Shown here piece by piece: positions 1 to 64,000 of a DNA stretch of 64,000 bases. Under the pieces are notes generated by a model. That model worked only from the letters and a program-made list of their open reading frames with translations. It had not been told where the DNA came from and did no database searches. How positions within the stretch are numbered: position 1 is the first letter of the stretch; each line of letters starts with the position of its first letter. The translations under genes were made by a program, and so were the position numbers. Origin of the DNA: Thermoflexus hugenholtzii JAD2. Its GTDB lineage: Bacteria; Chloroflexota; Chloroflexia; Chloroflexales; Roseiflexaceae. The stretch covers positions 62,001 to 126,000 of the forward strand of contig CAMCVW010000004.1 in NCBI GenBank assembly GCA_945881915.1, in the 5' to 3' direction.

Positions 1-364
1 TCGCTGTTCTTGCGTGCAGGTGCAGTGATTTTCGTGCTCCGGCGGGCGTAGTTCGGGATGAATCAATCGCCGGCATGCATCCGCGTTTGATTCGCTCTCC
101 GAGAAAACCAGACGCCCTCAGTATGTGTTCCGAACATCGCTTCGGAGTGACCCGTTTTATAATTCTGCTAACCGTAGCTTTCAACGTACAAAATCTGAAG
201 GACGCGAGACGGTTTGGAGGCTTTACTCCATCCCGCGCTTCCCTTGGATGCAAAATCCCACGGTTCGAGCACAGTCAATTCGCACTTCCTGTACACGTGA
301 CCCTTGGTCACGAGAAGTGTGCGTTCGCCCTACACGAGGATCCGCGCACGCCACGCACGTACGC
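1..364. other. No convincing gene; left-edge spacer
   Basis: No reading frame here looks like a protein on either strand; the frames that are open are short, low in recognisable motifs and run antisense into the ABC ATPase gene. A perfect 7-bp hairpin (CGTGACC, CTT loop, GGTCACG) lies at 296-312, downstream of the minus-strand ATPase, but has no T-run, so calling it a terminator would be weak. A TATAAT hexamer on the plus strand at 158-163 has no acceptable -35 partner. No permease remnant for the adjoining ATPases was found. Confidence 0.5.
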
Positions 365-1048
365 CTATGCAGGGAGCGTAGTCGTGTGGTGTTGCTCGAT
401 AGCCCCAGCGCGCAGTCGGCAGATATCCGTGGCGTATTTTTCGGATGTCGGATCGTGAGTCGACATCACAATCGTTGTTCCATTCATCGCGTACGAACGA
501 AAAAGGTTCAAGACTGCCGCTCCTCGCTGTGAGTCGAGGTTCGCTGTCGGCTCGTCGACGATGAGAATTTTGGGCTCGATGCAGATTGCTCTCGCAACAG
601 CAATCCGCTGCTGCTGCCCTCCCGAAAGCTCTCCCGGCCGATGATGCGCATGGTCGTTCATGTCCAAAATATCGAGTGCATGGAGAATCCGGCGCTGCCA
701 ATCGGTCCGATCGACGCCTGCAATCCGTAGCGCAAACTCCATATTTTCGTACGCTGAAGCAGTGGCGATGAGTGCGAATCGTTGGAACACAAAGCCGATG
801 CGTCTGCGGAATGCTGCACGTTCTTCTGCATCCAAGCGTTCGACCGAGATCCCATCGAGTGTCACTTGTCCGCTCGAGGGTGCATCCATCGCGCCGATGA
901 TATTGAGCAGCGTCGTTTTGCCGCTGCCACTAGGACCCATCAACGCTACCATTGCCCCAGTAGGGATGGCGAGTGTGATATCTGCGAGCGCGACGACGTC
1001 GCCATCGGGGGTTGCAAAAACTTTCCGCACATGTTGGATATCAATCAT
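365..1048 (-). CDS. ABC transporter ATP-binding protein (LolD/MacB type)
   Basis: A 227-residue ATPase subunit that would power an FtsX/MacB-type membrane protein from the cytoplasmic face. Walker A (GPSGSGKT, about residues 38-45), signature LSGGQQQR and Walker B ILIVDEPTANLD are intact, as is the switch region STHD. The size and the IIGAMDAPSSG stretch after Walker A are typical of the LolD/MacB/FtsE group rather than importers. I start it at the ATG at 1048 (MIDIQHV), which overlaps the stop of the upstream ATPase as ATGA; an upstream in-frame extension to 1090 lacks support. The two ATPases are translationally coupled and probably form a heterodimer. No permease follows downstream inside the window; the FtsX-type permease at 33094-35901 lacks an ATPase and is a possible partner (inference). 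Confidence 0.85.
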   Translation of the reverse strand: MIDIQHVRKVFATPDGDVVALADITLAIPTGAMVALMGPSGSGKTTLLNIIGAMDAPSSGQVTLDGISVERLDAEERAAFRRRIGFVFQRFALIATASAYENMEFALRIAGVDRTDWQRRILHALDILDMNDHAHHRPGELSGGQQQRIAVARAICIEPKILIVDEPTANLDSQRGAAVLNLFRSYAMNGTTIVMSTHDPTSEKYATDICRLRAGAIEQHHTTTLPA

Positions 1049-1914
1049 GAGTTTTCTCCGTCCGTGCGGGGCGACACATCTGCCGACCATGGACGCACCA
1101 TGATGCCGCCATCCATCAGGGCAACCGTTGCACGGGCGGTCAATCCGATGCGTTGGCGCAATTCGCCGGGGAGTTGTAATCGTCCCGCCGCGTCGACGAC
1201 CACGGTTTCGACATCGTCTTGGCCACGTTCGCTACTCGTTCTGCCGTCGCGTATCGCAATGGTACGATCCGCCACATCGGCGACACGACTGTCATGGGTT
1301 ACCAAGACAATGGTCAGTGCATAGTCACGGCGGAGCTTTTGCAGGAGCGCCAAAATGCGTTCGGCACTGGCCCAGTCGACCTCGCCCGTCGGTTCGTCAG
1401 CGAGTAACAACGGTGGTTTGCAGCCGAGTGCGGTGGCAATGGCGATTCGCTGTTGTTGCCCTCCAGACATGCGCAAGGGGTCACGGTGGCGATGGTCCGC
1501 CATTTCGACTGCATCGAGGAGTTCATCTGCCCCGGCGTATGCTGCAAGGGGCGAGACGCCTGCCAACAGCGCAGGCAATGCGACGTTTTCGCGGGCAGTC
1601 AAGCCAGGGATGATGTTGCGCGTGGTCTGCTGCCACAAGAATCCTACATGGCTGCGACGGTACTCCGCACGCTGTCTGTCTGTCGCGGCTACCACATCAA
1701 TGTCTCCGACGAACAGTGTCCCTGCATCCGGACGATCGAGTGCAGACAACAGGTTCAGGAACGTGGATTTCCCAGCTCCTGATGGTCCGATGAGGGCGAC
1801 CATTTCGCCATGCTGCACGGTCAGATCGAGTCCTTGGAGCGCAAACGTTTCGACGTCTTCGCTGCGGAAGATGCGCACGAGATTGGTGGCGACAATGTAG
1901 GGATTCGCGATCAT
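1045..1914 (-). CDS. ABC transporter ATP-binding protein with C-terminal AbrB-like domain
   Basis: A 289-residue ATPase of the LolD/MacB group. Walker A GPSGAGKS lies near residues 43-50, then MSGGQQQR, Walker B LLLADEPTGEVD and a VTHD switch histidine. After the nucleotide-binding domain comes an extra tail of about 40 residues (roughly 236-276) reading VVVDAAGRLQLPGELRQRIG and then GIMVRPW. This fits the SpoVT/AbrB swapped-hairpin pattern (V-x-D-x-x-G-R-x-x-L-P-x-x-L-R-x-x-I-G-L). Such a tail is not a standard part of this ATPase family. It could mediate dimerisation or DNA binding; which is unknown. The start is the ATG at 1914 (MIANPYI), preceded by AGAGG; an earlier in-frame start at 1977 would add 21 residues of non-family sequence. 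It is the first gene of a pair with the downstream ATPase (4-bp overlap). Confidence 0.83.
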   Translation of the reverse strand: MIANPYIVATNLVRIFRSEDVETFALQGLDLTVQHGEMVALIGPSGAGKSTFLNLLSALDRPDAGTLFVGDIDVVAATDRQRAEYRRSHVGFLWQQTTRNIIPGLTARENVALPALLAGVSPLAAYAGADELLDAVEMADHRHRDPLRMSGGQQQRIAIATALGCKPPLLLADEPTGEVDWASAERILALLQKLRRDYALTIVLVTHDSRVADVADRTIAIRDGRTSSERGQDDVETVVVDAAGRLQLPGELRQRIGLTARATVALMDGGIMVRPWSADVSPRTDGENS

Positions 1915-1982
1915 GCAGGCGCCTCTTGAGGTGGTTTTCGTACTTTTTGTCAAAATCAAAACTGCGGGGTCGTTCATAGCAC

Positions 1983-2010
1983 CCCCATGCGCCTGCGCAG
2001 ACGCATGGGG
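1983..2010 (-). terminator. GC-rich hairpin after ilvD (possible weak terminator)
   Basis: CCCCATGCG at 1983-1991 pairs perfectly with CGCATGGGG at 2002-2010, just past the ilvD stop codon. On the minus strand no uridine run follows, so it is either a weak or factor-assisted terminator or an mRNA-stabilising element between ilvD and the two ATPase genes. Confidence 0.45.
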
Positions 2011-2025
2011 AGAAGAATCCAGTGC

Positions 2026-3708
2026 CTAGAGGTCGAGGTCAGTGACCGCGCCAAGACTGGCGCTCGACACGAGTTTGGCGTATTTTGCCAACACGCCGCG
2101 CCGGTAGCGCACCGGCATCGGCTTCCAGGCGGCTTTGCGGGTTGCCAATTCGGCATCGCTGATGTTGAGTTGAATGAGGCGCTTGTAGGCATCGATGGTA
2201 ATCGAATCGCCTTCTCGGACGACGCCAATGGTGCCGCCGATGGCGGCTTCCGGGGCAATGTGACCGACGCACATTCCGTAGGTACCACCCGAGAAGCGAC
2301 CGTCTGTGATAAGTGCAACCGAATCGCCCAAGCCAGCGCCGATAATTGCCGCTGTGGGGGCCAACATCTCGCGCATACCGGGACCGCCTTTGGGGCCTTC
2401 ATAGCGTATGACAACCACGTCACCGCTTTTGATGCTCCCTTTGAGAATTGCCTCTAGGCAGGACTCTTCTGATTCGAAGACGCGGGCTGGCCCGGTAATC
2501 ACGGGCATTTTCACGCCCGAAATCTTGGCCACACAACCTTCTTCAGACAAGTTCCCCTTCAAAATTGCCAAGTGACCTTCGTCATAGACTGGCTCGGACC
2601 ACTGCCGAATGACACGCTGGTCAGCGGCGGGTTCGTTTGGAATATCCTTCAATGACTCGGCGAGTGTCTGGCCGGTGATGGTCATGGTGTCGCCATGCAA
2701 AAGACCACGATGGAGCAGAATCTTCATGACCTGCGGGGTACCGCCGACCTTATGCAGTTCTGTTGCAACGTAGGCACCGGATGGCTTTAGATCACAAATG
2801 ACCGGTACTCTGGCACGGATGCGTTCGAAGTCGTCGATGTGCAAAGGGACATTCGCTGCGTGAGCGATGGCCAATAGATGCAATACCGCATTGGTCGATC
2901 CACCGGTAGCCATGATGACCGTGATGGCGTTCTCGAAGGCTTTGCGGGTAAACAGCTGCTTAGGCATGATTTGTTTGCGTATTGCATGGACCAACGCCGT
3001 ACCAGAAGCGTATGCGCTGTCCAGCTTTTCTTGGTCCTCAGCCGCCATGGTTGAAGAGCCGAGCAGACTCAACCCCATTGCTTCGATTGCAGAAGACATC
3101 GTATTTGCCGTAAACATGCCGCCGCATGAACCCGGTCCTGGGCAGGCATTTTTTTCGACTTGGAGCAAGCGCGCTGCGTCGATTTTGCCGGCCGAATACT
3201 GGCCGACTGCTTCAAAAGCACTCACAATGGTCAGGTCTTCACCATCTAGATGCCCAGGCTTAATGGTGCCACCATAGATAAAGATAGACGGCGCATCCAA
3301 GCGCGCCATGCCAATCATTGCCCCTGGCATGTTTTTGTCGCAACCACCGACGGTGACCACACCATCCATACCCTGCCCGTTGATGACCGTTTCGATGGAG
3401 TCAGCGATGACTTCGCGTGACACCAACGAGTACTTCATTCCTTCGGTACCCATCGAAATACCGTCGGCAATTGTCGATACCCCGAACAACATGGGCATAC
3501 CGCCAGCGACTTTGATCGCTTCGAATGCTGCTTTTGACAAATCGTCGAGTTTGATATTACAAGGCGTCAGGTTGCTATACCCATTCGCGATACCGATAAT
3601 CGGTTTGGAAAAATCCTCGTCGTTGAATCCAACAGCACGTAACATCGCCCGATTGGGTGTCCGTTGAAAACCTTCGGTGATCATGCGACTGCGGCGATTG
3701 TCACTCAT
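2026..3708 (-). CDS. ilvD: Dihydroxy-acid dehydratase
   Basis: Cytosolic Fe-S lyase that converts 2,3-dihydroxy-isovalerate and 2,3-dihydroxy-3-methylvalerate to the 2-keto acids, the third step of valine and isoleucine synthesis. The 560 residues are full length for the short IlvD form. Three cluster cysteines are visible: Cys50 (NLTPCN), Cys123 (GGCDKNMPG) and Cys195 ([14 protein letters not shown]). Asp124 and Lys125 of the CDK motif are the metal ligand and the lysine that is carbamylated in characterised family members. The C-terminal beta-barrel motifs [11 protein letters not shown] and [10 protein letters not shown] are present. The ATG at 3708 has a good GAGGAG ribosome site. It faces the selenoprotein candidate across a 142-bp divergent spacer; a GATACAAT-like -10 is visible on the minus strand there. 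No other ilv genes are adjacent. Confidence 0.97.
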
Positions 3709-3850
3709 CTGGTGCTCCTCTTCGGTGAAAAACGTACGGCTATTGTATCATGATGGCAGTGCTCTGTATCCCTCTTGCTGCGCCGAGAATGCCTGCGACA
3801 TTCGGTGCAACACAACCGCATAATATGACCGAACATAGAAGGAGCATGCA

Positions 3851-4396
3851 ATGCAGACGGGACTGCTTGGTGTAGGGACAATCGCCCCTCCCTGGATTTT
3901 GCACGACAACGCTGGTGCTGGCTATTCGCTTCCGGTTTTGCAGGCGCATCGCCCGGCAATTCTGACGTTTCTGCGCCACTTTGGCTGACCATTCTGCCGT
4001 CAGGCGCTTGCTCGTGTAGCAAGAATTGTCGCTGAGAGTTCATTCCCTGTCGTGGGTATTGCAATTGGTACTGGTACCCCGGCTGAAGCTGCCGAAGCAG
4101 GCGCACGCTATGCCAATGGGGTGACCTGCCTTGCAGACACGGACCAATCAGTGTACCGTTTGTATGCGGTGGGACGGGCAACAATCGGTGCATTTACCCA
4201 CCTCAGTGTTCTCCGTGAAGGCGTCACCGCGCTTCGGGATGGGTACGGGATGGGGAGTTCTCAGGGCGATGTCATGCAGATGCCGGCTACATTTGTGCTC
4301 GATGCCAATGGCGTCGTACAACTGGCAGCGTATGCTTCCACCATCGCTGAATTCCCGCCCGAAAAAGACATCCGTCAGGCGCTCCTCCGAACCTAA
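3851..4396 (+). CDS. Peroxiredoxin-like (AhpC/TSA-type) protein, probable selenoprotein with in-frame TGA
   Basis: Read through one in-frame TGA (3986-3988, codon 46), this is a 181-residue thioredoxin-fold protein. Both sides of the TGA are in the same frame and both are family-like. Before it comes PAILTFLRHFG and after it PFCRQALARV. In relatives the motif is typically FLRxFGCPFCR, so the TGA sits exactly at the first cysteine of a redox CxxC and gives U46-P-F-C49. The C-terminal part carries the cis-Pro region MPATFVLDANG. The ATG at 3851 has an AAGGAG site 7 nt upstream. A SECIS-like hairpin follows the TGA (separate entry). Expected role: thiol- or selenol-dependent reduction of peroxides or disulfides in the cytosol. 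Alternatives are a TGC-to-TGA nonsense mutation or a sequencing error; the otherwise intact frame and the hairpin argue against these. A conventional annotation would show only a truncated ORF from GTG 4052. Confidence 0.78.
4007..4023 (+). promoter_or_regulatory. SECIS-like hairpin downstream of the in-frame TGA
   Basis: CTTGCT (4007-4012) and AGCAAG (4018-4023) form a perfect 6-bp stem with a 5-nt loop, CGTGT. The loop begins 24 nt after the TGA. Known bacterial SECIS elements have a small apical loop roughly 16-37 nt after the UGA and a G among the first two loop bases; here the second loop base is G. The stem could extend through GCG/CGC (4004-4006 with 4030-4032) across a bulge. SelB binding is inferred from this geometry only. 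Confidence 0.68.
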
Positions 4397-4566
4397 TGCA
4401 CGGTAAACCTCAATTTTCATAAGCAGGAACGGTCTGTTGTGGAACTGGAGGGCGTGTAGTGTGTCTTTAGCAATTGAACACATATGACGAGCACAAAAGT
4501 CGTCTAATGACTAGTGTTGGAGTGTGTAGATTCATTGCGAAAACGCAAATAATACGCGTGTATCAT

Positions 4567-4595
4567 TTGACAAACGGTATGCGCAGTACTAGAAT
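4567..4595 (+). promoter_or_regulatory. Strong sigma70-type promoter for the ABC importer operon
   Basis: TTGACA (4567-4572), a 17-bp spacer, then TAGAAT (4590-4595): a perfect -35 and a near-perfect -10. Transcription would start about 4602 and give a leader of about 120 nt before the binding-protein ATG at 4723. The leader contains a short hairpin (CCTCT/AGAGG, about 4631-4646). The rest of the 326-bp gap after the selenoprotein gene shows no gene. Confidence 0.8.
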
Positions 4596-4722
4596 CTACA
4601 CCAAGCTGTCAGATACGCAACGCGTACCGTTCCTCTTCCGCAGAGGTAACAGCTCCAAGCGAAACCCCATATTCGCGTATGCGTGACGAGGAATTGTCAA
4701 ACGCATAACAAGGAGGAAATCC

Positions 4723-6852
4723 ATGAGTGCAAAGATGCATCGCCGCAAATTTTTGCGGTACTCTGCGATGGGCGCTGCAAGCGCAGCAATCGTCGCCTGT
4801 GGTGGCGCTGCCACCGCTGAGCCGACTGTCGCTCCCGAAGGCGAAGCCCCGGCCCCCGCTGTACCCGCCGTTACGACGAAGTACAAAGAGTCCCCTAAAT
4901 TGGCCGAAATGGTGACTGCTGGCAAACTGCCAAACGTCGACGAGCGCCTGCCAAAAAGCCCATACACCCCACCTCACGCATGGCTGACCACCGGTCAGTA
5001 CGGCGGCAAGATGCGCAAAGCATATGCTAATACGTGGGGTATTGCTGGCTTCCAGCATGAATCCATGTACGGTCATTCAATCCTGCGGTACCTCAAGGAC
5101 GGTCTGGCAATCGGACCTGGCTTGGCGGAGAGCTGGGAAGCAAGTGCCGACGCAACCAAATGGACGTTCAAGTTCCGTGAGGGCTTGAAGTGGTCAGATG
5201 GTCAGCCTTGGACCGTCAATGACATCATGTACTGGTGGGAAGACATGGTCGGTGGCAACGGTAAAGAAGCCGGCTTCCCAGCAGGTTTGAAGCCAGTCGA
5301 AGGCCCACCGGACGAGGCTCGTTCGGGTAAGGGTACGTTGGTCATGATCAATAAGGTCGACGACTTCACCATGGAAATGGTGTTTGACGCCCCAGCACCG
5401 TTGACCGCAGACCGCATTGCAATGTGGACCAATGCAGGCATCGGACCACGCTGGCACGCCCCACGTCATTACATGGAGCAGTTCAGCCCAATCAAGAACC
5501 CAGACAAAATCAAGGACTGGGAAGAGCATTCCAAGAAAATCGGCTTCAACAATCCAGACTGCCCACGTATGTCGGGTTGGTACATGACCGTGTACGAAGA
5601 CGGTGTCCGCACCGTTTGGGAGCGGAACCCATACTACTGGTGTGTTGATGCAGAAGGCAATCAGTTGCCATACATCGATACTGTTGAAATTGCCTACGTC
5701 AAGGACAAAGAAACCGAGAAGTTGGCCTACCTGAACGGTCAGGTCGACCATGCTCACTTCCACACCCAGACGCTGGGCGACATCAAGGATTTCAAGGACG
5801 GCGCCGATAAGAGCAAGTTGAATGCCATGTTCTGGGACTCGGGTTCGGGTACTGGCTCCATGTACTTCTTCAACTTTGACTATACCGACGCTGCACTCCG
5901 TGCTGCATTCCGCGATGCAAAGTTCCGCCAAGCCTTGTCACTGGCCTACGACCGCGCAGACGTCCAGAAGGCTGTCTACTTCGGTTTGGGCGAGTTGAGC
6001 AACGGTACGATGTCCCCCAAGGCCATCGAATACAACCTCAACGACGAAGCAAAAGCAGCATACGCATCGTGGCGCGACAGCTACAAGTCATATGACGTCG
6101 CGAAAGCAGAGTCGATCCTCGACGAAGCCGGCTACAAGAAGGGCGCAGACGGCAAGCGCACACTTCCAGACGGCAGCCCGATGAAGATTCTCGTCACCTA
6201 CCCCGCCGACGAGAGCCCGAACGGCGAGCACATGCAGAAGAACGAGCGCTTGATCAAGAACTGGTTAGCAATCGGTATCGATGCAACGTTGACCGGCATT
6301 CCAAACGAAGGCTACGACGAAAAATGGCGTGCCGGCGAAATCATGATGAAGACGGCATGGGAAGTCGGCGACGGCCCCAACCACTTGGTATATCCACAGT
6401 GGGTCATTCCCATCGAAGGCGATCGTTGGGCACCTGTCCATGGCAAGGGCTACGACGTCCGTGGTACCGCAACCGAGGGCGAAGAGCTCTCTATGGACCC
6501 ATGGAAGCGTTCACCAGCTCGTATCATGCCAACCGACAAAGACTTCGATGCAAACATTGGCAAACTCTATGAAATCTACGACAAGACCAAGGTCGAAGCA
6601 GATGTCATGAAGCGCCATGCCATGGTCTGGGACATGATCAAGGTACACGTCGAGCACGGTCCGTACTTCTCCGGTACGATCACCAATCAACCACGTATCA
6701 TCTTGGCACATACCGACATGAAGAACGTTCCAACCCGCGAAGACTTGCTCAAAGAGGGTTTGGGTGGCTTTGTGAATCCATGGATTATCCCAGCTCCTGC
6801 AACCTACGACCCAGAGACCTGGTTCTGGGGCACCCCAGCCGACCACGCCTAA
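4723..6852 (+). CDS. ABC importer substrate-binding lipoprotein (family 5, peptide/oligosaccharide type)
   Basis: A 709-residue extracytoplasmic binding protein that captures the substrate for the importer encoded downstream. The N-terminus combines a twin-arginine motif (RRKFLRYSA, residues 7-15) with a lipobox ending at Cys26 (AAIVACGG), followed by an Ala/Pro-rich spacer. This suggests Tat export followed by lipid anchoring. The family 5 hallmark GLAESWEASADATKWTFKFR, with WSDGQPWTVNDI just after it, lies near residues 135-170. The protein is longer than typical DppA (about 540 residues), which is common for proteins of this family that bind sugars or large ligands. The substrate cannot be told from sequence; the sugar-metabolism genes nearby favour an oligosaccharide (inference). 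The ATG has a strong AAGGAGG site. It is first in a five-gene operon and is followed by a 30-bp palindrome that may raise its transcript level over the permeases. Confidence 0.93.
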   Translation: MSAKMHRRKFLRYSAMGAASAAIVACGGAATAEPTVAPEGEAPAPAVPAVTTKYKESPKLAEMVTAGKLPNVDERLPKSPYTPPHAWLTTGQYGGKMRKAYANTWGIAGFQHESMYGHSILRYLKDGLAIGPGLAESWEASADATKWTFKFREGLKWSDGQPWTVNDIMYWWEDMVGGNGKEAGFPAGLKPVEGPPDEARSGKGTLVMINKVDDFTMEMVFDAPAPLTADRIAMWTNAGIGPRWHAPRHYMEQFSPIKNPDKIKDWEEHSKKIGFNNPDCPRMSGWYMTVYEDGVRTVWERNPYYWCVDAEGNQLPYIDTVEIAYVKDKETEKLAYLNGQVDHAHFHTQTLGDIKDFKDGADKSKLNAMFWDSGSGTGSMYFFNFDYTDAALRAAFRDAKFRQALSLAYDRADVQKAVYFGLGELSNGTMSPKAIEYNLNDEAKAAYASWRDSYKSYDVAKAESILDEAGYKKGADGKRTLPDGSPMKILVTYPADESPNGEHMQKNERLIKNWLAIGIDATLTGIPNEGYDEKWRAGEIMMKTAWEVGDGPNHLVYPQWVIPIEGDRWAPVHGKGYDVRGTATEGEELSMDPWKRSPARIMPTDKDFDANIGKLYEIYDKTKVEADVMKRHAMVWDMIKVHVEHGPYFSGTITNQPRIILAHTDMKNVPTREDLLKEGLGGFVNPWIIPAPATYDPETWFWGTPADHA

Positions 6853-6876
6853 TCCACACGTGGCGTTGCCACATTC

Positions 6877-6906
6877 GTCCATGGGTGAGCATGCTCACCC
6901 ATGGAC
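6877..6906 (+). repeat. Perfect 30-bp palindrome between binding-protein and permease genes
   Basis: The left arm GTCCATGGGTGAGCA is followed directly by its exact reverse complement, giving a 15-bp arm with no unpaired base in DNA and a strong RNA hairpin. There is no T-run afterwards, so it is unlikely to be a simple terminator. At this position, between the binding-protein and permease genes of importer operons, such hairpins usually protect the upstream mRNA from 3' exonucleases. Confidence 0.85.
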
Positions 6907-6978
6907 TCCCCCATCTCACATTCCCCTGTTCGACCATCTTTTGTGGCAGTGTTGCCGAACCCTGAGTGGGAGCGATGT

Positions 6979-7962
6979 ATGCTGAACTTCATTGCCCGAC
7001 GGCTCATCAATATGGTGGTGCTGCTCGTAGTGGTATCTTTCGTTGGATTTTTTATCATCCAGTTGCCGCCGGGCTCTATTTTGGACGTTCAATTGACCAA
7101 AATGCGGGCAATGGGCGGTGACATTTCGCGGGACCAAATGAAGGCCATGGCAGAGCGATATGGCATAAACCAACCATTTAGTACCCGGTACTACAAATGG
7201 ATTAGTCGTTCTGTGCAGGGTGACTTCGGCACATCATTCGCAACCGATCAATCCGTGGGTGACCGCATCTGGGGTCGCTTATCGATTTCGCTCGGCTTGT
7301 CTCTCTTTGCATTGTTGTTTACGTGGCTGGTGTCGATACCAATTGGTGTCTACTCAGCAACACACAGATATACGGTACCCGACTATATCGTGACCCTTTT
7401 TCAGTTCATCGGACTCGCGATTCCGGGCTTTTTGCTCGCTCTGGTCATGTTGATTGTGGCGACCCGCTATTTCAATCAGCAGGTGGGCGGGCTCTACTCC
7501 TCGGAGTACCAAGATGCACCGATGTCGCTGGCAAAATTACGAAACTTGATTGAGCATGTCTGGATTGCGGTTTTCGTGCTTGCAATCGGTGCGACTGCTG
7601 GACTGACGCGGGTGATGCGTGCCAATCTGTTGGACGTACTCAATATGCAGTACATCCAGACCGCCCGGGCGAAGGGGTTGGACGAAGCAATCGTCATCTG
7701 GAAGCATGCAGTTCGCAACGCAATCCACCCGCTCGTCGCCGCCCTTGGCACCTTACTGCCTGCGCTGGTGGTCGGCGAAACACTGGTCGCACAGGTGCTC
7801 AGTCTCCCCACGATTGGCCCCATGTACCTCGATGCCCTGCGGCAACAAGACATGTACCTCGCGGGTACCATTCTGGTGTTGTTGTCTGCACTACTCCTCA
7901 TCGGTAATTTGGTATCAGACCTCTTGCTGGCGTGGGTTGACCCGCGTGTGCGTTTGGAATAG
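6979..7962 (+). CDS. ABC importer permease, DppB/OppB family
   Basis: A 327-residue inner-membrane permease, first of the two that form the translocation channel. It begins MLNFIARRLINMVV with an N-terminal membrane helix. This is followed by the family segment in which a periplasmic loop (KMRAMGGDISRDQMKAM and on) precedes the transport core. The cytoplasmic coupling motif is seen at NMQYIQTARAKGLDEAIVIW with HAVRNAIHPLV. I chose the ATG at 6979 (GGGAG upstream); an in-frame ATG at 6901 would add 26 non-family residues and overlap the palindrome. The protein ends with the usual LVSDLLLAWVDPRVR tail of DppB-type permeases. Confidence 0.93.
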   Translation: MLNFIARRLINMVVLLVVVSFVGFFIIQLPPGSILDVQLTKMRAMGGDISRDQMKAMAERYGINQPFSTRYYKWISRSVQGDFGTSFATDQSVGDRIWGRLSISLGLSLFALLFTWLVSIPIGVYSATHRYTVPDYIVTLFQFIGLAIPGFLLALVMLIVATRYFNQQVGGLYSSEYQDAPMSLAKLRNLIEHVWIAVFVLAIGATAGLTRVMRANLLDVLNMQYIQTARAKGLDEAIVIWKHAVRNAIHPLVAALGTLLPALVVGETLVAQVLSLPTIGPMYLDALRQQDMYLAGTILVLLSALLLIGNLVSDLLLAWVDPRVRLE

Positions 7963-7974
7963 AAAGGTTTTGTC

Positions 7975-9084
7975 ATGGCAGTAGACGCAACTAAGCTACC
8001 CAACACAGCACCAGCTGTCGAAGATGTCGGTACGATTCCGCAGTGGAAACTGATGGTACGCCGCTTCCGCAAAAGCAAACTCTCAGTCGCCGGTCTGATT
8101 ATGTTGATAGTCTTGTATACGCTGATGTTTCTTTCGGACTTTATTGCGCCGTATCAACACAATCGCATTGATTCCAACTACGCATGGGCACCTCCTTCTC
8201 AACTCGGTTTTGCCAACGGGAAAGTCGTCACGTATGCCCTCAAGCAGACCCTCGACGAAGTGCGCTTCGAATGGATCTACGCACCAGACCTCGAAAATCC
8301 AATCCCCGTAGAATTTTTCGTGCAAGGATACGAGTACCGACTGCTCGGCTTCATCCCTTCCAAATTGCACCTCTTTGGCGTACCGGATGGTTCGCAGATC
8401 AACCTGATAGGCGCAGACAAAGACGGCAAAGACGTTTTTTCGCGATTGCTCAAGGGAAGCCAAATTTCGCTGACGCTGGGTTTTGTCGGTGTGTTGATAT
8501 CGGTTATTATTGGATCAATTGTCGGTACCGCCTCTGGGTACTTCGGTGGAGCTATCGACAATATCATTCAGCGCTTGATTGAATTGTTGCGGTCATTCCC
8601 CGACATTCCATTGTTTCTCGGGCTCGCAGCAGCGTTACCAATGGGTGTACCGGTGGAGGTGCGCTTCTTCCTCATCACTATCATCATCGCAATGATTGGC
8701 TGGACGGGTTTGGCTCGTGAAGTGCGTGCCAAAGTCATGGCCTTCCGTGCCAGCGATTACACTTCAGCTGCCATCGCAGCCGGTGCGTCGCATTGGCACG
8801 TGATTACTCGCCACCTCATCCCCAACGCGATGAGCCATATCATCGTGGTGGGAACACTGGCGATTCCGGGCGCAATTGGGTCCGAGACGGCGTTGAGCTT
8901 CCTCGGGTTGGGGATTTTGCCACCAGCCGTGTCGTGGGGCGTCATGCTTCGTGACGCACAGACCATCGAGGCAATTACAAACTACCCCTGGATGCTTTTG
9001 CCGGTCGGTGTGCTCATCATCGCAGTGCTGAGCTTCTATCTTTTGGGCGATGGCGTGCGCGATGCCGTTGACCCGTACGCGTAG
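7975..9084 (+). CDS. ABC importer permease, DppC/OppC family
   Basis: Second channel subunit, 369 residues, 12 bp after the first permease. The N-terminus has the DppC family pattern WKLMVRRFRKSKLSVAGLIM with a membrane helix. It is followed by an extracytoplasmic insert of about 100 residues that is longer than in E. coli DppC. The sequence GADKDGKDVFSRLLKGSQIS marks the start of the membrane core. The coupling loop is SDYTSAAIAAGASHWHVITR followed by HLIPNAMSHI. The C-terminus LLGDGVRDAVDPYA matches the family end. It acts with the DppB-like subunit and the two ATPases that follow. Confidence 0.93.
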   Translation: MAVDATKLPNTAPAVEDVGTIPQWKLMVRRFRKSKLSVAGLIMLIVLYTLMFLSDFIAPYQHNRIDSNYAWAPPSQLGFANGKVVTYALKQTLDEVRFEWIYAPDLENPIPVEFFVQGYEYRLLGFIPSKLHLFGVPDGSQINLIGADKDGKDVFSRLLKGSQISLTLGFVGVLISVIIGSIVGTASGYFGGAIDNIIQRLIELLRSFPDIPLFLGLAAALPMGVPVEVRFFLITIIIAMIGWTGLAREVRAKVMAFRASDYTSAAIAAGASHWHVITRHLIPNAMSHIIVVGTLAIPGAIGSETALSFLGLGILPPAVSWGVMLRDAQTIEAITNYPWMLLPVGVLIIAVLSFYLLGDGVRDAVDPYA

Positions 9085-9094
9085 GAGGTAGTCG

Positions 9095-10141
9095 ATGACG
9101 ACTGAACAAATGGCACCGAATAGCTCAATTAATCTGACGAGCCACGACGATGTCGTGCGTGTAGAAGATCTCAAAGTCAGCTTTTACACCCAGCTAGGTG
9201 TGGTTCGTGCGCTCAACGGGGTCAGTTTTAACATCCCACGGGGACGCGTGTTGGGCATTGTGGGTGAATCGGGCTGCGGCAAGAGCATCACTGGTCTGTC
9301 CATCATGCAGTTGGTGGTCGGCGCAGGGCGCACCGAAGCAGGGCGTATCATGTTCCGCGAATATGCTGGCCAGGAACCTCCGGTCAACATCCTCGACTAC
9401 GGCAAAAACAGTCCCGAGATGCGCAAGATTCGTGGCAACAATATATCGATGATCTTCCAAGAGCCGATGTCTTCACTCAATCCGTGTTACACCATTGGCA
9501 ACCAGATTGAAGAAGCGATTTTGCTCCACCAGACCAATGACAAAAGCGAAGCATCAAAGCGTGCTATCGAAGTGTTGAACAAGGTTGGTATGCCCAATCC
9601 TGCACGTATTGCGGCTTCATACCCACACGAACTTTCGGGTGGGATGCGGCAACGGGCAATGATTGCAATGGCGTTGTCATGTAATCCGACACTCCTCATC
9701 GCCGACGAGCCCACGACCGCACTCGATGTAACCACCGAAGCACAAATCCTTGATTTGATGCGCGGATTACAGAGCGAGATAGGCACCTCTATCATGTTCA
9801 TTACCCATAACATGGGCGTCGTGGCACAGATGTGCGATGAAGTCGCAGTGATGTATATGGGCCGCGTCGTCGAACGGGCAACGGTCGACGACATCTTCTA
9901 TGAACCACGACATCCGTATACGATTTCGCTGCTGCAATCAATCCCACGTTTGGGACGGAGGAGTGGGAAGCTTGCATCCATTGAAGGAAGCGTGCCGGAT
10001 CCGTATTCAACCACTCCTGGTTGTTCGTTCCATCCGCGCTGTCCCGTGGCAATCAAAGGATTGTGCGATACCATCGAGCCCCAAGAAACCATCGTCGATG
10101 CAGCGAAGGGACATACCGTCCGCTGTCATCTGAATTCGTGA
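9095..10141 (+). CDS. ABC importer ATPase, DppD/OppD family
   Basis: A 348-residue ATPase. Walker A GESGCGKS lies near residues 57-64, with Q-loop MIFQEPMSSLNP, signature LSGGMRQR and Walker B LLIADEPTTALD. The C-terminal oligopeptide-type domain carries the cysteine segment PGCSFHPRCPVAIKGLCD, which in related DppD/DppF proteins binds an Fe-S cluster. The ribosome site AGGAGG lies directly before the ATG. It pairs with the next gene to form the importer's ATPase heterodimer. Confidence 0.94.
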   Translation: MTTEQMAPNSSINLTSHDDVVRVEDLKVSFYTQLGVVRALNGVSFNIPRGRVLGIVGESGCGKSITGLSIMQLVVGAGRTEAGRIMFREYAGQEPPVNILDYGKNSPEMRKIRGNNISMIFQEPMSSLNPCYTIGNQIEEAILLHQTNDKSEASKRAIEVLNKVGMPNPARIAASYPHELSGGMRQRAMIAMALSCNPTLLIADEPTTALDVTTEAQILDLMRGLQSEIGTSIMFITHNMGVVAQMCDEVAVMYMGRVVERATVDDIFYEPRHPYTISLLQSIPRLGRRSGKLASIEGSVPDPYSTTPGCSFHPRCPVAIKGLCDTIEPQETIVDAAKGHTVRCHLNS

Positions 10142-10148
10142 GGTGACC

Positions 10149-11207
10149 ATGACCACCGATGATATGTTGCTTGAGGTACGTGGCCTCAAAAAGCACTTTC
10201 CTATTCGAACCGGTTTGATGCGTCGCGTCACTGGGATGGTCAAAGCCGTCGACGGCATTAATTTTCATATCCACAAAGGTGAAACACTCGGGTTGGTGGG
10301 CGAATCAGGGTGCGGCAAGAGTACTGCTGGCCGCGCAATTCTGCGTCTGCATGAACCAACTGCCGGCGAAATCATCTTCAACGATCCGGTACTGGGCAAA
10401 ATCGACGTTACCCAGGCTGACCGCGAAACGATGATGAAAATTCGTCCCAACATGCAGATTATCTTCCAAGATCCATTTACATCACTCAACCCACGCCTGA
10501 CCGTGGGACAAATTGTGGGTGAACCGCTCGAAATCCAGCATCGTGCCTCAGGTTCTGAATTGTCTGATCGTGTCGCAGAATTGCTCAACGAGGTCGGTAT
10601 TCGCCCCGAAAACATGACCCGCTATCCACACGCTTTTTCGGGCGGGCAACGCCAACGTATCGGCATTGCCCGTGCATTGGCACTCAATCCGAGTTTGATT
10701 ATTTGTGATGAGCCTGTTTCTGCCCTCGACGTATCGATTCAAGCACAGGTCTTGAATTTGCTCGATGAGCTCCAAGCAAAATACGGAATGGCGTATCTGT
10801 TTATTGGGCACGACCTGAGCGTCATTGAGCACATTTCGGACCGGGTCGCAGTCATGTATGTCGGCTATATCGTCGAAATGGCCAAGACAGACAAATTGTA
10901 CTTCTCGCCCAAACATCCATATACCGAAGCCCTCCTGAACGCTATTCCAAAGGCAGATCCACGGTTGCGCACGCGACCAGAACGTTTGCTAGGTGACGTG
11001 CCTTCGCCGGCAAACCCGCCCAGTGGGTGCTACTTCCATCCGCGCTGTCGGTATGCCAAAGAAATCTGCAGCGTGGAACGTCCCCCGTTGACAGACATCG
11101 GTGACGAGCATTACGTCGCATGTCATTTTGCTCGAGAGTTATCTCTGACCGGTGTCCAGGCATTGAGTGATATCAAGCTCGAAATGCCGGCAGCCAAGAA
11201 CGTCTAG
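10149..11207 (+). CDS. ABC importer ATPase, DppF/OppF family
   Basis: A 352-residue ATPase and last gene of the importer operon. Walker A GESGCGKS is near residues 51-58, Q-loop IIFQDPFTSLNP, signature FSGGQRQR, Walker B LIICDEPVSALD. The C-terminal cysteine segment SGCYFHPRCRYAKEICS matches the OppF family. The start at ATG 10149 is preferred because GAGGTG sits just upstream; an in-frame GTG at 10143 is the alternative. The gap to the previous stop is only 7 bp. A strong terminator follows. Confidence 0.94.
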   Translation: MTTDDMLLEVRGLKKHFPIRTGLMRRVTGMVKAVDGINFHIHKGETLGLVGESGCGKSTAGRAILRLHEPTAGEIIFNDPVLGKIDVTQADRETMMKIRPNMQIIFQDPFTSLNPRLTVGQIVGEPLEIQHRASGSELSDRVAELLNEVGIRPENMTRYPHAFSGGQRQRIGIARALALNPSLIICDEPVSALDVSIQAQVLNLLDELQAKYGMAYLFIGHDLSVIEHISDRVAVMYVGYIVEMAKTDKLYFSPKHPYTEALLNAIPKADPRLRTRPERLLGDVPSPANPPSGCYFHPRCRYAKEICSVERPPLTDIGDEHYVACHFARELSLTGVQALSDIKLEMPAAKNV

Positions 11208-11215
11208 TGCAACGG

Positions 11216-11248
11216 ACCGGCGCTTGGCATCGCCATGCGCCGGTTTTC
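11216..11248 (+). terminator. Intrinsic terminator of the ABC importer operon
   Basis: ACCGGCGC (from 11216) pairs with GCGCCGGT (11237-11244) across a 13-nt loop and runs into TTTTCT. The position just after the last ATPase gene fits the end of the five-gene operon. Confidence 0.85.
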
Positions 11249-11324
11249 TATCGATTGACTCGCACACGCCGTATGCTGCGATGGTCGTGTTGTACGATAG
11301 CCGCACAAACATTCCAAGGAGCGT

Positions 11325-12299
11325 ATGGTACCGCAAGAAATACGTATCGGAATAGTAGGTTGTGGAGGGATGGCGCGACATCATGATCGCGTCTTCGATG
11401 CATTACCTGGTGTTCGCATTGCATCATTGGCTGAACCCAACCAGCAGAATGTTGATCGATCCATCTCGAGGCGGTTTCTGACAAAACCCGGCCTCCCACT
11501 ACATATACTGATTATCGCGAGATGCTCAGTCGTGAATCCCTCGACGGGGTCGTCATTGTGACCTACATAATCAGCATTTCACGCAATCAATAGAAGCGCT
11601 CGATGCTGACTGTCATGTCTCGGTCGAAAAGCCAATGGTCATCAATACTTACGATGCGCATGCATTATTTGCCCATGCAAAAAAATGCAGTAAGATCGTA
11701 TCCGTGTCTTTCCCGGGCCCGTTCATGAGTGAATTTCCATACATTCGCGCGCATCTTGCCGAAGGCGGTTTTGGCGGTTTAGGCGATTTGTCGGTCATTA
11801 ATGGAGTCTGTACAAGCCATGGATCCAAAATCAAACAGGAACGTGGCGTGTTGATCCACTGCAGTCGGGTGGCGGCAATCTGTACGACAGCGGTGCGCAT
11901 CAGTTCAATGCATTGTTGTATCTAACGGGATTTTCGGTATCCGAAGTCTATGCGTATACCGACTCCAAAGGCGAAGCGGTCGAGGTTGCGAGAGTAGTGA
12001 TGATGAAGTTCAGCGATGGTTCTTTTGGAACGGCTTCGGTGAGTGGTGATGCAACAGTGTTTGAACAAAGTGTTTTTCTGCAGGGATCGCGTGGAAGTAT
12101 CAAGACGAGCATCTATGGTGGTACTATGGAACACTGGCAGGAAGGTCGCACCGTCAACAACCCTGCAGTCCCTGCCGTAGCTTCGGTGCAAGAAAACTTC
12201 AGGGATGTGATTTTTGCCACGTCCGAAACGCCGAGCCCTGCGTTGCTTGGATTGCACCAAGCACGCTTCATGGATGCGATCTATGCATCTGCTGCCTAG
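11325..12299 (+). pseudogene. Frameshifted Gfo/Idh/MocA-family oxidoreductase
   Basis: Fragments of one NAD(P)-dependent sugar-type dehydrogenase lie in order but in different frames. IRIGIVGCGGMARHHDRVFD (Rossmann GxGxxA) is in frame with the ATG at 11325. TDYREMLSRESLDGVVIVTY follows in another frame from about 11507. The stretch with SIEALDADCHVSVEKPMV (the family EKP motif) is in the third frame from about 11567. From about 11844 the first frame resumes (GGGNLYDSGAHQFNALLYL, containing the catalytic-type DxxxHxxN region) and continues to the stop at 12299. At least three frame changes are needed, so I call it a pseudogene. Assembly error is possible, but neighbouring genes are clean. It lies directly upstream of the isomerase-like gene and probably once shared its pathway. 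Confidence 0.85.
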
Positions 12300-12394
12300 G
12301 CAAGTCAGTGAACGTCATCGGGGACAACGAACGGGTACTCATGGTCGCATGACCATCGCACCACATACATGGGGATCATCTGAAAGGACAGACT

Positions 12395-13237
12395 ATGAAA
12401 GTTGGTATTTTGACCGCTCCGGTCAGTAAACAGCCACTGGAAAAATTCATCCCATGGGCGGCATCGATTGGTGTGCAACAAATCGAACTCGACGTTGGAC
12501 CTGGCGGAAATTTTGATTGCACCACCGTCACGGACAGTGATATTGCCAACCTCAAGACATTGCTCGCCAAGAACAACATCACCTTGTCGAGTATCGTCTG
12601 CTACTGGCATACCATGATGACGGGGGTAACGGCAGACCATTTGGCTCAGTCAAAGAAGGTTTTCCCTGCCGCAATCAAACTGGCACCGAAGTTGGGAGTC
12701 GAACTGGTAGGCGCTTTGGCTGGTTTCCCAACCCAAGGCAAGACCCGACTCGACACCATCAAAGAAGACTTGCCAGTGCACTTTCGACCAATGGCTGATT
12801 TGGCTCGTGAAGCCGGCGTCAAAATCATGTTCGAAAACTGGTATGCAACCAACTTGCAGAATCTCGAGCACTTCCAGACGATCTTCGAGGTATTGCCTGA
12901 TGCGCATCTTGGTTTGAACTACGATCCTTCCCATCTCGATTGGCAAGAGATTGACTACATCGACGGTGTACGTGAATTCCAAAACCGCATCTTCCATGTC
13001 CACGCGAAGGACGTCTGGGTTAATCCTACCCGTCGTGCCCGTGTCGGCTCGAATGGTGATGGGTGGTGGCGCTACGTGTTACCGGGGTACGGGCGCATCC
13101 GCTGGGGTGAGTTCATCACGACCTTGCGTAAAGTTGGGTATGATGGAGTTATCTCGGTCGAACACGAAGACGATGCATTCGGTCCTGAGGAAGGCTTCAC
13201 CAAGTCTGTACGCTACCTCCGTTCCCTCGTCGATTAA
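12395..13237 (+). CDS. Sugar phosphate isomerase/epimerase-like TIM-barrel protein
   Basis: A 280-residue protein of the xylose isomerase-like (AP endonuclease 2) TIM-barrel family. Visible metal-site regions are VKIMFENWY, LGLNYDPSHLDWQ, IFHVHAKD and GVISVEHED, each at the end of a predicted barrel strand. The reaction is likely isomerisation or epimerisation of a sugar, keto-sugar or inositol-type compound. The true substrate cannot be assigned. Its ATG has an AAAGGA site. The broken MocA-family gene just upstream and the importer operon suggest a carbohydrate-use cluster. A terminator follows. Confidence 0.85.
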   Translation: MKVGILTAPVSKQPLEKFIPWAASIGVQQIELDVGPGGNFDCTTVTDSDIANLKTLLAKNNITLSSIVCYWHTMMTGVTADHLAQSKKVFPAAIKLAPKLGVELVGALAGFPTQGKTRLDTIKEDLPVHFRPMADLAREAGVKIMFENWYATNLQNLEHFQTIFEVLPDAHLGLNYDPSHLDWQEIDYIDGVREFQNRIFHVHAKDVWVNPTRRARVGSNGDGWWRYVLPGYGRIRWGEFITTLRKVGYDGVISVEHEDDAFGPEEGFTKSVRYLRSLVD

Positions 13238-13252
13238 TCAGCTATGCGGAGT

Positions 13253-13282
13253 GCGCCGTTCCGTCGTGGAGCGGCGCTTTTT
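13253..13282 (+). terminator. Intrinsic terminator abutting the next start codon
   Basis: GCGCCG-TT-CC pairs with GG-A-GCGGCGC (13253-13277) and runs into TTTTT, ending two bases before the ATG of the helicase gene at 13285. The only ribosome-site candidate for that helicase, GGAG at 13268-13271, lies inside the right arm of the hairpin. Confidence 0.8.
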
Positions 13283-13284
13283 CT

Positions 13285-15474
13285 ATGAATCGTCAAACTG
13301 TCGAACCAACATCTGAGCAGACCGCTGTGGTCACTCATCCGCTCCGTCATCACGCCCGTGTACTTGCTGTGGCTGGCTCAGGCAAAACGACGACTATTGT
13401 GCTGCGTGTCGCCCATCTCATCAATGAGCAGGGTGTTGCACCCAGTGCGGTACGTGTATTTGCCTATAACGCTCTCGCTCGGAATGAATTACGTAGCCGC
13501 ATCGAAGCTGTCTTGCCGGACAAACGCGATCAACCCCGTGTCGATACATTCCACTCCTTTTGCTTCCGCTGGCTCAAACAAGCAATGAGTACGGGACTCT
13601 ACCCCGAACCGGCCGAGTGGTGGCTCGACGAAGCCACAGACCGGTCACGGATTCTGATGTATCGCGCGTTGCAATCGTTAGTCGGCGAAGGAGTCATCGA
13701 AGATGGTGCAGTCGATATCGACGCAGTTGCATCGGCGATTACGCTGTGGAAGTCTGGTCTGATTCCTCCGGGAGCGGAACGTGCAGCCCACGCGACGAGC
13801 ACCGATATCCCATTGGTGTATGCGCGCTACGAAGAATTTCGCCGTGAAGCGGGAGCGTTGGGCTTTGATGACTTCGTCGAGACGTTGCTCGGTATTGCTG
13901 CAGCACATCCTGCCTTCTGGCTGAAGGCCGTGGGTGGAGTGCGCGTGCTAATTGTGGACGAGTACCAAGACGTCAACTATGGTCAGGAGCGACTCATCGA
14001 AGCGGTCGCAGGGCAACACGCCGATGTGATGGTGGTTGGGGACGACGATCAGACGATCTACGAGTGGCGAGGGGCACGTCCAGACTACCTCTTGACACGT
14101 TTTGGGAGTGGACTGGCAGAGCGGCCAATCATCGACTATCCGCTGACCGTGAGCTTCCGGTTTGGGCCATTGTTAGCCCAGACGGCCTACAACGTCATCG
14201 CCCGGAATGCGGTCCGTTTTCCAAAAGCCCTGGTTGCATCGCAGTGGCTGCAGCAGACGATCATCGATATCGTCGAAGACAAGCAACTCAGTGCAGGTGT
14301 CGTCGACACACAACTCGCAGAGCAGCTGCAGGATTGGGTGGCACAACACGGTACGCAGTCGGTTGTCGTCCTCGGCAGGACCTTGGGGCAGCTCCAGTCG
14401 TTCGAAATAGCCTGTCTCCACGCAGGTATCCCATACCGCATCCTCGGGCGAGGCCCGGTCTACCAGCGCCGTGAGCACCAAATACTGGCTGATTATCTAC
14501 GCATCGGGTACGCATATGACGCAACAGTCGATTCTGGGTCGTCAGCATGTTTTCTGCGTATCCTCAACACCCCGATGCGCGGCCTCGCCCGTGATCGCGT
14601 CCAGCAACTGCTGCAACGTGCCCAATTGCATGGACAGACGCTGCATGAGGCGCTCCGCGAGCTCCACCAAGACCAGCAAACGCCGCATTTGACACGTGAT
14701 CGCATTGATCAGTTGATGGCACTGTACGAGCATCTGGTGCGCCTGCTGGCTGTCGATACGCCAGCCTACGACGTCCTCTCCTGGCTCAGTACATCATTGC
14801 GGCTCGACGAGCATTTTGTGCGTTCGTTTGGACGTGGTGAAGCTGCTGCCGAGCGGACATCGGCAGTGCGACAGATGATTGCGGTCACCGCGCACTATGG
14901 CTGGTCGACATCGGCGTATCTCGCATGGTTCACGGGTAGCGACCATAGCGCGGGTAAGCCGGAGGAAGAACAAGTACTCTTCACCACCGTCTATCGTGCC
15001 AAGGGGCTCGAGTACGACTACGTCATCATTCCCGCTGCGGTCGAAGGGTTCATGCCAGCTGCAGGGAATTCACCGGAAGTCTATGATCGCAATGATCCCA
15101 CGGCAATTCCCGTCGCATCCGATGCCATCGAGGAAGAACGACGTCTGTTCTATGTTGCAATCACACGGGCCAAGTCAATGTTGACCATCGGCATTCCCAT
15201 GCCGCCCGCTGGACTTGGCCGAGATGCACTTCCCAGTGCTACGCCCTCTCGCTTTGTCTACGAAATGAAAACGGTTGCGACGGAACAAATCTTGGCCAGT
15301 GCCGATTCTGACGCTAGTGCGCTCGCTGAAGCTCTCGACGAACACGGAGCGAGTGATGGATTCCTCGCGCATCTGCGGCATTACTTCCCCGACGACAGCG
15401 ACATGCAGCAGGTCTGCCGCGATTTTGTCGGCAATCGTTGGCCGATGCGCCCGCTCAAACCCAAAAAGAAATAG
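13285..15474 (+). CDS. UvrD/PcrA-type superfamily 1 DNA helicase (paralogue 1)
   Basis: A 729-residue ATP-dependent 3'-5' DNA helicase. Motif I (Walker A) is VAGSGKTTT near residues 29-37. Motif II is VDEYQDVNYGQ, motif III GDDDQTIYEWRGARPDYLL, motif V TTVYRAKGLEYDYVIIP and motif VI RRLFYVAITRAK. This is the complete set for an active SF1A motor. The C-terminus ends with a small domain (EHGASDGFLAHLRHYFP) that is shared with the second helicase at 21639 and a basic tail (PLKPKKK). The start codon directly follows a terminator, so its message must begin inside or read through that hairpin. It is convergent with the AddA-like gene. Confidence 0.93.
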   Translation: MNRQTVEPTSEQTAVVTHPLRHHARVLAVAGSGKTTTIVLRVAHLINEQGVAPSAVRVFAYNALARNELRSRIEAVLPDKRDQPRVDTFHSFCFRWLKQAMSTGLYPEPAEWWLDEATDRSRILMYRALQSLVGEGVIEDGAVDIDAVASAITLWKSGLIPPGAERAAHATSTDIPLVYARYEEFRREAGALGFDDFVETLLGIAAAHPAFWLKAVGGVRVLIVDEYQDVNYGQERLIEAVAGQHADVMVVGDDDQTIYEWRGARPDYLLTRFGSGLAERPIIDYPLTVSFRFGPLLAQTAYNVIARNAVRFPKALVASQWLQQTIIDIVEDKQLSAGVVDTQLAEQLQDWVAQHGTQSVVVLGRTLGQLQSFEIACLHAGIPYRILGRGPVYQRREHQILADYLRIGYAYDATVDSGSSACFLRILNTPMRGLARDRVQQLLQRAQLHGQTLHEALRELHQDQQTPHLTRDRIDQLMALYEHLVRLLAVDTPAYDVLSWLSTSLRLDEHFVRSFGRGEAAAERTSAVRQMIAVTAHYGWSTSAYLAWFTGSDHSAGKPEEEQVLFTTVYRAKGLEYDYVIIPAAVEGFMPAAGNSPEVYDRNDPTAIPVASDAIEEERRLFYVAITRAKSMLTIGIPMPPAGLGRDALPSATPSRFVYEMKTVATEQILASADSDASALAEALDEHGASDGFLAHLRHYFPDDSDMQQVCRDFVGNRWPMRPLKPKKK

Positions 15475-15479
15475 AGAGT

Positions 15480-15512
15480 CCCCACCGTACATCATGCGCG
15501 GCGGGGATTTTT
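15480..15512 (+). terminator. Intrinsic terminator between convergent helicase genes
   Basis: CCCC-A-CCG (15480-15487) pairs with CGG-C-GGGG (15499-15506) with one A-C mismatch and is followed by ATTTTTG. It ends the plus-strand helicase mRNA only a few bases before the minus-strand AddA-like stop codon. Confidence 0.75.
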
Positions 15513-15516
15513 GTAT

Positions 15517-18500
15517 TTAGCCGAGGAGCGTTTGTCCTTCCGGGCAGAGCCAGCGTGCGGGACAATGGCTGCATGAGCGATGCTCAGGTATTGCCGGGAA
15601 CGAACCACTGATGAGCCACTGAACCGCACCATCGAGACGCTCATAGGTCAATCCGAGTGCGGACTGCGAATTATCGACAGGTACAGAAGTCGCACTGCGG
15701 GCATGATAGAGCGCCAACGACGGCAATTCTGCCGAGCCGGATGCTGCTGCGATTGCTGCGCCATACAAGCGTAATTGATCTCCATGCCGCTCCGCTAGGC
15801 CTGCCAAATCGGTGTCAGTTTTGTAATCGACAATGGTTGTTCCGTCGTAGCGGTCGACGATGCCGCTGAACTGCACTTTCGCTGCGGGACGATCGACCAT
15901 CCAGTTCAGACGCTGTTCGAGTGCCAAACCGGTATGTGCCGATTGTGCCAGTTCGGTGACGAGAAATTGCGTCGTCAAAACGAGGCATTGCGCACGAGTG
16001 GCAGCAGTGACGTCACTGGACTGGGCGGTAACTGCTTGGTCGACGAGTGCAGCCGCTGTTTGTGAGGGTTGGCGTGCATGGAGTTCACAAACCTGATGGA
16101 ACAAGGTGCCCAACAATCGTGCATCGATGTCGTCCGGGGAGAGTTCTGTGGGGGTGTTTTCTTCTTCTGGTACATACTGCAGCGTGTCGTCTGTGTTCTG
16201 CGCATGAGGAAGAGCATAGGCACTGTGGTTGGGTGCGCTTGTCTCGGCGCTGCTGTGCAGATCTGCCAGGGTTTCCCCTGTTCCCGCCAACCCACTGCGG
16301 CGCATGTAACGAAAGCGCCGCGGGCATTGCACCAATTCGCTCATCGTACTGGGAGTCAACATGACGACCGGTTTGTTTGGGAGTTCTGGCAAGAGGAGTG
16401 CAGCATCTGGTACATCACTGCTATTTGCCGCGGAGTGAAGCGCTGTAGTGGTGTTGTATTCGGTCATAATCCCGTGTATCGGAGTAGCCGTGAATTGTTC
16501 GTGCACGGCGAAAAAAACGCGCGCAGCGCTGTCTTTCTTTCGTCGTTCACTACTGACCATTAACCAGCATTTGGCGCGCGTGACTGCCACATAGAAGGTC
16601 GCCAGCACTTCATTTTGTTCTTGGCGGCGGTAGTCAGAGAGACTTGGCTCCTCCTTGCCGTCGAGTATCAACGTGCCGTTTTTGTAGGTGAGCCCTTTCG
16701 TCTGTGTTTTATATGAAAAACTCCGTGCATTGGGAACAAATACTGCGCAAAATTCGAGTCCTTTGGCGGCATGGACCGTCATGATGGAGATGGTGTCGGT
16801 ATCAGTACGGCGTTCTGGTGCTGCTACATCACGACCGGTATCCATCGCAACTCGGAGATCCGCAACCAATGCCGCCACATCAGATGCGTGCGCCACACAC
16901 TCCGTCAAGAAGCGCTGCAGCAAGCGTTGCCCGTACCGGCCATCGCGACTCCAGAGCCCGGTGTCGACCAACACGGTGCGTGCCCATGTGCCAGGCTGTT
17001 TGTAGCTCTGGCTACGAAATCCTGCACGGAGCGCCTGCACGATGCGTTGTGCACGCACATCGGATGTGGCACGGTCGAGGATGTCCCACAGCGGCGTGCC
17101 ATGATTGTTGGCTCGCTGTGTAGCCAGCGTTTCTTCGTTCCAGACCCCCATCGACTGCCAGACCGTGCGTGTCAAAGAGAGTTCTGCATAGGGATTCGAG
17201 GCTGCAATGAGCGTGTGTACGGCGTCGATGATGAGTGGAATTTTGAAGAATGGCGTCAATGCCCCGTCGTCGTAGGGAATCCCGGCGCGCTTGAAGGCCG
17301 CGATGATGGGTTGGGCAGCACTCCGCGCGCGCACCAAAACCGCCATGTCACCGTAGGCGACGCGCTGGTGCTCGCGGAGCTGTAGCACTCGGTGGACGAT
17401 TGCAAGTGTTTCGGTTGGGATATCTGCATACTCGGCGAGAATCACCGTGTCCGTGGGGAACGGCAGATTTTTCTTTGCATCCTCCATCACGAGGGTGTCG
17501 CCTTCATCGAATTCGCGACGCTCTGCGTCCTCGTGGAATTGGTACGACTTTAGGCTCTGATTGGCCAGGTCGAGGATGGGTTGGAGCGACCGGAAGTTCT
17601 CGCGCAAGGTCAATCGAAGGTTGGGCGGTGATTCGAGATCTGCACGTTGCAGATTTTCGGGTTTTGCTTGGCGCCACAAGTAAATCGATTGGCGCGGATC
17701 GCCCACCACGAACCGGGCCGCCGGGGAGCTTCCGTTGTGCTGCGGGGTCATTGCCCGCATCAGGGTATCTTGGGCGCCGTTGGTGTCTTGGAATTCGTCC
17801 ACCATAATCACGCGGATGGCGCTGCGTTCATGCGGGTATGATGCGATGAGCTCTGGGACGACGCGTATCAAATCGTCGAGGTCGAGCTTCCCATCGCTCT
17901 GTAGCGCATGCTGGTAGGCGTTATACAGGTGTGTCAGTGTTTCGACGTAGATGCGCGCAACTGCGGATTGGGCAGCAGTGGGTGCAATTGCTGCCTGGAA
18001 TGCGGCGACGTCTTCACCACGTGACTTCGCATCTGCAAAGATGCTGTGTAACGTTTCTTTGACTGCTTCTTTGTTCCATGCGATGTCAGTGATTCCTGCG
18101 TCTGGTTCGCTGAGGGCGTCCTCCCATGCGCGATGCAAAAACGTATCCCACAGCTGCTGACGGAGTGCCTCGGACTCTAATTCGTCGGCGAACGGCGCTT
18201 CGGGGTCGAGGTTGCAGGCGATGCTGTGACGGAGTGCAAGTGTGGCCGCATAGACATGGAATGTCGAAATATTGGCTTCCGTCATGTCGAGGCGCGAAAA
18301 ACGCTTCGACAATGTCGCATCGCTGGTAACTGCATGAACGATTCGGGCGCGCATTTCGGTGGCGGCTTTTTCGGTGAAGGTCAACACGACGATATCTTGT
18401 GGGCTGAGACTCGGATCTGCAGTCAATAACGCGACATAACGAGTGGTTAGCGCCCTCGTTTTGCCTGTGCCTGCACCGGCGATAATCGAGACGACAGCGT

Positions 18501-18558
18501 TGGTGGGTGCCGCTGCGAGTGTGGGCAGCACATGCACGGATTGGCGTACGGTAGTCAT
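15517..18558 (-). CDS. AddA-like helicase-nuclease (UvrD helicase plus PD-(D/E)XK nuclease)
   Basis: A 1013-residue protein combining a UvrD-type motor with a C-terminal RecB-family nuclease. Helicase motifs: GAGTGKT (about 28-34), LTFTEKAATEMRARI, MVDEFQDTNGAQ, GDPRQSIYLWRQA, TVHAAKGLEF and VAVTRAKCW. Nuclease: SELVQCPRRFRYM begins the domain, GIVDRYDGTTIVDYKTD holds the catalytic D and D-x-K, and the C-terminus has CSHCPARWLC. A cysteine before plus three after the nuclease core is the pattern of an Fe-S-stapled nuclease, usually found in AddB or AdnA-type proteins. It would process double-strand breaks together with the overlapping upstream gene. Its ATG overlaps the stop of that gene by ATGA, so the two are translated together. 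Confidence 0.9.
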   Translation of the reverse strand: MTTVRQSVHVLPTLAAAPTNAVVSIIAGAGTGKTRALTTRYVALLTADPSLSPQDIVVLTFTEKAATEMRARIVHAVTSDATLSKRFSRLDMTEANISTFHVYAATLALRHSIACNLDPEAPFADELESEALRQQLWDTFLHRAWEDALSEPDAGITDIAWNKEAVKETLHSIFADAKSRGEDVAAFQAAIAPTAAQSAVARIYVETLTHLYNAYQHALQSDGKLDLDDLIRVVPELIASYPHERSAIRVIMVDEFQDTNGAQDTLMRAMTPQHNGSSPAARFVVGDPRQSIYLWRQAKPENLQRADLESPPNLRLTLRENFRSLQPILDLANQSLKSYQFHEDAERREFDEGDTLVMEDAKKNLPFPTDTVILAEYADIPTETLAIVHRVLQLREHQRVAYGDMAVLVRARSAAQPIIAAFKRAGIPYDDGALTPFFKIPLIIDAVHTLIAASNPYAELSLTRTVWQSMGVWNEETLATQRANNHGTPLWDILDRATSDVRAQRIVQALRAGFRSQSYKQPGTWARTVLVDTGLWSRDGRYGQRLLQRFLTECVAHASDVAALVADLRVAMDTGRDVAAPERRTDTDTISIMTVHAAKGLEFCAVFVPNARSFSYKTQTKGLTYKNGTLILDGKEEPSLSDYRRQEQNEVLATFYVAVTRAKCWLMVSSERRKKDSAARVFFAVHEQFTATPIHGIMTEYNTTTALHSAANSSDVPDAALLLPELPNKPVVMLTPSTMSELVQCPRRFRYMRRSGLAGTGETLADLHSSAETSAPNHSAYALPHAQNTDDTLQYVPEEENTPTELSPDDIDARLLGTLFHQVCELHARQPSQTAAALVDQAVTAQSSDVTAATRAQCLVLTTQFLVTELAQSAHTGLALEQRLNWMVDRPAAKVQFSGIVDRYDGTTIVDYKTDTDLAGLAERHGDQLRLYGAAIAAASGSAELPSLALYHARSATSVPVDNSQSALGLTYERLDGAVQWLISGSFPAIPEHRSCSHCPARWLCPEGQTLLG

Positions 18559-21518
18559 CGGTCTTCCCCTTCGAACGGCTGGTCGTCAATGGTTGCATCG
18601 CAGATGGTGATAAATGGGCAGTAGATACAGGCCTTCCCGGGTTGAATCGGGTACGGCGTGTGACGCATGTCGATCATCGTGTCACGCATCGTCGTCTCGG
18701 CGGTGGTTTTGAGCAGGTCTGCAGTGACATTGAGCATTTTTGTGGTGCTATTCCCATATGTGACTGCGGCTATGTCGGTGGGATGCACATCAATGCGTCG
18801 ATAGAGATTGACATTCAAGCCTTTTTTCGTGTCGGCTTGGTTCAAAAAAACATAGTGCATCCGTGCGGGAGGCGGGAATTTACTGGGCGCGTCGGTTCGA
18901 TTTGCATACAGATAAAGCAGTGTCTGGTAGTTTGTCGGGAGTATTTTTGCATCATTTTCTTCTGTCTCAGATGCCTCAGCGCCCTGGTTCGGCGCAAATT
19001 CTTTGAGGATGGCATTCCCTGAGAGTGGTTTTGACGACGTTGTTTTGTAGTCGATGATTTCGTACACCACCCCAGCATCGGTTTTGACCACATCGATGCG
19101 GTCGATGCGCCCGACGATTTCCATCCCATCGATGTGGAACGAAAACGGATGCTCGAGGAGGAATGGGCGGCGCGTGAGGCCGGGTTTGAGGTGGGTGTTC
19201 TCAGCGGCTATCCAGCGTGCAATCATGGCCCGTGCTTCCTTTTCGGCCAAAATGGCGAGCAATCCGCCACCCAAGGCAGCACGGTAGGATATTTTTGGGT
19301 TATAAAACTGGCCATTCCCCAGATCGCATGGCGTTCCGGCGAGGGCATGGTCGAGGATGCGATTTGCCCGCTCTGGCATCCCCGCCCAACGCTGTGCAAA
19401 GAGTTCAAACGATTCTTCGCGCAGGTCGACGTCTTGGAGGGCACCGGTGCCCATGGCTGCACACAGAACTTCGTGGAGTAGATTGCCCACTGCGAACTGT
19501 GCCTCGTCGGCTTCTTCCTCATGGAGTGCGACACGGGCGACTTTCTCGTAGAAGTATTTCCGTGGGCATGCCAAATAGCTGCGGATTTGCGCATTCGAAA
19601 AATGGTTGTCGTGGACGACCTGCACCCGCTCAGTCTGTTCGGTCTTGGTCGTATACGGTGTGGGGAGGCTCGTCGCAGTGACGAGTGAGAGTGCAGAGGG
19701 GAGGTCTGTGTTGATATCTACCTTCCCATACTGGTCAAAAGTGAGTGAACCGGCTCCCCATGCATCGAAGTATGCCATCGGGAGCATATTCTGCCCATTC
19801 AGACCGTGGTATGCAAACCCTAGTGTGACCACTTGTGCAGAGGACGCGACCATCAATGCGACGCGGCGCCGTTCGCGTTCTCGCGTCGCCGGCTGATCGG
19901 TACGTGCAGGCAGTGCCGCGGGGGGCTCGCGTAGGGCAGCCGCAATGTCGTGTTCTTGTATGAGTTGGAATCCGCGCGGTCGACGTGGTGCGACTCCCTC
20001 GTGGAGCCCAATAACAATCACCTCGCCCGCTTCGTGTGGCGCACCGCGCGGACCGGTGATGCTCAAACGGGTGTCATTCTGCTGGAGGATGCGCGTTGGC
20101 TGAGGGGTCGCATCGATGTGCAGAATAATGTCGCTGAGACGTGCCTCATCACCCCCGACGATGTCGCCGACTGCATCGACCTGGGCGAGCCATTGTTGCC
20201 ATTCACGGAGCCAAAAGTCACGCACATGGCCTGGGGTGTGTGATTGCGACGCCCACACTTTTTCGAGGAAGCCGAGTTCCGTGACTGCTGCCTGGAGTTG
20301 TGTGCTGCGGGCATTCCGGAGTGTCAGTTGCCGCGCGAGTTCTTCTATCGCGGTCCCGAGCTGCGTCGCGGTCGCATCCTGCACGTTCGCCTGTGGTGCG
20401 GCGCGGTCGAGATGCTGGAACAGAATCACCAATTCCTGCACCAACGCAGTTTTTCGTGATTCGTCTGATTCGTCGTGGATACGGATGAGCCCAGCACACG
20501 CGCGAATCAGCGGATTACTCTGGTGCGGCGGACTCAACACAGGGAGTGGAATTCCTTGGTCACGCAGCGTCGCTTCGAGCGGTCCGAGCAACGCAGAATC
20601 TGCACAAACGACACTCACAGAGGCCCCTGCTGCGAGCGCAATGCGGACACGCGCAGCAGCCAGTTGTAATTCGTCCGTGGTAGTCAAAACTCCCACGCGT
20701 CGCGTTGCGGTTGTGCCGGGCATGGCAAATAGCCGAACCGGTGGCGTTGCAGTGGTCTTGTTTGCAAGGCGTTCGATGAGGTGCGCAGAGGCCGTGCCCA
20801 TTGATTCTTGGATGGCCAGAGTCGGCTGTTCGGCGAGGAATCGCTCGACTACCGCTTGTTCGGGGATGGGATTTGGCTCGGGCGTCCCTGAGGGAACCCA
20901 CGCACCGACGATGCCGCTCGCCACTGAACCCATTAAACGGCGCAATGCAGTCAACTGTGCAGTGGAAGCATTTTGGAGCTCGAGTGCACAGAGAAATGTT
21001 TCGTTGACACGGATTTCGGCCAGATCATTGACGTGCAACGCCAAGTCGTCATACGCATACAGCTGGAGTTCGTCCATCAATGATTGATATGTGTTGTAGA
21101 TGCGCCCTAATTCATGCGATGCATCGAGTTCGTGTGTTGCGGACCAACGGATGCGCTGACTTGATAGGTAGCTCAGGATGTCAGCCATCTCATGGTCTGC
21201 ACCGCGGTTTTGGCCGTAGGTGGCATAGAGTGATCCGCCCGCTGCCTGCCAGGCACGGCCAACCAACATGATACGCTCGTAGGCGGTCACTACCCTTCTC
21301 GGAGCAACCGATGTGATGGTTTTGAGGAGATACCCCTGCAGCGTGGCAATGGTGTGTATGCCGCGGGTGTCTCGGGGGAGGTGCGTGCGTAACCATCGTT
21401 CATGGTCGCGATTTGCGCTCAAGATGAGGGTTTTTTGACCGATCATCTGTGTGTCCAGGGTTTCCCAGAACACCTGTGTATACACGGTCTGTGGCAGGCG
21501 GTAGCGTATAGACTGCAT
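18555..21518 (-). CDS. AddB-like PD-(D/E)XK nuclease family protein
   Basis: A 987-residue partner of the AddA-like protein. The N-terminal two thirds has the AddB/RecC-type helicase fold by length and context. I see no Walker A motif near the N-terminus (QKTLILSANRDHERWLRTHL replaces it), so this motor is probably inactive. The C-terminal nuclease is clear. Cys651 lies in YLACPRKYFYEKV, the catalytic segment is EIVGRIDRIDVVKTDAGV and IIDYKTTSS, and the final cysteines are in GKACIYCPFITIC. One plus three cysteines imply a 4Fe-4S staple. Start at ATG 21518 (MQSIRYRLP) because AGGTG lies 6 nt upstream; an in-frame start at 21539 is possible. It shares a 120-bp divergent spacer with the second UvrD-type helicase. 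Confidence 0.87.
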   Translation of the reverse strand: MQSIRYRLPQTVYTQVFWETLDTQMIGQKTLILSANRDHERWLRTHLPRDTRGIHTIATLQGYLLKTITSVAPRRVVTAYERIMLVGRAWQAAGGSLYATYGQNRGADHEMADILSYLSSQRIRWSATHELDASHELGRIYNTYQSLMDELQLYAYDDLALHVNDLAEIRVNETFLCALELQNASTAQLTALRRLMGSVASGIVGAWVPSGTPEPNPIPEQAVVERFLAEQPTLAIQESMGTASAHLIERLANKTTATPPVRLFAMPGTTATRRVGVLTTTDELQLAAARVRIALAAGASVSVVCADSALLGPLEATLRDQGIPLPVLSPPHQSNPLIRACAGLIRIHDESDESRKTALVQELVILFQHLDRAAPQANVQDATATQLGTAIEELARQLTLRNARSTQLQAAVTELGFLEKVWASQSHTPGHVRDFWLREWQQWLAQVDAVGDIVGGDEARLSDIILHIDATPQPTRILQQNDTRLSITGPRGAPHEAGEVIVIGLHEGVAPRRPRGFQLIQEHDIAAALREPPAALPARTDQPATRERERRRVALMVASSAQVVTLGFAYHGLNGQNMLPMAYFDAWGAGSLTFDQYGKVDINTDLPSALSLVTATSLPTPYTTKTEQTERVQVVHDNHFSNAQIRSYLACPRKYFYEKVARVALHEEEADEAQFAVGNLLHEVLCAAMGTGALQDVDLREESFELFAQRWAGMPERANRILDHALAGTPCDLGNGQFYNPKISYRAALGGGLLAILAEKEARAMIARWIAAENTHLKPGLTRRPFLLEHPFSFHIDGMEIVGRIDRIDVVKTDAGVVYEIIDYKTTSSKPLSGNAILKEFAPNQGAEASETEENDAKILPTNYQTLLYLYANRTDAPSKFPPPARMHYVFLNQADTKKGLNVNLYRRIDVHPTDIAAVTYGNSTTKMLNVTADLLKTTAETTMRDTMIDMRHTPYPIQPGKACIYCPFITICDATIDDQPFEGEDR

Positions 21519-21555
21519 GGCATCACCTCTTTGAATCAATAGATACAGTATAACG

Positions 21556-21572
21556 CAAAACGTTACAAAACG
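21556..21572. promoter_or_regulatory. Direct repeat CAAAACG-TTA-CAAAACG in the divergent helicase promoter
   Basis: Two identical 7-bp copies (21556-21562 and 21566-21572) sit 3 bp apart between the AddB-like gene and the second UvrD-type helicase. They overlap the region upstream of a minus-strand TATACT hexamer (about 21546-21551). Copy spacing of 10 bp places them on the same DNA face, as expected for an operator. No regulator is identified. Confidence 0.4.
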
Positions 21573-21638
21573 ATGGTATTTTGCTCAGGAATGCCCATGG
21601 TACACTAGTCGAATACACCATCTTTGCCGAGGATAGAC

Positions 21639-23930
21639 GTGCACGCACTCACCGCGGAACAACAATCAGTCGTCGAACATCCCTCCGGTGCACACGCCCG
21701 GGTACTCGCGGTTGCGGGCTCCGGCAAGACGACAACCATGGTGCATCGTGTGCTGCACCTCTTGGCTAATGGGGTGACGCGCACCGCCGTGCAGGTCGTC
21801 ATGTTCAATGTATTGGCCCGCAAACAGTTCGCTGCGAAACTCGACGAAGCAGGCTGTGCCACCCGTGAACAGCCCGCAATCGATACATTTCACTCGTGTG
21901 CATTCCGCATCATCAAGCGTGCCATCGATGCTGGCATCTATGCCGAACCGAAGGAACAGTGGATCGAAGACGACACTGAACAAGCCCGTATCCTCGTCAA
22001 TCGCGTTGTCAAAACGCTGGAACGCGAAGGGGTGATTCAGCCAAACATCATCGACATCGAAGTAGCACTCGCAGCAATCGGACTGTGGAAAGGCGAGTTA
22101 GTGCCCGCAGACCGGGCACACGCTGCCTGCAGTGGCGATGGAGCACTCGTCGATGTCTATCTGCGATTCGAGCAGGAACGTGAACAACGACAAGCCATTG
22201 GTTTCGATGACTTTGTTCCTATTGCCGTTCAACTCTTGCAGATGCATCCGACCTTTCGTGCCCAATCCTTTGGACATCTGCGCCATGTCATCGTCGATGA
22301 ATACCAAGACATCAACACCGGGCAACAGACGCTGGTTGAATTGCTCGCAGCGCAGCACGCAGACATCATGGTCGTGGGTGACGATGATCAAACCATCTAC
22401 GAATGGCGCGGCGCCCGGCCGGATTTTATCCTGCGTTACATGACGGGCACCGTCCTCGGCAAAACCGTCCTCGATTATACGCTTTCACATTCTTTTCGCT
22501 TTGGACCACTGCTGGCACAGACCGCAATGAACGTCATCGTCAACAACGCGGTCCGTGTTGCGAAACCATTGACTGCACATAATGTGCATCAGACCACCGA
22601 TGTCTTTGTGGTCCGAGAACAGGCGGAACAGAGCACCGAAAGCGATCAAATGCTCTGTCAGCAACTCATGTCGTTGGTGCAACGCACCGGTGAACCACAG
22701 CATGTTGTCGTATTGGGACGGACATTTTCGCAACTCCAAGGGTTGGAGGCAGCGTGTCTCCAGCGCAAAATACCGTACCGCGTGCTCGGTCGCCGGCCCT
22801 TCTTCGAACGCCGCGAAGTATCTGCACTCATCGATTATTTGCAACTCGCCGAAGCATGGCAGACCCCGGTCTATGGCGATACTACGTCACTCGTGCTGTC
22901 GATTGTCAATATGCCCAATCGATTCATCAGTGCCGATACCATCAAAGCAGCGCTGCGTGATGGTAAAAACCAACAACGAACCGTCGCCGAAGTCTTCCAC
23001 GCATTGACGGACCCGAACCGTTCGGCACTGACCCGGGTCGCCCGCGACCGACTGCGTGACCTCGCTGACGTGCTCATTCGCCTCAATGAACTCTGGAAGC
23101 AGACACAACCTGTTCAGGTCGCACTCACCGTCATTTTGACGGGGACGAACTACACCAACCATTTCACGAATTACTACGGTAACGGCTCAGAATCGAGCGA
23201 CCGCATTAGTTGTGTGATGCAATTCGTCGAATACGCCAAGAGTTCCGGACTGACTGTGGGCGATTTTGTCACGCATTTTATGGGACTAAACCATACATTT
23301 GGGTACCCCGAAGAACAACAAATTCTCTTTACAACGGTATATCGTACGAAAGGACTCGAGTACGACTACGTGTTTATTCCACGGGCACAAGAGGGGTATA
23401 TGCCCGTCTTGTTGAGCGATTCTCTGCAAGTCTGGGACAAAACCCGGATGAGCACTCCACCGACGAAAAACGCCAACAGCATCGAAACAGAACGGCGTCT
23501 CTTTTATGTAGCCATGACGCGTGCACGTCGAGCCTTGTACATTGGCGTATCAGCTCCACCTCCATCCGGTGACGTGCATCACAGTAAACCCGTAGAAACA
23601 TCGCGATTTCTGCTCGAAATGCGGCTCGAGCCCACGATCGCAGTGATGCGTCATCTCCCTGCAGCGAGTAGTGGAGGAACGTTGCTCCACTTGTTAGAGT
23701 CGCTCAAAGAACATGGTGCGTCGGATGTCCTGTTGCAGCAGCTTCTGCGGTACTTCCCCGAACGACCGGGAGTGGCCCGCATGATCGGCAATGAACGTAT
23801 TCCGCGTTGGTCTGCAATCACCAAACCTACGACGCCCGCCCCTTTTCGCCGCAAAAGTAAACCACCTGCGTTGCCCTGGTGGTCTACGGTCGACGCTCCC
23901 CTTGACAATGAGCCGCAATCCGAGAGTTAG
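21639..23930 (+). CDS. UvrD/PcrA-type superfamily 1 DNA helicase (paralogue 2)
   Basis: A 763-residue SF1A helicase, clearly paralogous to the one at 13285. Motifs: AVAGSGKTTT (about 25-34), VDEYQDINTGQ, GDDDQTIYEWRGARPDFIL, TTVYRTKGLEYDYVFIP and RRLFYVAMTRAR. It has the same C-terminal block (KEHGASDVLLQQLLRYFPE). I prefer the GTG at 21639 (MHALTAEQQ), which has GAGGA 5 nt upstream; a TTG at 21624 is in frame but has no ribosome site. It is divergent from the AddA/AddB-like operon, and its stop overlaps by 4 bp the stop of the convergent deacetylase-like gene, with no terminator visible between them. Confidence 0.92.
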   Translation: MHALTAEQQSVVEHPSGAHARVLAVAGSGKTTTMVHRVLHLLANGVTRTAVQVVMFNVLARKQFAAKLDEAGCATREQPAIDTFHSCAFRIIKRAIDAGIYAEPKEQWIEDDTEQARILVNRVVKTLEREGVIQPNIIDIEVALAAIGLWKGELVPADRAHAACSGDGALVDVYLRFEQEREQRQAIGFDDFVPIAVQLLQMHPTFRAQSFGHLRHVIVDEYQDINTGQQTLVELLAAQHADIMVVGDDDQTIYEWRGARPDFILRYMTGTVLGKTVLDYTLSHSFRFGPLLAQTAMNVIVNNAVRVAKPLTAHNVHQTTDVFVVREQAEQSTESDQMLCQQLMSLVQRTGEPQHVVVLGRTFSQLQGLEAACLQRKIPYRVLGRRPFFERREVSALIDYLQLAEAWQTPVYGDTTSLVLSIVNMPNRFISADTIKAALRDGKNQQRTVAEVFHALTDPNRSALTRVARDRLRDLADVLIRLNELWKQTQPVQVALTVILTGTNYTNHFTNYYGNGSESSDRISCVMQFVEYAKSSGLTVGDFVTHFMGLNHTFGYPEEQQILFTTVYRTKGLEYDYVFIPRAQEGYMPVLLSDSLQVWDKTRMSTPPTKNANSIETERRLFYVAMTRARRALYIGVSAPPPSGDVHHSKPVETSRFLLEMRLEPTIAVMRHLPAASSGGTLLHLLESLKEHGASDVLLQQLLRYFPERPGVARMIGNERIPRWSAITKPTTPAPFRRKSKPPALPWWSTVDAPLDNEPQSES

Positions 23931-24805
23931 TCTGCACAGAATCGAGCAACACTGTCTGCGTGCAACCGAATCAGCAGCTCATTCGGGAAGCGGTCCCCTT
24001 TGTAGCCGCCCGCTAAGCAGGCAGCCACAGCCACGCCATGAGATTTCGCCCACGTATCGACCAGTACTTCCCGCTCTGTAATGATGTCCTCCGAAATTCC
24101 CGCGAGACCGCCGACAGCGCAACCTGCGTAGATGTCCATGCCCGCGTTATAGAGAAGCAAATCACCTGCCTGAACATGTTGATTGAGTTCGCTGAGGAGC
24201 GCGGTGACTGCTGGAATGTATGCCAAAGAGTCTTGCACATACATCCTTCGATGGGGTGCGAGCGGCGTGTAGGAATCAAATGGTGCCGTATGAATGTCGA
24301 TGTGGCGCAGATTTGGCCACGTCGACAGCATGCTATGTGTGCCCCCTCCTGCATGCGCGTCGAGGTCTAAAATCACCACCTGACGTACACCTGCTCGGAG
24401 CGCTTCACCAGCCGCGATCGCCAGCCCGTTCAGCGTACAAAATCCTGCACCTCGCTCTGCCCGCGCATGGTGAAAGCCCGATGCGAGTGCATAGGCGCGA
24501 CCATGCTTCTGTGCATGCAGCACCGCGGCTACCATCGAACTGCTCTGCGCAATGACAGACTGCCAGGTTTGCTGATCCCAATCAAACTGCTGTGATTCTG
24601 CCAGGCCTACTGGTATTCCCGTTTCCAATGCAGCGAGGTATGCTTCCTGGTGGTACCTGGCAATCACCTCGCGCGTCAGCAGTGTCGGGGTTTGGATGTG
24701 GTATCCGCGTTCTGCAAGGTGCATTGCTACCTCAGATCCTTTGCGGGTTGTGTCGAATACCCATTCTGTCTGAATGGTATCGGGATGAAAGAAAACGGCT
24801 GGCAT
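23927..24805 (-). CDS. Histone deacetylase-fold amidohydrolase (class II-like)
   Basis: A 292-residue zinc hydrolase of the bacterial HDAC/acetylpolyamine amidohydrolase superfamily, which removes acetyl groups from lysines or polyamines. The active site is legible: the FHHA pair at 111-114, GFCTLNGLAIAA (about 121-132), zinc ligands Asp149 and His151 in DLDAHAGGGT, and Asp224 in GMDIY. In the classical family the HDAC motif is DxDxHxGxGT; here DLDAHAGGGT matches. The third-ligand loop and the late GGY motif (LAGGYKG) are present. The start at ATG 24805 (MPAVFF) is supported by GAGGA 8 nt upstream; GTG 24820 is an alternative. The substrate is unknown. It diverges from the TIGR02452-like gene. 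Confidence 0.88.
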   Translation of the reverse strand: MPAVFFHPDTIQTEWVFDTTRKGSEVAMHLAERGYHIQTPTLLTREVIARYHQEAYLAALETGIPVGLAESQQFDWDQQTWQSVIAQSSSMVAAVLHAQKHGRAYALASGFHHARAERGAGFCTLNGLAIAAGEALRAGVRQVVILDLDAHAGGGTHSMLSTWPNLRHIDIHTAPFDSYTPLAPHRRMYVQDSLAYIPAVTALLSELNQHVQAGDLLLYNAGMDIYAGCAVGGLAGISEDIITEREVLVDTWAKSHGVAVAACLAGGYKGDRFPNELLIRLHADSVARFCAD

Positions 24806-24921
24806 GCGTATGTTCCTCACTGCTGCAAAAATTGCGAAAACTAAATACGTCCCGCTCCCAAAAACATTCTCTACACTTTACAATACGCATGCGGGTGGGA
24901 TATGCGACAAAGAATTTATTA

Positions 24922-24937
24922 GTCCACAAATGTGGAC
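24922..24937 (+). promoter_or_regulatory. Palindromic operator candidate (GTCCACA-AA-TGTGGAC)
   Basis: Perfect 7-bp arms with a 2-bp centre, located about 70 bp before the TIGR02452-like start codon and just upstream of TATACT at 24950-24955. The placement at a -35 region, with no good -35 hexamer, fits a binding site for a dimeric regulator. Confidence 0.5.
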
Positions 24938-25004
24938 AAAAACCATGTTATACTTACGTCACACGTCGCAATATTATAACACAAGGCAGAGGTCATACGA
25001 GCGT

Positions 25005-25865
25005 ATGCAGAAAAATCTCGCGTTGCGGATACCCCCAATTACCTCAGAAGATTTACACATAGACGAACACGTTGTGGCATCGATTACCAACGCAACCAAA
25101 CAAATCATCGAACATGGGGCATACATCAATGCCGACGGGGACGATGTATACATAGAAGACGCTCAAGAACAGGCACGAAGTGCAACCATAGTCTATTACC
25201 CCAAAGATGTCATCCCAGCCGCGCGGGCAAAGTATCCCGAGCTGTATGCGTTCGTCCACAACCAGACCACATTGGCAGTTGCGCATGAGCGTCAAAAATT
25301 GGGATACCGGGTGGCGATAGTCAACTGTTCGATTCTGACCGATCCGTTTGTGACATCGGCGCGGTTTTATCGAGAGTCCATCATTCGTTCATCCAGTCTT
25401 TCGTATTGTATCGACGGAGCAGGATTGGGGAGTGCGCTGTGGGACGAGTTCCGTGACGACACCATCGTGGTGACGACGCAAGTACCTATTTTTCGGACTC
25501 ACGAAGGGGATTTGTTGCGTGCCCCGTGGAGTGCTGATGTTGTGACTGCAGCACCCGTCCACTCCGTTGGTGTGACGTTGCGCCAAGCCGATCGAATGGC
25601 TGAGATTCCCCTTGTAATGGCTCGACGTGCGGAGCGCCTCGTCGATGCAGCAGCTGGAACTTCTGCAAATGTATTGGTGATTGGGGCATGGGGGTGTGGG
25701 GACCATGGCAACGAGCCAGATTTGGTTGCTACCGTGTTGCGCGTAGCGCTTGAGCGACCTGCTGCCCGATCTTTTGCCATTGTCGATATTGCGGCAGCAG
25801 ATGTGGATGAGCATACGCCACTGTATAATGTGTTTGCAAAGTATTTCCACGAAAAAGTTTTTTGA
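25005..25865 (+). CDS. TIGR02452 family (PARG-like macrodomain) protein with eroded active site
   Basis: A 286-residue protein resembling microbial poly(ADP-ribose) glycohydrolase-like proteins (TIGR02452/DUF2263). The C-terminal ADP-ribose-type loop VLVIGAWGCGDHGNEPDLVA is well kept. In active relatives the N-terminal half carries a GGG loop followed by a QEE catalytic pair. Here the equivalent stretch reads NCSILTDPFVTSARFYRESI: the glycine loop is gone and only one acidic residue remains. It may bind ADP-ribose without cutting it, or have a different chemistry. I start at ATG 25005 (MQKNLAL); the frame is open upstream to 24804 but runs over the promoter and operator region. Membership is judged by eye. 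Confidence 0.68.
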   Translation: MQKNLALRIPPITSEDLHIDEHVVASITNATKQIIEHGAYINADGDDVYIEDAQEQARSATIVYYPKDVIPAARAKYPELYAFVHNQTTLAVAHERQKLGYRVAIVNCSILTDPFVTSARFYRESIIRSSSLSYCIDGAGLGSALWDEFRDDTIVVTTQVPIFRTHEGDLLRAPWSADVVTAAPVHSVGVTLRQADRMAEIPLVMARRAERLVDAAAGTSANVLVIGAWGCGDHGNEPDLVATVLRVALERPAARSFAIVDIAAADVDEHTPLYNVFAKYFHEKVF

Positions 25866-25919
25866 CTCTCTCCTAGTCTGTTTTGGAGTGCTGTACTCCA
25901 ATACGATAAATGAGGCTGT

Positions 25920-26801
25920 ATGACCGCGGACCAACATGTTCGCCTGTATATTGATCAACTCCTCGCGGATTTTCGGACGGGGTTTGAGCCATTTGTTATC
26001 ACCGTCCTGAAGAGCACTCATGGTGCAGATTGGTTTACAGTTTTACGAAATACTCCGGAATTGCGTACTCCATTGGATGCACGTGACCTACAACTCGATG
26101 CTACCGCACTGGTTCGAATCATCCTCTCACATTGGGACAGCACCTTCGGTCGCGTGCTGAGTTATACTGACCGTTCGCAACTGCACGAGATACGTACCGT
26201 GCGTAACCGTTGGGCACATCAGGCGAGCGTTTCACTCGATGACGTCGATCGTTTAGCAGACAACGTCATTCGATTACTTACTTCTATTCGTGCTGAACAC
26301 ACATACAAAGTAATCACACAACGAGAAGAATTCCGGATACAGCGCTACGCTCCTGCAGCTGCACGGCGCGCATGGCGCACCCCCGTCGTGTGGATTTCGG
26401 CTATCGTAGTCGGGTTCATCTGTACCCTTTCGGTCGGGTATGCAGTCATGGCCATGCGCGCAGTCACTCCCCAAGAAGCCCAAAACAACAACAGCGTGGT
26501 TGCCCCTCTGCCATCCACCCCTGAATCAGGGGGGGTCGATTCAGGCAACCCGGTACCGCCGACTGCTGCCACGTCCAAGGTACGGACTGTATCGGCTACC
26601 GCCACCACACCACCGAACCCAACATTTGCCGCATCCGACGCTTTTCCTTGTCAGACAGGCCAAGTCAAAGGGAATGCACGCACCATGATCTTCCATCCAC
26701 CTGAAGGGATGTATTACGCGCTCACACGAAATGAAAGTGTTGTCTGTTTTGACAGTGTCGATGGAGCACTTGCAGCAGGATACCGAGCCTCAAAACGCTG
26801 A
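25920..26801 (+). CDS. HEPN-like/transmembrane/SUNSET-domain protein
   Basis: A 293-residue membrane protein in three parts. Residues 1-125 are helical with R95-NRWA-H100, the R-x4-H pattern of HEPN domains (Swt1-like HEPN suggested). Residues about 156-179 form one membrane helix (VVWISAIVVGFICTL). A Pro/Thr/Ser-rich linker (about 185-240) leads to residues 244-291, CQTGQVKGNARTMIFHPPEG and on to VVCFDSVDGALAAGYRASKR, which matches the SUNSET domain. With positively charged residues before the helix, HEPN should be cytoplasmic and SUNSET outside. Role unknown; a link to RNA cleavage or envelope sensing is only a guess. ATG 25920 has GAGG 5 nt upstream. A small hairpin (TGGAGT/ACTCCA) lies in the 54-bp spacer before it. 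Confidence 0.72.
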   Translation: MTADQHVRLYIDQLLADFRTGFEPFVITVLKSTHGADWFTVLRNTPELRTPLDARDLQLDATALVRIILSHWDSTFGRVLSYTDRSQLHEIRTVRNRWAHQASVSLDDVDRLADNVIRLLTSIRAEHTYKVITQREEFRIQRYAPAAARRAWRTPVVWISAIVVGFICTLSVGYAVMAMRAVTPQEAQNNNSVVAPLPSTPESGGVDSGNPVPPTAATSKVRTVSATATTPPNPTFAASDAFPCQTGQVKGNARTMIFHPPEGMYYALTRNESVVCFDSVDGALAAGYRASKR

Positions 26802-26859
26802 TCTGAAAGATGCCATCAGCCATTTTGTGGCTTATCATCAAGTTGGTCAGGTCCCGCTG

Positions 26860-26868
26860 TGATATACT
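26860..26868 (+). promoter_or_regulatory. Extended -10 promoter for the polysaccharide exporter
   Basis: TGA-TATACT (TATACT at 26863-26868) fits an extended -10 element; the -35 region is poor. It lies about 90 bp upstream of the exporter permease start in an otherwise empty 156-bp spacer. Confidence 0.5.
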
Positions 26869-26957
26869 GATGCAGCGTGATTGCATTGCTCTGCACGCCT
26901 GTCTCGTGTGTATTCGACGGGCACTGTAGGGCCCAAGGGCAACATTAAGGTCAGTTT

Positions 26958-28682
26958 ATGGCATTACCATACCTCAAAAAATATCTTTTTGCGCTTATCG
27001 TGATATTCGGGTCTGTTGCTATTGCTTTTGCGTTGGTTTTGCCCGGCAGAATCACTGCGCCTGTTGTCTATACTGCGCAAGCCCAGGTTTCGGTAGATGA
27101 GGAACACGCCCGTGAGCTCTTTGCCGCGGACGGTACTCCTGATGCTGACATGGCAAATATTCTCTTTCAGACACGCGCGACACTCCTGCGTGCATACCCT
27201 TCGTTCGGCACCGTTGAACTCAATTCAGTGCTGAACTGGAACAAGCAAACCCTGACCATTACCGTCACGGGGATTCGTGCCAATGAAGTCACGATGGTCG
27301 CAAATAGCTATGCAGACATCTTCATTCGGACAACACAAGCAGCAGGTGGACGCGAAATTTTGCGTAATCTGTTGGGTTGGGAGACGGTCCGTTCCCTCAA
27401 AGGCGAACCTGCGGGCACCGATTATGAGCGCATCTTACGCTCCATGGTACAAGACCGCGTGTTCTCCTTCGGTAAACCAATCGAAGTCGTCAGTTCTTTT
27501 ACCCCGTTCGAAAAGCTCACTGATTCCAATCGAAGTGATATTCTCCGCGAAATGGAATATATACGGCAAACTCTGAGTCTCGAATCCGCCAATTCCACGT
27601 CAGAAGAATTGATGAATAGGCACACAATCCGCATCGCTCATATCGATGAATTTATTGCGATAGCGGAAGCACAATTCCCTGCAGTCGCGTTTCAGCCCAC
27701 ACGGACAGAATCGTTATCTCGCATTACCACGGCTACGGAGGCGAATGTTGTTCCGGTCATGCCAGTCTGGTTGCTCATGCTGCTAGCATTTGGTGGTGGG
27801 TTATTGTTTGCCGCGATTTTTCTGTTTATTGACCAGAGTATCGGTATCGTTGCACGCGTGCGCGAAATCTGGAGCTTCCGCATTTTGATTTCGTTGTTAG
27901 TTCGTCGCTCACTCCAAATGCGCTATCGAGGACGTGTGGTCGGCTTCGCATGGAGTCAAGTTGCACCTATCATGCAGTTGGGTGTCTACTGGGTCGTCTA
28001 CGGCTATATTTTTGAGCGCAGTACAACACCCGATTTTCCCATCTTCTTAGCGGTTGCATTGTTGCCCTGGAGCTATACAACGGACTCGGTGAGTCATTCT
28101 GTGCGCTGTCTCTGGGATAACTATACGTTGGTGCGCAAAGCATACTTCCCCCGCGAGGTACTCCCCGTCGCTTCCGTGCTATCGGCCTTGGTGAACTATC
28201 TCCTCACCTTACCAATGTTGTTTTTGTTTATGTTTGCATATCATTTTGTGACAACTGGGGAAGTGTCATTCCCCCTTTCGTGGTCTAGTCTGTACTTCCC
28301 TGTCATTTTGTTTTTGCATACCCTGTTCATTTTAGGGCTGTCCTTGTTCCTGGCAGGTATGAGTGTGGTTACCCTTGACACCATTCACGTGACTGGCATT
28401 GTGTTGCATTTGTGGTTCTTCTTGACGCCTGTGATGTATTCGATGTCCAATATCCCCTATGAATACGCACGCTACTTCCGTTGGATTAATCCCATGGCGT
28501 CGTTCATCGAGTACTACCGCGAGATATTCTATGGTCAAATCGTTGCGGTCGGTTCCCTGCCTACCCCCAATATTCCTGCGTCGGATTCCCTCGTCCGCAG
28601 TCTGGTGACATCCTTGGTTGTCTTCATTGTCGGCTATTGGGTGTTTAACCGCATGCAGCCGGTCATCATCGAGAGGATGTAA
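26958..28682 (+). CDS. Fusion of Wzz-like chain-length domain with Wzm-type polysaccharide ABC permease
   Basis: A 574-residue membrane protein made of two normally separate parts. Residues 1-297 look like a Wzz/polysaccharide co-polymerase: one helix at about 10-30, an outside domain with helical stretches, and a second helix at about 270-292 (VPVMPVWLLMLLAFGGGLLF). Residues 300-574 are an ABC-2 permease of the Wzm/TagG kind. That part starts VREIWSFRILISLLVRRSLQ, then MRYRGRVVGFAWSQVAPIMQ, with six membrane helices and the usual WFFLTPVMYS region. It should export an undecaprenyl-linked glycan with the Wzt ATPase encoded next. No frameshift or internal start with a good ribosome site separates the halves. 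The fusion would couple length control and export in one chain. Confidence 0.85.
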   Translation: MALPYLKKYLFALIVIFGSVAIAFALVLPGRITAPVVYTAQAQVSVDEEHARELFAADGTPDADMANILFQTRATLLRAYPSFGTVELNSVLNWNKQTLTITVTGIRANEVTMVANSYADIFIRTTQAAGGREILRNLLGWETVRSLKGEPAGTDYERILRSMVQDRVFSFGKPIEVVSSFTPFEKLTDSNRSDILREMEYIRQTLSLESANSTSEELMNRHTIRIAHIDEFIAIAEAQFPAVAFQPTRTESLSRITTATEANVVPVMPVWLLMLLAFGGGLLFAAIFLFIDQSIGIVARVREIWSFRILISLLVRRSLQMRYRGRVVGFAWSQVAPIMQLGVYWVVYGYIFERSTTPDFPIFLAVALLPWSYTTDSVSHSVRCLWDNYTLVRKAYFPREVLPVASVLSALVNYLLTLPMLFLFMFAYHFVTTGEVSFPLSWSSLYFPVILFLHTLFILGLSLFLAGMSVVTLDTIHVTGIVLHLWFFLTPVMYSMSNIPYEYARYFRWINPMASFIEYYREIFYGQIVAVGSLPTPNIPASDSLVRSLVTSLVVFIVGYWVFNRMQPVIIERM

Positions 28683-28687
28683 CACAC

Positions 28688-29938
28688 GTGGAACCAGTCA
28701 TTGAGCTACACAATATAACGAAATCGTTCGAAATGCGCCAAGAAGGGGCTTCTCTGTGGCGTAACTTTGGCAGTCGTTTGCGTGGTGAACCAGTGGTAGG
28801 TGTCACGCGAAAAGTCGTCCTTTCGGACATTTCACTTGTTATTCATCGCGGCGAGCGTGTTGCACTGATTGGACGGAATGGTGCCGGCAAAAGCACCCTT
28901 CTCAAGATTATTAGTCGGATCCTCAAGCCCGATAGTGGAACCTTTGCGGTGCGTGGTTCGATTACGTCGCTCCTCGAACTCGGTGTGGGATTCCATCCGG
29001 AATTGTCAGGTTCCGAAAATATCTTCTTCTATGGTGCGTTGATGGGCAAAAGTCGTGTTGAGGTCAACGAGGTATACGACGAGATATGCAATTTCGCTGA
29101 TATCGGAAGCTACATCGAACAACCGGTCAAATTGTACTCATCCGGTATGTATCAGCGGCTTGGTTTTGCGTGTGCATTTGCGATGCGGCCAGATATGCTG
29201 ATTGCTGACGAGGGTCTATCGGTCGGTGATTTTATTTTTCAAAAAAAGTGCGAAGAACGAATCCAGGATATTGTCCGGGATGGTTCGACATTCCTGATGG
29301 TCGCACACAGCGCCCACCAAGTCCGTCGGATCGCTGAACGCGGCATTTGGCTCGAAGGAGGTCGTGTCGAACGCGACGGGCCAGTGATTGACGTCCAAGA
29401 CGCATACACAAAGTTCCTCATCATCGAAAAAAGTCGCAATGACGCCCACACAAAAGCAGCCGATCAACAGCAACTCGCCAAAACAGCAGGGGCGATTGGT
29501 ACTGCAACTGCTGCTGCTTCCGAAGGCCCGCTGGTGCATATCATTGGTGCGAAATCCGTATCGGAATTAACCGAGTGGGAGCCGAACACTACGTTCGATG
29601 TGTTAGTGCGATTCGAGACACTGGTTGACTTTGTCGAAATCCGCCCCCGTATTCGCCTTACTTCGGTGGCCGACGAGCAGAACGTGGTCGAGAACAATTA
29701 TATGGGGCAAGCACCGCTTGAGTACGCTTTGGGAATGCATCAACTCAAAGTCACACTCCCCGTGTTGAATCTGCGCGGAGGTTTGTATCGGGTCGAAATC
29801 GACTTCTTCGACGATTCTTCGGCGCTCAAACTCGCTTCAAACCGCGATGTCTTGATTCAATTTAATCGGAACGCACGCAAACCCGATATCGCACAATTAA
29901 CCATCGGAACGATGAAAATTGAACCGTACACCGAATAA
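28688..29938 (+). CDS. Wzt-type polysaccharide ABC exporter ATPase with C-terminal glycan-binding domain
   Basis: A 416-residue partner of the fused permease. The ATPase half has GRNGAGKST (62-70), the Wzt/TagH-type segment LELGVGFHPELSGSENIFFY, signature YSSGMYQRLGFA and Walker B MLIADEGLSVGD. After a charged linker (about 245-275), residues about 285-405 form a beta-rich Wzt C-terminal domain, which in characterised O-antigen exporters recognises the modified end of the glycan. The start is GTG 28688, 5 bp after the permease stop, with GAGAGG inside the end of that gene. A very strong terminator follows. Confidence 0.92.
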   Translation: MEPVIELHNITKSFEMRQEGASLWRNFGSRLRGEPVVGVTRKVVLSDISLVIHRGERVALIGRNGAGKSTLLKIISRILKPDSGTFAVRGSITSLLELGVGFHPELSGSENIFFYGALMGKSRVEVNEVYDEICNFADIGSYIEQPVKLYSSGMYQRLGFACAFAMRPDMLIADEGLSVGDFIFQKKCEERIQDIVRDGSTFLMVAHSAHQVRRIAERGIWLEGGRVERDGPVIDVQDAYTKFLIIEKSRNDAHTKAADQQQLAKTAGAIGTATAAASEGPLVHIIGAKSVSELTEWEPNTTFDVLVRFETLVDFVEIRPRIRLTSVADEQNVVENNYMGQAPLEYALGMHQLKVTLPVLNLRGGLYRVEIDFFDDSSALKLASNRDVLIQFNRNARKPDIAQLTIGTMKIEPYTE

Positions 29939-29952
29939 ATCACAAAAGCAGC

Positions 29953-29981
29953 GACCTCCGTCACCGACGGAGGTCTATTTT
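29953..29981 (+). terminator. Intrinsic terminator after the polysaccharide exporter
   Basis: GACCTCCGTC (29953-29962), loop ACC, GACGGAGGTC (29966-29975), then TATTTT. This is a perfect 10-bp stem. It stands between the convergent exporter and dehydratase genes. Confidence 0.88.
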
Positions 29982-29990
29982 AACTGACTC

Positions 29991-31952
29991 CTACTGTGCC
30001 AGCTTCTTCAGAATTGCATCCACGTCATAGACGCACCCCGCCCACGTACCCCCGCTCGCTTGTTGGAGGGCAGCCCATAGACGTGTGTCGTCAGGCAGGA
30101 GCGGGTGTGCTGCCAGGTCAGGCCTGCTCTCGCGCGTTGCGAGGAGTGCATCCCCCGTCGCTGCGTCACCAATGTGTGTCCCAGTACCGATGAGATCAAC
30201 GCTTCCCACCAATGCATTCCGGTCAATGGTAATTTGAATAATGTCACCATCGAGGATTTTGCCGATTGGCCCACCAGCCAGCGCTTCAGGACCGACATGG
30301 CCGATGCATGCCCCGGTACTCACTCCCGAAAAGCGCGCATCGGTAATCACCGCGACATCACGGCCCCAACTGATGTGTTTGAGTGCAGATGTCACCTGGT
30401 AGGTTTCTTCCATACCAGTTCCCAATGGGCCGCCACAGATCAAGACGATGATATCACCGGGAACTACCTGCCGGTCGCTCTCCCCTTTGATTGCACGGAC
30501 CGCGTCTCGTTCACGGAGAAACACTTTTGCGGGACCGGTTTTGCGATATATCCCGTCTGCATCCACCACACGTGGGTCGATTGCGGTACTCTTGATGACT
30601 GATCCTTCGGGAGCGATGTTCCCGCGAGGGAACGTGACGGTCGACGTCAACCCTGCAGCGCGAGCTGCGTCGGGCGACATAATGACATCATCGGGATTGA
30701 TGCCATCACGTTCCCGGAGCAATGCGCGGATGCTTCGGCGACGTTCCGACTGCTGCCACCAGTCCAACACCGTGTCGAGGGTCTCACCCGTCACGGTGCG
30801 CACAGTGGTGTCGAGCAATCCCAATGTACGCAGATGAAGCATCACCTCGGGTACACCGCCAGCCATAAATGCTTGAACGGTGACATGATTCCGTGGTCCG
30901 TTTGGCAGTACATCGACGAGTCGAGGTACCTGACGATTGACCTCTTCCCAGTCGTGAACCGTGGGGCTACGGAGACCAGCTGCGTGTGCGATGGCCGGGA
31001 TGTGTAACAGCAGATTGGTAGAACCACCGAATGCAGCATGTACTACCATTGCGTTGTGTATCGCGCCTTGTGTCAGAATGTCGCGTGTGGTGCGCTTTTC
31101 TTTGTGTAAGCGCAATACCGCTTTCGCGGAGGCGCGCGCTAATTCTAACCAGATGGGTTGGCCAGAGGGCGCTAATGCTGAGTGCGGTAACGCCAGTCCG
31201 AGTGCCTCTGCGACGACTTGACTGGTTGCCGCTGTCCCCAGGAATTGGCAGCCACCGCCTGGGGAACCGCATGCCCGACATCCGAGTGCAGCAGCCTCAG
31301 ACAACGACAATTCTCCCTGCGAATATCGGGCCCCGATAGTCTGTACTTTGCCGGCATCCTCGCCGTCCGTGGGAGGCAATGTCACGCCACCAGGGACAAG
31401 AATGGTCGGTAGATTTGGCGTTCCCGCCAATGCAAGCAACATCGCAGGTAAACCTTTGTCGCAGGTTGCGACACCGATGACTGCTTTGCGAGTGGGCAAT
31501 GAACGAATGAGCCGTCGGAATACTATGGCCGCGTCGTTGCGATATGGGAGGCTGTCGAACATTCCCTCTGTGCCTTGCGTGCGGCCGTCGCAGGGATCTG
31601 TCACGTATCCAGCAAAGGGCATGGACTGGAGGCTCCGCAGTGTTTCGGCGGCGGCACGCATCTGCAAGCCGACCTCCCAGTGACCCGTGTGATAGCCCAA
31701 TGCAACTGCAGTGCCGTCGTTTTCACGGATGCCGCCTTGTGTACTCAAAATGAGTACTTGTGGCTGGGTTAATTCGGCGGGATCCCAGCCCATCCCTACA
31801 TTTTGGGTCCAGCCAAACAAATCACCGCTTGGACTGTTGCGGAGCAACTCATCGGTCAACGGGAGCTCTCCAGAAGGTCCTGGCTGTTGCGCAATGATGT
31901 CGAGCATGGTTGGGGTGTCTGCGTAGAGTTCCGAAAACCATTCGTAGCGCAT
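29991..31952 (-). CDS. yjhG: YjhG/YagF-type sugar-acid dehydratase (IlvD/Edd superfamily)
   Basis: A 653-residue dehydratase whose N-terminus ([20 protein letters not shown], then [10 protein letters not shown]) is diagnostic of the YjhG/YagF branch rather than IlvD or Edd. In E. coli these enzymes dehydrate D-xylonate to 2-keto-3-deoxy-xylonate. Motifs: [11 protein letters not shown]-like segment [91 protein letters not shown] and [16 protein letters not shown]. The three cysteines expected to bind the Fe-S cluster are present. The protein is full length. The ATG at 31952 has GAGG upstream. It is alone on its strand here; partners for keto-deoxy-sugar breakdown are not in the window. Confidence 0.88.
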
Positions 31953-32049
31953 TTTTGCCTCGATTCTGACTGACCTGGCATGGTAATGAACAATATAGAC
32001 AGAAATGCCTGCGCGCTCGACTCTGCGAATGCCGAATATTCAGGTGGAT

Positions 32050-32900
32050 ATGCCTCAAGAATTCTATTATCGCATTATCTTGATTACTCTGTTCTTATCG
32101 AGCTGCAACACCATGTTTGCAGATCGTGAGCCTGCTACGCCAACGTCGCTCCGAATCCCCGTTACTGCAATCGTTCTTCCAGCGTATTCCAATTGTTTTG
32201 ACCCGCGCTATGATGACTTTTCGTTCCGAAACTATGGCTTCGATACGCGGTTCCTCAATATGATTCCTGTAGATGTTGCGCGCCTCTTTGGAAGTAACGT
32301 CTGTGTCGGTAAGCAAACACCTCTGTGCATTCTCATTCCCTCTCCACACGTCTGGATGCAAGAAACAAACCGGGCCGTGCAAACGGGCATTGCGAAGGTA
32401 TGGCGGTTTTGAGCCATTACTTCTATTTTGGCATCGTAGCACCCGATAGCTTCGGTGCAGCCCAAACCGCTGATGTAATCCTGTTTGATAATCCAGCTTT
32501 GGAACGCGAAATCGCGGATTGGTGGGCAACCCAGGCGACCTTCCCGACGCGGGCTCACCGCACAATCATAGATGCCAAAGCCATCCTTGGTACACTGGCA
32601 AAGACGCTCGCCGCCGATGCGCGCATTGATATGCTACGAACACCGCCGTTGTGCCCAGAGCGACACCGCTTCCTGCAACACACAGACAAATACCCAGACA
32701 GTTATTCCTACCGATACAAACAATTCCCGTCGATACAAATACCCCGACCCCGTGCCGCCGACAAATACTCCCGACCCGCAGTCATCCCGTCTGATACACG
32801 ACTGCCGACCGACACACCTCTCGCTGACACTGCTACTGTCACGCGGACGCGCAGGCCTGCCGCAACTACTCTCCACCCATTGCTACCCACAGTGGTGTGA
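32050..32900 (+). pseudogene. Decayed lipoprotein gene with Thr/Pro-rich tail
   Basis: An ATG at 32050 opens a plausible lipoprotein signal (YYRIILITLFLSSCNTM, cysteine after LSS). The frame runs about 120 codons to a stop at 32412. A second frame continues sensibly from about 32400 (VLSHYFYFGIVAPDSFGAAQ, then TADVILFDNPALEREIADWW). After about 32680 the Thr-Pro-Asp-rich repeats appear alternately in all three frames (for example VPPTNTPDPQSS and LPTDTPLADTATVT). This is the picture of a lipoprotein whose tail has picked up frameshifts. No family was recognised. An in-frame upstream ATG at 32029 is also possible. Confidence 0.55.
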
Positions 32901-33044
32901 TTGGAGCAACCTCTGCTTCAACCGCTAATGTGCTTCCGAATAATGTAATACGGTGATTGTTATTGGCAGATGAAAGCGGGATTGGACCGTCTCAATACCC
33001 CAGCTATTTTGCGGCCGAATTCGTTGGCTGTTGTGCAATCACAC

Positions 33045-33081
33045 AAAAACCCAGCAGATGCGATTATTGACCGCATCTGCT
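33045..33081 (-). terminator. Intrinsic terminator of the double-SBP/adaptor/permease operon
   Basis: On the minus strand AGCAGATGCG, a 9-nt loop and CGCATCTGCT (33081 to 33053) are followed by GGGTTTTTGTG. The stem starts 13 bp after the permease stop, so the operon ends without an ATPase gene. The 32901-33093 spacer holds nothing else I recognise. Confidence 0.87.
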
Positions 33082-33093
33082 GTGTTCGCAAAT

Positions 33094-35901
33094 CTAGTTC
33101 TCGTCGCCGAGTTTGACTGCATCTGCGATGCGCAGTCGTTGGATTGTTCGGAATGCGACAATTGCTGTCACGCTCATGGCCACTATATAGATTACCAACA
33201 TTCCTGCAAGGGTCCACCATGCGGTCAGTACTGCGGTCGCTGGAATATCTTGGTGAGGAGCAACACCCGCACGCAGATATGGAAGTATGCTTCGTGTGGT
33301 GACTGAGGCAGCAATCATCCCACACAAAATGCCCAAGCCTGCCATCAGTCCTTGTTCGAGGTAAATTGCTCGCCGTGCGTCGTGGGCAGACATCCCGAGT
33401 GCCTGGAGCATCCCCAGTTCGATGCTGCGTTGGCGAAGAACCGTCAATGCACTGACAAAAATTGCCATCACACTCAGACCACTCGCAGCCACAAATCCGA
33501 CACTCAGCATCCCGAACAATCCCTGTCGCTCTGGACGTTCAAATTCTTGTTGCAGCAATTCGAACCGATCGAGCACATCCAATAGAGGAATCCCTATTTG
33601 ACGGGTTACAGCGACGATGTCGCTTACAGGCACTGTCACATCACGCGTCATCCACACATCAGCGGGCGGAGTAAATCCCATCTCTTCGGCAATAAACGAC
33701 TGATTTGTCACCAAAAACGGTTTTTCGATGTCATATTGACCTGGCCAACCAGAAACGATACCCACCACCCGGACTTTTGTGGTGACCTGTGTCCCGTCTA
33801 CGTCGATGGTGACGGCGACGTTGTCTCCGATTTTGGTATTGCTCGCCATTGACGAGCTAAGAATAGCCCCATCACGGGCACGGGCGAGAGCATTCATTAA
33901 CCCGCCCATGGAGTTTTGTGCCCCGAGCCAAGTGTCTTGAAAGTGTGGAACGACTCCGGCGAAGTGCGCTCTATCGACTGCAACAATGTTGGCTGTAATC
34001 TGTTTACTGCCTAACGAGACTTGCGCAGCATACGTGCCCACTCCGCTATACAATTGAATCCCCGGCACCCCGCTATGTGCCCCCAACGGAGTGAGCAAGT
34101 ACACATCACCGACCGCTTCTTCACCGTTTTGCGGACGTTGGGTGTTGGCAGTCTCGATAAAAACGGTATCTGCACCCGTGCGATAGCCAATGCCGTTCAC
34201 TGTCGCTTGATCGACGGTCGCTGCCATAGATGCAACATATCCTCCGACGCCGAGGGTCAAGGTAAGCAAGAGCACGGTCGTCTGTAGGCGTTCGGGGCGA
34301 CGGGCAATGGTCTGTAAGGCCAAAATTGCTACCATGGAATCGGTTTGCCGAGCGAGCCGCTGTCCAATTGCAAAGAGGAGTGGCAAGACACGATTTGCAA
34401 CCAGTGCTAGTGCAAGGCTCCCAAGTACCGGGAGTGCAAGTGTCAGTGGATTAGAAAACAAATCGCCTTCGGCTGTTGGTTCGCTGTATAGCTGATAGTA
34501 TCCATACCCGACTGCTGCGAGGACGAGTACTTCGAATAACACCCGCAACACACCGGTAATCGCGTCACGCCGGCGACTTTTGCCGCTGTCACTCAGCGTG
34601 CGCCGGCTCGCATTTGCAATCGGTCGTAGGCCAATGACCAGCACGACGAGCCATATGACAGCCATCACCAGCCATGCTTGGCTCGGTAATCCGGGGATGC
34701 CAGCTGTGCTTGGTCCGAGCTGAAGAAATGATTCTGTCCGCAGCATGACTCCCGCGGATACCAAGCCGAGAGGAATTGCTGGTAGGGTGGCAATTGCGAT
34801 ATATACGAGCCACTCAACTCCGCCAACGAGCAGTAATCGAAGCAATGTCATCCCACGACTGCGCAATAGCGCATATTCGTCGCGTCTTCGTTCATAGGTA
34901 ATCGACGCCAGCTGTACCACAAAAAAGAATGCCAAGAGGGCAATGGGTGCCGAGATAATGCCCGTCCGAACGGTCAACTCCGAGATGGTCGCATTGACCG
35001 CTGCAAAGCTAGACAATGGGCTTCGTTCGAGTTTGGCGGGTATTTTTTCCATTTCTTGGGCAAGCGTACGGATGCGCTCTTCGAGCATACCAATCTGACC
35101 AGGAGCGAACACAACATCCCCGGGTTGCACATACCAAGCCGCTTGTGCAACTCCTTCGGGGAACGCATCCGCCACCGTGCTCACCATGTCACCATCACTC
35201 ACGAAGATGAGTGCAGCGAGTGTCGCAGGATCATAGAGCCAGTTCGTATCTTTGGCATTCTTTGGCTGCCAAATTCCGACAATGTTGACGCGTACCGCGC
35301 TCAGTCCGTCTTTTGCGGTTGCGACATACTCATCCCCGATATTCATCCCCACTTCGTTGGCATAACTGCGAGACACCATCGCTTCGACCGGGTCTGCACC
35401 TGCCTTCGGAGCAGTTCCTTCGACGATGGTCATCAATTCGTCGGCACCTGCTAACGATGCCAGTGGGGCATTGCCCAAGGGAACACCAGCGGCGTTTCCG
35501 GTGACGGACATCAACGGATAGGGAACGGTGCGAATGTGCCGGGTCAATGAAGCAATCGGGATCTGTAAGTAGCTTGCCGCATTTTGTGTCATGAGGGCGT
35601 CACCGGCGATTACCGAGCGCCAAGACAACGGCTTACTGCCACGTACTGCCCGGAACAATAATGCCAACGCTGGACGTTGCGTCTGCCGTGTCTGGAGCGC
35701 AATTTGATTATTCAGAATGCGAGTGCCGGCGGCATTTGCATAGCTCGGTACGATGATGCCGAGCGTGATTGGTATACATAATGCGAAAATCAACACAAGA
35801 GTAGCTGTAGGCGCTGCAATGGTACGCCGAAAAGTCGCCCGGAGCAGCAGCCCGATTGCACACACAAATGCATAGATGCGACTATTGACCAACGACGACA
35901 T
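33094..35901 (-). CDS. Large FtsX/MacB-type ABC permease
   Basis: A 935-residue membrane protein with two FtsX domains. It has one helix near residues 29-54 (LVLIFALCIPITLGIIVPSY) and a first outside domain of about 250 residues. A central block of helices follows, including IISAPIALLAFFFVVQLASI and VLVLAAVGYGYYQLY, then a second outside domain and three final helices ending in IVAFRTIQRLRIADAVKL. About ten helices in all. MacB/LolC-type proteins do not form an import channel; they transmit ATP-driven motion to the outside to move lipids, lipoproteins or peptides or to trigger enzymes. It overlaps the adaptor gene by 20 bp and is the last gene of the operon. No ATPase is adjacent; the orphan pair at 365-1914 is the natural candidate. 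Confidence 0.87.
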   Translation of the reverse strand: MSSLVNSRIYAFVCAIGLLLRATFRRTIAAPTATLVLIFALCIPITLGIIVPSYANAAGTRILNNQIALQTRQTQRPALALLFRAVRGSKPLSWRSVIAGDALMTQNAASYLQIPIASLTRHIRTVPYPLMSVTGNAAGVPLGNAPLASLAGADELMTIVEGTAPKAGADPVEAMVSRSYANEVGMNIGDEYVATAKDGLSAVRVNIVGIWQPKNAKDTNWLYDPATLAALIFVSDGDMVSTVADAFPEGVAQAAWYVQPGDVVFAPGQIGMLEERIRTLAQEMEKIPAKLERSPLSSFAAVNATISELTVRTGIISAPIALLAFFFVVQLASITYERRRDEYALLRSRGMTLLRLLLVGGVEWLVYIAIATLPAIPLGLVSAGVMLRTESFLQLGPSTAGIPGLPSQAWLVMAVIWLVVLVIGLRPIANASRRTLSDSGKSRRRDAITGVLRVLFEVLVLAAVGYGYYQLYSEPTAEGDLFSNPLTLALPVLGSLALALVANRVLPLLFAIGQRLARQTDSMVAILALQTIARRPERLQTTVLLLTLTLGVGGYVASMAATVDQATVNGIGYRTGADTVFIETANTQRPQNGEEAVGDVYLLTPLGAHSGVPGIQLYSGVGTYAAQVSLGSKQITANIVAVDRAHFAGVVPHFQDTWLGAQNSMGGLMNALARARDGAILSSSMASNTKIGDNVAVTIDVDGTQVTTKVRVVGIVSGWPGQYDIEKPFLVTNQSFIAEEMGFTPPADVWMTRDVTVPVSDIVAVTRQIGIPLLDVLDRFELLQQEFERPERQGLFGMLSVGFVAASGLSVMAIFVSALTVLRQRSIELGMLQALGMSAHDARRAIYLEQGLMAGLGILCGMIAASVTTRSILPYLRAGVAPHQDIPATAVLTAWWTLAGMLVIYIVAMSVTAIVAFRTIQRLRIADAVKLGDEN

Positions 35902-37474
35902 CGCCCGCTCGCAGTCCGCTGAGGATTTCTACACGATCGTTGCTCTTGATCCCGAGCGCTACCGTGACACGTTTTTCCATTGCTCCTTCGCGTACGACCA
36001 CAAAGTCGCGTTCACCGAATTTGCGAACGGCTTCTGGTGGAAGCCACAAGGTGTCTTCGTGTCGTTCGATGATTATGCTCAATTTGCCACGCGTATTTGG
36101 TTCGACTACATAGCCCTTGGCATCGATAATCGTGAACCGAGTCGATTGATCAATGTCCGTCACTGCGCCGCCATTTTTTCCATAGGGTGCAGGTAATCGC
36201 CGGATGATTGCAACCAATGTCAAATCAGGTCGTTCAACGGGCTTGATTTCGGCGCTCTGACCTTCGCTCAGGAGCTTCATGATCTCGGAGCCCAAATTTG
36301 CTTGAAATTCTATTTGGGACGGGTCTGCTATTTCGAGAACTGGCGAAAACGCGGATACCATATTGCCTGTGAGCATGTTCATGGCCGACACGGTGCCGTC
36401 ACGAGGGGCCACTAATCTACCGCCTTCGACGTCTTTCAACGCTTTGTCGTAGGCTCGTTGCATCGCATCTAAAATCTTCTGTTCCGTTTTGAATGTATTC
36501 GATTCGACCATGGTCAATTCGAGCTCGGCGGTCTCGAGATTGTCTTTGGCCGATAAGATATCGGGGTTGTCTTCACCCGCAAGGAGTGCGTCGCGGAGTT
36601 CTTTTGCAGTGGCGACTGCGTCGTTTGCCGTCGAAATATCGACATCGCGTGTTTCCTTGGCACGGATTAGTGCGCGTTGTGCGGCACTCACAGCACGCTC
36701 AGCGGAGCGCAGTGCGTCTGTTGCAGCTATCAGTGCATTTTCGTAGGTGCGTTTGCCTTCGTCATCCAGATAGTTGGGGAGCTGCTTCATGTTGAACCAG
36801 ATAAAGGGCTCAAGCGGGTCAGTGCCATAGCGTTTGACCCAATCAATGTGCCAAAATGCTTTGCTGTACGCAAACTGCATATCGATGAGCGAATTCGTCG
36901 CAGTGGTGATTGCATATTCTGTATCTTCGACAGTAATGTCTGAATCTTCTTTGGTTGTCCGAGCGACCCGTATTTTTGTGTCAAGATCTTTTTGAGAGGC
37001 CTCGAGCAGATCTTTTGTTCCACCTGGGAGAAGATCTTCGAGTTGCTTACGGGCAGTAGTTACCGCGCGGCGCTTCAATACAATCAGTTTATCGTTTGAT
37101 TCCTTCGCACTCGCAAAATCGGTTTTTGCAGCATCAAGATCATCCGTTGCTTTGCGCAGTGCTTCATCAGCCTCTGTCTGCTGCAAGAGTGCGAGGACGT
37201 CGCCCGTTTTAACAACATCTCCTGTGGCTACCAGTATCTCGCTGACCGTTCCTTCGCGACCAAAGCCGAGTTTGCTCGAATCGACAGGTGTTGCTGAAAC
37301 TGTGTCGTTCACCACGCGTTCGACCGTACCGAGAGCAACAGTAAATGTCGGCTCCTCGAGTGCTGGGTCACTCGGAATCGCGGTGGGTGTTGGTGTAACG
37401 GAGCTCATGGGGGACGCACAACTGGTAAAAACGAAGAGCCCAATAACGAAGAGGTGAAGATAATGTCGAACCAT
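35882..37474 (-). CDS. HlyD/MacA-like adaptor lipoprotein
   Basis: A 530-residue extracytoplasmic adaptor. It opens with a lipoprotein signal (HLFVIGLFVFTSCAS, Cys19) and a TPTP-type spacer. The first half of the lipoyl-like barrel is REGTVSEILVATGDVVKTGD, and the second half, GGRLVAPRDGTVSAMNMLTG, comes after a long helical hairpin. The hairpin (about residues 110-350) is rich in Ala, Lys and Glu and is much longer than in a plain MacA. A beta-barrel (IEFQANLGSEIMKLLSEGQS) and a membrane-proximal domain follow. The start at ATG 37474 has AGAGGAT upstream; 37522 would add 16 residues before the signal peptide. With no outer-membrane channel evident, it more likely links the permease to the lipoprotein encoded upstream than to TolC. 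Confidence 0.85.
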   Translation of the reverse strand: MVRHYLHLFVIGLFVFTSCASPMSSVTPTPTAIPSDPALEEPTFTVALGTVERVVNDTVSATPVDSSKLGFGREGTVSEILVATGDVVKTGDVLALLQQTEADEALRKATDDLDAAKTDFASAKESNDKLIVLKRRAVTTARKQLEDLLPGGTKDLLEASQKDLDTKIRVARTTKEDSDITVEDTEYAITTATNSLIDMQFAYSKAFWHIDWVKRYGTDPLEPFIWFNMKQLPNYLDDEGKRTYENALIAATDALRSAERAVSAAQRALIRAKETRDVDISTANDAVATAKELRDALLAGEDNPDILSAKDNLETAELELTMVESNTFKTEQKILDAMQRAYDKALKDVEGGRLVAPRDGTVSAMNMLTGNMVSAFSPVLEIADPSQIEFQANLGSEIMKLLSEGQSAEIKPVERPDLTLVAIIRRLPAPYGKNGGAVTDIDQSTRFTIIDAKGYVVEPNTRGKLSIIIERHEDTLWLPPEAVRKFGERDFVVVREGAMEKRVTVALGIKSNDRVEILSGLRAGDVVVGQ

Positions 37475-37537
37475 GGCTATCCTCTGTTTACCAGATACCC
37501 TGCCGCTACGCTGACAGGGCATCTGGGCGGTACATTC

Positions 37538-40351
37538 CTAAGGGATGATGGTATTTGCTGGCATTGGTACCCCGTTTTGGTCGGTGAGGTAGCCTTTGTA
37601 GTTTGCATCTGCGTCCGTTGCACATGCGAGGAGACTCCCAGTTTTTGGGTCCATTTTTTCGACACACGTTAAGTACACGTTCGTGGTTTCTTGGGCTTTC
37701 TTGAGGACCACTGCTGCATCAGCCTTCTGCGTCAGAATCATATCAATTGCTTCGTTGAGCCAATACGATTCCATTTGATAAAAGCTGTTGGCGCTTCCGT
37801 TGTAGCTGGCTTTTTCAGTCAACGTCGGCTGCAGTGCATCTCGCAGGGGCACAAGATATCCATTGCTCTGCTCGAAAACCGGGGAGTTCGCCAGACTGTT
37901 GCGAGCGGGGATTCCGCCGTTGTTGAACAGTGCAGACTTGTCCGAAAGGTAGGTGATGACCTGCATACATGCTTGCGGATTTTCTGCATTGGCCGAAACG
38001 TAGAATCCGGTGGTCGTCAAATCTGCGGATTTGACGCCTTCTGCACCGATTGGGAGTGGCCCCATTGCCGCCGGATTCATTTTGGGAGCAGACGGGTCAT
38101 TCTGAATATTCATTGGATCAAATCCGCCGAGTGAACTGTCGAACCACATACCCAGTTTGCCTTGTGCTTGCAGTTCGTAACTAGGGTCATTATTTGTGGG
38201 ATTGGAATCGACGCGGTAATAGATCACAGGCATGGGCATGACACGGTGCTCTGTCGCAAGCGCCAAGAACCAGCGTATCGCGCTGATCGCCTCAGGTGAA
38301 GCAAACGTGACACGCATGGCTCTTCCTTCGCCCGTTGTCAATGTTCCACCGAATTGACCGATCCAAAAGTTGATGTCGGAGAGATAATTCCCCATCGAAG
38401 AATACCCAAAGGTACCTTCACCGGTGAGCGCTTTGGCTGCCTGCAGAAAATCTTCGGGAGTCCATTTGGCTGACGGCTCGCCCACTCCTGCGGTACGCAG
38501 TGTGTCGGGGAAGTACACGAGCCCACGGCCGGTGTATGTGTATGGGTACCCAAATAACTTCCCATCACGTGACATCAGCGAAAACAATGTAGGTGAGATA
38601 TCATCCGCTGCCAGCGTCCCGTTTTCGTCAATGAGTGGCTGTAAATCCATCACAGCGCCTAATTCGGCATCGGTGGCAGGCAAGCTGCCACCCCAGTAGA
38701 AGCAATCAGCCATGGTTGCCATATCGGTGAAGTTGATAGTCGTCGTGATATTGTCTGTTGAAATGAGTTTGACAAAGACATCGGGATTGGTAGCCGTCAT
38801 CTCTTTTAGTTGGCGACGGATATCAGACCCAGACAACCCGTAGGCTGCATAAGTTACTGTCGTCTGATTTGGTTTTGCTTCCTGCGCTGAAGGCGTTGCG
38901 ATGACAACGGGACGGGAATCTGGAGTCGGGCTCGGAGTCATATTGGGCGGATTTACTGATGCTTGCAGATTTTGATACGCAGCTTGTAGCGCCTGCTCTG
39001 GAGTTTTTGGTTCTTGTTCGAACAATCCCCATGTAGCATTCAGAACATTGTAGTACACGGTGAAGTCGCTATTTGGTGCGAAGCGAAGTGGGGGGAATTG
39101 CGCAAATGTATATAAATAACTCTCGTTTCGCGCGGTCTCGTCACTGTTCACGGGTGGGAACTGATCATTGAGTGACTGACGAGCATAGTAGTAGCCAGGC
39201 AGATTCGATGACTTGGAGTCATTCGGGATTGGCTGACGGGTCAACCATTCTACAAATGTCCACGCAGCTTGTGGGGAACGGGTCCCGCTACTCACGAGAT
39301 AGCCCTCGGAACTGGTCATTGTGTCAATATACGATCCAGGAGGCATCACTGCTGAACCAATAGCAAACGTCAACGCCTGACTCTGGTCACCACCCCAAAT
39401 AGCCGATTCGTTCCAGAGTCCGACTTTGCCGTCGCGTACCAGTTGTGTCGGGTCAGTAAACATCGCGGGATCTTTGCCGCCTTCGATACGGCCGTAATCC
39501 ATCACTCCGAAATTGTTACCCGGTCCCAAAACCACACCACGATCGATGTAATCTTTGTACAGACGCAACGCTTCAATGATTTTGGGATCATCAGCTTTGA
39601 GTTCGTTCGGCTGCATCCCGAGCGTGTCGACGCCTACTTTGTCGAGCAAAAAGTTGAAGAGAATATTGCCACCGGTGGCATCGTACCAACCATACTGCGT
39701 GACAACGCCGTTTTCTTTCTTGGTGAGTTGTTCGGCAACAGCAATAAGGTCTGCGAACGACCAATTTTGTGATGGAGCAGGCACGGACGCTTTGCTGAAT
39801 AGGTCTTTGTGATAGCTCAGAGCCACGACATTCACGGCACGAGGGAGTGCATAGACAGTATCTGCGCCACTATACCGTTCCAGAATACCTGGGTAATAAT
39901 CTGCACGGTCGAATGAGGTGTCTGCATCCATATATGGCTTGATATCGAGTGCCAAACCAGCGGAGATACCCTCGTTGTTCAACCAAAATGATGGGGCGAT
40001 GTCGACTGCGCTGACGATACGCCGAAGAATACTGGTTGTTGACTCATTCGGGTAATTCCCCGATGCATCGGGATATGTTTGTGTAACATCATCCATCGGG
40101 ACCACTACGACCTGAATGTCAGGATGTTCTTTTTCGAATCGCTCGATGATTGTCTCGTACACCGGTCGCTCGTAGTCGTATACCCCAAATGCAATGGTCG
40201 TATCGGACGTTTCACCGCTTGGTTTACTGGTCACATTGGGCGACGCACCTTCACCTGCAGGGATGGTCGGCAGCGCACTACTCGAGGATCCGCACGCATG
40301 CAAGAAAACCGATAGAGCACAAAAGACTGCAATGTACTTTTGTCGAAACAT
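37538..40351 (-). CDS. Tandem double solute-binding lipoprotein (two family 1 SBP domains)
   Basis: A 937-residue lipoprotein (signal CALSVFLHACGSS, Cys20) with two sugar-type family 1 binding domains in one chain. Domain 1, about residues 45-470, opens TIAFGVYDYERPVYETIIER and carries ALPRAVNVVALSYHKDLF and GLWNESAIWGGDQSQAL, ending at PQAAWTFVEWLTRQP. A Pro/Thr linker lies at about 485-515 (MTPSPTPDSRPVVIATPSA). Domain 2, about 520-905, repeats the plan with LFGYPYTYTGRGLVYFPDTL, GKLGMWFDSSLGGFDP and ENPQACMQVITYLSDKS. Family 1 proteins normally feed MalFG-type permeases, but none is here. Instead it is first in an operon with a MacA-like adaptor and an FtsX permease. ATG 40351 has AAAGGG upstream; 40375 is an alternative start. 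Confidence 0.9.
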   Translation of the reverse strand: MFRQKYIAVFCALSVFLHACGSSSSALPTIPAGEGASPNVTSKPSGETSDTTIAFGVYDYERPVYETIIERFEKEHPDIQVVVVPMDDVTQTYPDASGNYPNESTTSILRRIVSAVDIAPSFWLNNEGISAGLALDIKPYMDADTSFDRADYYPGILERYSGADTVYALPRAVNVVALSYHKDLFSKASVPAPSQNWSFADLIAVAEQLTKKENGVVTQYGWYDATGGNILFNFLLDKVGVDTLGMQPNELKADDPKIIEALRLYKDYIDRGVVLGPGNNFGVMDYGRIEGGKDPAMFTDPTQLVRDGKVGLWNESAIWGGDQSQALTFAIGSAVMPPGSYIDTMTSSEGYLVSSGTRSPQAAWTFVEWLTRQPIPNDSKSSNLPGYYYARQSLNDQFPPVNSDETARNESYLYTFAQFPPLRFAPNSDFTVYYNVLNATWGLFEQEPKTPEQALQAAYQNLQASVNPPNMTPSPTPDSRPVVIATPSAQEAKPNQTTVTYAAYGLSGSDIRRQLKEMTATNPDVFVKLISTDNITTTINFTDMATMADCFYWGGSLPATDAELGAVMDLQPLIDENGTLAADDISPTLFSLMSRDGKLFGYPYTYTGRGLVYFPDTLRTAGVGEPSAKWTPEDFLQAAKALTGEGTFGYSSMGNYLSDINFWIGQFGGTLTTGEGRAMRVTFASPEAISAIRWFLALATEHRVMPMPVIYYRVDSNPTNNDPSYELQAQGKLGMWFDSSLGGFDPMNIQNDPSAPKMNPAAMGPLPIGAEGVKSADLTTTGFYVSANAENPQACMQVITYLSDKSALFNNGGIPARNSLANSPVFEQSNGYLVPLRDALQPTLTEKASYNGSANSFYQMESYWLNEAIDMILTQKADAAVVLKKAQETTNVYLTCVEKMDPKTGSLLACATDADANYKGYLTDQNGVPMPANTIIP

Positions 40352-40397
40352 AAATAACCCTTTCTGCGCGTACAAGAACGCACTGACTTTGCTCTAT

Positions 40398-40403
40398 TAT
40401 AGC
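40398..40403 (-). promoter_or_regulatory. -10 element of the double-SBP operon promoter
   Basis: The minus strand reads GGC-TATAAT at this point, about 47 bp before the lipoprotein ATG. A TTGACG hexamer lies upstream with a 21-bp gap, longer than normal, so recognition of the -35 is uncertain. Confidence 0.55.
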
Positions 40404-40542
40404 CTGATGAGACGCGCATTTACGTCAAAAATCGATGAGAAGTTCATAGTGTTTATATGCTCAGGAATCACAGATTGCTCATGTGCAGAGATTTGCTATG
40501 GTATGATTAGCCACGTATTCATTGACGCAACGGAGCATACGT

Positions 40543-43344
40543 ATGCCCCAGCCACACGATCGCGGTGGGCGGGATCGCCTTTCAGCGGTCATTCATTTTT
40601 TGGGTGACCTGCTCGGTGATGTCATTCGTACGCAAGCCGGTCTCACTGCATTTGACAGTGAAGAAGCAGTTCGCACACTCAGCAAAGATTTGCGTGCGCA
40701 TCCATCACCCCAACGTACCCGTGATCTGCAGAGTCGCATTGCTGCACTCGATATTGTTGAACTCAAAGACCTCATCAAATCGTTTAGTACCTATTTTGCC
40801 TTGGTGAATCTGTCGGAACAACTCCAGCGTACCTGGGTGTTGAATGAGCGTGAGCGGCATGCCCGCCGTGCCTACGAACCGACACAAGAATCCGTTGGAG
40901 AAGCAATCCGTGACATATCTGCGCAAGGTGTTTCGGCTGCAGATGTCCAAACGTGGCTCCAGAATGCCGCCATCCGTCCCGTGTTTACGGCCCATCCCAC
41001 TGAGGCACGGCGCAGAACGACACTCGATAAGTTACGACGGCTCGTGACGCTGCTTGACCCTGTTGCGCACGATTCATCCCACCTCCAAGATCCAGATGTG
41101 ATTGCTATCGCACGCGAAGAAATCGTCGGATTATGGCAGAGTGATGACGTCCGCGTGGTCCGACCAACGGTCATCGATGAAGTCAAAAACGGATTGTATT
41201 ACTTTGAACAGAGCATTACACGCCTCATTCCAACGCTGTATCGGGATTTCGAGCGTTCGCTCACCAAAAACTACCCTGACGAGGTATGGCGTGTGCCGGC
41301 TATTCTTCGGTTCGGCTCGTGGATGGGCGGCGACCGTGATGGCAATCCACACGTGCGTCCCGAAACAACAATCGAAGCCGTTCGCTTAATGCGCATTGCC
41401 GCGCTCGAATTCTATGCCACCGAAGCCGAAAAACTCAGCCGGCGCCTCAGTAACTCCGATCGACAAGTCTCGATATCACCGCTCTTACTTGAGTCACTTG
41501 CCGCAGACGCTCAGTTGTTCCCGCAGGCCGCCAAAGAAGTTGCACACCGATACCCCCACGAGCCGTACCGACGCAAAATGCTCCTGATTGCACATCGCCT
41601 GCGGGTGACCATTGCACATACGCAGACGTTGCGTCCCGTATGGCCGCCGCCGCACGACCCTTTGGATTCCCACATCTACACAGACAGTGCCCAGCTCTTA
41701 GCTGATTTTGCGATTTTGACAACATCCCTCTGTACGAACAACGGGCTTGATGTCGCTCATGGCGCGCTCCATGACCTCATTCGTCAAATTGAAGTCTTCG
41801 GGATGAGTTTTGCTTCGCTCGACATCCGCCAACACAGCGAACGCCATGCCAGCGCGTTAGCGGAAATTTTTCTGTACGCGGGAATTACACCGGATTATCT
41901 CGCGTTGGATGAAGCGACGCGCACTCAGGTGTTAATCCAAGAGCTTCAAGCACTCCGACCGCTCATCCCCGCCCAACCCCAATTTTCTGATTCGACCAAC
42001 GAAGTCATCGATACATTTCGTATCATCACGTCAATAAACCAACAACTCGCGCCCGGTACAATCCAGACTGTCATCGTCTCGATGACTCGGGGAGTTTCCG
42101 ATGTGCTCACGGTGCTGCTCTTTGCCCGCGAAGCAGGTGTTTTGGCTTTGCCAAACGGCGGTATCGACATCGTTCCGCTCTTCGAGACAGGCGACGATCT
42201 CGCCAATTGTGAGCATGTCATCGAAGCGTGTTGGCACAATCCCATCTATCGTGCGCATGTCAAAAGGCGTGGTGACATCCAAGAAATCATGATTGGGTAT
42301 TCTGACAGCAACAAAGACGTCGGCTTTGTGTCGGCGAATTGGGCATTGTACGAAGCCCAGCGCAAACTGCGTGATATTGGTATATCGCATCACATCAGCA
42401 TGCGGCTTTTTCATGGCCGCGGAGGATCAATCGGTCGTGGTGGCGGACCAACAAACGAAGCGATTCTTGCACAACCCCCGGGGAGTGTTGCAGGCCAAAT
42501 AAAAATCACCGAACAAGGCGAAGTCATCTCAGACAGATATTCGCTCCAAGCGCTGGCCAAACGGCACCTCGAACAAGTGGTCCACGCAGTGATGAAGGCG
42601 GCATTTGCACGCCCCGCAGATCCTCCGGCCACATGGACACAAGCGCTCGAGTCCCTGGCGACTGCGTCTCGCACAACCTATCGCGGCCTTGTCTACGAAA
42701 ATCCTGAGTTTGTGGGATTCTTCCGCGAAGTCACACCTATCGCCGAGATAAGCCGCCTCAAAATTGGGAGCAGACCTGCCGCACGGCGAAACAGCCAGCG
42801 CATCGAAGATTTGCGGGCCATTCCGTGGGTCTTTAGTTGGATGCAATCACGCTTCACACTCCCCGGCTGGTATGGTTTGGGCACTGCAGTAGATCTGTTT
42901 ATCGCCAGTTATGCCGAAGGTCCGGAATCGGCACAGTCACTGTTACAACAAATGTACCGTGAATGGTCGTTTTTTCGGTCGATGATTGATAATGCACAGA
43001 TGATTCTGGGTAAAGCAGACATGTACATCGCCCATCGATACGCCGAACTTGTCAGTGACCAGGGACTCGCAGTGCGCATGATGACGACCATTGAAGCAGA
43101 ATACAGTCGCAGCGTCAGCGCAGTCTGTTTGATTTCGCAGAGTGACACATTATTGGCACGTTCGCCTGTTTTGCAACGTTCCATTGCGTTGCGGAATCCC
43201 TATGTCGACCCTATTTCGTACATTCAGGTCGAATTGCTCCGACGGCTCCGTGAGTTCCCTGACGGTGACGGCCATGAGGCGCTCGAAGATGCAATTTTGT
43301 TGACGATTAGCGGCATAGCTGCCGGCCTGAAAAATACGGGCTAG
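40543..43344 (+). CDS. ppc: Phosphoenolpyruvate carboxylase
   Basis: A 933-residue cytosolic enzyme that adds bicarbonate to phosphoenolpyruvate to give oxaloacetate and phosphate, refilling the TCA cycle. Landmarks: VFTAHPTEARRRT (catalytic His), GSWMGGDRDGNPHV, IMIGYSDSNKDVGFVSA, the mobile loop FHGRGGSIGRGGGPTNEAIL and KITEQGEVIS. The C-terminus ends in GIAAGLKNTG, the conserved family end with its terminal Gly. Full length. I start at ATG 40543 (MPQPHDRGG) because CGGAG lies 8 nt upstream; a TTG at 40522 is in frame. Followed after 13 bp by a CoA-transferase gene. Confidence 0.97.
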   Translation: MPQPHDRGGRDRLSAVIHFLGDLLGDVIRTQAGLTAFDSEEAVRTLSKDLRAHPSPQRTRDLQSRIAALDIVELKDLIKSFSTYFALVNLSEQLQRTWVLNERERHARRAYEPTQESVGEAIRDISAQGVSAADVQTWLQNAAIRPVFTAHPTEARRRTTLDKLRRLVTLLDPVAHDSSHLQDPDVIAIAREEIVGLWQSDDVRVVRPTVIDEVKNGLYYFEQSITRLIPTLYRDFERSLTKNYPDEVWRVPAILRFGSWMGGDRDGNPHVRPETTIEAVRLMRIAALEFYATEAEKLSRRLSNSDRQVSISPLLLESLAADAQLFPQAAKEVAHRYPHEPYRRKMLLIAHRLRVTIAHTQTLRPVWPPPHDPLDSHIYTDSAQLLADFAILTTSLCTNNGLDVAHGALHDLIRQIEVFGMSFASLDIRQHSERHASALAEIFLYAGITPDYLALDEATRTQVLIQELQALRPLIPAQPQFSDSTNEVIDTFRIITSINQQLAPGTIQTVIVSMTRGVSDVLTVLLFAREAGVLALPNGGIDIVPLFETGDDLANCEHVIEACWHNPIYRAHVKRRGDIQEIMIGYSDSNKDVGFVSANWALYEAQRKLRDIGISHHISMRLFHGRGGSIGRGGGPTNEAILAQPPGSVAGQIKITEQGEVISDRYSLQALAKRHLEQVVHAVMKAAFARPADPPATWTQALESLATASRTTYRGLVYENPEFVGFFREVTPIAEISRLKIGSRPAARRNSQRIEDLRAIPWVFSWMQSRFTLPGWYGLGTAVDLFIASYAEGPESAQSLLQQMYREWSFFRSMIDNAQMILGKADMYIAHRYAELVSDQGLAVRMMTTIEAEYSRSVSAVCLISQSDTLLARSPVLQRSIALRNPYVDPISYIQVELLRRLREFPDGDGHEALEDAILLTISGIAAGLKNTG

Positions 43345-43357
43345 ACGAAGGAAACGT

Positions 43358-44551
43358 ATGACACTTCCATTGGCAGGGATGCGCGTGTTGGATTTCTCAC
43401 GCGCACTGACAGGCCCGTATTGCACCCAAATGTTCGGTGATATGGGTGCCGAAGTCATCAAAATCGAACAACCAGAAGTAGGCGATAATTCGCGTGCCTG
43501 GGGACCTCCCTTCGAAGGTGGTGAAAGCAGCTACTACCTCAGTGTCAATCGCAACAAACGTAGTATCAGTATCAATATGCGCCATCCCAATGCGGCTCAG
43601 ATTCTGTCTCGCCTTGTCGCGTCGTGTGATGTGCTCATCGAAAACTTTGTCCCCGGTACGCTGGAACGTATGGGTTTTGGTTATGCTGAGTGTGCAGTGA
43701 TCAGACCAGACATCATCTACTGCTCTATTTCTGGCTTTGGGCAGGTCGGACCAGATCGCAATCGCGCCGCGTATGACCAGATTGCGCAAGGTTTGGGTGG
43801 TCTAATGAGTGTGACGGGTGAACCTGATGGCCCGCCCATGCGCGTCGGGATAGCCATTGCTGATCTCGTTGCTGGTATGCATGCGGCGTATGCAGTCATG
43901 GTTGCCGCACTCCACCGTGAAAAGACCGGTGAGGGACAATATATCGATACGTCTCTTCTGGCCGGTCAACTGGCAATCATGACCTACCAAGCCGCACGGT
44001 TCTTTGCAACAGGCGAAGCCCCACGCACCAGCGGCAACCATCATCCGACGATTTGTCCATACGGTGTCTTTCAAGCAAATGACGCTTGGTTCAATTTGGC
44101 TGTGGGAACCGATGATCTGTGGCGCAGATTTTGTGATTCACTCGGTATGCCTGATCTGAAAAATGACGAGCGTTTTCGCACCAACCGTTTGCGCAGTGAG
44201 CACCGTTCTGCATTGAACGAACTCCTTGCGCCGGTGTTTATCCGCTACTCCGTCGCAGAGCTCGAAGCACTATTGTCTCCTGCAGGGATTCCGATTGGGG
44301 CGGTTCGTGATCTCGCCGCTGCGTTTGGTGATCCACAAGTCGCTGCACTCGACCTCATTAAGACAATGCAGCACCCCACCGCAGGTGCAGTGCGTGTGGT
44401 CGGCCCTCCGTATCGCTTCTCGAAAACACCGGGAAGCATCCGACGGTACCCTCCGCTCCTCGGCGAACATAACGATGAATTGTTGGCTGAATTGGGTTTT
44501 GACGAAGACGAAATAGCGACGTTTCGGGCTGAAGGAGTCATCGGTTCGTGA
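43358..44551 (+). CDS. Class III (CaiB/BaiF) CoA-transferase
   Basis: A 397-residue enzyme that moves CoA between organic acids. Typical N-terminus MRVLDFSRALTGPYCTQMFG, then DMGAEVIKIEQPEVGD, SVNRNKRSISINM, YDQIAQGLGGLMSVTGEPDG and EGQYIDTSLLAGQLAIMTYQ, in which the Asp is the catalytic residue. The C-terminal part has GIPIGAVRDLAAAFGDPQVA. The substrate pair cannot be assigned; family members act on succinyl-, formyl-, malyl- or carnitine-CoA types. It follows ppc by 13 bp with its own GAAGGA site, so the two are probably co-transcribed, and its stop overlaps the start of tlyA. Confidence 0.93.
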   Translation: MTLPLAGMRVLDFSRALTGPYCTQMFGDMGAEVIKIEQPEVGDNSRAWGPPFEGGESSYYLSVNRNKRSISINMRHPNAAQILSRLVASCDVLIENFVPGTLERMGFGYAECAVIRPDIIYCSISGFGQVGPDRNRAAYDQIAQGLGGLMSVTGEPDGPPMRVGIAIADLVAGMHAAYAVMVAALHREKTGEGQYIDTSLLAGQLAIMTYQAARFFATGEAPRTSGNHHPTICPYGVFQANDAWFNLAVGTDDLWRRFCDSLGMPDLKNDERFRTNRLRSEHRSALNELLAPVFIRYSVAELEALLSPAGIPIGAVRDLAAAFGDPQVAALDLIKTMQHPTAGAVRVVGPPYRFSKTPGSIRRYPPLLGEHNDELLAELGFDEDEIATFRAEGVIGS

Positions 44552-45345
44552 GTAAACCACCTCGTATGCGTCTCGATTTGCTCGTTGTGGCGCGTGGACT
44601 CGCGGAATCGCGTGCTAAAGCGCAGGCACTCATCTTGACAGGCTCAATCAAAGTCAATCACGAAACTTGTCGCCGCCCCGGTGAATCACTCCTCCTTGAC
44701 GCAACGATTGAACTCGTACAAAGCCTGCCCTACGTCAGTCGCGGTGGGTACAAGCTCGCCCATGCACTCGATACCTTCCAAATCGATCCCACGGGAATGA
44801 CCGCACTCGATGTCGGTGCATCTACGGGTGGCTTCACCGATGTCCTGTTACAACGCGGTGCGACAGCGGTGTATGCAGTCGATGTGGGCTATGGAATCCT
44901 CGATTATCGTATTCGGAGCGATCCACGGGTCGTTGTCCTGGAACGAACCAATATACGGTATCTGTCGGAATTGCCTGCTGCCGAGCACGCATCGTTGCCC
45001 CCTCAAGGAGCGGTGATTGATGTCGCATTTATCTCGCTGCGCCTCGTATTGCCAGCGGTGAAAGATTTACTCCACACCGATGCATGGATTATTGCCCTCA
45101 TCAAGCCACAATTCGAAGCTGGCGTAAATCAAGTTGGTCGAGGCGGTGTGGTGCGTGACCCATCCGTACGGCGGCAGACTGTCGTTGCAGTCCTCGCTTC
45201 AGCCCTGGAGTTGGGATACGGCTGCGCAGGGCTTGAACGTTCCCCGATTATTGGACCAGCAGGGAATGTGGAATTTCTGGCATTGTTGTGTCGTGACACT
45301 GCCATGAATGTCGACGCGCTGTGTTCCGCAGTCGATTTTGTCTGA
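44548..45345 (+). CDS. tlyA: TlyA-family rRNA 2'-O-methyltransferase
   Basis: A 265-residue protein with an N-terminal S4 RNA-binding domain (RLDLLVVARGLAESRAKAQA, then ILTGSIKVNHE) and an FtsJ-type methyltransferase. The SAM motif is ALDVGASTGGFTDVLLQRGA, with VYAVDVGYGILDYRIRSDP and VIDVAFISLRLVLPAV after it, and KPQFEAG towards the end. In characterised relatives it methylates ribose in 16S and 23S rRNA; hemolysin labels are historical. The start is GTG 44548, overlapping the CoA-transferase stop (GTGA). Confidence 0.93.
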   Translation: MSKPPRMRLDLLVVARGLAESRAKAQALILTGSIKVNHETCRRPGESLLLDATIELVQSLPYVSRGGYKLAHALDTFQIDPTGMTALDVGASTGGFTDVLLQRGATAVYAVDVGYGILDYRIRSDPRVVVLERTNIRYLSELPAAEHASLPPQGAVIDVAFISLRLVLPAVKDLLHTDAWIIALIKPQFEAGVNQVGRGGVVRDPSVRRQTVVAVLASALELGYGCAGLERSPIIGPAGNVEFLALLCRDTAMNVDALCSAVDFV

Positions 45346-45359
45346 GCGTTACAGGAGTG

Positions 45360-45424
45360 ACAATCCCATTGCCATTCCTACCCATGGATTGCAACAAGGA
45401 ATGCATCAAGAATGACGGGATTGT
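45360..45424 (+). other. Nested hairpins between tlyA and the caa3 oxidase operon
   Basis: ACAATCCC (45360-45367) pairs with GGGATTGT (45417-45424). Inside, CATTCCT (about 45373-45379) pairs with AGGAATG. The structure ends just before the oxidase promoter's TTGACG. It lacks a clean T-run (TCGTTTG), so it may be a poor terminator of tlyA or an element affecting the promoter. Confidence 0.35.
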
Positions 45425-45428
45425 TCGT

Positions 45429-45456
45429 TTGACGGATTAACGGATTTGATTATAAT
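45429..45456 (+). promoter_or_regulatory. Promoter of the caa3 oxidase operon
   Basis: TTGACG (45429-45434), a 16-bp spacer and a perfect TATAAT (45451-45456). The leader to the subunit II start at 45574 would be about 110 nt. Confidence 0.8.
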
Positions 45457-45573
45457 CAACAAGTGTATGCAACTGGCTTTGTCTCAGCAAAACACATGTG
45501 TTATTGTACGATTCGTACATTTTTTCACAATGTCTTCTGCAGTGACAATCTGGCGGGTGGTAAAGGAGCAAGA

Positions 45574-46701
45574 ATGAAAAAGGGAGCACAAGTGAGCACG
45601 AAACGGGCGTTAGCCTTGTTATTTGTCTCAATGATAGTGCTGGCCGGCTGTACGAATTTACCAGCCACGACGCTGTATCCGTATGGCGACCATGCAACTC
45701 GCATTTTGGATCTCATGACGCCAGTATTTTGGATGGCGGTCGGAGTCTTTATCATTGTCCAAGGGGCTTTGGTATACACCGTTATACGCTTCCGTTCAAA
45801 AAAGTCAGATGCACCAATTCCAGTGCAAATGCACGGCAATCCGAAAATCGAAATCGCATGGACGATTGCTCCTGCAATTGTCGTATTGGTTATTTCGGTA
45901 CTGTCATTTCGCGTTCAAGCGGAGAATTCGTATCAACCACCTGAGGCGATGAACGTCTGTGCGGTAGCACGACAATGGTGGTTCGAATTTCGGTATGATC
46001 TGACCAAAGACGAATGCAGCCCGCTTTCAGGGGTCAAAGCAAACGAAGATGCGCTGACCACTGCCAGTGACATGTATGTCCCAGTCGGCCAGTCTGTCAA
46101 GATTCAGCTCGAGGCAGGAGATGTGATGCACAACTTCTGGATACCGAAGCTGGCAGGCAAAACATACATGATCCCCGGCAAGACGAATTACCTGGTATTT
46201 AAAGCAGAAGAGCCAGGTATTTACCGTGCGTTCTGTGCTGAGTTTTGTGGTGAGGCACATTCTCAAATGCGCTTCCGCGTGATTGCGCTTCCAGTAGATG
46301 AATTTGCGTCTTGGAAGGCTGCTTACAATACGATACCTGCCGCGACGACTGGATCGGTGACGGCGATGGGGATGACTGGCGATGCAGGACGTGGTGCAGC
46401 ACTGTTTGCTGAGCCCAAGAAGCAATGCATGAGTTGTCACGTTGTTTCGGGCACCGCAGCCAAAGGCAAAATTGGACCGAACCTCACACACTATGGCAAT
46501 CGCCTGACTATTGCTGCTGGTGTGTTACCGTACTCAACTGATAACTTGGCACTCTGGTTGCACAATCCTGAACGAGTCAAGCAAGGGAATCTGATGGGTC
46601 GTGTCATCAAAGAAGGCACCTTGAGCAATCAAGAAATAGCCGATTTGGTCGCATATCTGGATGGCATGAAATTCCCGATTACCCTACCTGCAGAGAAATA
46701 A
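45574..46701 (+). CDS. ctaC: Cytochrome c oxidase subunit II with fused cytochrome c (caa3 type)
   Basis: A 375-residue lipoprotein subunit that takes electrons for the oxidase. Lipobox VLAGC ends at Cys26; two membrane helices follow (MTPVFWMAVGVFIIVQGALV and IAPAIVVLVISVLSF). The CuA site is readable: MHNFWIPKL holds the His, and AFCAEFCGEAHSQM holds two Cys, Glu, His and Met. A C-terminal cytochrome c domain has CMSCH as its haem-binding motif and GRVIKEG with a Met ligand in GNLMGR. Start chosen at ATG 45574, with AAAGGAG in front; the frame is open to 45463 but that part would overlap the promoter. First gene of the ctaCDEF operon. Confidence 0.95.
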   Translation: MKKGAQVSTKRALALLFVSMIVLAGCTNLPATTLYPYGDHATRILDLMTPVFWMAVGVFIIVQGALVYTVIRFRSKKSDAPIPVQMHGNPKIEIAWTIAPAIVVLVISVLSFRVQAENSYQPPEAMNVCAVARQWWFEFRYDLTKDECSPLSGVKANEDALTTASDMYVPVGQSVKIQLEAGDVMHNFWIPKLAGKTYMIPGKTNYLVFKAEEPGIYRAFCAEFCGEAHSQMRFRVIALPVDEFASWKAAYNTIPAATTGSVTAMGMTGDAGRGAALFAEPKKQCMSCHVVSGTAAKGKIGPNLTHYGNRLTIAAGVLPYSTDNLALWLHNPERVKQGNLMGRVIKEGTLSNQEIADLVAYLDGMKFPITLPAEK

Positions 46702-46711
46702 GGAGTCCGAA

Positions 46712-48652
46712 ATGGCCATTGCTGAGCAACATGTAGCATCGGCGCATACGAATTCACCGACATACGAGGAATTTTCGTGGCGTTCGTGGCTGGCGACTGT
46801 CGATCACAAAAAAATCGGCATTATCTATATTGTGGTCGCCTTTACGTTTTTCGTGGTTGGCGGTATCGAAGCAATTCTGATGCGAGTCCAACTGGGTGCT
46901 GCCAATAACACGTTTTTGACCGCCGATACCTACAATCAATTGTTCACCATGCATGCCACAACGATGATTTTCTTGATGATCATGCCGATGAATGTTGGTA
47001 TTGGTAATTACGTCGTTCCGTTGATGGTCGGCGCGCGCGACATGGCTTTTCCACGTTTGAATGCGTTATCGATTTGGTTGTTCATCGGAGGCGGTTTACT
47101 ACTGTATCTGAGCTTCGTGACCGGCGGCGCGCCGAACGCGGGTTGGTTCGCGTATGCACCACTGACGCAGCCCCAGTATTCGCCAGGTTCTGGAATGGAT
47201 TATTGGGTGCTAGGACTCGGTTTGACCGGGATTGCATCAATCGCTGGAGCACTGAACTTCATTGTGACGGTGTTGAACATGCGTGCTCCCGGTATGACGC
47301 TGAATCGCATGCCGTTGTTCGTCTGGATGAACTTGATCGTCAGTTTCATTATCATTTTCGCATTCCCGACGTTTACCGTTGCTTCGATTCAGTTGTTGTT
47401 CGATCGGCAGTTCGGTGGCGCTGTCTTCAATCCTGCGCAAGGTGGCGATGCGTTGTTGTGGCAACATCTCTTTTGGTTCTTCGGTCACCCAGAAGTCTAT
47501 ATTTTAATTTTGCCTGCAATGGGTATGGTGTCCGAAATCCTGCCGACCTTCTCGCGCAAGCCGATTTTCGGGTATGCATTTGTCGCGTATTCGGGTGTCG
47601 CAATTGGCTTCTTGGGCTTCATCGTATGGGCGCATCACATGTTTGGCACCGGCATGGGACCTATGGCCAACGCATTTTTCTCGGGTGCGTCGATGATTAT
47701 CGCAATTCCAACGGGAGTGAAAATCTTTAACTGGATTGCCACCTTGTGGAGCGGGGACATTCGATTGTCCACTGCAATGCTCTATGCCATCGGTTTTATT
47801 TCCATGTTTATTATCGGCGGAATCTCTGGCATTACACTGGCCTCGTCACCTATCGACCTACAGCAGACAGACTCCTACTATGTTGTCGCACATCTGCATT
47901 ACGTACTGTTCGGCGGATCGATTCTCGGGTTGTTTGCCGGTGGATTCTATTGGTTCCCCAAAATGACTGGGCGCATGCTCGACGAGAAACTGGGTAAAAT
48001 TCAATTCTGGTTGATGATGATTTCGTTCAACCTGACATTCTTCCCCATGCACATCGTGGGTACCGAAGGTATGCCACGTCGTATCTACACTTACGAATCT
48101 GGGATGGGTTGGGAACTCTGGAATCAAATCGAGACGGTTGGGACCTTCTTCCTCGCGTTTTCGGTACTACTGTTTATCTACAATTCCATCAAAAGTGTGC
48201 GTTCCGGCGAACGTGCGAGCAACGACCCGTGGGATGCATCGACGTTGGAGTGGGTGATTCCTTCACCACCACCATCGTACAATTTTTTGCATATTCCTAG
48301 CGTGACAAGCCGACGTCCTTTGTGGGATGCAAAATACCCGCATGCTGCAGGGGATGATCATGGAAGTCACAGCAAACCGTCCATGGTTCGATACCAATAC
48401 ATCGACGAATCAACACCGGGATCCAAAGACATCCACATGCCGACGTTGACCTTTAGCCCTATGATGTTGTCTGGTGGTCTGACTGTGGCGGCACTTGGAT
48501 TCATTTACATTAACAAGGCAGTCCTGGGTCTTCCCGAAGGGATTGCAGCGTATGGATTTCTTACCATCGGAATTATGATGGTATTCGTGGGGATTCGAGG
48601 CTGGGTCGTCGACTCGCGTCGCGACTCGCCGTACTTGGGTAGCCACCACTAA
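46712..48652 (+). CDS. ctaD: Cytochrome c oxidase subunit I
   Basis: The 646-residue catalytic subunit: reduces O2 to water at haem a3-CuB and pumps protons. Landmarks: LATVDHKKIGIIYI, the low-spin haem ligand in TMHATTMIF, HPEVYILILPAMG (the His-Tyr cross-link), WAHHMFGTGM (CuB histidines) and YYVVAHLHYVLFGGSI (haem a3 and haem a ligands). After the 12-helix core there is a soluble stretch and two additional C-terminal helices (SPMMLSGGLTVAALGFIYI and AAYGFLTIGIMMVFVGIRGW). The extra helices resemble the extended CtaD of Bacillus-type caa3 oxidases, which fits the cytochrome-fused subunit II. AAGGAG precedes the ATG. Confidence 0.97.
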   Translation: MAIAEQHVASAHTNSPTYEEFSWRSWLATVDHKKIGIIYIVVAFTFFVVGGIEAILMRVQLGAANNTFLTADTYNQLFTMHATTMIFLMIMPMNVGIGNYVVPLMVGARDMAFPRLNALSIWLFIGGGLLLYLSFVTGGAPNAGWFAYAPLTQPQYSPGSGMDYWVLGLGLTGIASIAGALNFIVTVLNMRAPGMTLNRMPLFVWMNLIVSFIIIFAFPTFTVASIQLLFDRQFGGAVFNPAQGGDALLWQHLFWFFGHPEVYILILPAMGMVSEILPTFSRKPIFGYAFVAYSGVAIGFLGFIVWAHHMFGTGMGPMANAFFSGASMIIAIPTGVKIFNWIATLWSGDIRLSTAMLYAIGFISMFIIGGISGITLASSPIDLQQTDSYYVVAHLHYVLFGGSILGLFAGGFYWFPKMTGRMLDEKLGKIQFWLMMISFNLTFFPMHIVGTEGMPRRIYTYESGMGWELWNQIETVGTFFLAFSVLLFIYNSIKSVRSGERASNDPWDASTLEWVIPSPPPSYNFLHIPSVTSRRPLWDAKYPHAAGDDHGSHSKPSMVRYQYIDESTPGSKDIHMPTLTFSPMMLSGGLTVAALGFIYINKAVLGLPEGIAAYGFLTIGIMMVFVGIRGWVVDSRRDSPYLGSHH

Positions 48653-48702
48653 GCATATTCACGCGGTGCACACACGGTGTGCACCGCATTCGAGGAGGAT
48701 AC

Positions 48703-49374
48703 ATGAGCACATCGGTGAGTCACGGTTCCCACGACGAAGCCCATCAGGCCCCAATGCTCGGCAGCATGGGTGTCGATAGCCGCAAGCTCGGCTTGTGGGC
48801 ATTTCTCGGTTCCGAAACCCTGTTCTTTGTCACATTGATTACTACCCATTTGATTTTCTATGCACGCACGAAGGCCACGTTGTTGGCTGCCGGTACGCTC
48901 GAGAAACTCGACCCGCGCACACATTACTTGGGTATCGAACTGACCACGGTGCTGGCGACGCTGTTGTTGGCAAGCTCGTTGACGATGGTCCTTGCACTGG
49001 CTGCTTCGAAGGACAAAGACTGGAAGCGCTTCCGCTTCTGGCAGTTGGCCACGATTCTGCTGGGTACTGCGTTCGTCGGTGGCCAAGTGTACGAGTTTAT
49101 TCACTTGTATCACGAAGGCCTCAAGCTCGCCCCACAATATGTTCTCGAGGGCGAAACCGTCAAGAGCTTGTATGGCGTGACGTTCTTTACCATGACAGGC
49201 TTTCACGGTTTGCACGTGACCATTGGAATCATCTGGCTCATTGCGACCTATGTGAAGGTCGGCAAATTCCCTAATTCTCCGGAAAACCCCATGGATATAG
49301 AGCTTGCCGGTCTCTATTGGCACTTTGTGGACCTCGTCTGGGTGGCCATCTTCACCCTGATCTATCTGATTTGA
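48703..49374 (+). CDS. ctaE: Cytochrome c oxidase subunit III
   Basis: A 223-residue, five-helix subunit. Family segments: KLGLWAFLGSETLFFVTLIT near the start, GVTFFTMTGFHGLHVTIGII, and the C-terminal AGLYWHFVDLVWVAIFTLIY, which is the subunit III signature. It stabilises subunit I and its oxygen and proton paths. Start at ATG 48703 with GAGGAGG just upstream; an in-frame ATG at 48679 lacks a ribosome site. Confidence 0.96.
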   Translation: MSTSVSHGSHDEAHQAPMLGSMGVDSRKLGLWAFLGSETLFFVTLITTHLIFYARTKATLLAAGTLEKLDPRTHYLGIELTTVLATLLLASSLTMVLALAASKDKDWKRFRFWQLATILLGTAFVGGQVYEFIHLYHEGLKLAPQYVLEGETVKSLYGVTFFTMTGFHGLHVTIGIIWLIATYVKVGKFPNSPENPMDIELAGLYWHFVDLVWVAIFTLIYLI

Positions 49375-49384
49375 GGAGGATTTT

Positions 49385-49717
49385 ATGGCAGAACATGTTT
49401 CCCATGACGAACATCATGTGGCTCACGAATCACACGGTACGAAGTTCTATTGGATAATTGGGGCTATTTTGGCGGTGGTCACGGCACTCGAGGTTGGAAT
49501 CTTTCTGGTCGAATCAAGTATGTCTGAGGCTGTCTTTCTGGTTATCTTGTTGGGACTCGCACTTGTAAAAGGTGCAGGTGTCATCGCATTTTTCATGCAT
49601 TTGCGCGGCGATGCAAAAATATTTCAGTTTGTGTTTCTTGTTCCCTTGCTGTTTGCGTTCACTTTTTGTATCGGGATGCTCAAGTTGTTTTCGAACCACG
49701 TCGGTATCGCAGGTTAA
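49385..49717 (+). CDS. ctaF: Cytochrome c oxidase subunit IV family protein
   Basis: A 110-residue protein with a His-rich N-terminus (HVSHDEHHVAHESHG) and three membrane helices: YWIIGAILAVVTALEVGIFL, AVFLVILLGLALVKGAGVIA and FVFLVPLLFAFTFCIGML. Small size, three helices and the FFMHLRGD segment match the COX4/CtaF family of bacterial oxidases. Last gene of the operon; GAGGAG before the ATG and a terminator behind it. Confidence 0.92.
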   Translation: MAEHVSHDEHHVAHESHGTKFYWIIGAILAVVTALEVGIFLVESSMSEAVFLVILLGLALVKGAGVIAFFMHLRGDAKIFQFVFLVPLLFAFTFCIGMLKLFSNHVGIAG

Positions 49718-49729
49718 TTGTCCGGCCAC

Positions 49730-49765
49730 ACACCGTCACGGGTATACCCGTGACGGTGTTTTTTC
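49730..49765 (+). terminator. Intrinsic terminator of the caa3 oxidase operon
   Basis: ACACCGTCACGGG (49730-49742), loop TATA, CCCGTGACGGTGT (49747-49759), then TTTTTTC. A perfect 13-bp stem. Confidence 0.93.
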
Positions 49766-49816
49766 TTTAGACGACGAATCATGTAAGATACCTGCAGTTC
49801 GAAAAAAGAGGGTTAC

Positions 49817-50596
49817 ATGAATCTCTACGCGTGGAATTTTGAGCCTTCGATCATCGTTGCACTCATCTTGATGTTGGTGAGTTATATGTGGGTTACGGGA
49901 CCATATGCGCGTGCGCGTGGCGTTGTGCCTGCTACGGCTTTGGAGCGAAATCGGTATTTTTTGGCCGTAGTATTTTTGTTTTTGGCATTAGTTTCCCCTA
50001 TTGACACCCTCTCTTTGGTGTCGTTGTCGATGCACATGGTGCAGCATTTGATAATGATCGTTGTCGTACCTCCACTCATTATCCTGAGTATCCCTCCTGC
50101 AGTCGGAAGTTTGTTTTTGGTCAATCGGAGTTTTCTTGCGATTATGCAGGCCATTCTGAACCCACTCGTGGTTTTCTTGGTGTTTAATGCGATCTTTGTC
50201 GGTTGGCACATGCCAGCAAATTACGATCTGGCAGTCCGTGATCAGCAGGTGCACATCCTCGAGCATGTAATGTTCATCGTGGGCGCATTTATTTCGTGGT
50301 GGCCCGTGTTTAGTCATCAGCCAGAATTACCACGTTCGACTCCCGGCTTTTTGATGCTCTATCTGTTCTTTATGTCGCTTCCTCCAACCATTGTTGGCGC
50401 TTTGCTCACATTTGCAGGTTTTGTAGTCTATCCAGCCTACGAGGCGGTTGCTCGTCCATGGGGAATGAGTGCACAAGCTGACCAAGAATTAGCTGGGCTG
50501 TTGATGTGGCTGCCAGGGGGATTGGTGTATTTTTTTGTGTTGACGATTGTCTTCTTCCGCTGGTTCAATCGACCCGGCGACGATAGCATGGTATAG
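49817..50596 (+). CDS. ctaG: caa3-type oxidase assembly protein CtaG
   Basis: A 259-residue, seven-helix membrane protein of the caa3_CtaG family, needed for assembly of caa3 oxidase, probably CuB insertion. Family features: WNFEPSIIVALILMLVSYMW, AVVFLFLALVSPIDTLS, SLSMHMVQHLIMIVVVPPLI (His pair), AIFVGWHMPANYD and HILEHVMFIVGAFISWWPVF. The conserved histidines lie at helix ends. Transcribed separately from ctaCDEF behind a terminator but directly next to it; GAGGG precedes the ATG. Confidence 0.93.
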   Translation: MNLYAWNFEPSIIVALILMLVSYMWVTGPYARARGVVPATALERNRYFLAVVFLFLALVSPIDTLSLVSLSMHMVQHLIMIVVVPPLIILSIPPAVGSLFLVNRSFLAIMQAILNPLVVFLVFNAIFVGWHMPANYDLAVRDQQVHILEHVMFIVGAFISWWPVFSHQPELPRSTPGFLMLYLFFMSLPPTIVGALLTFAGFVVYPAYEAVARPWGMSAQADQELAGLLMWLPGGLVYFFVLTIVFFRWFNRPGDDSMV

Positions 50597-50612
50597 CAGA
50601 CAGAGAGGTCTC

Positions 50613-51470
50613 ATGGAACCATTTATTCGTGCCTACCCGCCGAACCGACCGACCGGATCAGTGCATCGCTGGTATGTTCTACGTGGCGATGATCTGGTGG
50701 TCGATGTACACAACACCACGAATCCGCTACCAGGTACACCGCATGGACCCACTGCGATAACGACGACAGAGCAGTTTGTGTTGGGTACGCAAGGTGATGT
50801 GTCGGTGTATGCTGCGGTTGTTCCTGCAGATTGCGAGTTATCTGAGGGTCTGCAGACGATCAATTTGCGCAATTTGATGAACCTCCCAGGCGTTCAGCCT
50901 GAGGTCATCATGGCAGCGAGCTACGCCAAACAATTGGTGGAATTCCGCACACTGTCACGCTTTTGCACGCGATGCGGATCACTGTATCGGTCAATCCCAA
51001 ATAACTGGGGGTACCGATGTGAGCCATGTAAATTCGAGATATTCCCGCCCGTGAGTCCCGCCATTATCGTACTCATTCATTCCGGCGACAGAGTGTTGCT
51101 CACCACCAAAGTCGGTTGGGGCGATCGCTATAGCCTTGTCGCCGGTTTTACAGAGCCAGGCGAAAATTTTGAGTCGTGTGTCGCGCGTGAAGTCCGCGAA
51201 GAAGTGGGTGTCGAAGTCCATAACATCCGTTATGTGGGTAGTCAGTGTTGGCCATTCCCGCATCAGGTCATGGTGGGGTTCCTCGCTGAGTACAAAAGTG
51301 GCGATATTGTCATGGATGCCGAAGAACTCGCAGATGCCCGCTGGTTTGATCGTGATGCAATGCCGTTGATTCCGCCACCCACGGCGATTTCGGGTCAAAT
51401 ACTTGATATATGGCTCAAAAAACAGACGGCAACGGGTATGATTCGGGGGTTCGATCAAGTGCTGGTATAA
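50613..51470 (+). CDS. nudC: NudC-type Nudix hydrolase (NAD+ diphosphatase/RNA deNADding)
   Basis: A 285-residue Nudix enzyme that cuts NAD(H) or NAD-capped RNA into AMP or 5'-P RNA and NMN. A zinc ribbon (FCTRCGSLYRS and YRCEPCKFEIFPPVSPAIIV) precedes the Nudix box GFTEPGENFESCVAREVREE-VGVEV. The NudC-specific motif SQxWPFPxS appears as SQCWPFPHQVM: Cys replaces the usual Pro and Gln replaces the final Ser. The metal-binding REVREEVG is intact. I start at ATG 50613 (MEPFIRA), which has GAGAGG upstream; an earlier in-frame start at 50547 would overlap ctaG. Confidence 0.9.
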   Translation: MEPFIRAYPPNRPTGSVHRWYVLRGDDLVVDVHNTTNPLPGTPHGPTAITTTEQFVLGTQGDVSVYAAVVPADCELSEGLQTINLRNLMNLPGVQPEVIMAASYAKQLVEFRTLSRFCTRCGSLYRSIPNNWGYRCEPCKFEIFPPVSPAIIVLIHSGDRVLLTTKVGWGDRYSLVAGFTEPGENFESCVAREVREEVGVEVHNIRYVGSQCWPFPHQVMVGFLAEYKSGDIVMDAEELADARWFDRDAMPLIPPPTAISGQILDIWLKKQTATGMIRGFDQVLV

Positions 51471-51753
51471 CCACATTGAGAGCAATGTTTCAGAATCTTC
51501 TTATGTGTTTCTTATGCATGATGCAGTATGCAGTGGTATAGTAGACACATTGGTGGCGATTGCGACGGTCATCACAATGTTGGTAACAACATCCCTCCCC
51601 ACGTCGCCCTCACATCCCCACCGGGGTAACTCGGCTTCCTCACTGGTGGCCAGGAGCATTGCTCCTGGCCACTCCTCATTGGGTATGACGCCCACGAATC
51701 TCGGTAATGCTATATATGGTAGAATTCTCTGGTTGATTAGCCAAGGAGTCGAT
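51471..51753. other. 283-bp spacer with a structured leader, no gene
   Basis: No coding signal is convincing. The frame of the next gene is open back to 51505, but that part is low-complexity and has no ribosome site. The spacer holds a strong hairpin (next entry) and AT-rich hexamers near 51711-51725 (TATATATGG, TAGAAT) that could be a -10, without a clear -35. Confidence 0.5.
51646..51672 (+). terminator. Strong 12-bp hairpin in the ABC exporter leader
   Basis: GTGGCCAGGAGC (51646-51657), loop ATT, GCTCCTGGCCAC (51661-51672), with no T-run after it. It could be a factor-assisted terminator for nudC, a stability element or part of a leader controlling the exporter. The type label is tentative. 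Confidence 0.5.
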
Positions 51754-53523
51754 GTGCTACGAGAATTTCGTACCGGTAATGAGTACCCATATAACAGATC
51801 AACATCTGTGCGGTGGGTTATTTCTCATGTCATGCGGTACCCCCTCCTCCCGATTGGATTCATTATTCTCGCTGTGGTCGCTATCAGCGGTTTCACGTAT
51901 ACGTCGTTGCAGATTCAAGAAGCATTCGATATTATCAAGGACCGTCGCCCACTCGAGCAGCTCGTCGCTGTTTCTATCGCGATATTCGTCGTCCGAACGG
52001 CGTTTGCTCTCATCGATATGGTCAATACGATCATCCGAGAATTTTTAGCATGTCGGATGGAGCGTGATGCGCGCGAAGAGCTCTACATTAGTCTGTTGAG
52101 CAAGAGCCAGACGTTTCATAACCGGCAGCGCGTGGGTGACCTTATGGCTGCGGCGACCGGTGATGTATCGCAGCTAAACTTTATGATTTCGCCGGGTATG
52201 AGCCTCATCATCGAAGCAGGGACTCAGCTCATCACACCTGTCATTGCTATTGCATATATCAATGTACAGCTCCTGCCGGTGCCACTTGTATTCGTCGCGA
52301 GCCTCATCTGGGGATTGCTTCGTTATAATCGCCAACTCGGTCCAGTTGCTGGGATGCTGCGTGGTCAGTATGGCGAGGTCAGTGCGACCTTGTCAGAAGC
52401 AATTCAAGGGATTGAAGTTGTCAAGGCGACTGCTCGTGAGCGATTCGAGGCGAATAAATTCCGTACGGTCATCGCACGGTACCGTGATTTATTCATCCAA
52501 GAGGGCGAGATCAAAGCACGCTATATTCCCTTTTTGTTTTATGGGCTGATGCAGGGTATTGGATTCGGTCATGCGATGTGGCTGTCGCACCTCGGTGTCA
52601 TCACCACCGGTCAAGTAGTTGCCTACATGACGTTGATTTCACTCTTTCAATTCCCGACGTTTATCTCACTGTTCATGTTTTCGTTGGTGCAGTTCGGTCT
52701 CGCAGGAGCCAAGCGCTTATTGCATATCATCAATACCGAAACCGAAATGGACGAAAATCCAAATGGCGAGTCGCATGTGGTGAGTGGACAGCTTGAGTTC
52801 AAAAATGTTTCGTTCGGCTATGGCGATACGAATATTTTGAGTGAGATTAGCTTCAGTGCCAATCCCGGTGAGACAATCGCCATCGTTGGACAGACCGGCT
52901 CTGGTAAAACGACCATGACGCGCCTCGTCAATCGGACTTACGATGCGACGGAAGGTACGGTCTCGATCGACGGCGTAGATGTGCGCCTGTGGAACCTCGA
53001 TTCACTGCGTTCGCAGATTTCGATGATTGAACAGGACATCTTTTTGTTTTCGAAGACCATTGCCGAAAATATTGCTTTTGGTGCGCGTGGTGATGTTCCT
53101 CGTGAGCGCATTATGTGGGCTGCACAACAAGCACAAGCGCACGACTTCATCTCGTCATTCCCCGAGGGCTATGACACAGTGGTGGGCGAGCGCGGTGTGA
53201 CGTTGTCTGGTGGGCAACGGCAACGCATAGCGATTGCGCGCGCATTTTTGACAAATCCGCGCATCTTGATTCTCGACGATTCAACCAGTGCAATCGATAG
53301 TGCGACCGAAGACCAGATTCAACGCGCCATGCGTGAAGTCTTAAAAGGTCGGACGACACTGCTGATTACCCACCGTTTGGCGCAGATTCGCTGGGCCGAC
53401 CGAATCGTGGTGGTACGCCGTGGGCGGATAGAAGCACAGGGTACACACGAAGAATTGATGCAACAGAGTATGTCATATCGCCGAATATTTGCCCGTGACG
53501 AGCATAACAAGCCGTCTGCGTAG
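51754..53523 (+). CDS. Heterodimeric ABC exporter half, degenerate-site subunit
   Basis: A 589-residue half-transporter: six membrane helices, then an ATPase domain. Walker A is GQTGSGKTT, the signature is LSGGQRQRIAIARA and Walker B is ILILDDSTSAID. Asp replaces the catalytic Glu after Walker B, which marks the non-catalytic ATPase of heterodimeric exporters such as TM287/288 or BmrCD. The start is GTG 51754 (VLREFRTG), with AAGGAG 6 nt upstream; it gives the normal family length. It acts with the next gene, 11 bp downstream, probably to export drugs, lipids or peptides. Confidence 0.9.
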   Translation: MLREFRTGNEYPYNRSTSVRWVISHVMRYPLLPIGFIILAVVAISGFTYTSLQIQEAFDIIKDRRPLEQLVAVSIAIFVVRTAFALIDMVNTIIREFLACRMERDAREELYISLLSKSQTFHNRQRVGDLMAAATGDVSQLNFMISPGMSLIIEAGTQLITPVIAIAYINVQLLPVPLVFVASLIWGLLRYNRQLGPVAGMLRGQYGEVSATLSEAIQGIEVVKATARERFEANKFRTVIARYRDLFIQEGEIKARYIPFLFYGLMQGIGFGHAMWLSHLGVITTGQVVAYMTLISLFQFPTFISLFMFSLVQFGLAGAKRLLHIINTETEMDENPNGESHVVSGQLEFKNVSFGYGDTNILSEISFSANPGETIAIVGQTGSGKTTMTRLVNRTYDATEGTVSIDGVDVRLWNLDSLRSQISMIEQDIFLFSKTIAENIAFGARGDVPRERIMWAAQQAQAHDFISSFPEGYDTVVGERGVTLSGGQRQRIAIARAFLTNPRILILDDSTSAIDSATEDQIQRAMREVLKGRTTLLITHRLAQIRWADRIVVVRRGRIEAQGTHEELMQQSMSYRRIFARDEHNKPSA

Positions 53524-53534
53524 GGAGTATACCA

Positions 53535-55343
53535 ATGGGTTTTGTGCTCGATGGATTGGATGCTGAGGCATACGATCGTAAATATAGCGACGGGGATCTC
53601 ATCCGTCGTATTGCTCAGTACTTTCGTCCACACGTCAAAGTGATGTTGCTGGTGTCGATTGTGACTGCTATTGGTGCGCTTTTTCCGCCTGCAGCAGCGA
53701 TATTGATTTCGAGGGGGATCGACGATGCAGCGAGTGGGAATGACGCCACAAATGTCATTTTGTGGGCAGTCTATATCACCTTGCTCGGTGTCGTCGGCTG
53801 GTTTGTCAACTACCTCCGGCAGCGGTATACCGCAATTGCTGTGGGCGAAGTGGTCCTCAAGGTCCGAGAAGATTCGATGGATGCCGTACTTGCTCGAGAC
53901 ATGTCGTTCTATGACGAATATGCATCGGGTAAAGTGGTCAGCCGCGTGCTCTCCGATACACAAGACTTTTCGTCGGTAGTGACGCTGAGTATTGAGTTGT
54001 TGAGCCAAGTATTGTTGGTCGCCGCAGTCACTACATCACTCTTCTTTGTCAACGTGACGTTGGCGTGGATTACGCTGGCCATTTCACCACTGGTCATCAT
54101 TGCAGCGCTCGCGTTTCGACGGATAGCGCGTACTGCTACGCAGCAAGCACAACGTGCGAGTTCGCTCGTGAATAGTGCGGTGTCCGAAACGGTCAGTGGG
54201 ATAGGCGTCGCCAAGAGCTTTCGTCGAGAAGCGCTCATCTACAAAGAATTCACCGAGACAAATGCGATGCAGTATCGCATCAAAGTACGCCAGAGCATCA
54301 TCTTTGGCAGTATTTGGCCGGTGCTTGGGAGCATCACAGGCTTGGCCTTGGTGGTGTTGGTCTTTTTTGGCGGACAGATTTCGATTGAAAATTCAGCAAA
54401 TTTGTCGGTGGGCGATTGGTTCTTGTTCATTCAGAGCGTCGGGTTGTTCTTCTTTCCGTTGACCAGCATCGCTTCCTTCTGGAGCCAGTTCCAACTCGGC
54501 TTGGCAGCCAGCGAGCGTGTGTTCGCCTTGATGGATGCCGAAGCGCGTGTGGCGCAGACCAACAATTTGCCGGTAGACGAGATGCCTGGTGAAGTGGTAT
54601 TCAAAAATGTCCAATTTGCCTATAATCCCGAGAGTGTTGTGCTGAATGATTTCAATCTGCACATCAAAGTCGGTGAAAAAATCGCTATTGTCGGACATAC
54701 AGGCGCAGGAAAATCGAGCATCGTGAAGTTGTTGCTTCGTTTCTATGAGTTCCAGGGAGGAACGATTTTCATAGACGGGCGCGACATACGTACGCTTGAT
54801 TTGGCAGCGTACCGTACGCATACGGGATTGGTACCGCAAGTGCCATTCTTGTTCTCGGGCAATGTCATGGAGAACATTCGGTACGGTCGTCCCGAAGCAG
54901 ATGACGCTGAAGTCCTCAAAGCTGCGCAGTCATTAGGTAATGGCGATTGGCTCGAAGATTTGCCGGATGGTCTCAAGACTGATGTCGGCGAACGTGGCAG
55001 TCGATTGTCCCTCGGCCAGCGTCAGTTGGTGGCTTTAGCCCGTGTCCTGTTGCGAAATCCATCGATATTCTTCCTCGACGAGGCTACGGCGAGCATCGAT
55101 CCATTCACCGAAGCACAGATTCAAGAAGGCCTCGATGTGGTCATGCAAGGACGGACGAGTATTGTGATTGCCCATAGGTTATCCACTGTGCGTTCTGCAG
55201 ATCGCATTTTGGTGCTCAAAAATGGCGATGTCATCGAAGAAGGCAGCCATGAATCCCTGCTTGCTGGCGGTGGTCACTACGCAGAATTGTACAACACGTA
55301 CTTCCGACATCAGACATTTGATTATCGCCCCTGGGAGGGCTAA
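53535..55343 (+). CDS. Heterodimeric ABC exporter half, catalytic-site subunit
   Basis: A 602-residue half-transporter with six helices and an ATPase domain: Walker A GHTGAGKSS, signature LSLGQRQLVALARV and Walker B IFFLDEATASID. The catalytic Glu is present but the signature reads LSLGQ instead of LSGGQ. Combined with the partner (LSGGQ but Asp), exactly one composite site is fully canonical: this subunit's Walker motifs with the partner's signature. This reciprocal pattern supports a true heterodimer. It starts at ATG 53535 after GGGAG. Confidence 0.92.
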   Translation: MGFVLDGLDAEAYDRKYSDGDLIRRIAQYFRPHVKVMLLVSIVTAIGALFPPAAAILISRGIDDAASGNDATNVILWAVYITLLGVVGWFVNYLRQRYTAIAVGEVVLKVREDSMDAVLARDMSFYDEYASGKVVSRVLSDTQDFSSVVTLSIELLSQVLLVAAVTTSLFFVNVTLAWITLAISPLVIIAALAFRRIARTATQQAQRASSLVNSAVSETVSGIGVAKSFRREALIYKEFTETNAMQYRIKVRQSIIFGSIWPVLGSITGLALVVLVFFGGQISIENSANLSVGDWFLFIQSVGLFFFPLTSIASFWSQFQLGLAASERVFALMDAEARVAQTNNLPVDEMPGEVVFKNVQFAYNPESVVLNDFNLHIKVGEKIAIVGHTGAGKSSIVKLLLRFYEFQGGTIFIDGRDIRTLDLAAYRTHTGLVPQVPFLFSGNVMENIRYGRPEADDAEVLKAAQSLGNGDWLEDLPDGLKTDVGERGSRLSLGQRQLVALARVLLRNPSIFFLDEATASIDPFTEAQIQEGLDVVMQGRTSIVIAHRLSTVRSADRILVLKNGDVIEEGSHESLLAGGGHYAELYNTYFRHQTFDYRPWEG

Positions 55344-55357
55344 GAAGAGGATACGAC

Positions 55358-55999
55358 ATGGACGCACTCCGTGAATTGTTGAGTTTCTTTTTGCATCTCG
55401 ATGATGCCTTGAAGGAAATTACGGCGGCCTATGGCATCTGGACGAACGTCATTCTCTTTTTGATTATCTTCTGCGAAACGGGATTGGTGGTCACGCCCTT
55501 TTTGCCCGGGGATTCGCTGTTGTTTGCTACCGGTGCCATTGCTGCCGATCCTGCATCTGGGCTGAATCCCTATGTGTTGACTGTCATTTTGATTATCGCT
55601 GCAATAGTCGGCGATAGTGTCAACTATGCGCTCGGTCGTCGGTTTGGAATGCGCATCCTAGATTGGAATTTGCCGTTCGTCAAAGCAGAGCACATCGAAA
55701 AGACGAATCAGTTCTATGCGAAACATGGCGCAAAGATGATCGTTTTGGCTCGCTTTACGCCATTTGTGCGAACATTTGCCCCGTTTGTGGCTGGTATTGC
55801 GAAGATGGACTACAAGGTCTTTTTTACCTACAATGTCATCGGTGCGGTTATTTGGGTAGGAGTATTTATCTGGGCAGGGTACTTCTTTGGGCAACTCCCG
55901 TTCGTCGCCAAAAACTTTGAACTGGTTGCATTAGCAGTGATTGTCTTGTCGTTGCTTCCAATGGTGTGGGAATACATCAAAGCACGCCGAGAAAAATAG
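55358..55999 (+). CDS. DedA family membrane protein
   Basis: A 213-residue DedA/SNARE-associated (VTT) protein. Motifs: FCETGLVVTPFLPGDSLLFA near the start, AAIVGDSVNYALGRRFG, FYAKHGAKMIVLARFTPFVR with TFAPFVAGIAKMDYKVFF, and a final helix. The conserved Glu, the FLPGD stretch and the R-x-x-P-x-x-R segment are the functional core. In characterised members these proteins move undecaprenyl phosphate or phospholipids across the membrane. RBS GAAGAGG precedes the ATG. It is 14 bp after the ABC exporter and possibly in the same operon. A strong terminator follows. Confidence 0.93.
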   Translation: MDALRELLSFFLHLDDALKEITAAYGIWTNVILFLIIFCETGLVVTPFLPGDSLLFATGAIAADPASGLNPYVLTVILIIAAIVGDSVNYALGRRFGMRILDWNLPFVKAEHIEKTNQFYAKHGAKMIVLARFTPFVRTFAPFVAGIAKMDYKVFFTYNVIGAVIWVGVFIWAGYFFGQLPFVAKNFELVALAVIVLSLLPMVWEYIKARREK

Positions 56000-56011
56000 A
56001 ATCTGGGTTAC

Positions 56012-56045
56012 CCGCGGACATGCCTGGCATGTCCGCGGTTTTTTA
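56012..56045 (+). terminator. Intrinsic terminator after dedA
   Basis: CCGCGGACATGCC, one-base centre, GGCATGTCCGCGG (56012-56038), then TTTTTTA. The T-run overlaps the stop of the convergent minus-strand gene. Confidence 0.92.
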
Positions 56046-56825
56046 TTTCCTGTCGCGATTGGTTCGGGCCTCGTGCCCGTTCAGTGTGTCGGGCATTTTG
56101 TTGTTTTGGCACATACTCACTGCGCGGTACAGTCCCTGTGCGGAAGCAATATAGGGTACTGCCCGGCTGAGGTAGTGTTGGAGTGACGCGTTTTTCGCAA
56201 TTACCTTTGGGTCAACGATGCCTGCGTTGTGCCAGGCGAGTAGCGTCTGCCATGTCACCACGACGTCTTCTTTTTGGGCACGATAGACACCACGGCGCAG
56301 ATTTGCGCCGAGCAATTCGTACGCCGCGTCCGGTGTATTGGCCAATGATTGCACGTTCTGATGCGAGTCCGTGTCACTGGGAAGCTCGATAGCGAGTGGT
56401 ACGATGCCGACAGCGGGAACCTCGTGGTTGAGGATTTCACGGACGACCGAAGGGCGTATATTGGAAGGCCAGACACTGAAGTTCGTGCCGGCGTATGCGT
56501 TGCTGATGGCTTGCGCGTCTTGGTAGATGGGAGTCAATGGTCGTACCAATGGGAATGCGTCCTCGAGCCAGCCGTTGTGCTCGTTATAGAGAATGGTAAC
56601 CATGACCGTTGCAAATTGTTCATCGGACATGTTGGTATCAGGGCGTGTGTTAAATCGCTTTGCAATTGCCAAAATATCATTTCGATCGCGGGTTACCAAC
56701 GCGCGAAATTCAGGCCGGATGTACCCGCTCGCCTGTTTGAGATATGGTGCAACGAGAGCGCTGAGGCGAGTGGTGACGTCACTTGGACGGAGGTTGGGAA
56801 GCGGGCTGATCGAAAGCAACAACAC
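56043..56825 (-). CDS. Exported protein of unknown function, possibly lysozyme-like
   Basis: Family not recognised. From GTG 56825 it gives 260 residues starting MLLLSISPLPN. The same frame is open upstream, and a start at CTG 56876 would add RRRVPAHTIVFSATV, producing a full signal peptide. That CTG has GAAGGG 7 nt upstream and a TATACT -10 on the minus strand at 56915-56910, so the longer form is attractive. The mature part is helical: ILAIAKRFNTRPD, then VMVTILYNEHNGWLEDAF and TNFSVWPSNIRPSVVREILN. A Glu-containing segment followed by an S-x-W-P-x-x-I-R-P-S-x-V stretch recalls lytic transglycosylases (catalytic Glu, then S-x-G-x-x-Q-I-x-P). This similarity is weak and by eye. Confidence 0.6.
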   Translation of the reverse strand: MLLLSISPLPNLRPSDVTTRLSALVAPYLKQASGYIRPEFRALVTRDRNDILAIAKRFNTRPDTNMSDEQFATVMVTILYNEHNGWLEDAFPLVRPLTPIYQDAQAISNAYAGTNFSVWPSNIRPSVVREILNHEVPAVGIVPLAIELPSDTDSHQNVQSLANTPDAAYELLGANLRRGVYRAQKEDVVVTWQTLLAWHNAGIVDPKVIAKNASLQHYLSRAVPYIASAQGLYRAVSMCQNNKMPDTLNGHEARTNRDRK

Positions 56826-56894
56826 TGTCGCAGAAAAGACAATTGTATGCGCCGGAACGCGTCTGCGAGTCGTCAGAGTAGGACCCTTCCGTGG

Positions 56895-56900
56895 TATAAT
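56895..56900 (+). promoter_or_regulatory. -10 element for the DUF512-der operon
   Basis: TATAAT preceded by GG, about 35 bp before the start codon. The -35 region (GTCAGA) is poor. It lies back to back with a minus-strand TATACT at 56910-56915, so the two divergent genes share a very small promoter region. Confidence 0.5.
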
Positions 56901-56935
56901 TCGTTGATAAGTATAGCACAGTGAACACGAGTTTC

Positions 56936-58441
56936 ATGGAATATCAACCCGATTTGAAGAAAATCACCGGCACCGGTGGTGAGATCGCTGAACTTGACCC
57001 ACGAGGGACTGCACTGGCTGCAGGCCTCCAGTTGGGTGACATCGTGGTATCGGTCAATGGTCATCGCTTGCGTGATGCAATTGATTTTCGATTCTATATT
57101 GCGAATGAACTGGTCGAACTAGCCATTCTTCGTGGCGAAGAGTCGATGATCTTCGAGATTGAGAAGGACGAAGACGACGACCTCGGTATCGAATTTTCGG
57201 AACCATTGTTCGATCGTTTGCGCACCTGCAACAACAAATGCCCATTCTGTTTTCTCACCCAGATGCCAAAAGGTCTGCGTAAAACGTTGTACCTCAAAGA
57301 CGACGATTATCGCTTGGGCTTTTTGTATGGGAACTTCGTGACATTCACGAATCTCAACGAAGATGATTGGCAGCGTATCGACGAACAACGGTTGTCGCCG
57401 CAGTACATATCTGTTCATGCAACAGACAAAACCGCCCGTGCGGTGCTGTTGGGCAAAGTGGATGTCCCCAATGTCATCGAGCAAATCAAACGACTCGGTG
57501 ATATGGGGATTCAGGTACATGCCCAAATCGTCGCGATGCCAGATATCAATGATGGAGCACTGCTGCATCAGAGTATCCGTGAGCTCGCGGATCTCTATCC
57601 AATCGTCGAGACTATCGCAGTCGTCCCCGTCGGGTTGACAAAATACCGATTCGAAGGGAAACGTCCTCAGAGCATCAAGACAGCAATCGAAATCCATGAA
57701 GGTCCAGATTGGATTGATGCAAACTGGGAACGCCAGCCACTCTGGGATAAGGCGATTAAGTCCGAAGACCTCGGCTACTGTTCACGACTGGGTGCAGCGA
57801 CGGATGTGCCAATGCGCTGTTACAACGGCGAAGAAGCCGGTCGTGTGGTCGACATCATCGAAGCATACCAATTACGCTACCACGAGCTCCATGGCTGTTC
57901 GTTGGTCTACCCCTCAGACGAGTTTTATTTGTTGAGCAACCGGCCACTCCCGGCTGCAGAACGATATGACGGCATGCCGCAGTATTCCAATGGCGTCGGC
58001 ATGACACGTGACTTTTTGGACTGCTGGCAGAAGGCCCAACGTAAACTGCCGGCCAGACTCAATGAACCAACAGACCTTGCCCTGGTCTGCGGAACGTTGA
58101 TTGCGCCCACGCTCAAACGCATCGTCGACCGGCTTAATCGGGTCGACGGATTAGCAGTCCGATTGTTACCCGTGGTCAATCAATTTTTTGGCGAGACGGT
58201 GACGGTTTCGGGGTTGTTGATGGGCCAAGATGTGGTGCCGGTGTTGCGTGACTCAGGCGCATCGCGAGCACTCTTGCCACGGGTGATGTTCGACCATAAA
58301 GGTGAGGTCACCATCGATAACATGACGCTCAGTGACATTACCAACGCCTCCGGCGTGGCCTGTGTCATGGCGAGCGAGCCAGACGAAGTCGTGCGGTATA
58401 TCAAAGCACTGACTCGGATAGAAGCAACGGTAGAGGAATGA
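56936..58441 (+). CDS. PDZ/DUF512 Fe-S protein (radical SAM-like)
   Basis: A 501-residue protein of the DUF512 family, conserved in many Gram-positive bacteria and Chloroflexota. The N-terminus is a PDZ-like domain (EIAELDPRGTALAAGLQLGD then IVVSVNGHRL). The cluster RTCNNKCPFCFLTQMPKGLR, a C-x3-C-x2-C radical-SAM pattern, follows with a TIM-barrel half. The C-terminal DUF512 domain carries LVCGTLIAPTLKRIVDRLN. The substrate is not known. I prefer ATG 56936 (MEYQPDL) over GTG 56921 because of the leader length from the TATAAT at 56895. Its stop overlaps the start of der (ATGA); this gene pair is a common arrangement. Confidence 0.88.
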   Translation: MEYQPDLKKITGTGGEIAELDPRGTALAAGLQLGDIVVSVNGHRLRDAIDFRFYIANELVELAILRGEESMIFEIEKDEDDDLGIEFSEPLFDRLRTCNNKCPFCFLTQMPKGLRKTLYLKDDDYRLGFLYGNFVTFTNLNEDDWQRIDEQRLSPQYISVHATDKTARAVLLGKVDVPNVIEQIKRLGDMGIQVHAQIVAMPDINDGALLHQSIRELADLYPIVETIAVVPVGLTKYRFEGKRPQSIKTAIEIHEGPDWIDANWERQPLWDKAIKSEDLGYCSRLGAATDVPMRCYNGEEAGRVVDIIEAYQLRYHELHGCSLVYPSDEFYLLSNRPLPAAERYDGMPQYSNGVGMTRDFLDCWQKAQRKLPARLNEPTDLALVCGTLIAPTLKRIVDRLNRVDGLAVRLLPVVNQFFGETVTVSGLLMGQDVVPVLRDSGASRALLPRVMFDHKGEVTIDNMTLSDITNASGVACVMASEPDEVVRYIKALTRIEATVEE

Positions 58442-59952
58442 AACCAGTAGTAGCAATCGTCGGCCGACCCAATGTCGGCAAATCGACGTTTTTTAATCGT
58501 CTCATCGGCCAACGCAAGGCCATCGTTGAGGACTTACCCGGCACCACCCGTGATCGCCTGTACGGTGATTGTATCTGGAATGGTCGTCAATTCACGGTCG
58601 TCGATACCGCGGGTCTCTTGTTTGAACACGATGACCTCACCGAAGGCACCCCACAAAAAGAAATTGCACGCCAGGTGCGTGAGCAGGTCAAAATCGCCCT
58701 CGCGGAAGCCGATGTGATGCTGTTTGTTGTCGATACCGTCTATGGCATTACTGCAGCCGACGACGAAGTCGCCGAAATGCTCCGGAAATCGGGTAAGCCC
58801 ATAGTCCTGGCTGCAAATAAGGCTGACACACTGGCCAAAAACGTCGATGCCATCGAGTTTTATAACCTGAATCTCGGCGAACCGATTCCGATGAGTGCAT
58901 ACCACGGTGTCGGGACCGGTGACGTCCTCGATGCGGTGACCGCGCTCTTCCCCCCCAACGAAGAAGAAGACCGCGACGAGACCGTTCGCGTTGCATTGGT
59001 GGGACGCCCAAATGTGGGCAAGTCTTCCCTGCTGAATCGCCTGGTCGGCACAGAACGCAGTGTCGTCTCCTCCATCCCTGGCACGACACGCGATGCGATT
59101 GACACGCCCATCGACATCGAGGGGCAACCTGGTATGCTCATCGATACCGCAGGGGTACGGCGCCGCGGCCGTGTCGAACCTGGCGTCGAAAAACACAGTG
59201 TCTTGCGTACATTGCGTGCCATCGAACGCGCTGATGTCGCTATGCTCCTCATCGACGCCGAAGAAGGGGTCACCGCACAAGATACCCACGTTGCGGGAAT
59301 GATTTTGGAGCAGAACAAAGGGGTCTGTATCCTGGTCAACAAGTGGGACTTGATTGTCAAAGACGACGAGACGTTCTATCACTTCACCCGACAAATCCGC
59401 GAAGCGTTCAAGTTCATTCCCTATGCACCGTTGTTGTTCATCTCTGCAAAGAGCGGGCAACGGGTAGACCAAGTGTTGCCGACCGCGATGAAAATCGCCC
59501 TCGAACGGCGCAAACGCGTCTCGACGTCGCAACTCAATGCACTGCTCCGCGCTGCAATCTTTGAGCACCCCCCTACCTCAATCCGCGTGGGAGCACATTT
59601 GCGCATCTACTACGCGACGCAACCACAAATCGATCCGCCGGTGTTCTTGTTCTTCACCAACGATGCAGCGATGATTCACTGGGGTTATGCACGGTACCTC
59701 GAAAACCGCTTGCGCGAGAAGTTTGGTTTTGTGGGTACGCCCATCAAGATCGTCTTTCGCAGTCGTGCCGACAAGGATCCCAACAAGCCAAAATCCAAAC
59801 AGCGACGGCCAAATCCCCATGATGCCCGGACAACCGTGGCCGTTGAGGTGGAGGAACCATTCGAGATTGACTTGTGGGACGACGAAAGCCACGACGACGA
59901 GGCTGAAGTGTTCTGGGTTCGGGATGAGAACATCCCGGATGACGACGAATAA
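58438..59952 (+). CDS. der: Ribosome assembly GTPase Der (EngA)
   Basis: A 504-residue double GTPase needed for 50S subunit maturation. First G domain: GRPNVGKSTFFNRL, DTAGLL and NKAD; second: GRPNVGKSSLLNRL, DTAGVRRRG and NKWDL. The C-terminal KH-like domain follows (PTSIRVGAHLRIYYATQPQI, with PVFLFFTNDA after it). Beyond the normal end near residue 455, a tail of about 45 residues carries basic KPKSKQRRPN and then a highly acidic stretch with WDDESHDDEAEVF and PDDDE. Such a tail is not part of typical Der. It starts at the ATG overlapping the DUF512 stop. Confidence 0.97.
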   Translation: MKPVVAIVGRPNVGKSTFFNRLIGQRKAIVEDLPGTTRDRLYGDCIWNGRQFTVVDTAGLLFEHDDLTEGTPQKEIARQVREQVKIALAEADVMLFVVDTVYGITAADDEVAEMLRKSGKPIVLAANKADTLAKNVDAIEFYNLNLGEPIPMSAYHGVGTGDVLDAVTALFPPNEEEDRDETVRVALVGRPNVGKSSLLNRLVGTERSVVSSIPGTTRDAIDTPIDIEGQPGMLIDTAGVRRRGRVEPGVEKHSVLRTLRAIERADVAMLLIDAEEGVTAQDTHVAGMILEQNKGVCILVNKWDLIVKDDETFYHFTRQIREAFKFIPYAPLLFISAKSGQRVDQVLPTAMKIALERRKRVSTSQLNALLRAAIFEHPPTSIRVGAHLRIYYATQPQIDPPVFLFFTNDAAMIHWGYARYLENRLREKFGFVGTPIKIVFRSRADKDPNKPKSKQRRPNPHDARTTVAVEVEEPFEIDLWDDESHDDEAEVFWVRDENIPDDDE

Positions 59953-59962
59953 ATCCCCTTCC

Positions 59963-59991
59963 ACTGCCTCCACTTTGTGGGGGCAGTTTTT
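59963..59991 (+). terminator. Intrinsic terminator after der
   Basis: ACTGCC-T-CCAC, loop TTT, GTGG-G-GGCAGT, then TTTT. The stem has one T-G wobble. The T-run overlaps the stop of the convergent glycosidase-like gene. Confidence 0.85.
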
Positions 59992-61090
59992 ATGGGTTGA
60001 GGAGTGCTTTGAGTTCATAAAATAGCGCACGCGGTGTGCCATCCCCGGCGATGATGACCCATCCGTCTTGATAGGTCCGTGTGGCCGCGGGTAACCCGAA
60101 TTGCCAGAGCACCAGACAGGCGATCCATGGGGTGTTTTGGGCGTACAAGAATGCGCCGCGACTCCAACGGATACGTTCCGCTCCCGTGACTGCAGATTGC
60201 CAGCGTGGATTGTCGTTCCAACCGGATTCCGTTATATACATGGGCAATTCCCGGTAACGCGCGACGAGTGCGTATACCAGTTCTACACGCCTGAGATTCA
60301 CCACGCTCCACTTGGGAAGATCGTTCGGCGGACGTTGGGCTCCATATGCATGGACCGCCCAGCCATCGATGTGCGTGCCACCACCTGCAGCAAAAAAACG
60401 TTCGGTGTACACCTGGTCTCCCATCCGTACTTCACCCTGGTCGCCCAATGAGTCGCCGGGTGAAAGCCCCCCTGCGAGAATCTGTACCGCTGGTGCTGCT
60501 GCTTTGACAGCAGGTGCGACGAGGCGAACGAGCGTGGCGTAGGCCTCGGGATCTGGCGTCCGACCGCCCCATTCGAAGCGCAGATTGGGTTCGTTCCAGA
60601 TGACGATATGCGTGACGCCGCGATCGTGATATCGGGTAACGAAGGCAACCACGTATGCACGGTAATCTGCATAGGCCGATGGGAGCAGTAAGCGATCGGT
60701 GCTGTTGTTGGGGCGTGCCCACGCGGGGACGATGTCGAGTCGTGCGATTATTTTGACACCACGCCGCTGCGCCTGATCGACAATGCGATCAAAGCCAGTC
60801 CAGTCATACCCATACGCAGAGCGTGGTTGTGCATACGCCCACGGGAACAGTTCGACTATCCAATGTGCGCCGAGTTCATGCACCAAATCGAGCTGCGTCG
60901 AGACGTACCGTTGGTCTGCGACGCCGCTTAGCCGTGTGTGTACCCCAGCCTTTGGGATGCTGGTCACGATTGTTTGTTGGGGAGGCAACTTCGCCAGTGG
61001 TGGATGACGGTCTACCCATACAGCTCCGACATCAACACATATTGCGAGAATACAGCCCAAGAGAATGAATGTGGCGCGTCGCGTTTGCAT
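59990..61090 (-). CDS. Secreted TIM-barrel glycosidase-like protein (clan GH-A, GH5/GH39-like)
   Basis: A 366-residue extracytoplasmic protein. An N-terminal helix (FILLGCILAICVDVGAVWV) acts as signal or anchor. The barrel has VHELGAHWIVELFPWAYAQ, then GVKIIARLDIVPAWARP. The acid/base segment is VIWNEPNLRFEWGG (Asn-Glu) and the nucleophile segment is MYITESGWND (Glu). The N-E-P and T-E-S-G pair at the ends of strands 4 and 7 is the clan GH-A signature. Substrate unknown; beta-xylosidase or glucanase activities are typical of the clan. ATG 61090 lies close to TACACT on the minus strand; the ribosome site is weak. Convergent with der. Confidence 0.85.
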   Translation of the reverse strand: MQTRRATFILLGCILAICVDVGAVWVDRHPPLAKLPPQQTIVTSIPKAGVHTRLSGVADQRYVSTQLDLVHELGAHWIVELFPWAYAQPRSAYGYDWTGFDRIVDQAQRRGVKIIARLDIVPAWARPNNSTDRLLLPSAYADYRAYVVAFVTRYHDRGVTHIVIWNEPNLRFEWGGRTPDPEAYATLVRLVAPAVKAAAPAVQILAGGLSPGDSLGDQGEVRMGDQVYTERFFAAGGGTHIDGWAVHAYGAQRPPNDLPKWSVVNLRRVELVYALVARYRELPMYITESGWNDNPRWQSAVTGAERIRWSRGAFLYAQNTPWIACLVLWQFGLPAATRTYQDGWVIIAGDGTPRALFYELKALLNP

Positions 61091-61148
61091 ATGTCCAGTG
61101 TATCAAATTCAGCTTGAGGCAGCGAAGGTGCTCCGTCGAGTCTGTAAA

Positions 61149-61177
61149 TAGACAAAGCCGGCAAACTGTCGTAAGAT
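61149..61177 (+). promoter_or_regulatory. Promoter of the sdhCAB operon
   Basis: TAGACA (61149-61154), a 17-bp spacer, TAAGAT (61172-61177). Both hexamers are two mismatches or fewer from consensus. The leader to sdhC at 61231 would be about 47 nt and includes AAAGGA before the ATG. Confidence 0.65.
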
Positions 61178-61230
61178 ATTAGCGCTTAAAGGTACCACCC
61201 TGCAAATGGGAATCAACAAAAGGAATCGTT

Positions 61231-61911
61231 ATGGCGGCTGCGCTCACCCTAAACCAGTCCACAATTGGCAAAAAGGCCATCATGGCGGTGACTGGCATTG
61301 TGTTGTATGGATTCGTGATTGTACATATGATTGGGAATCTGAAGATATTCGAAGGCCCAAAAGGCTTTAATGAGTACTCGCACTTTTTGCGTGTCGTCGG
61401 TGAACCAGCGCTGCCAGCGGGGACGATTTTGTGGGTGATTCGTATCGTCCTGCTCGTTTCGGTGGTGTTACACGTCCGTGCGGCGATTCAACTCACACTC
61501 CTCGACAATGCGGGTCGCCCAATCGCCTACAAAAAAGTGCAGCGCAAGCAAGCATCCTTTGCTTCTCTCACGCTGCGGTGGGGCGGGATGGCAATTTTCT
61601 TTTTTGTTATTTTCCACCTTTTGCACTTCACTGTCGGAAGCGCACTACCGGGATATATCGAGGGTGAACCGTACCATAACGTCGTGAGCGCGTTTTCCAA
61701 TCAGATCTGGGCTGCCCCGGTGTATCTCTTGGCTGTGGCTGCGTTGGGAACACACCTCTATCACGGGGTATGGAGTGCCATGCAGACGCTTGGGCTGAAC
61801 ACCCGCCGGACCGAAAAACTCTTTCGTGGTTTGGCAGTGGCTTCAGGGATTGGACTGTTTGCAGGCTTCGCCACGGTACCGATTGTCGTCTTGCTCGGAA
61901 TTTTGCAATAA
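61231..61911 (+). CDS. sdhC: Succinate dehydrogenase cytochrome b subunit (b558 family)
   Basis: A 226-residue membrane anchor with five helices that carries haem b and passes electrons to quinone. Segments: STIGKKAIMAVTGIVLYGFV, IVHMIGNLKIF (His ligand), VVLHVRAAIQL (His), FVIFHLLHFTVG (His) and LGTHLYHGVWSAMQTLGLN (His). Single-subunit anchor of this size with five helices matches the Bacillus/Wolinella-type b558 family, so no sdhD is expected. It is 33 bp ahead of sdhA. Confidence 0.95.
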   Translation: MAAALTLNQSTIGKKAIMAVTGIVLYGFVIVHMIGNLKIFEGPKGFNEYSHFLRVVGEPALPAGTILWVIRIVLLVSVVLHVRAAIQLTLLDNAGRPIAYKKVQRKQASFASLTLRWGGMAIFFFVIFHLLHFTVGSALPGYIEGEPYHNVVSAFSNQIWAAPVYLLAVAALGTHLYHGVWSAMQTLGLNTRRTEKLFRGLAVASGIGLFAGFATVPIVVLLGILQ

Positions 61912-61944
61912 TTCGCTTCGCGTAGACATAATGGAGTACACGGT

Positions 61945-63915
61945 ATGACCATCGAGACAAAACCACAAGTCGATACGCGTAAGCCGGTCGAGTATACCGA
62001 TGCGCGACTCAACGCCAACGTGCCTGCCGGGCCCATTGAACAGAAGTGGTCCAAACACAAGTTCGAGATGAAGCTTGTCAATCCTGCAAATCGCCGAAAA
62101 CATACCATCATCGTGGTGGGTACCGGGCTGGCCGGCGGTGCCGCTGCCGCGACATTGGGTGAACAGGGGTACAACGTCAAAGCATTCTGCTATCAAGACA
62201 GCGCACGACGCGCCCACAGTATTGCGGCACAAGGCGGAATCAACGCCGCCAAAAACTACCGTAACGACGGTGATAGTGTGCAGCGGTTGTTCTACGACAC
62301 CATCAAGGGCGGCGACTTCCGCGCCCGTGAAGCAAACGTGCATCGTTTGGCAGAGTTGAGTGTCAACATTATTGATCAGTGCGTCTCACAGGGTGTTCCA
62401 TTCGCCCGCGAATATGCCGGCTACCTCGACAACCGTTCGTTCGGTGGCGCGCAGGTATCTCGGACGTTCTATGCCCGGGGGCAAACCGGCCAACAACTTC
62501 TGCTTGGGGCATACTCTGCATTGAGTCGTCAGGTGGCTGCTGGCACCGTCGAATTGAACGAACGTACCGAAATGCTTGATATCATCATTATCGATGGCCG
62601 TGCGCGCGGTATTGTGACGCGTGACATGGTGACGGGTGAGATCGAATCACACCTCGGCGATGCGGTTATTCTGGCAACGGGTGGGTATAGCAACGTCTAC
62701 TATTTGTCGACCAATGCGATGGGATGTAATATCACCGCTGCGTGGCGTGCACACAAACGCGGTGCATTTTTCGCAAACCCATGCTATACCCAAATCCATC
62801 CGACGTGTATTCCAGTCAGCGGCGATCACCAGTCCAAGCTGACCCTCATGTCAGAGTCGTTGCGTAACGACGGACGTGTGTGGGTACCGAAGAAGGCCGC
62901 CGACACGCGCACGCCGGACACCATCCCCGAAGACGAGCGTGATTACTTTCTCGAGCGCCGCTACCCCAGCTACGGGAACTTGGCACCACGTGACATAGCT
63001 TCTCGAGCCGCCAAAATAGTGTGTGATGAGGGATTGGGCGTCGGCCCTGGTGGTCTGGGTGTATACCTTGACTTCAGTGCTGCTATGAAGCGATTGGGCG
63101 AAAACACCGTGCGTGCGCGCTACGGCAATTTGTTCGACATGTACGAACGAATCACAGGCGAAAATCCGTACAAAATTCCGATGCGCATCTACCCTGCGGT
63201 ACATTACACCATGGGTGGATTGTGGGTTGATTACAACCTGATGTCGACTATCCCAGGCATGTTTGTGGGTGGCGAAGCAAACTTCTCGGATCATGGCGCA
63301 AACCGGCTCGGCGCAAGTGCGTTGATGCAGGGCTTGGCAGACGGGTACTTTGTCTTGCCTTCGACCATCGGCAACTATATCGCAACCGGCGGCTACAGCA
63401 CTATTGATCCATCACACCCAGCGGTCACCGAGGCAGTCGGTGCTGTCAAAGAACGTATCCAACAGTTCTTGTCGATTAACGGGACCCGCAGTGTAGACTC
63501 GTTCCATCGCGAATTGGGCAACATCATGTGGGAATACTGTGGCATGTCACGGACAGAAGAAGGCCTCAAGAAGGCCTTGACGCTGTTGCCGGCACTCCGC
63601 GAGCAGTTCTGGAGCGACGTCCGCGTTCTTGGTTCGGGCACTGAGCTCAATCAGGAGCTCGAAAAAGCCGGCCGCGTGGCAGACTTCATCGAGTTGGGCG
63701 AACTCATGGTCCGCGATGCGTTGGAACGCGCGGAATCATGTGGGGGACACTTCCGTGAAGAGAGCCAGACCGAGGAAGGCGAAGCATTGCGCAACGACGA
63801 CGAATATTGCTATGTTGCAGCATGGGAGCACTTCGGGACGCCAAGTCAAGCAGTATTGCATCGCGAGCAACTGCAGTTCGAAAGCATTAAACTCGCAACC
63901 CGAAGTTATAAGTAA
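61945..63915 (+). CDS. sdhA: Succinate dehydrogenase/fumarate reductase flavoprotein
   Basis: A 656-residue FAD subunit that oxidises succinate to fumarate. The FAD Rossmann site is [40 protein letters not shown] holds the His that binds FAD covalently. [15 protein letters not shown] is the substrate-binding stretch, and [20 protein letters not shown] with [19 protein letters not shown] follow. Length and motifs match the non-classical (b558-linked) SdhA group. It has a normal C-terminus. It lies between sdhC and sdhB. Confidence 0.96.
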
Positions 63916-63935
63916 GTCGACCGGAGGAGCGTCCA

Positions 63936-64000
63936 ATGAAAATCACTGTCAATGTATGGCGTCAGAAAGGTGCACAAGCATCCGGAAGACTCGTCAAATA
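63936..64000 (+). CDS. sdhB: Succinate dehydrogenase iron-sulfur subunit (5' part)
   Basis: ATG 63936 with GGAGGAG upstream opens MKITVNVWRQKGAQASGRLV and continues past the window end. Only 21 codons are visible. The KITVNVWRQ-type N-terminus and the place after sdhA fit the ferredoxin domain start of SdhB. The motifs for the Fe-S clusters lie outside the window. Confidence 0.85.
   Translation, partial: MKITVNVWRQKGAQASGRLVK

Follow-up and report, generated by a model that had tools for sequence, protein, structure and literature searches.

In the window, by which we mean the whole 64,000-nt stretch of DNA analysed, a peroxiredoxin-like gene is interrupted by a single in-frame TGA. The question raised by this locus is whether the codon is read as selenocysteine (Sec), or whether the gene is broken, misread, decoded with another amino acid or split in two. 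We conclude that 3851-4396 very probably encodes a functional selenoprotein of the SelL-related / PRXL2-like branch of the peroxiredoxin superfamily, and that its product is probably cytosolic. This reading is supported by computation on frame selection across the UGA, the Sec machinery, a conserved SECIS element, the fold and the placement of the UxxC motif. From the sequence we infer that Sec is inserted at residue 46. Ribosomes would start at 3851, SelB bound to the hairpin at 4007-4023 would bring Sec-tRNA(UCA) to the UGA at 3986, Sec would enter at position 46 and translation would run on to 4396.

Gene structure and reading frame

Re-reading of the window located the ATG at 3851-3853, the TAA at 4394-4396 and codon 46, a TGA, at 3986-3988. 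The features of the locus are as follows.

3838..3850, + strand: Shine-Dalgarno-like site AGAAGGAG and spacer before the start codon, recognized by sequence
3851..4396, + strand: full gene of the putative SelL-related, peroxiredoxin-like selenoprotein, 181 residues and TAA
3986..3988, + strand: UGA codon predicted to be read as selenocysteine, U46, position 1 of the UxxC redox motif
3995..3997, + strand: TGC codon, C49, presumed resolving cysteine of UxxC
4007..4023, + strand: predicted bacterial SECIS hairpin with a 6-bp stem and the 5-nt loop CGUGU, supported by conservation and covariation
4052..4396, + strand: spurious 114-aa ORF with a GTG start, the product listed by a Sec-blind gene finder

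The TGA was the sole in-frame stop within 3851-4396. When it was translated as a residue, one protein was obtained (MQTGLLGV...LRHFGUPFCRQ...QALLRT, 181 residues), in which U occupied the first position of the CxxC motif (RHFG-U-PFC). The preliminary description had placed the TGA on the first Cys of CxxC, had found both flanks in frame over 181 residues and had noted a ribosome site before the ATG, and all three statements held. The Shine-Dalgarno-like site lies directly upstream of 3851, and GGAG-type sites were also present upstream of the start in the orthologues L036, L037 and L038. Automatic annotation had been expected to reduce the gene to a 114-residue fragment; the GTG ORF at 4052-4396 does exist and is what a Sec-blind finder would list.

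Selenocysteine machinery of the genome

The machinery for Sec was located by family searches in the genome of the window (3.09 Mb in 63 contigs, 98.6% complete). selA (498 bits), selB (338.7 bits, or 363.5 with the C-terminal part) and selD (347 bits) were present. A tRNA-Sec with anticodon TCA scored 59.1 bits against a gathering score of 47, and the call of ARAGORN was tRNA-SeC too. The genome therefore contains selA, selB, selC and selD, the set that is the criterion for a bacterial selenoprotein and that had been proposed as the check on this gene.

The selD gene (L065, G000:C2:83900-85900) had one in-frame TGA of its own, at SSAGU-AAKMG, the known Sec position of SelD, and Sec-blind annotation would truncate this gene. 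SelD is listed among selenoproteins (PMC13188914).

SECIS hairpin behind the UGA

The stem strands CTTGCT (4007-4012) and AGCAAG (4018-4023) enclose the loop CGTGT (4013-4017). The hairpin starts at the 19th nucleotide after the TGA and its loop starts 25 nt after it, with 24 nt between; the 5-nt loop has G at position 2, followed by U. This geometry was the same as first described. According to the bSECIS model as outlined in PMC13188914, the loop measures 3-9 nt, the stem 4-16 bp and the distance from the UGA 16-37 nt, with G within the first two loop positions and often then G or U. The hairpin at 4007-4023 agreed with this outline in each respect.

Folding energy alone was rejected as SECIS evidence. 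The window's hairpin taken by itself had -4.9 kcal/mol, a value reached by 16% of synonymous shuffles (p = 0.16), and when the 60 nt that begin at the TGA were folded, another structure had the lowest energy. The significance of the hairpin comes from conservation and covariation. The 18 nt at 4007-4024, CTTGCTCGTGTAGCAAGA, were identical in all five congeners (L035-L039), whose proteins were 64-69% identical to that of the window. Within the 534 nt compared, the second-longest invariant run measured 7 nt, and over the gene as a whole shared residues had identical codons in only 54% of pairs. When these five Sec genes were joined by five more, all six pairs were kept in the ten genes (100% of cells, none broken) and three of the six were changed on both sides. 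The covariation score was reached by 0 of 500 shuffles, and slid versions of the hairpin fell short too.

Twelve other Sec loci carried a hairpin whose loop, AGUU, was one base more distant from the UGA; in this hairpin 90.5% of cells were paired and 4 pairs were changed on both sides. SECIS-like hairpins were stronger behind TGA than behind Cys codons at the site (Mann-Whitney p = 3e-6), and a comparable hairpin was mostly absent from Cys homologues. The proposed check of the hairpin as a bacterial SECIS was thus passed in its fit to the published model, its conservation and its covariation.

UGA is reassigned to Trp or Gly in some bacteria, and leaky UGA occurs, so that this codon might be reassigned here, or decoded by a near-cognate tRNA with Trp or some other amino acid, and no selenium be involved. 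We consider this very improbable here. Homologues without TGA have Cys at the site, the genome has a tRNA-Sec with a UCA anticodon and the complete sel set, its selD has TGA where SelD is known to carry Sec, and a conserved hairpin stands at SECIS distance. Several homologues also end at an ordinary TGA stop.

Conservation of the TGA among homologues

The codon aligned to position 46 was read at every fetched locus from a tblastn search with the protein; many of these sequences were metagenome assemblies. TGA was found in 25 loci including that of the window (24 further loci; among the 25, L020 and L037 were the same sequence), and TGC or TGT in the others. The in-frame UGA is therefore aligned with Cys of homologues and is kept in relatives, as the criterion for a selenoprotein has it; as had been anticipated, TGC or TGT stood at this place in more distant homologues. 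Each of the 25 loci had a single in-frame TGA only. They came from nine species of the window's genus, another genus of its family, other Chloroflexia, Nitrospiraceae and Desulfobacterales/Desulfobacteraceae. The protein of L020 was also the same as that of the same-genus genome G077. Such a distribution of TGA at the homologous codon is more than chance.

Eight further species of the window's genus had TGA at the same codon and the gene at the same chromosomal place beside ilvD. In congeners the gene was flanked by ilvD and a gene for a solute-binding protein (SBP_bac_5), which indicates that these genes are orthologues in place. Compared with L036, differences behind the TGA numbered 24, 16 and 81 at codon positions 1, 2 and 3. 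The predominance of third positions indicates that the sequence following the "stop" is translated and subject to purifying selection.

The possibility that an ordinary CxxC peroxiredoxin-like gene had acquired a nonsense mutation was weighed against these data, since a young pseudogene viewed alone would look just like this, a frame open except for one stop. The identical TGA recurred in the eight other congeneric species and at other fetched loci, spanning species with 37-69% protein identity, and the pattern downstream of it was purifying. Further nonsense mutations in close relatives, which had been named as grounds for doubt, were looked for; no second in-frame stop was seen in the closest orthologues and the TGA was kept. 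A pseudogene is thus refuted, and we give it next to no credence. An error by which a true TGC or TGT was read as TGA is just as implausible: the genome, assembled in 63 contigs, is possibly metagenomic, but the same codon was seen in 24 further loci from assemblies of many different species. The split of the locus into a 45-residue leader peptide and a 114-residue protein from the GTG at 4052 has the existence of that ORF in its favour and is no more credible, as inspection of the sequence before 4052 detected no Shine-Dalgarno-like site, the GTG was replaced by GTC in 2 of 4 orthologues, and the stretch from the UGA to 4052 is conserved in sequence and contains the active-site helix. All four alternatives were therefore rejected, and the gene is treated as one selenoprotein gene.

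selA exceeded its cut-off in 18 of the 20 TGA-form genomes, compared with 5 of the 10 Cys-form genomes from the fetched loci (Fisher p = 0.026), a weak test in which related genomes are counted as independent and one "Cys" genome had a weak TGA-bearing match. selA was not found in one genome with the TGA form (G054, locus L054), which is 86% complete; the gene may lie in a missing part of the assembly, or the Sec trait may have been lost recently.

Gene neighbourhood

In the window, ilvD lies upstream of the selenoprotein gene on the other strand, and an ordinary oligopeptide ABC transporter cluster (solute-binding protein, permeases and ATPases) occupies 4723-11207 downstream. Some congeners had a short ORF (...LQPPRYNSFGDAIGADL...) directly 3' of the selenoprotein gene (L041:2026-2412, + strand; L042:1108-1494, - strand; also L040:1103-1522, - strand), and it could be co-transcribed with that gene there. 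This ORF was not seen in the window.

Protein family, fold and predicted catalysis

The protein matched Pfam AhpC-TSA (PF00578) with 38.3 bits against a gathering cut-off of 26, and Redoxin marginally above cut-off. The PRXL2-type AhpC-TSA_2 (PF13911) scored 20.5 bits, below its cut-off of 27. The best and only significant NCBIfam match was NF040769, "SelL-related redox protein" (E 1.7e-24), in which residues 18-177 were aligned to positions 9-172 of the 173 in the profile. Homology was thus near full-length and included the CxxC/UxxC motif. The window protein scored 86.4 bits and its orthologue L036 85.6 bits, below the curated cut-off of 120. All 38 aligned relatives matched this model, and the Sec-encoding relatives L021, L022 and L044 passed its cut-off, as did L052 and L056. 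By these scores the window protein is a diverged relative of NF040769, in a subclade outside the model, and not a formal member.

The motif reads G-U-P-F-C. It lacks the Thr three residues ahead that marks the typical peroxiredoxin motif (TxxC/TxxU); U opens the motif and C stands at its fourth position, the arrangement of thioredoxin-like UxxC. Position 49 was Cys in all relatives except one. This exception, the Sec-encoding L059, reads U-P-Y-A, with GCC (Ala) at the codon aligned to C49 instead of a resolving Cys, which suggests that its branch may use a mechanism without a local resolving Cys.

An AlphaFold model (pLDDT 95.8) had the peroxiredoxin fold, with U46 immediately before the active-site helix 47-62. 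A PDB search with the single protein gave weak matches only, and an alignment profile was needed. The nearest solved structure was human PRXL2B (9us9, 9usa; profile E 5.8e-16), with Z 19.5 and an rmsd of 2.1 over 155 residues in the fold comparison. In the profile alignment U46 fell on C44 and C49 on C47 of PRXL2B, both of which are replaced in entry 9usa. On the ResA variant structure 3c71 (CPHC motif), U46 fell on the first Cys of CxxC. This placement on PRXL2B and ResA points to Sec46 as the most likely nucleophile and to Cys49 as the residue that most likely resolves it.

The catalytic scheme as a whole is somewhat favoured. Sec46 would attack as nucleophile and Cys49 would resolve it as an intramolecular selenylsulfide. 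We infer that thioredoxin or a similar reductant would then reduce the selenylsulfide, and that the reaction would act on an organic or lipid peroxide, or a disulfide, as the probable substrate. The genome contained seven other AhpC-TSA matches, none with an internal stop, which makes the Sec form one of several peroxiredoxin-like proteins.

Evolution of the Sec and Cys forms

The ten Sec genes from the window's family grouped together with good support in a 40-member tree. The tree needed four Sec/Cys changes, at least three of them forced by well-supported branches, and a single Sec origin in the family was not supported. It is possible, though we hold this tentatively, that the gene belongs to a distinct, uncurated Chloroflexia selenoprotein subfamily, in a wider family that exchanged Sec and Cys at least three times and uses two SECIS types, one with 5-nt CGUGU or AGUUU-like loops in the window's family and one elsewhere whose 4-nt AGUU loop stands one base more distant from the UGA. 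If true, this would offer a natural series in which to follow how SECIS elements originate and move inside coding sequence.

A 2006 survey gave only three selenoproteins for the phylum (PMC1794560). The present gene adds a well-supported one to Chloroflexia, in a gene that Sec-blind annotation would give as a fragment. Its 18-nt SECIS, frozen while the codons around it drift, cleanly illustrates an RNA signal inside a coding sequence, and the pairing of Sec and Cys forms within one family permits tests of selenium's contribution. No new mechanism is opened by the finding.

Comparison with known selenoproteins

The literature search returned no description of the family in Roseiflexaceae or Chloroflexia, and the available portions of PMC1088965, PMC2398784 and PMC13188914 did not name it in Chloroflexia.

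PRXL2B, the human prostamide-prostaglandin F synthase, has Cys at both places where the window protein has U46 and C49, and is 19% identical to it. Its lipid endoperoxide substrate cannot be assumed for the window protein. Selenoprotein L of aquatic animals, the name-giving relative of NF040769, is likened to the window protein through the family name. It carries a UxxU diselenide motif, whereas the window protein has UxxC and a single Sec. Selenoprotein L has been termed a Prx-like protein (PMC2398784).

Among the nearest known kinds are also the Prx-like UxxC selenoproteins (PF00578). In 2005 a Prx-like selenoprotein from the Sargasso Sea was described whose motif is a thioredoxin-like UxxC where Sec-peroxiredoxins have TxxU (PMC1088965). 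Global Ocean Sampling added several subfamilies in 2008 (Prx-like 1-3, UxxC; PMC2398784), and a prokaryotic selenoprotein list of 2026 has the entry "Prx-like thiol:disulfide oxidoreductase, UxxC, UxxU" (PMC13188914). As these sources outline them, such families (e.g. WP_010940744.1) share with the window protein an AhpC-TSA domain, UxxC, a bacterial SECIS and Cys homologues, a likeness by description only. Of the "probable new selenoprotein" of the preliminary description, the selenoprotein is therefore upheld and "new" is narrowed: the subclade does score below the curated family cut-off, but UxxC peroxiredoxin-like selenoproteins were already known. The window gene is a new, uncurated and diverged representative of a kind of selenoprotein known since 2005.
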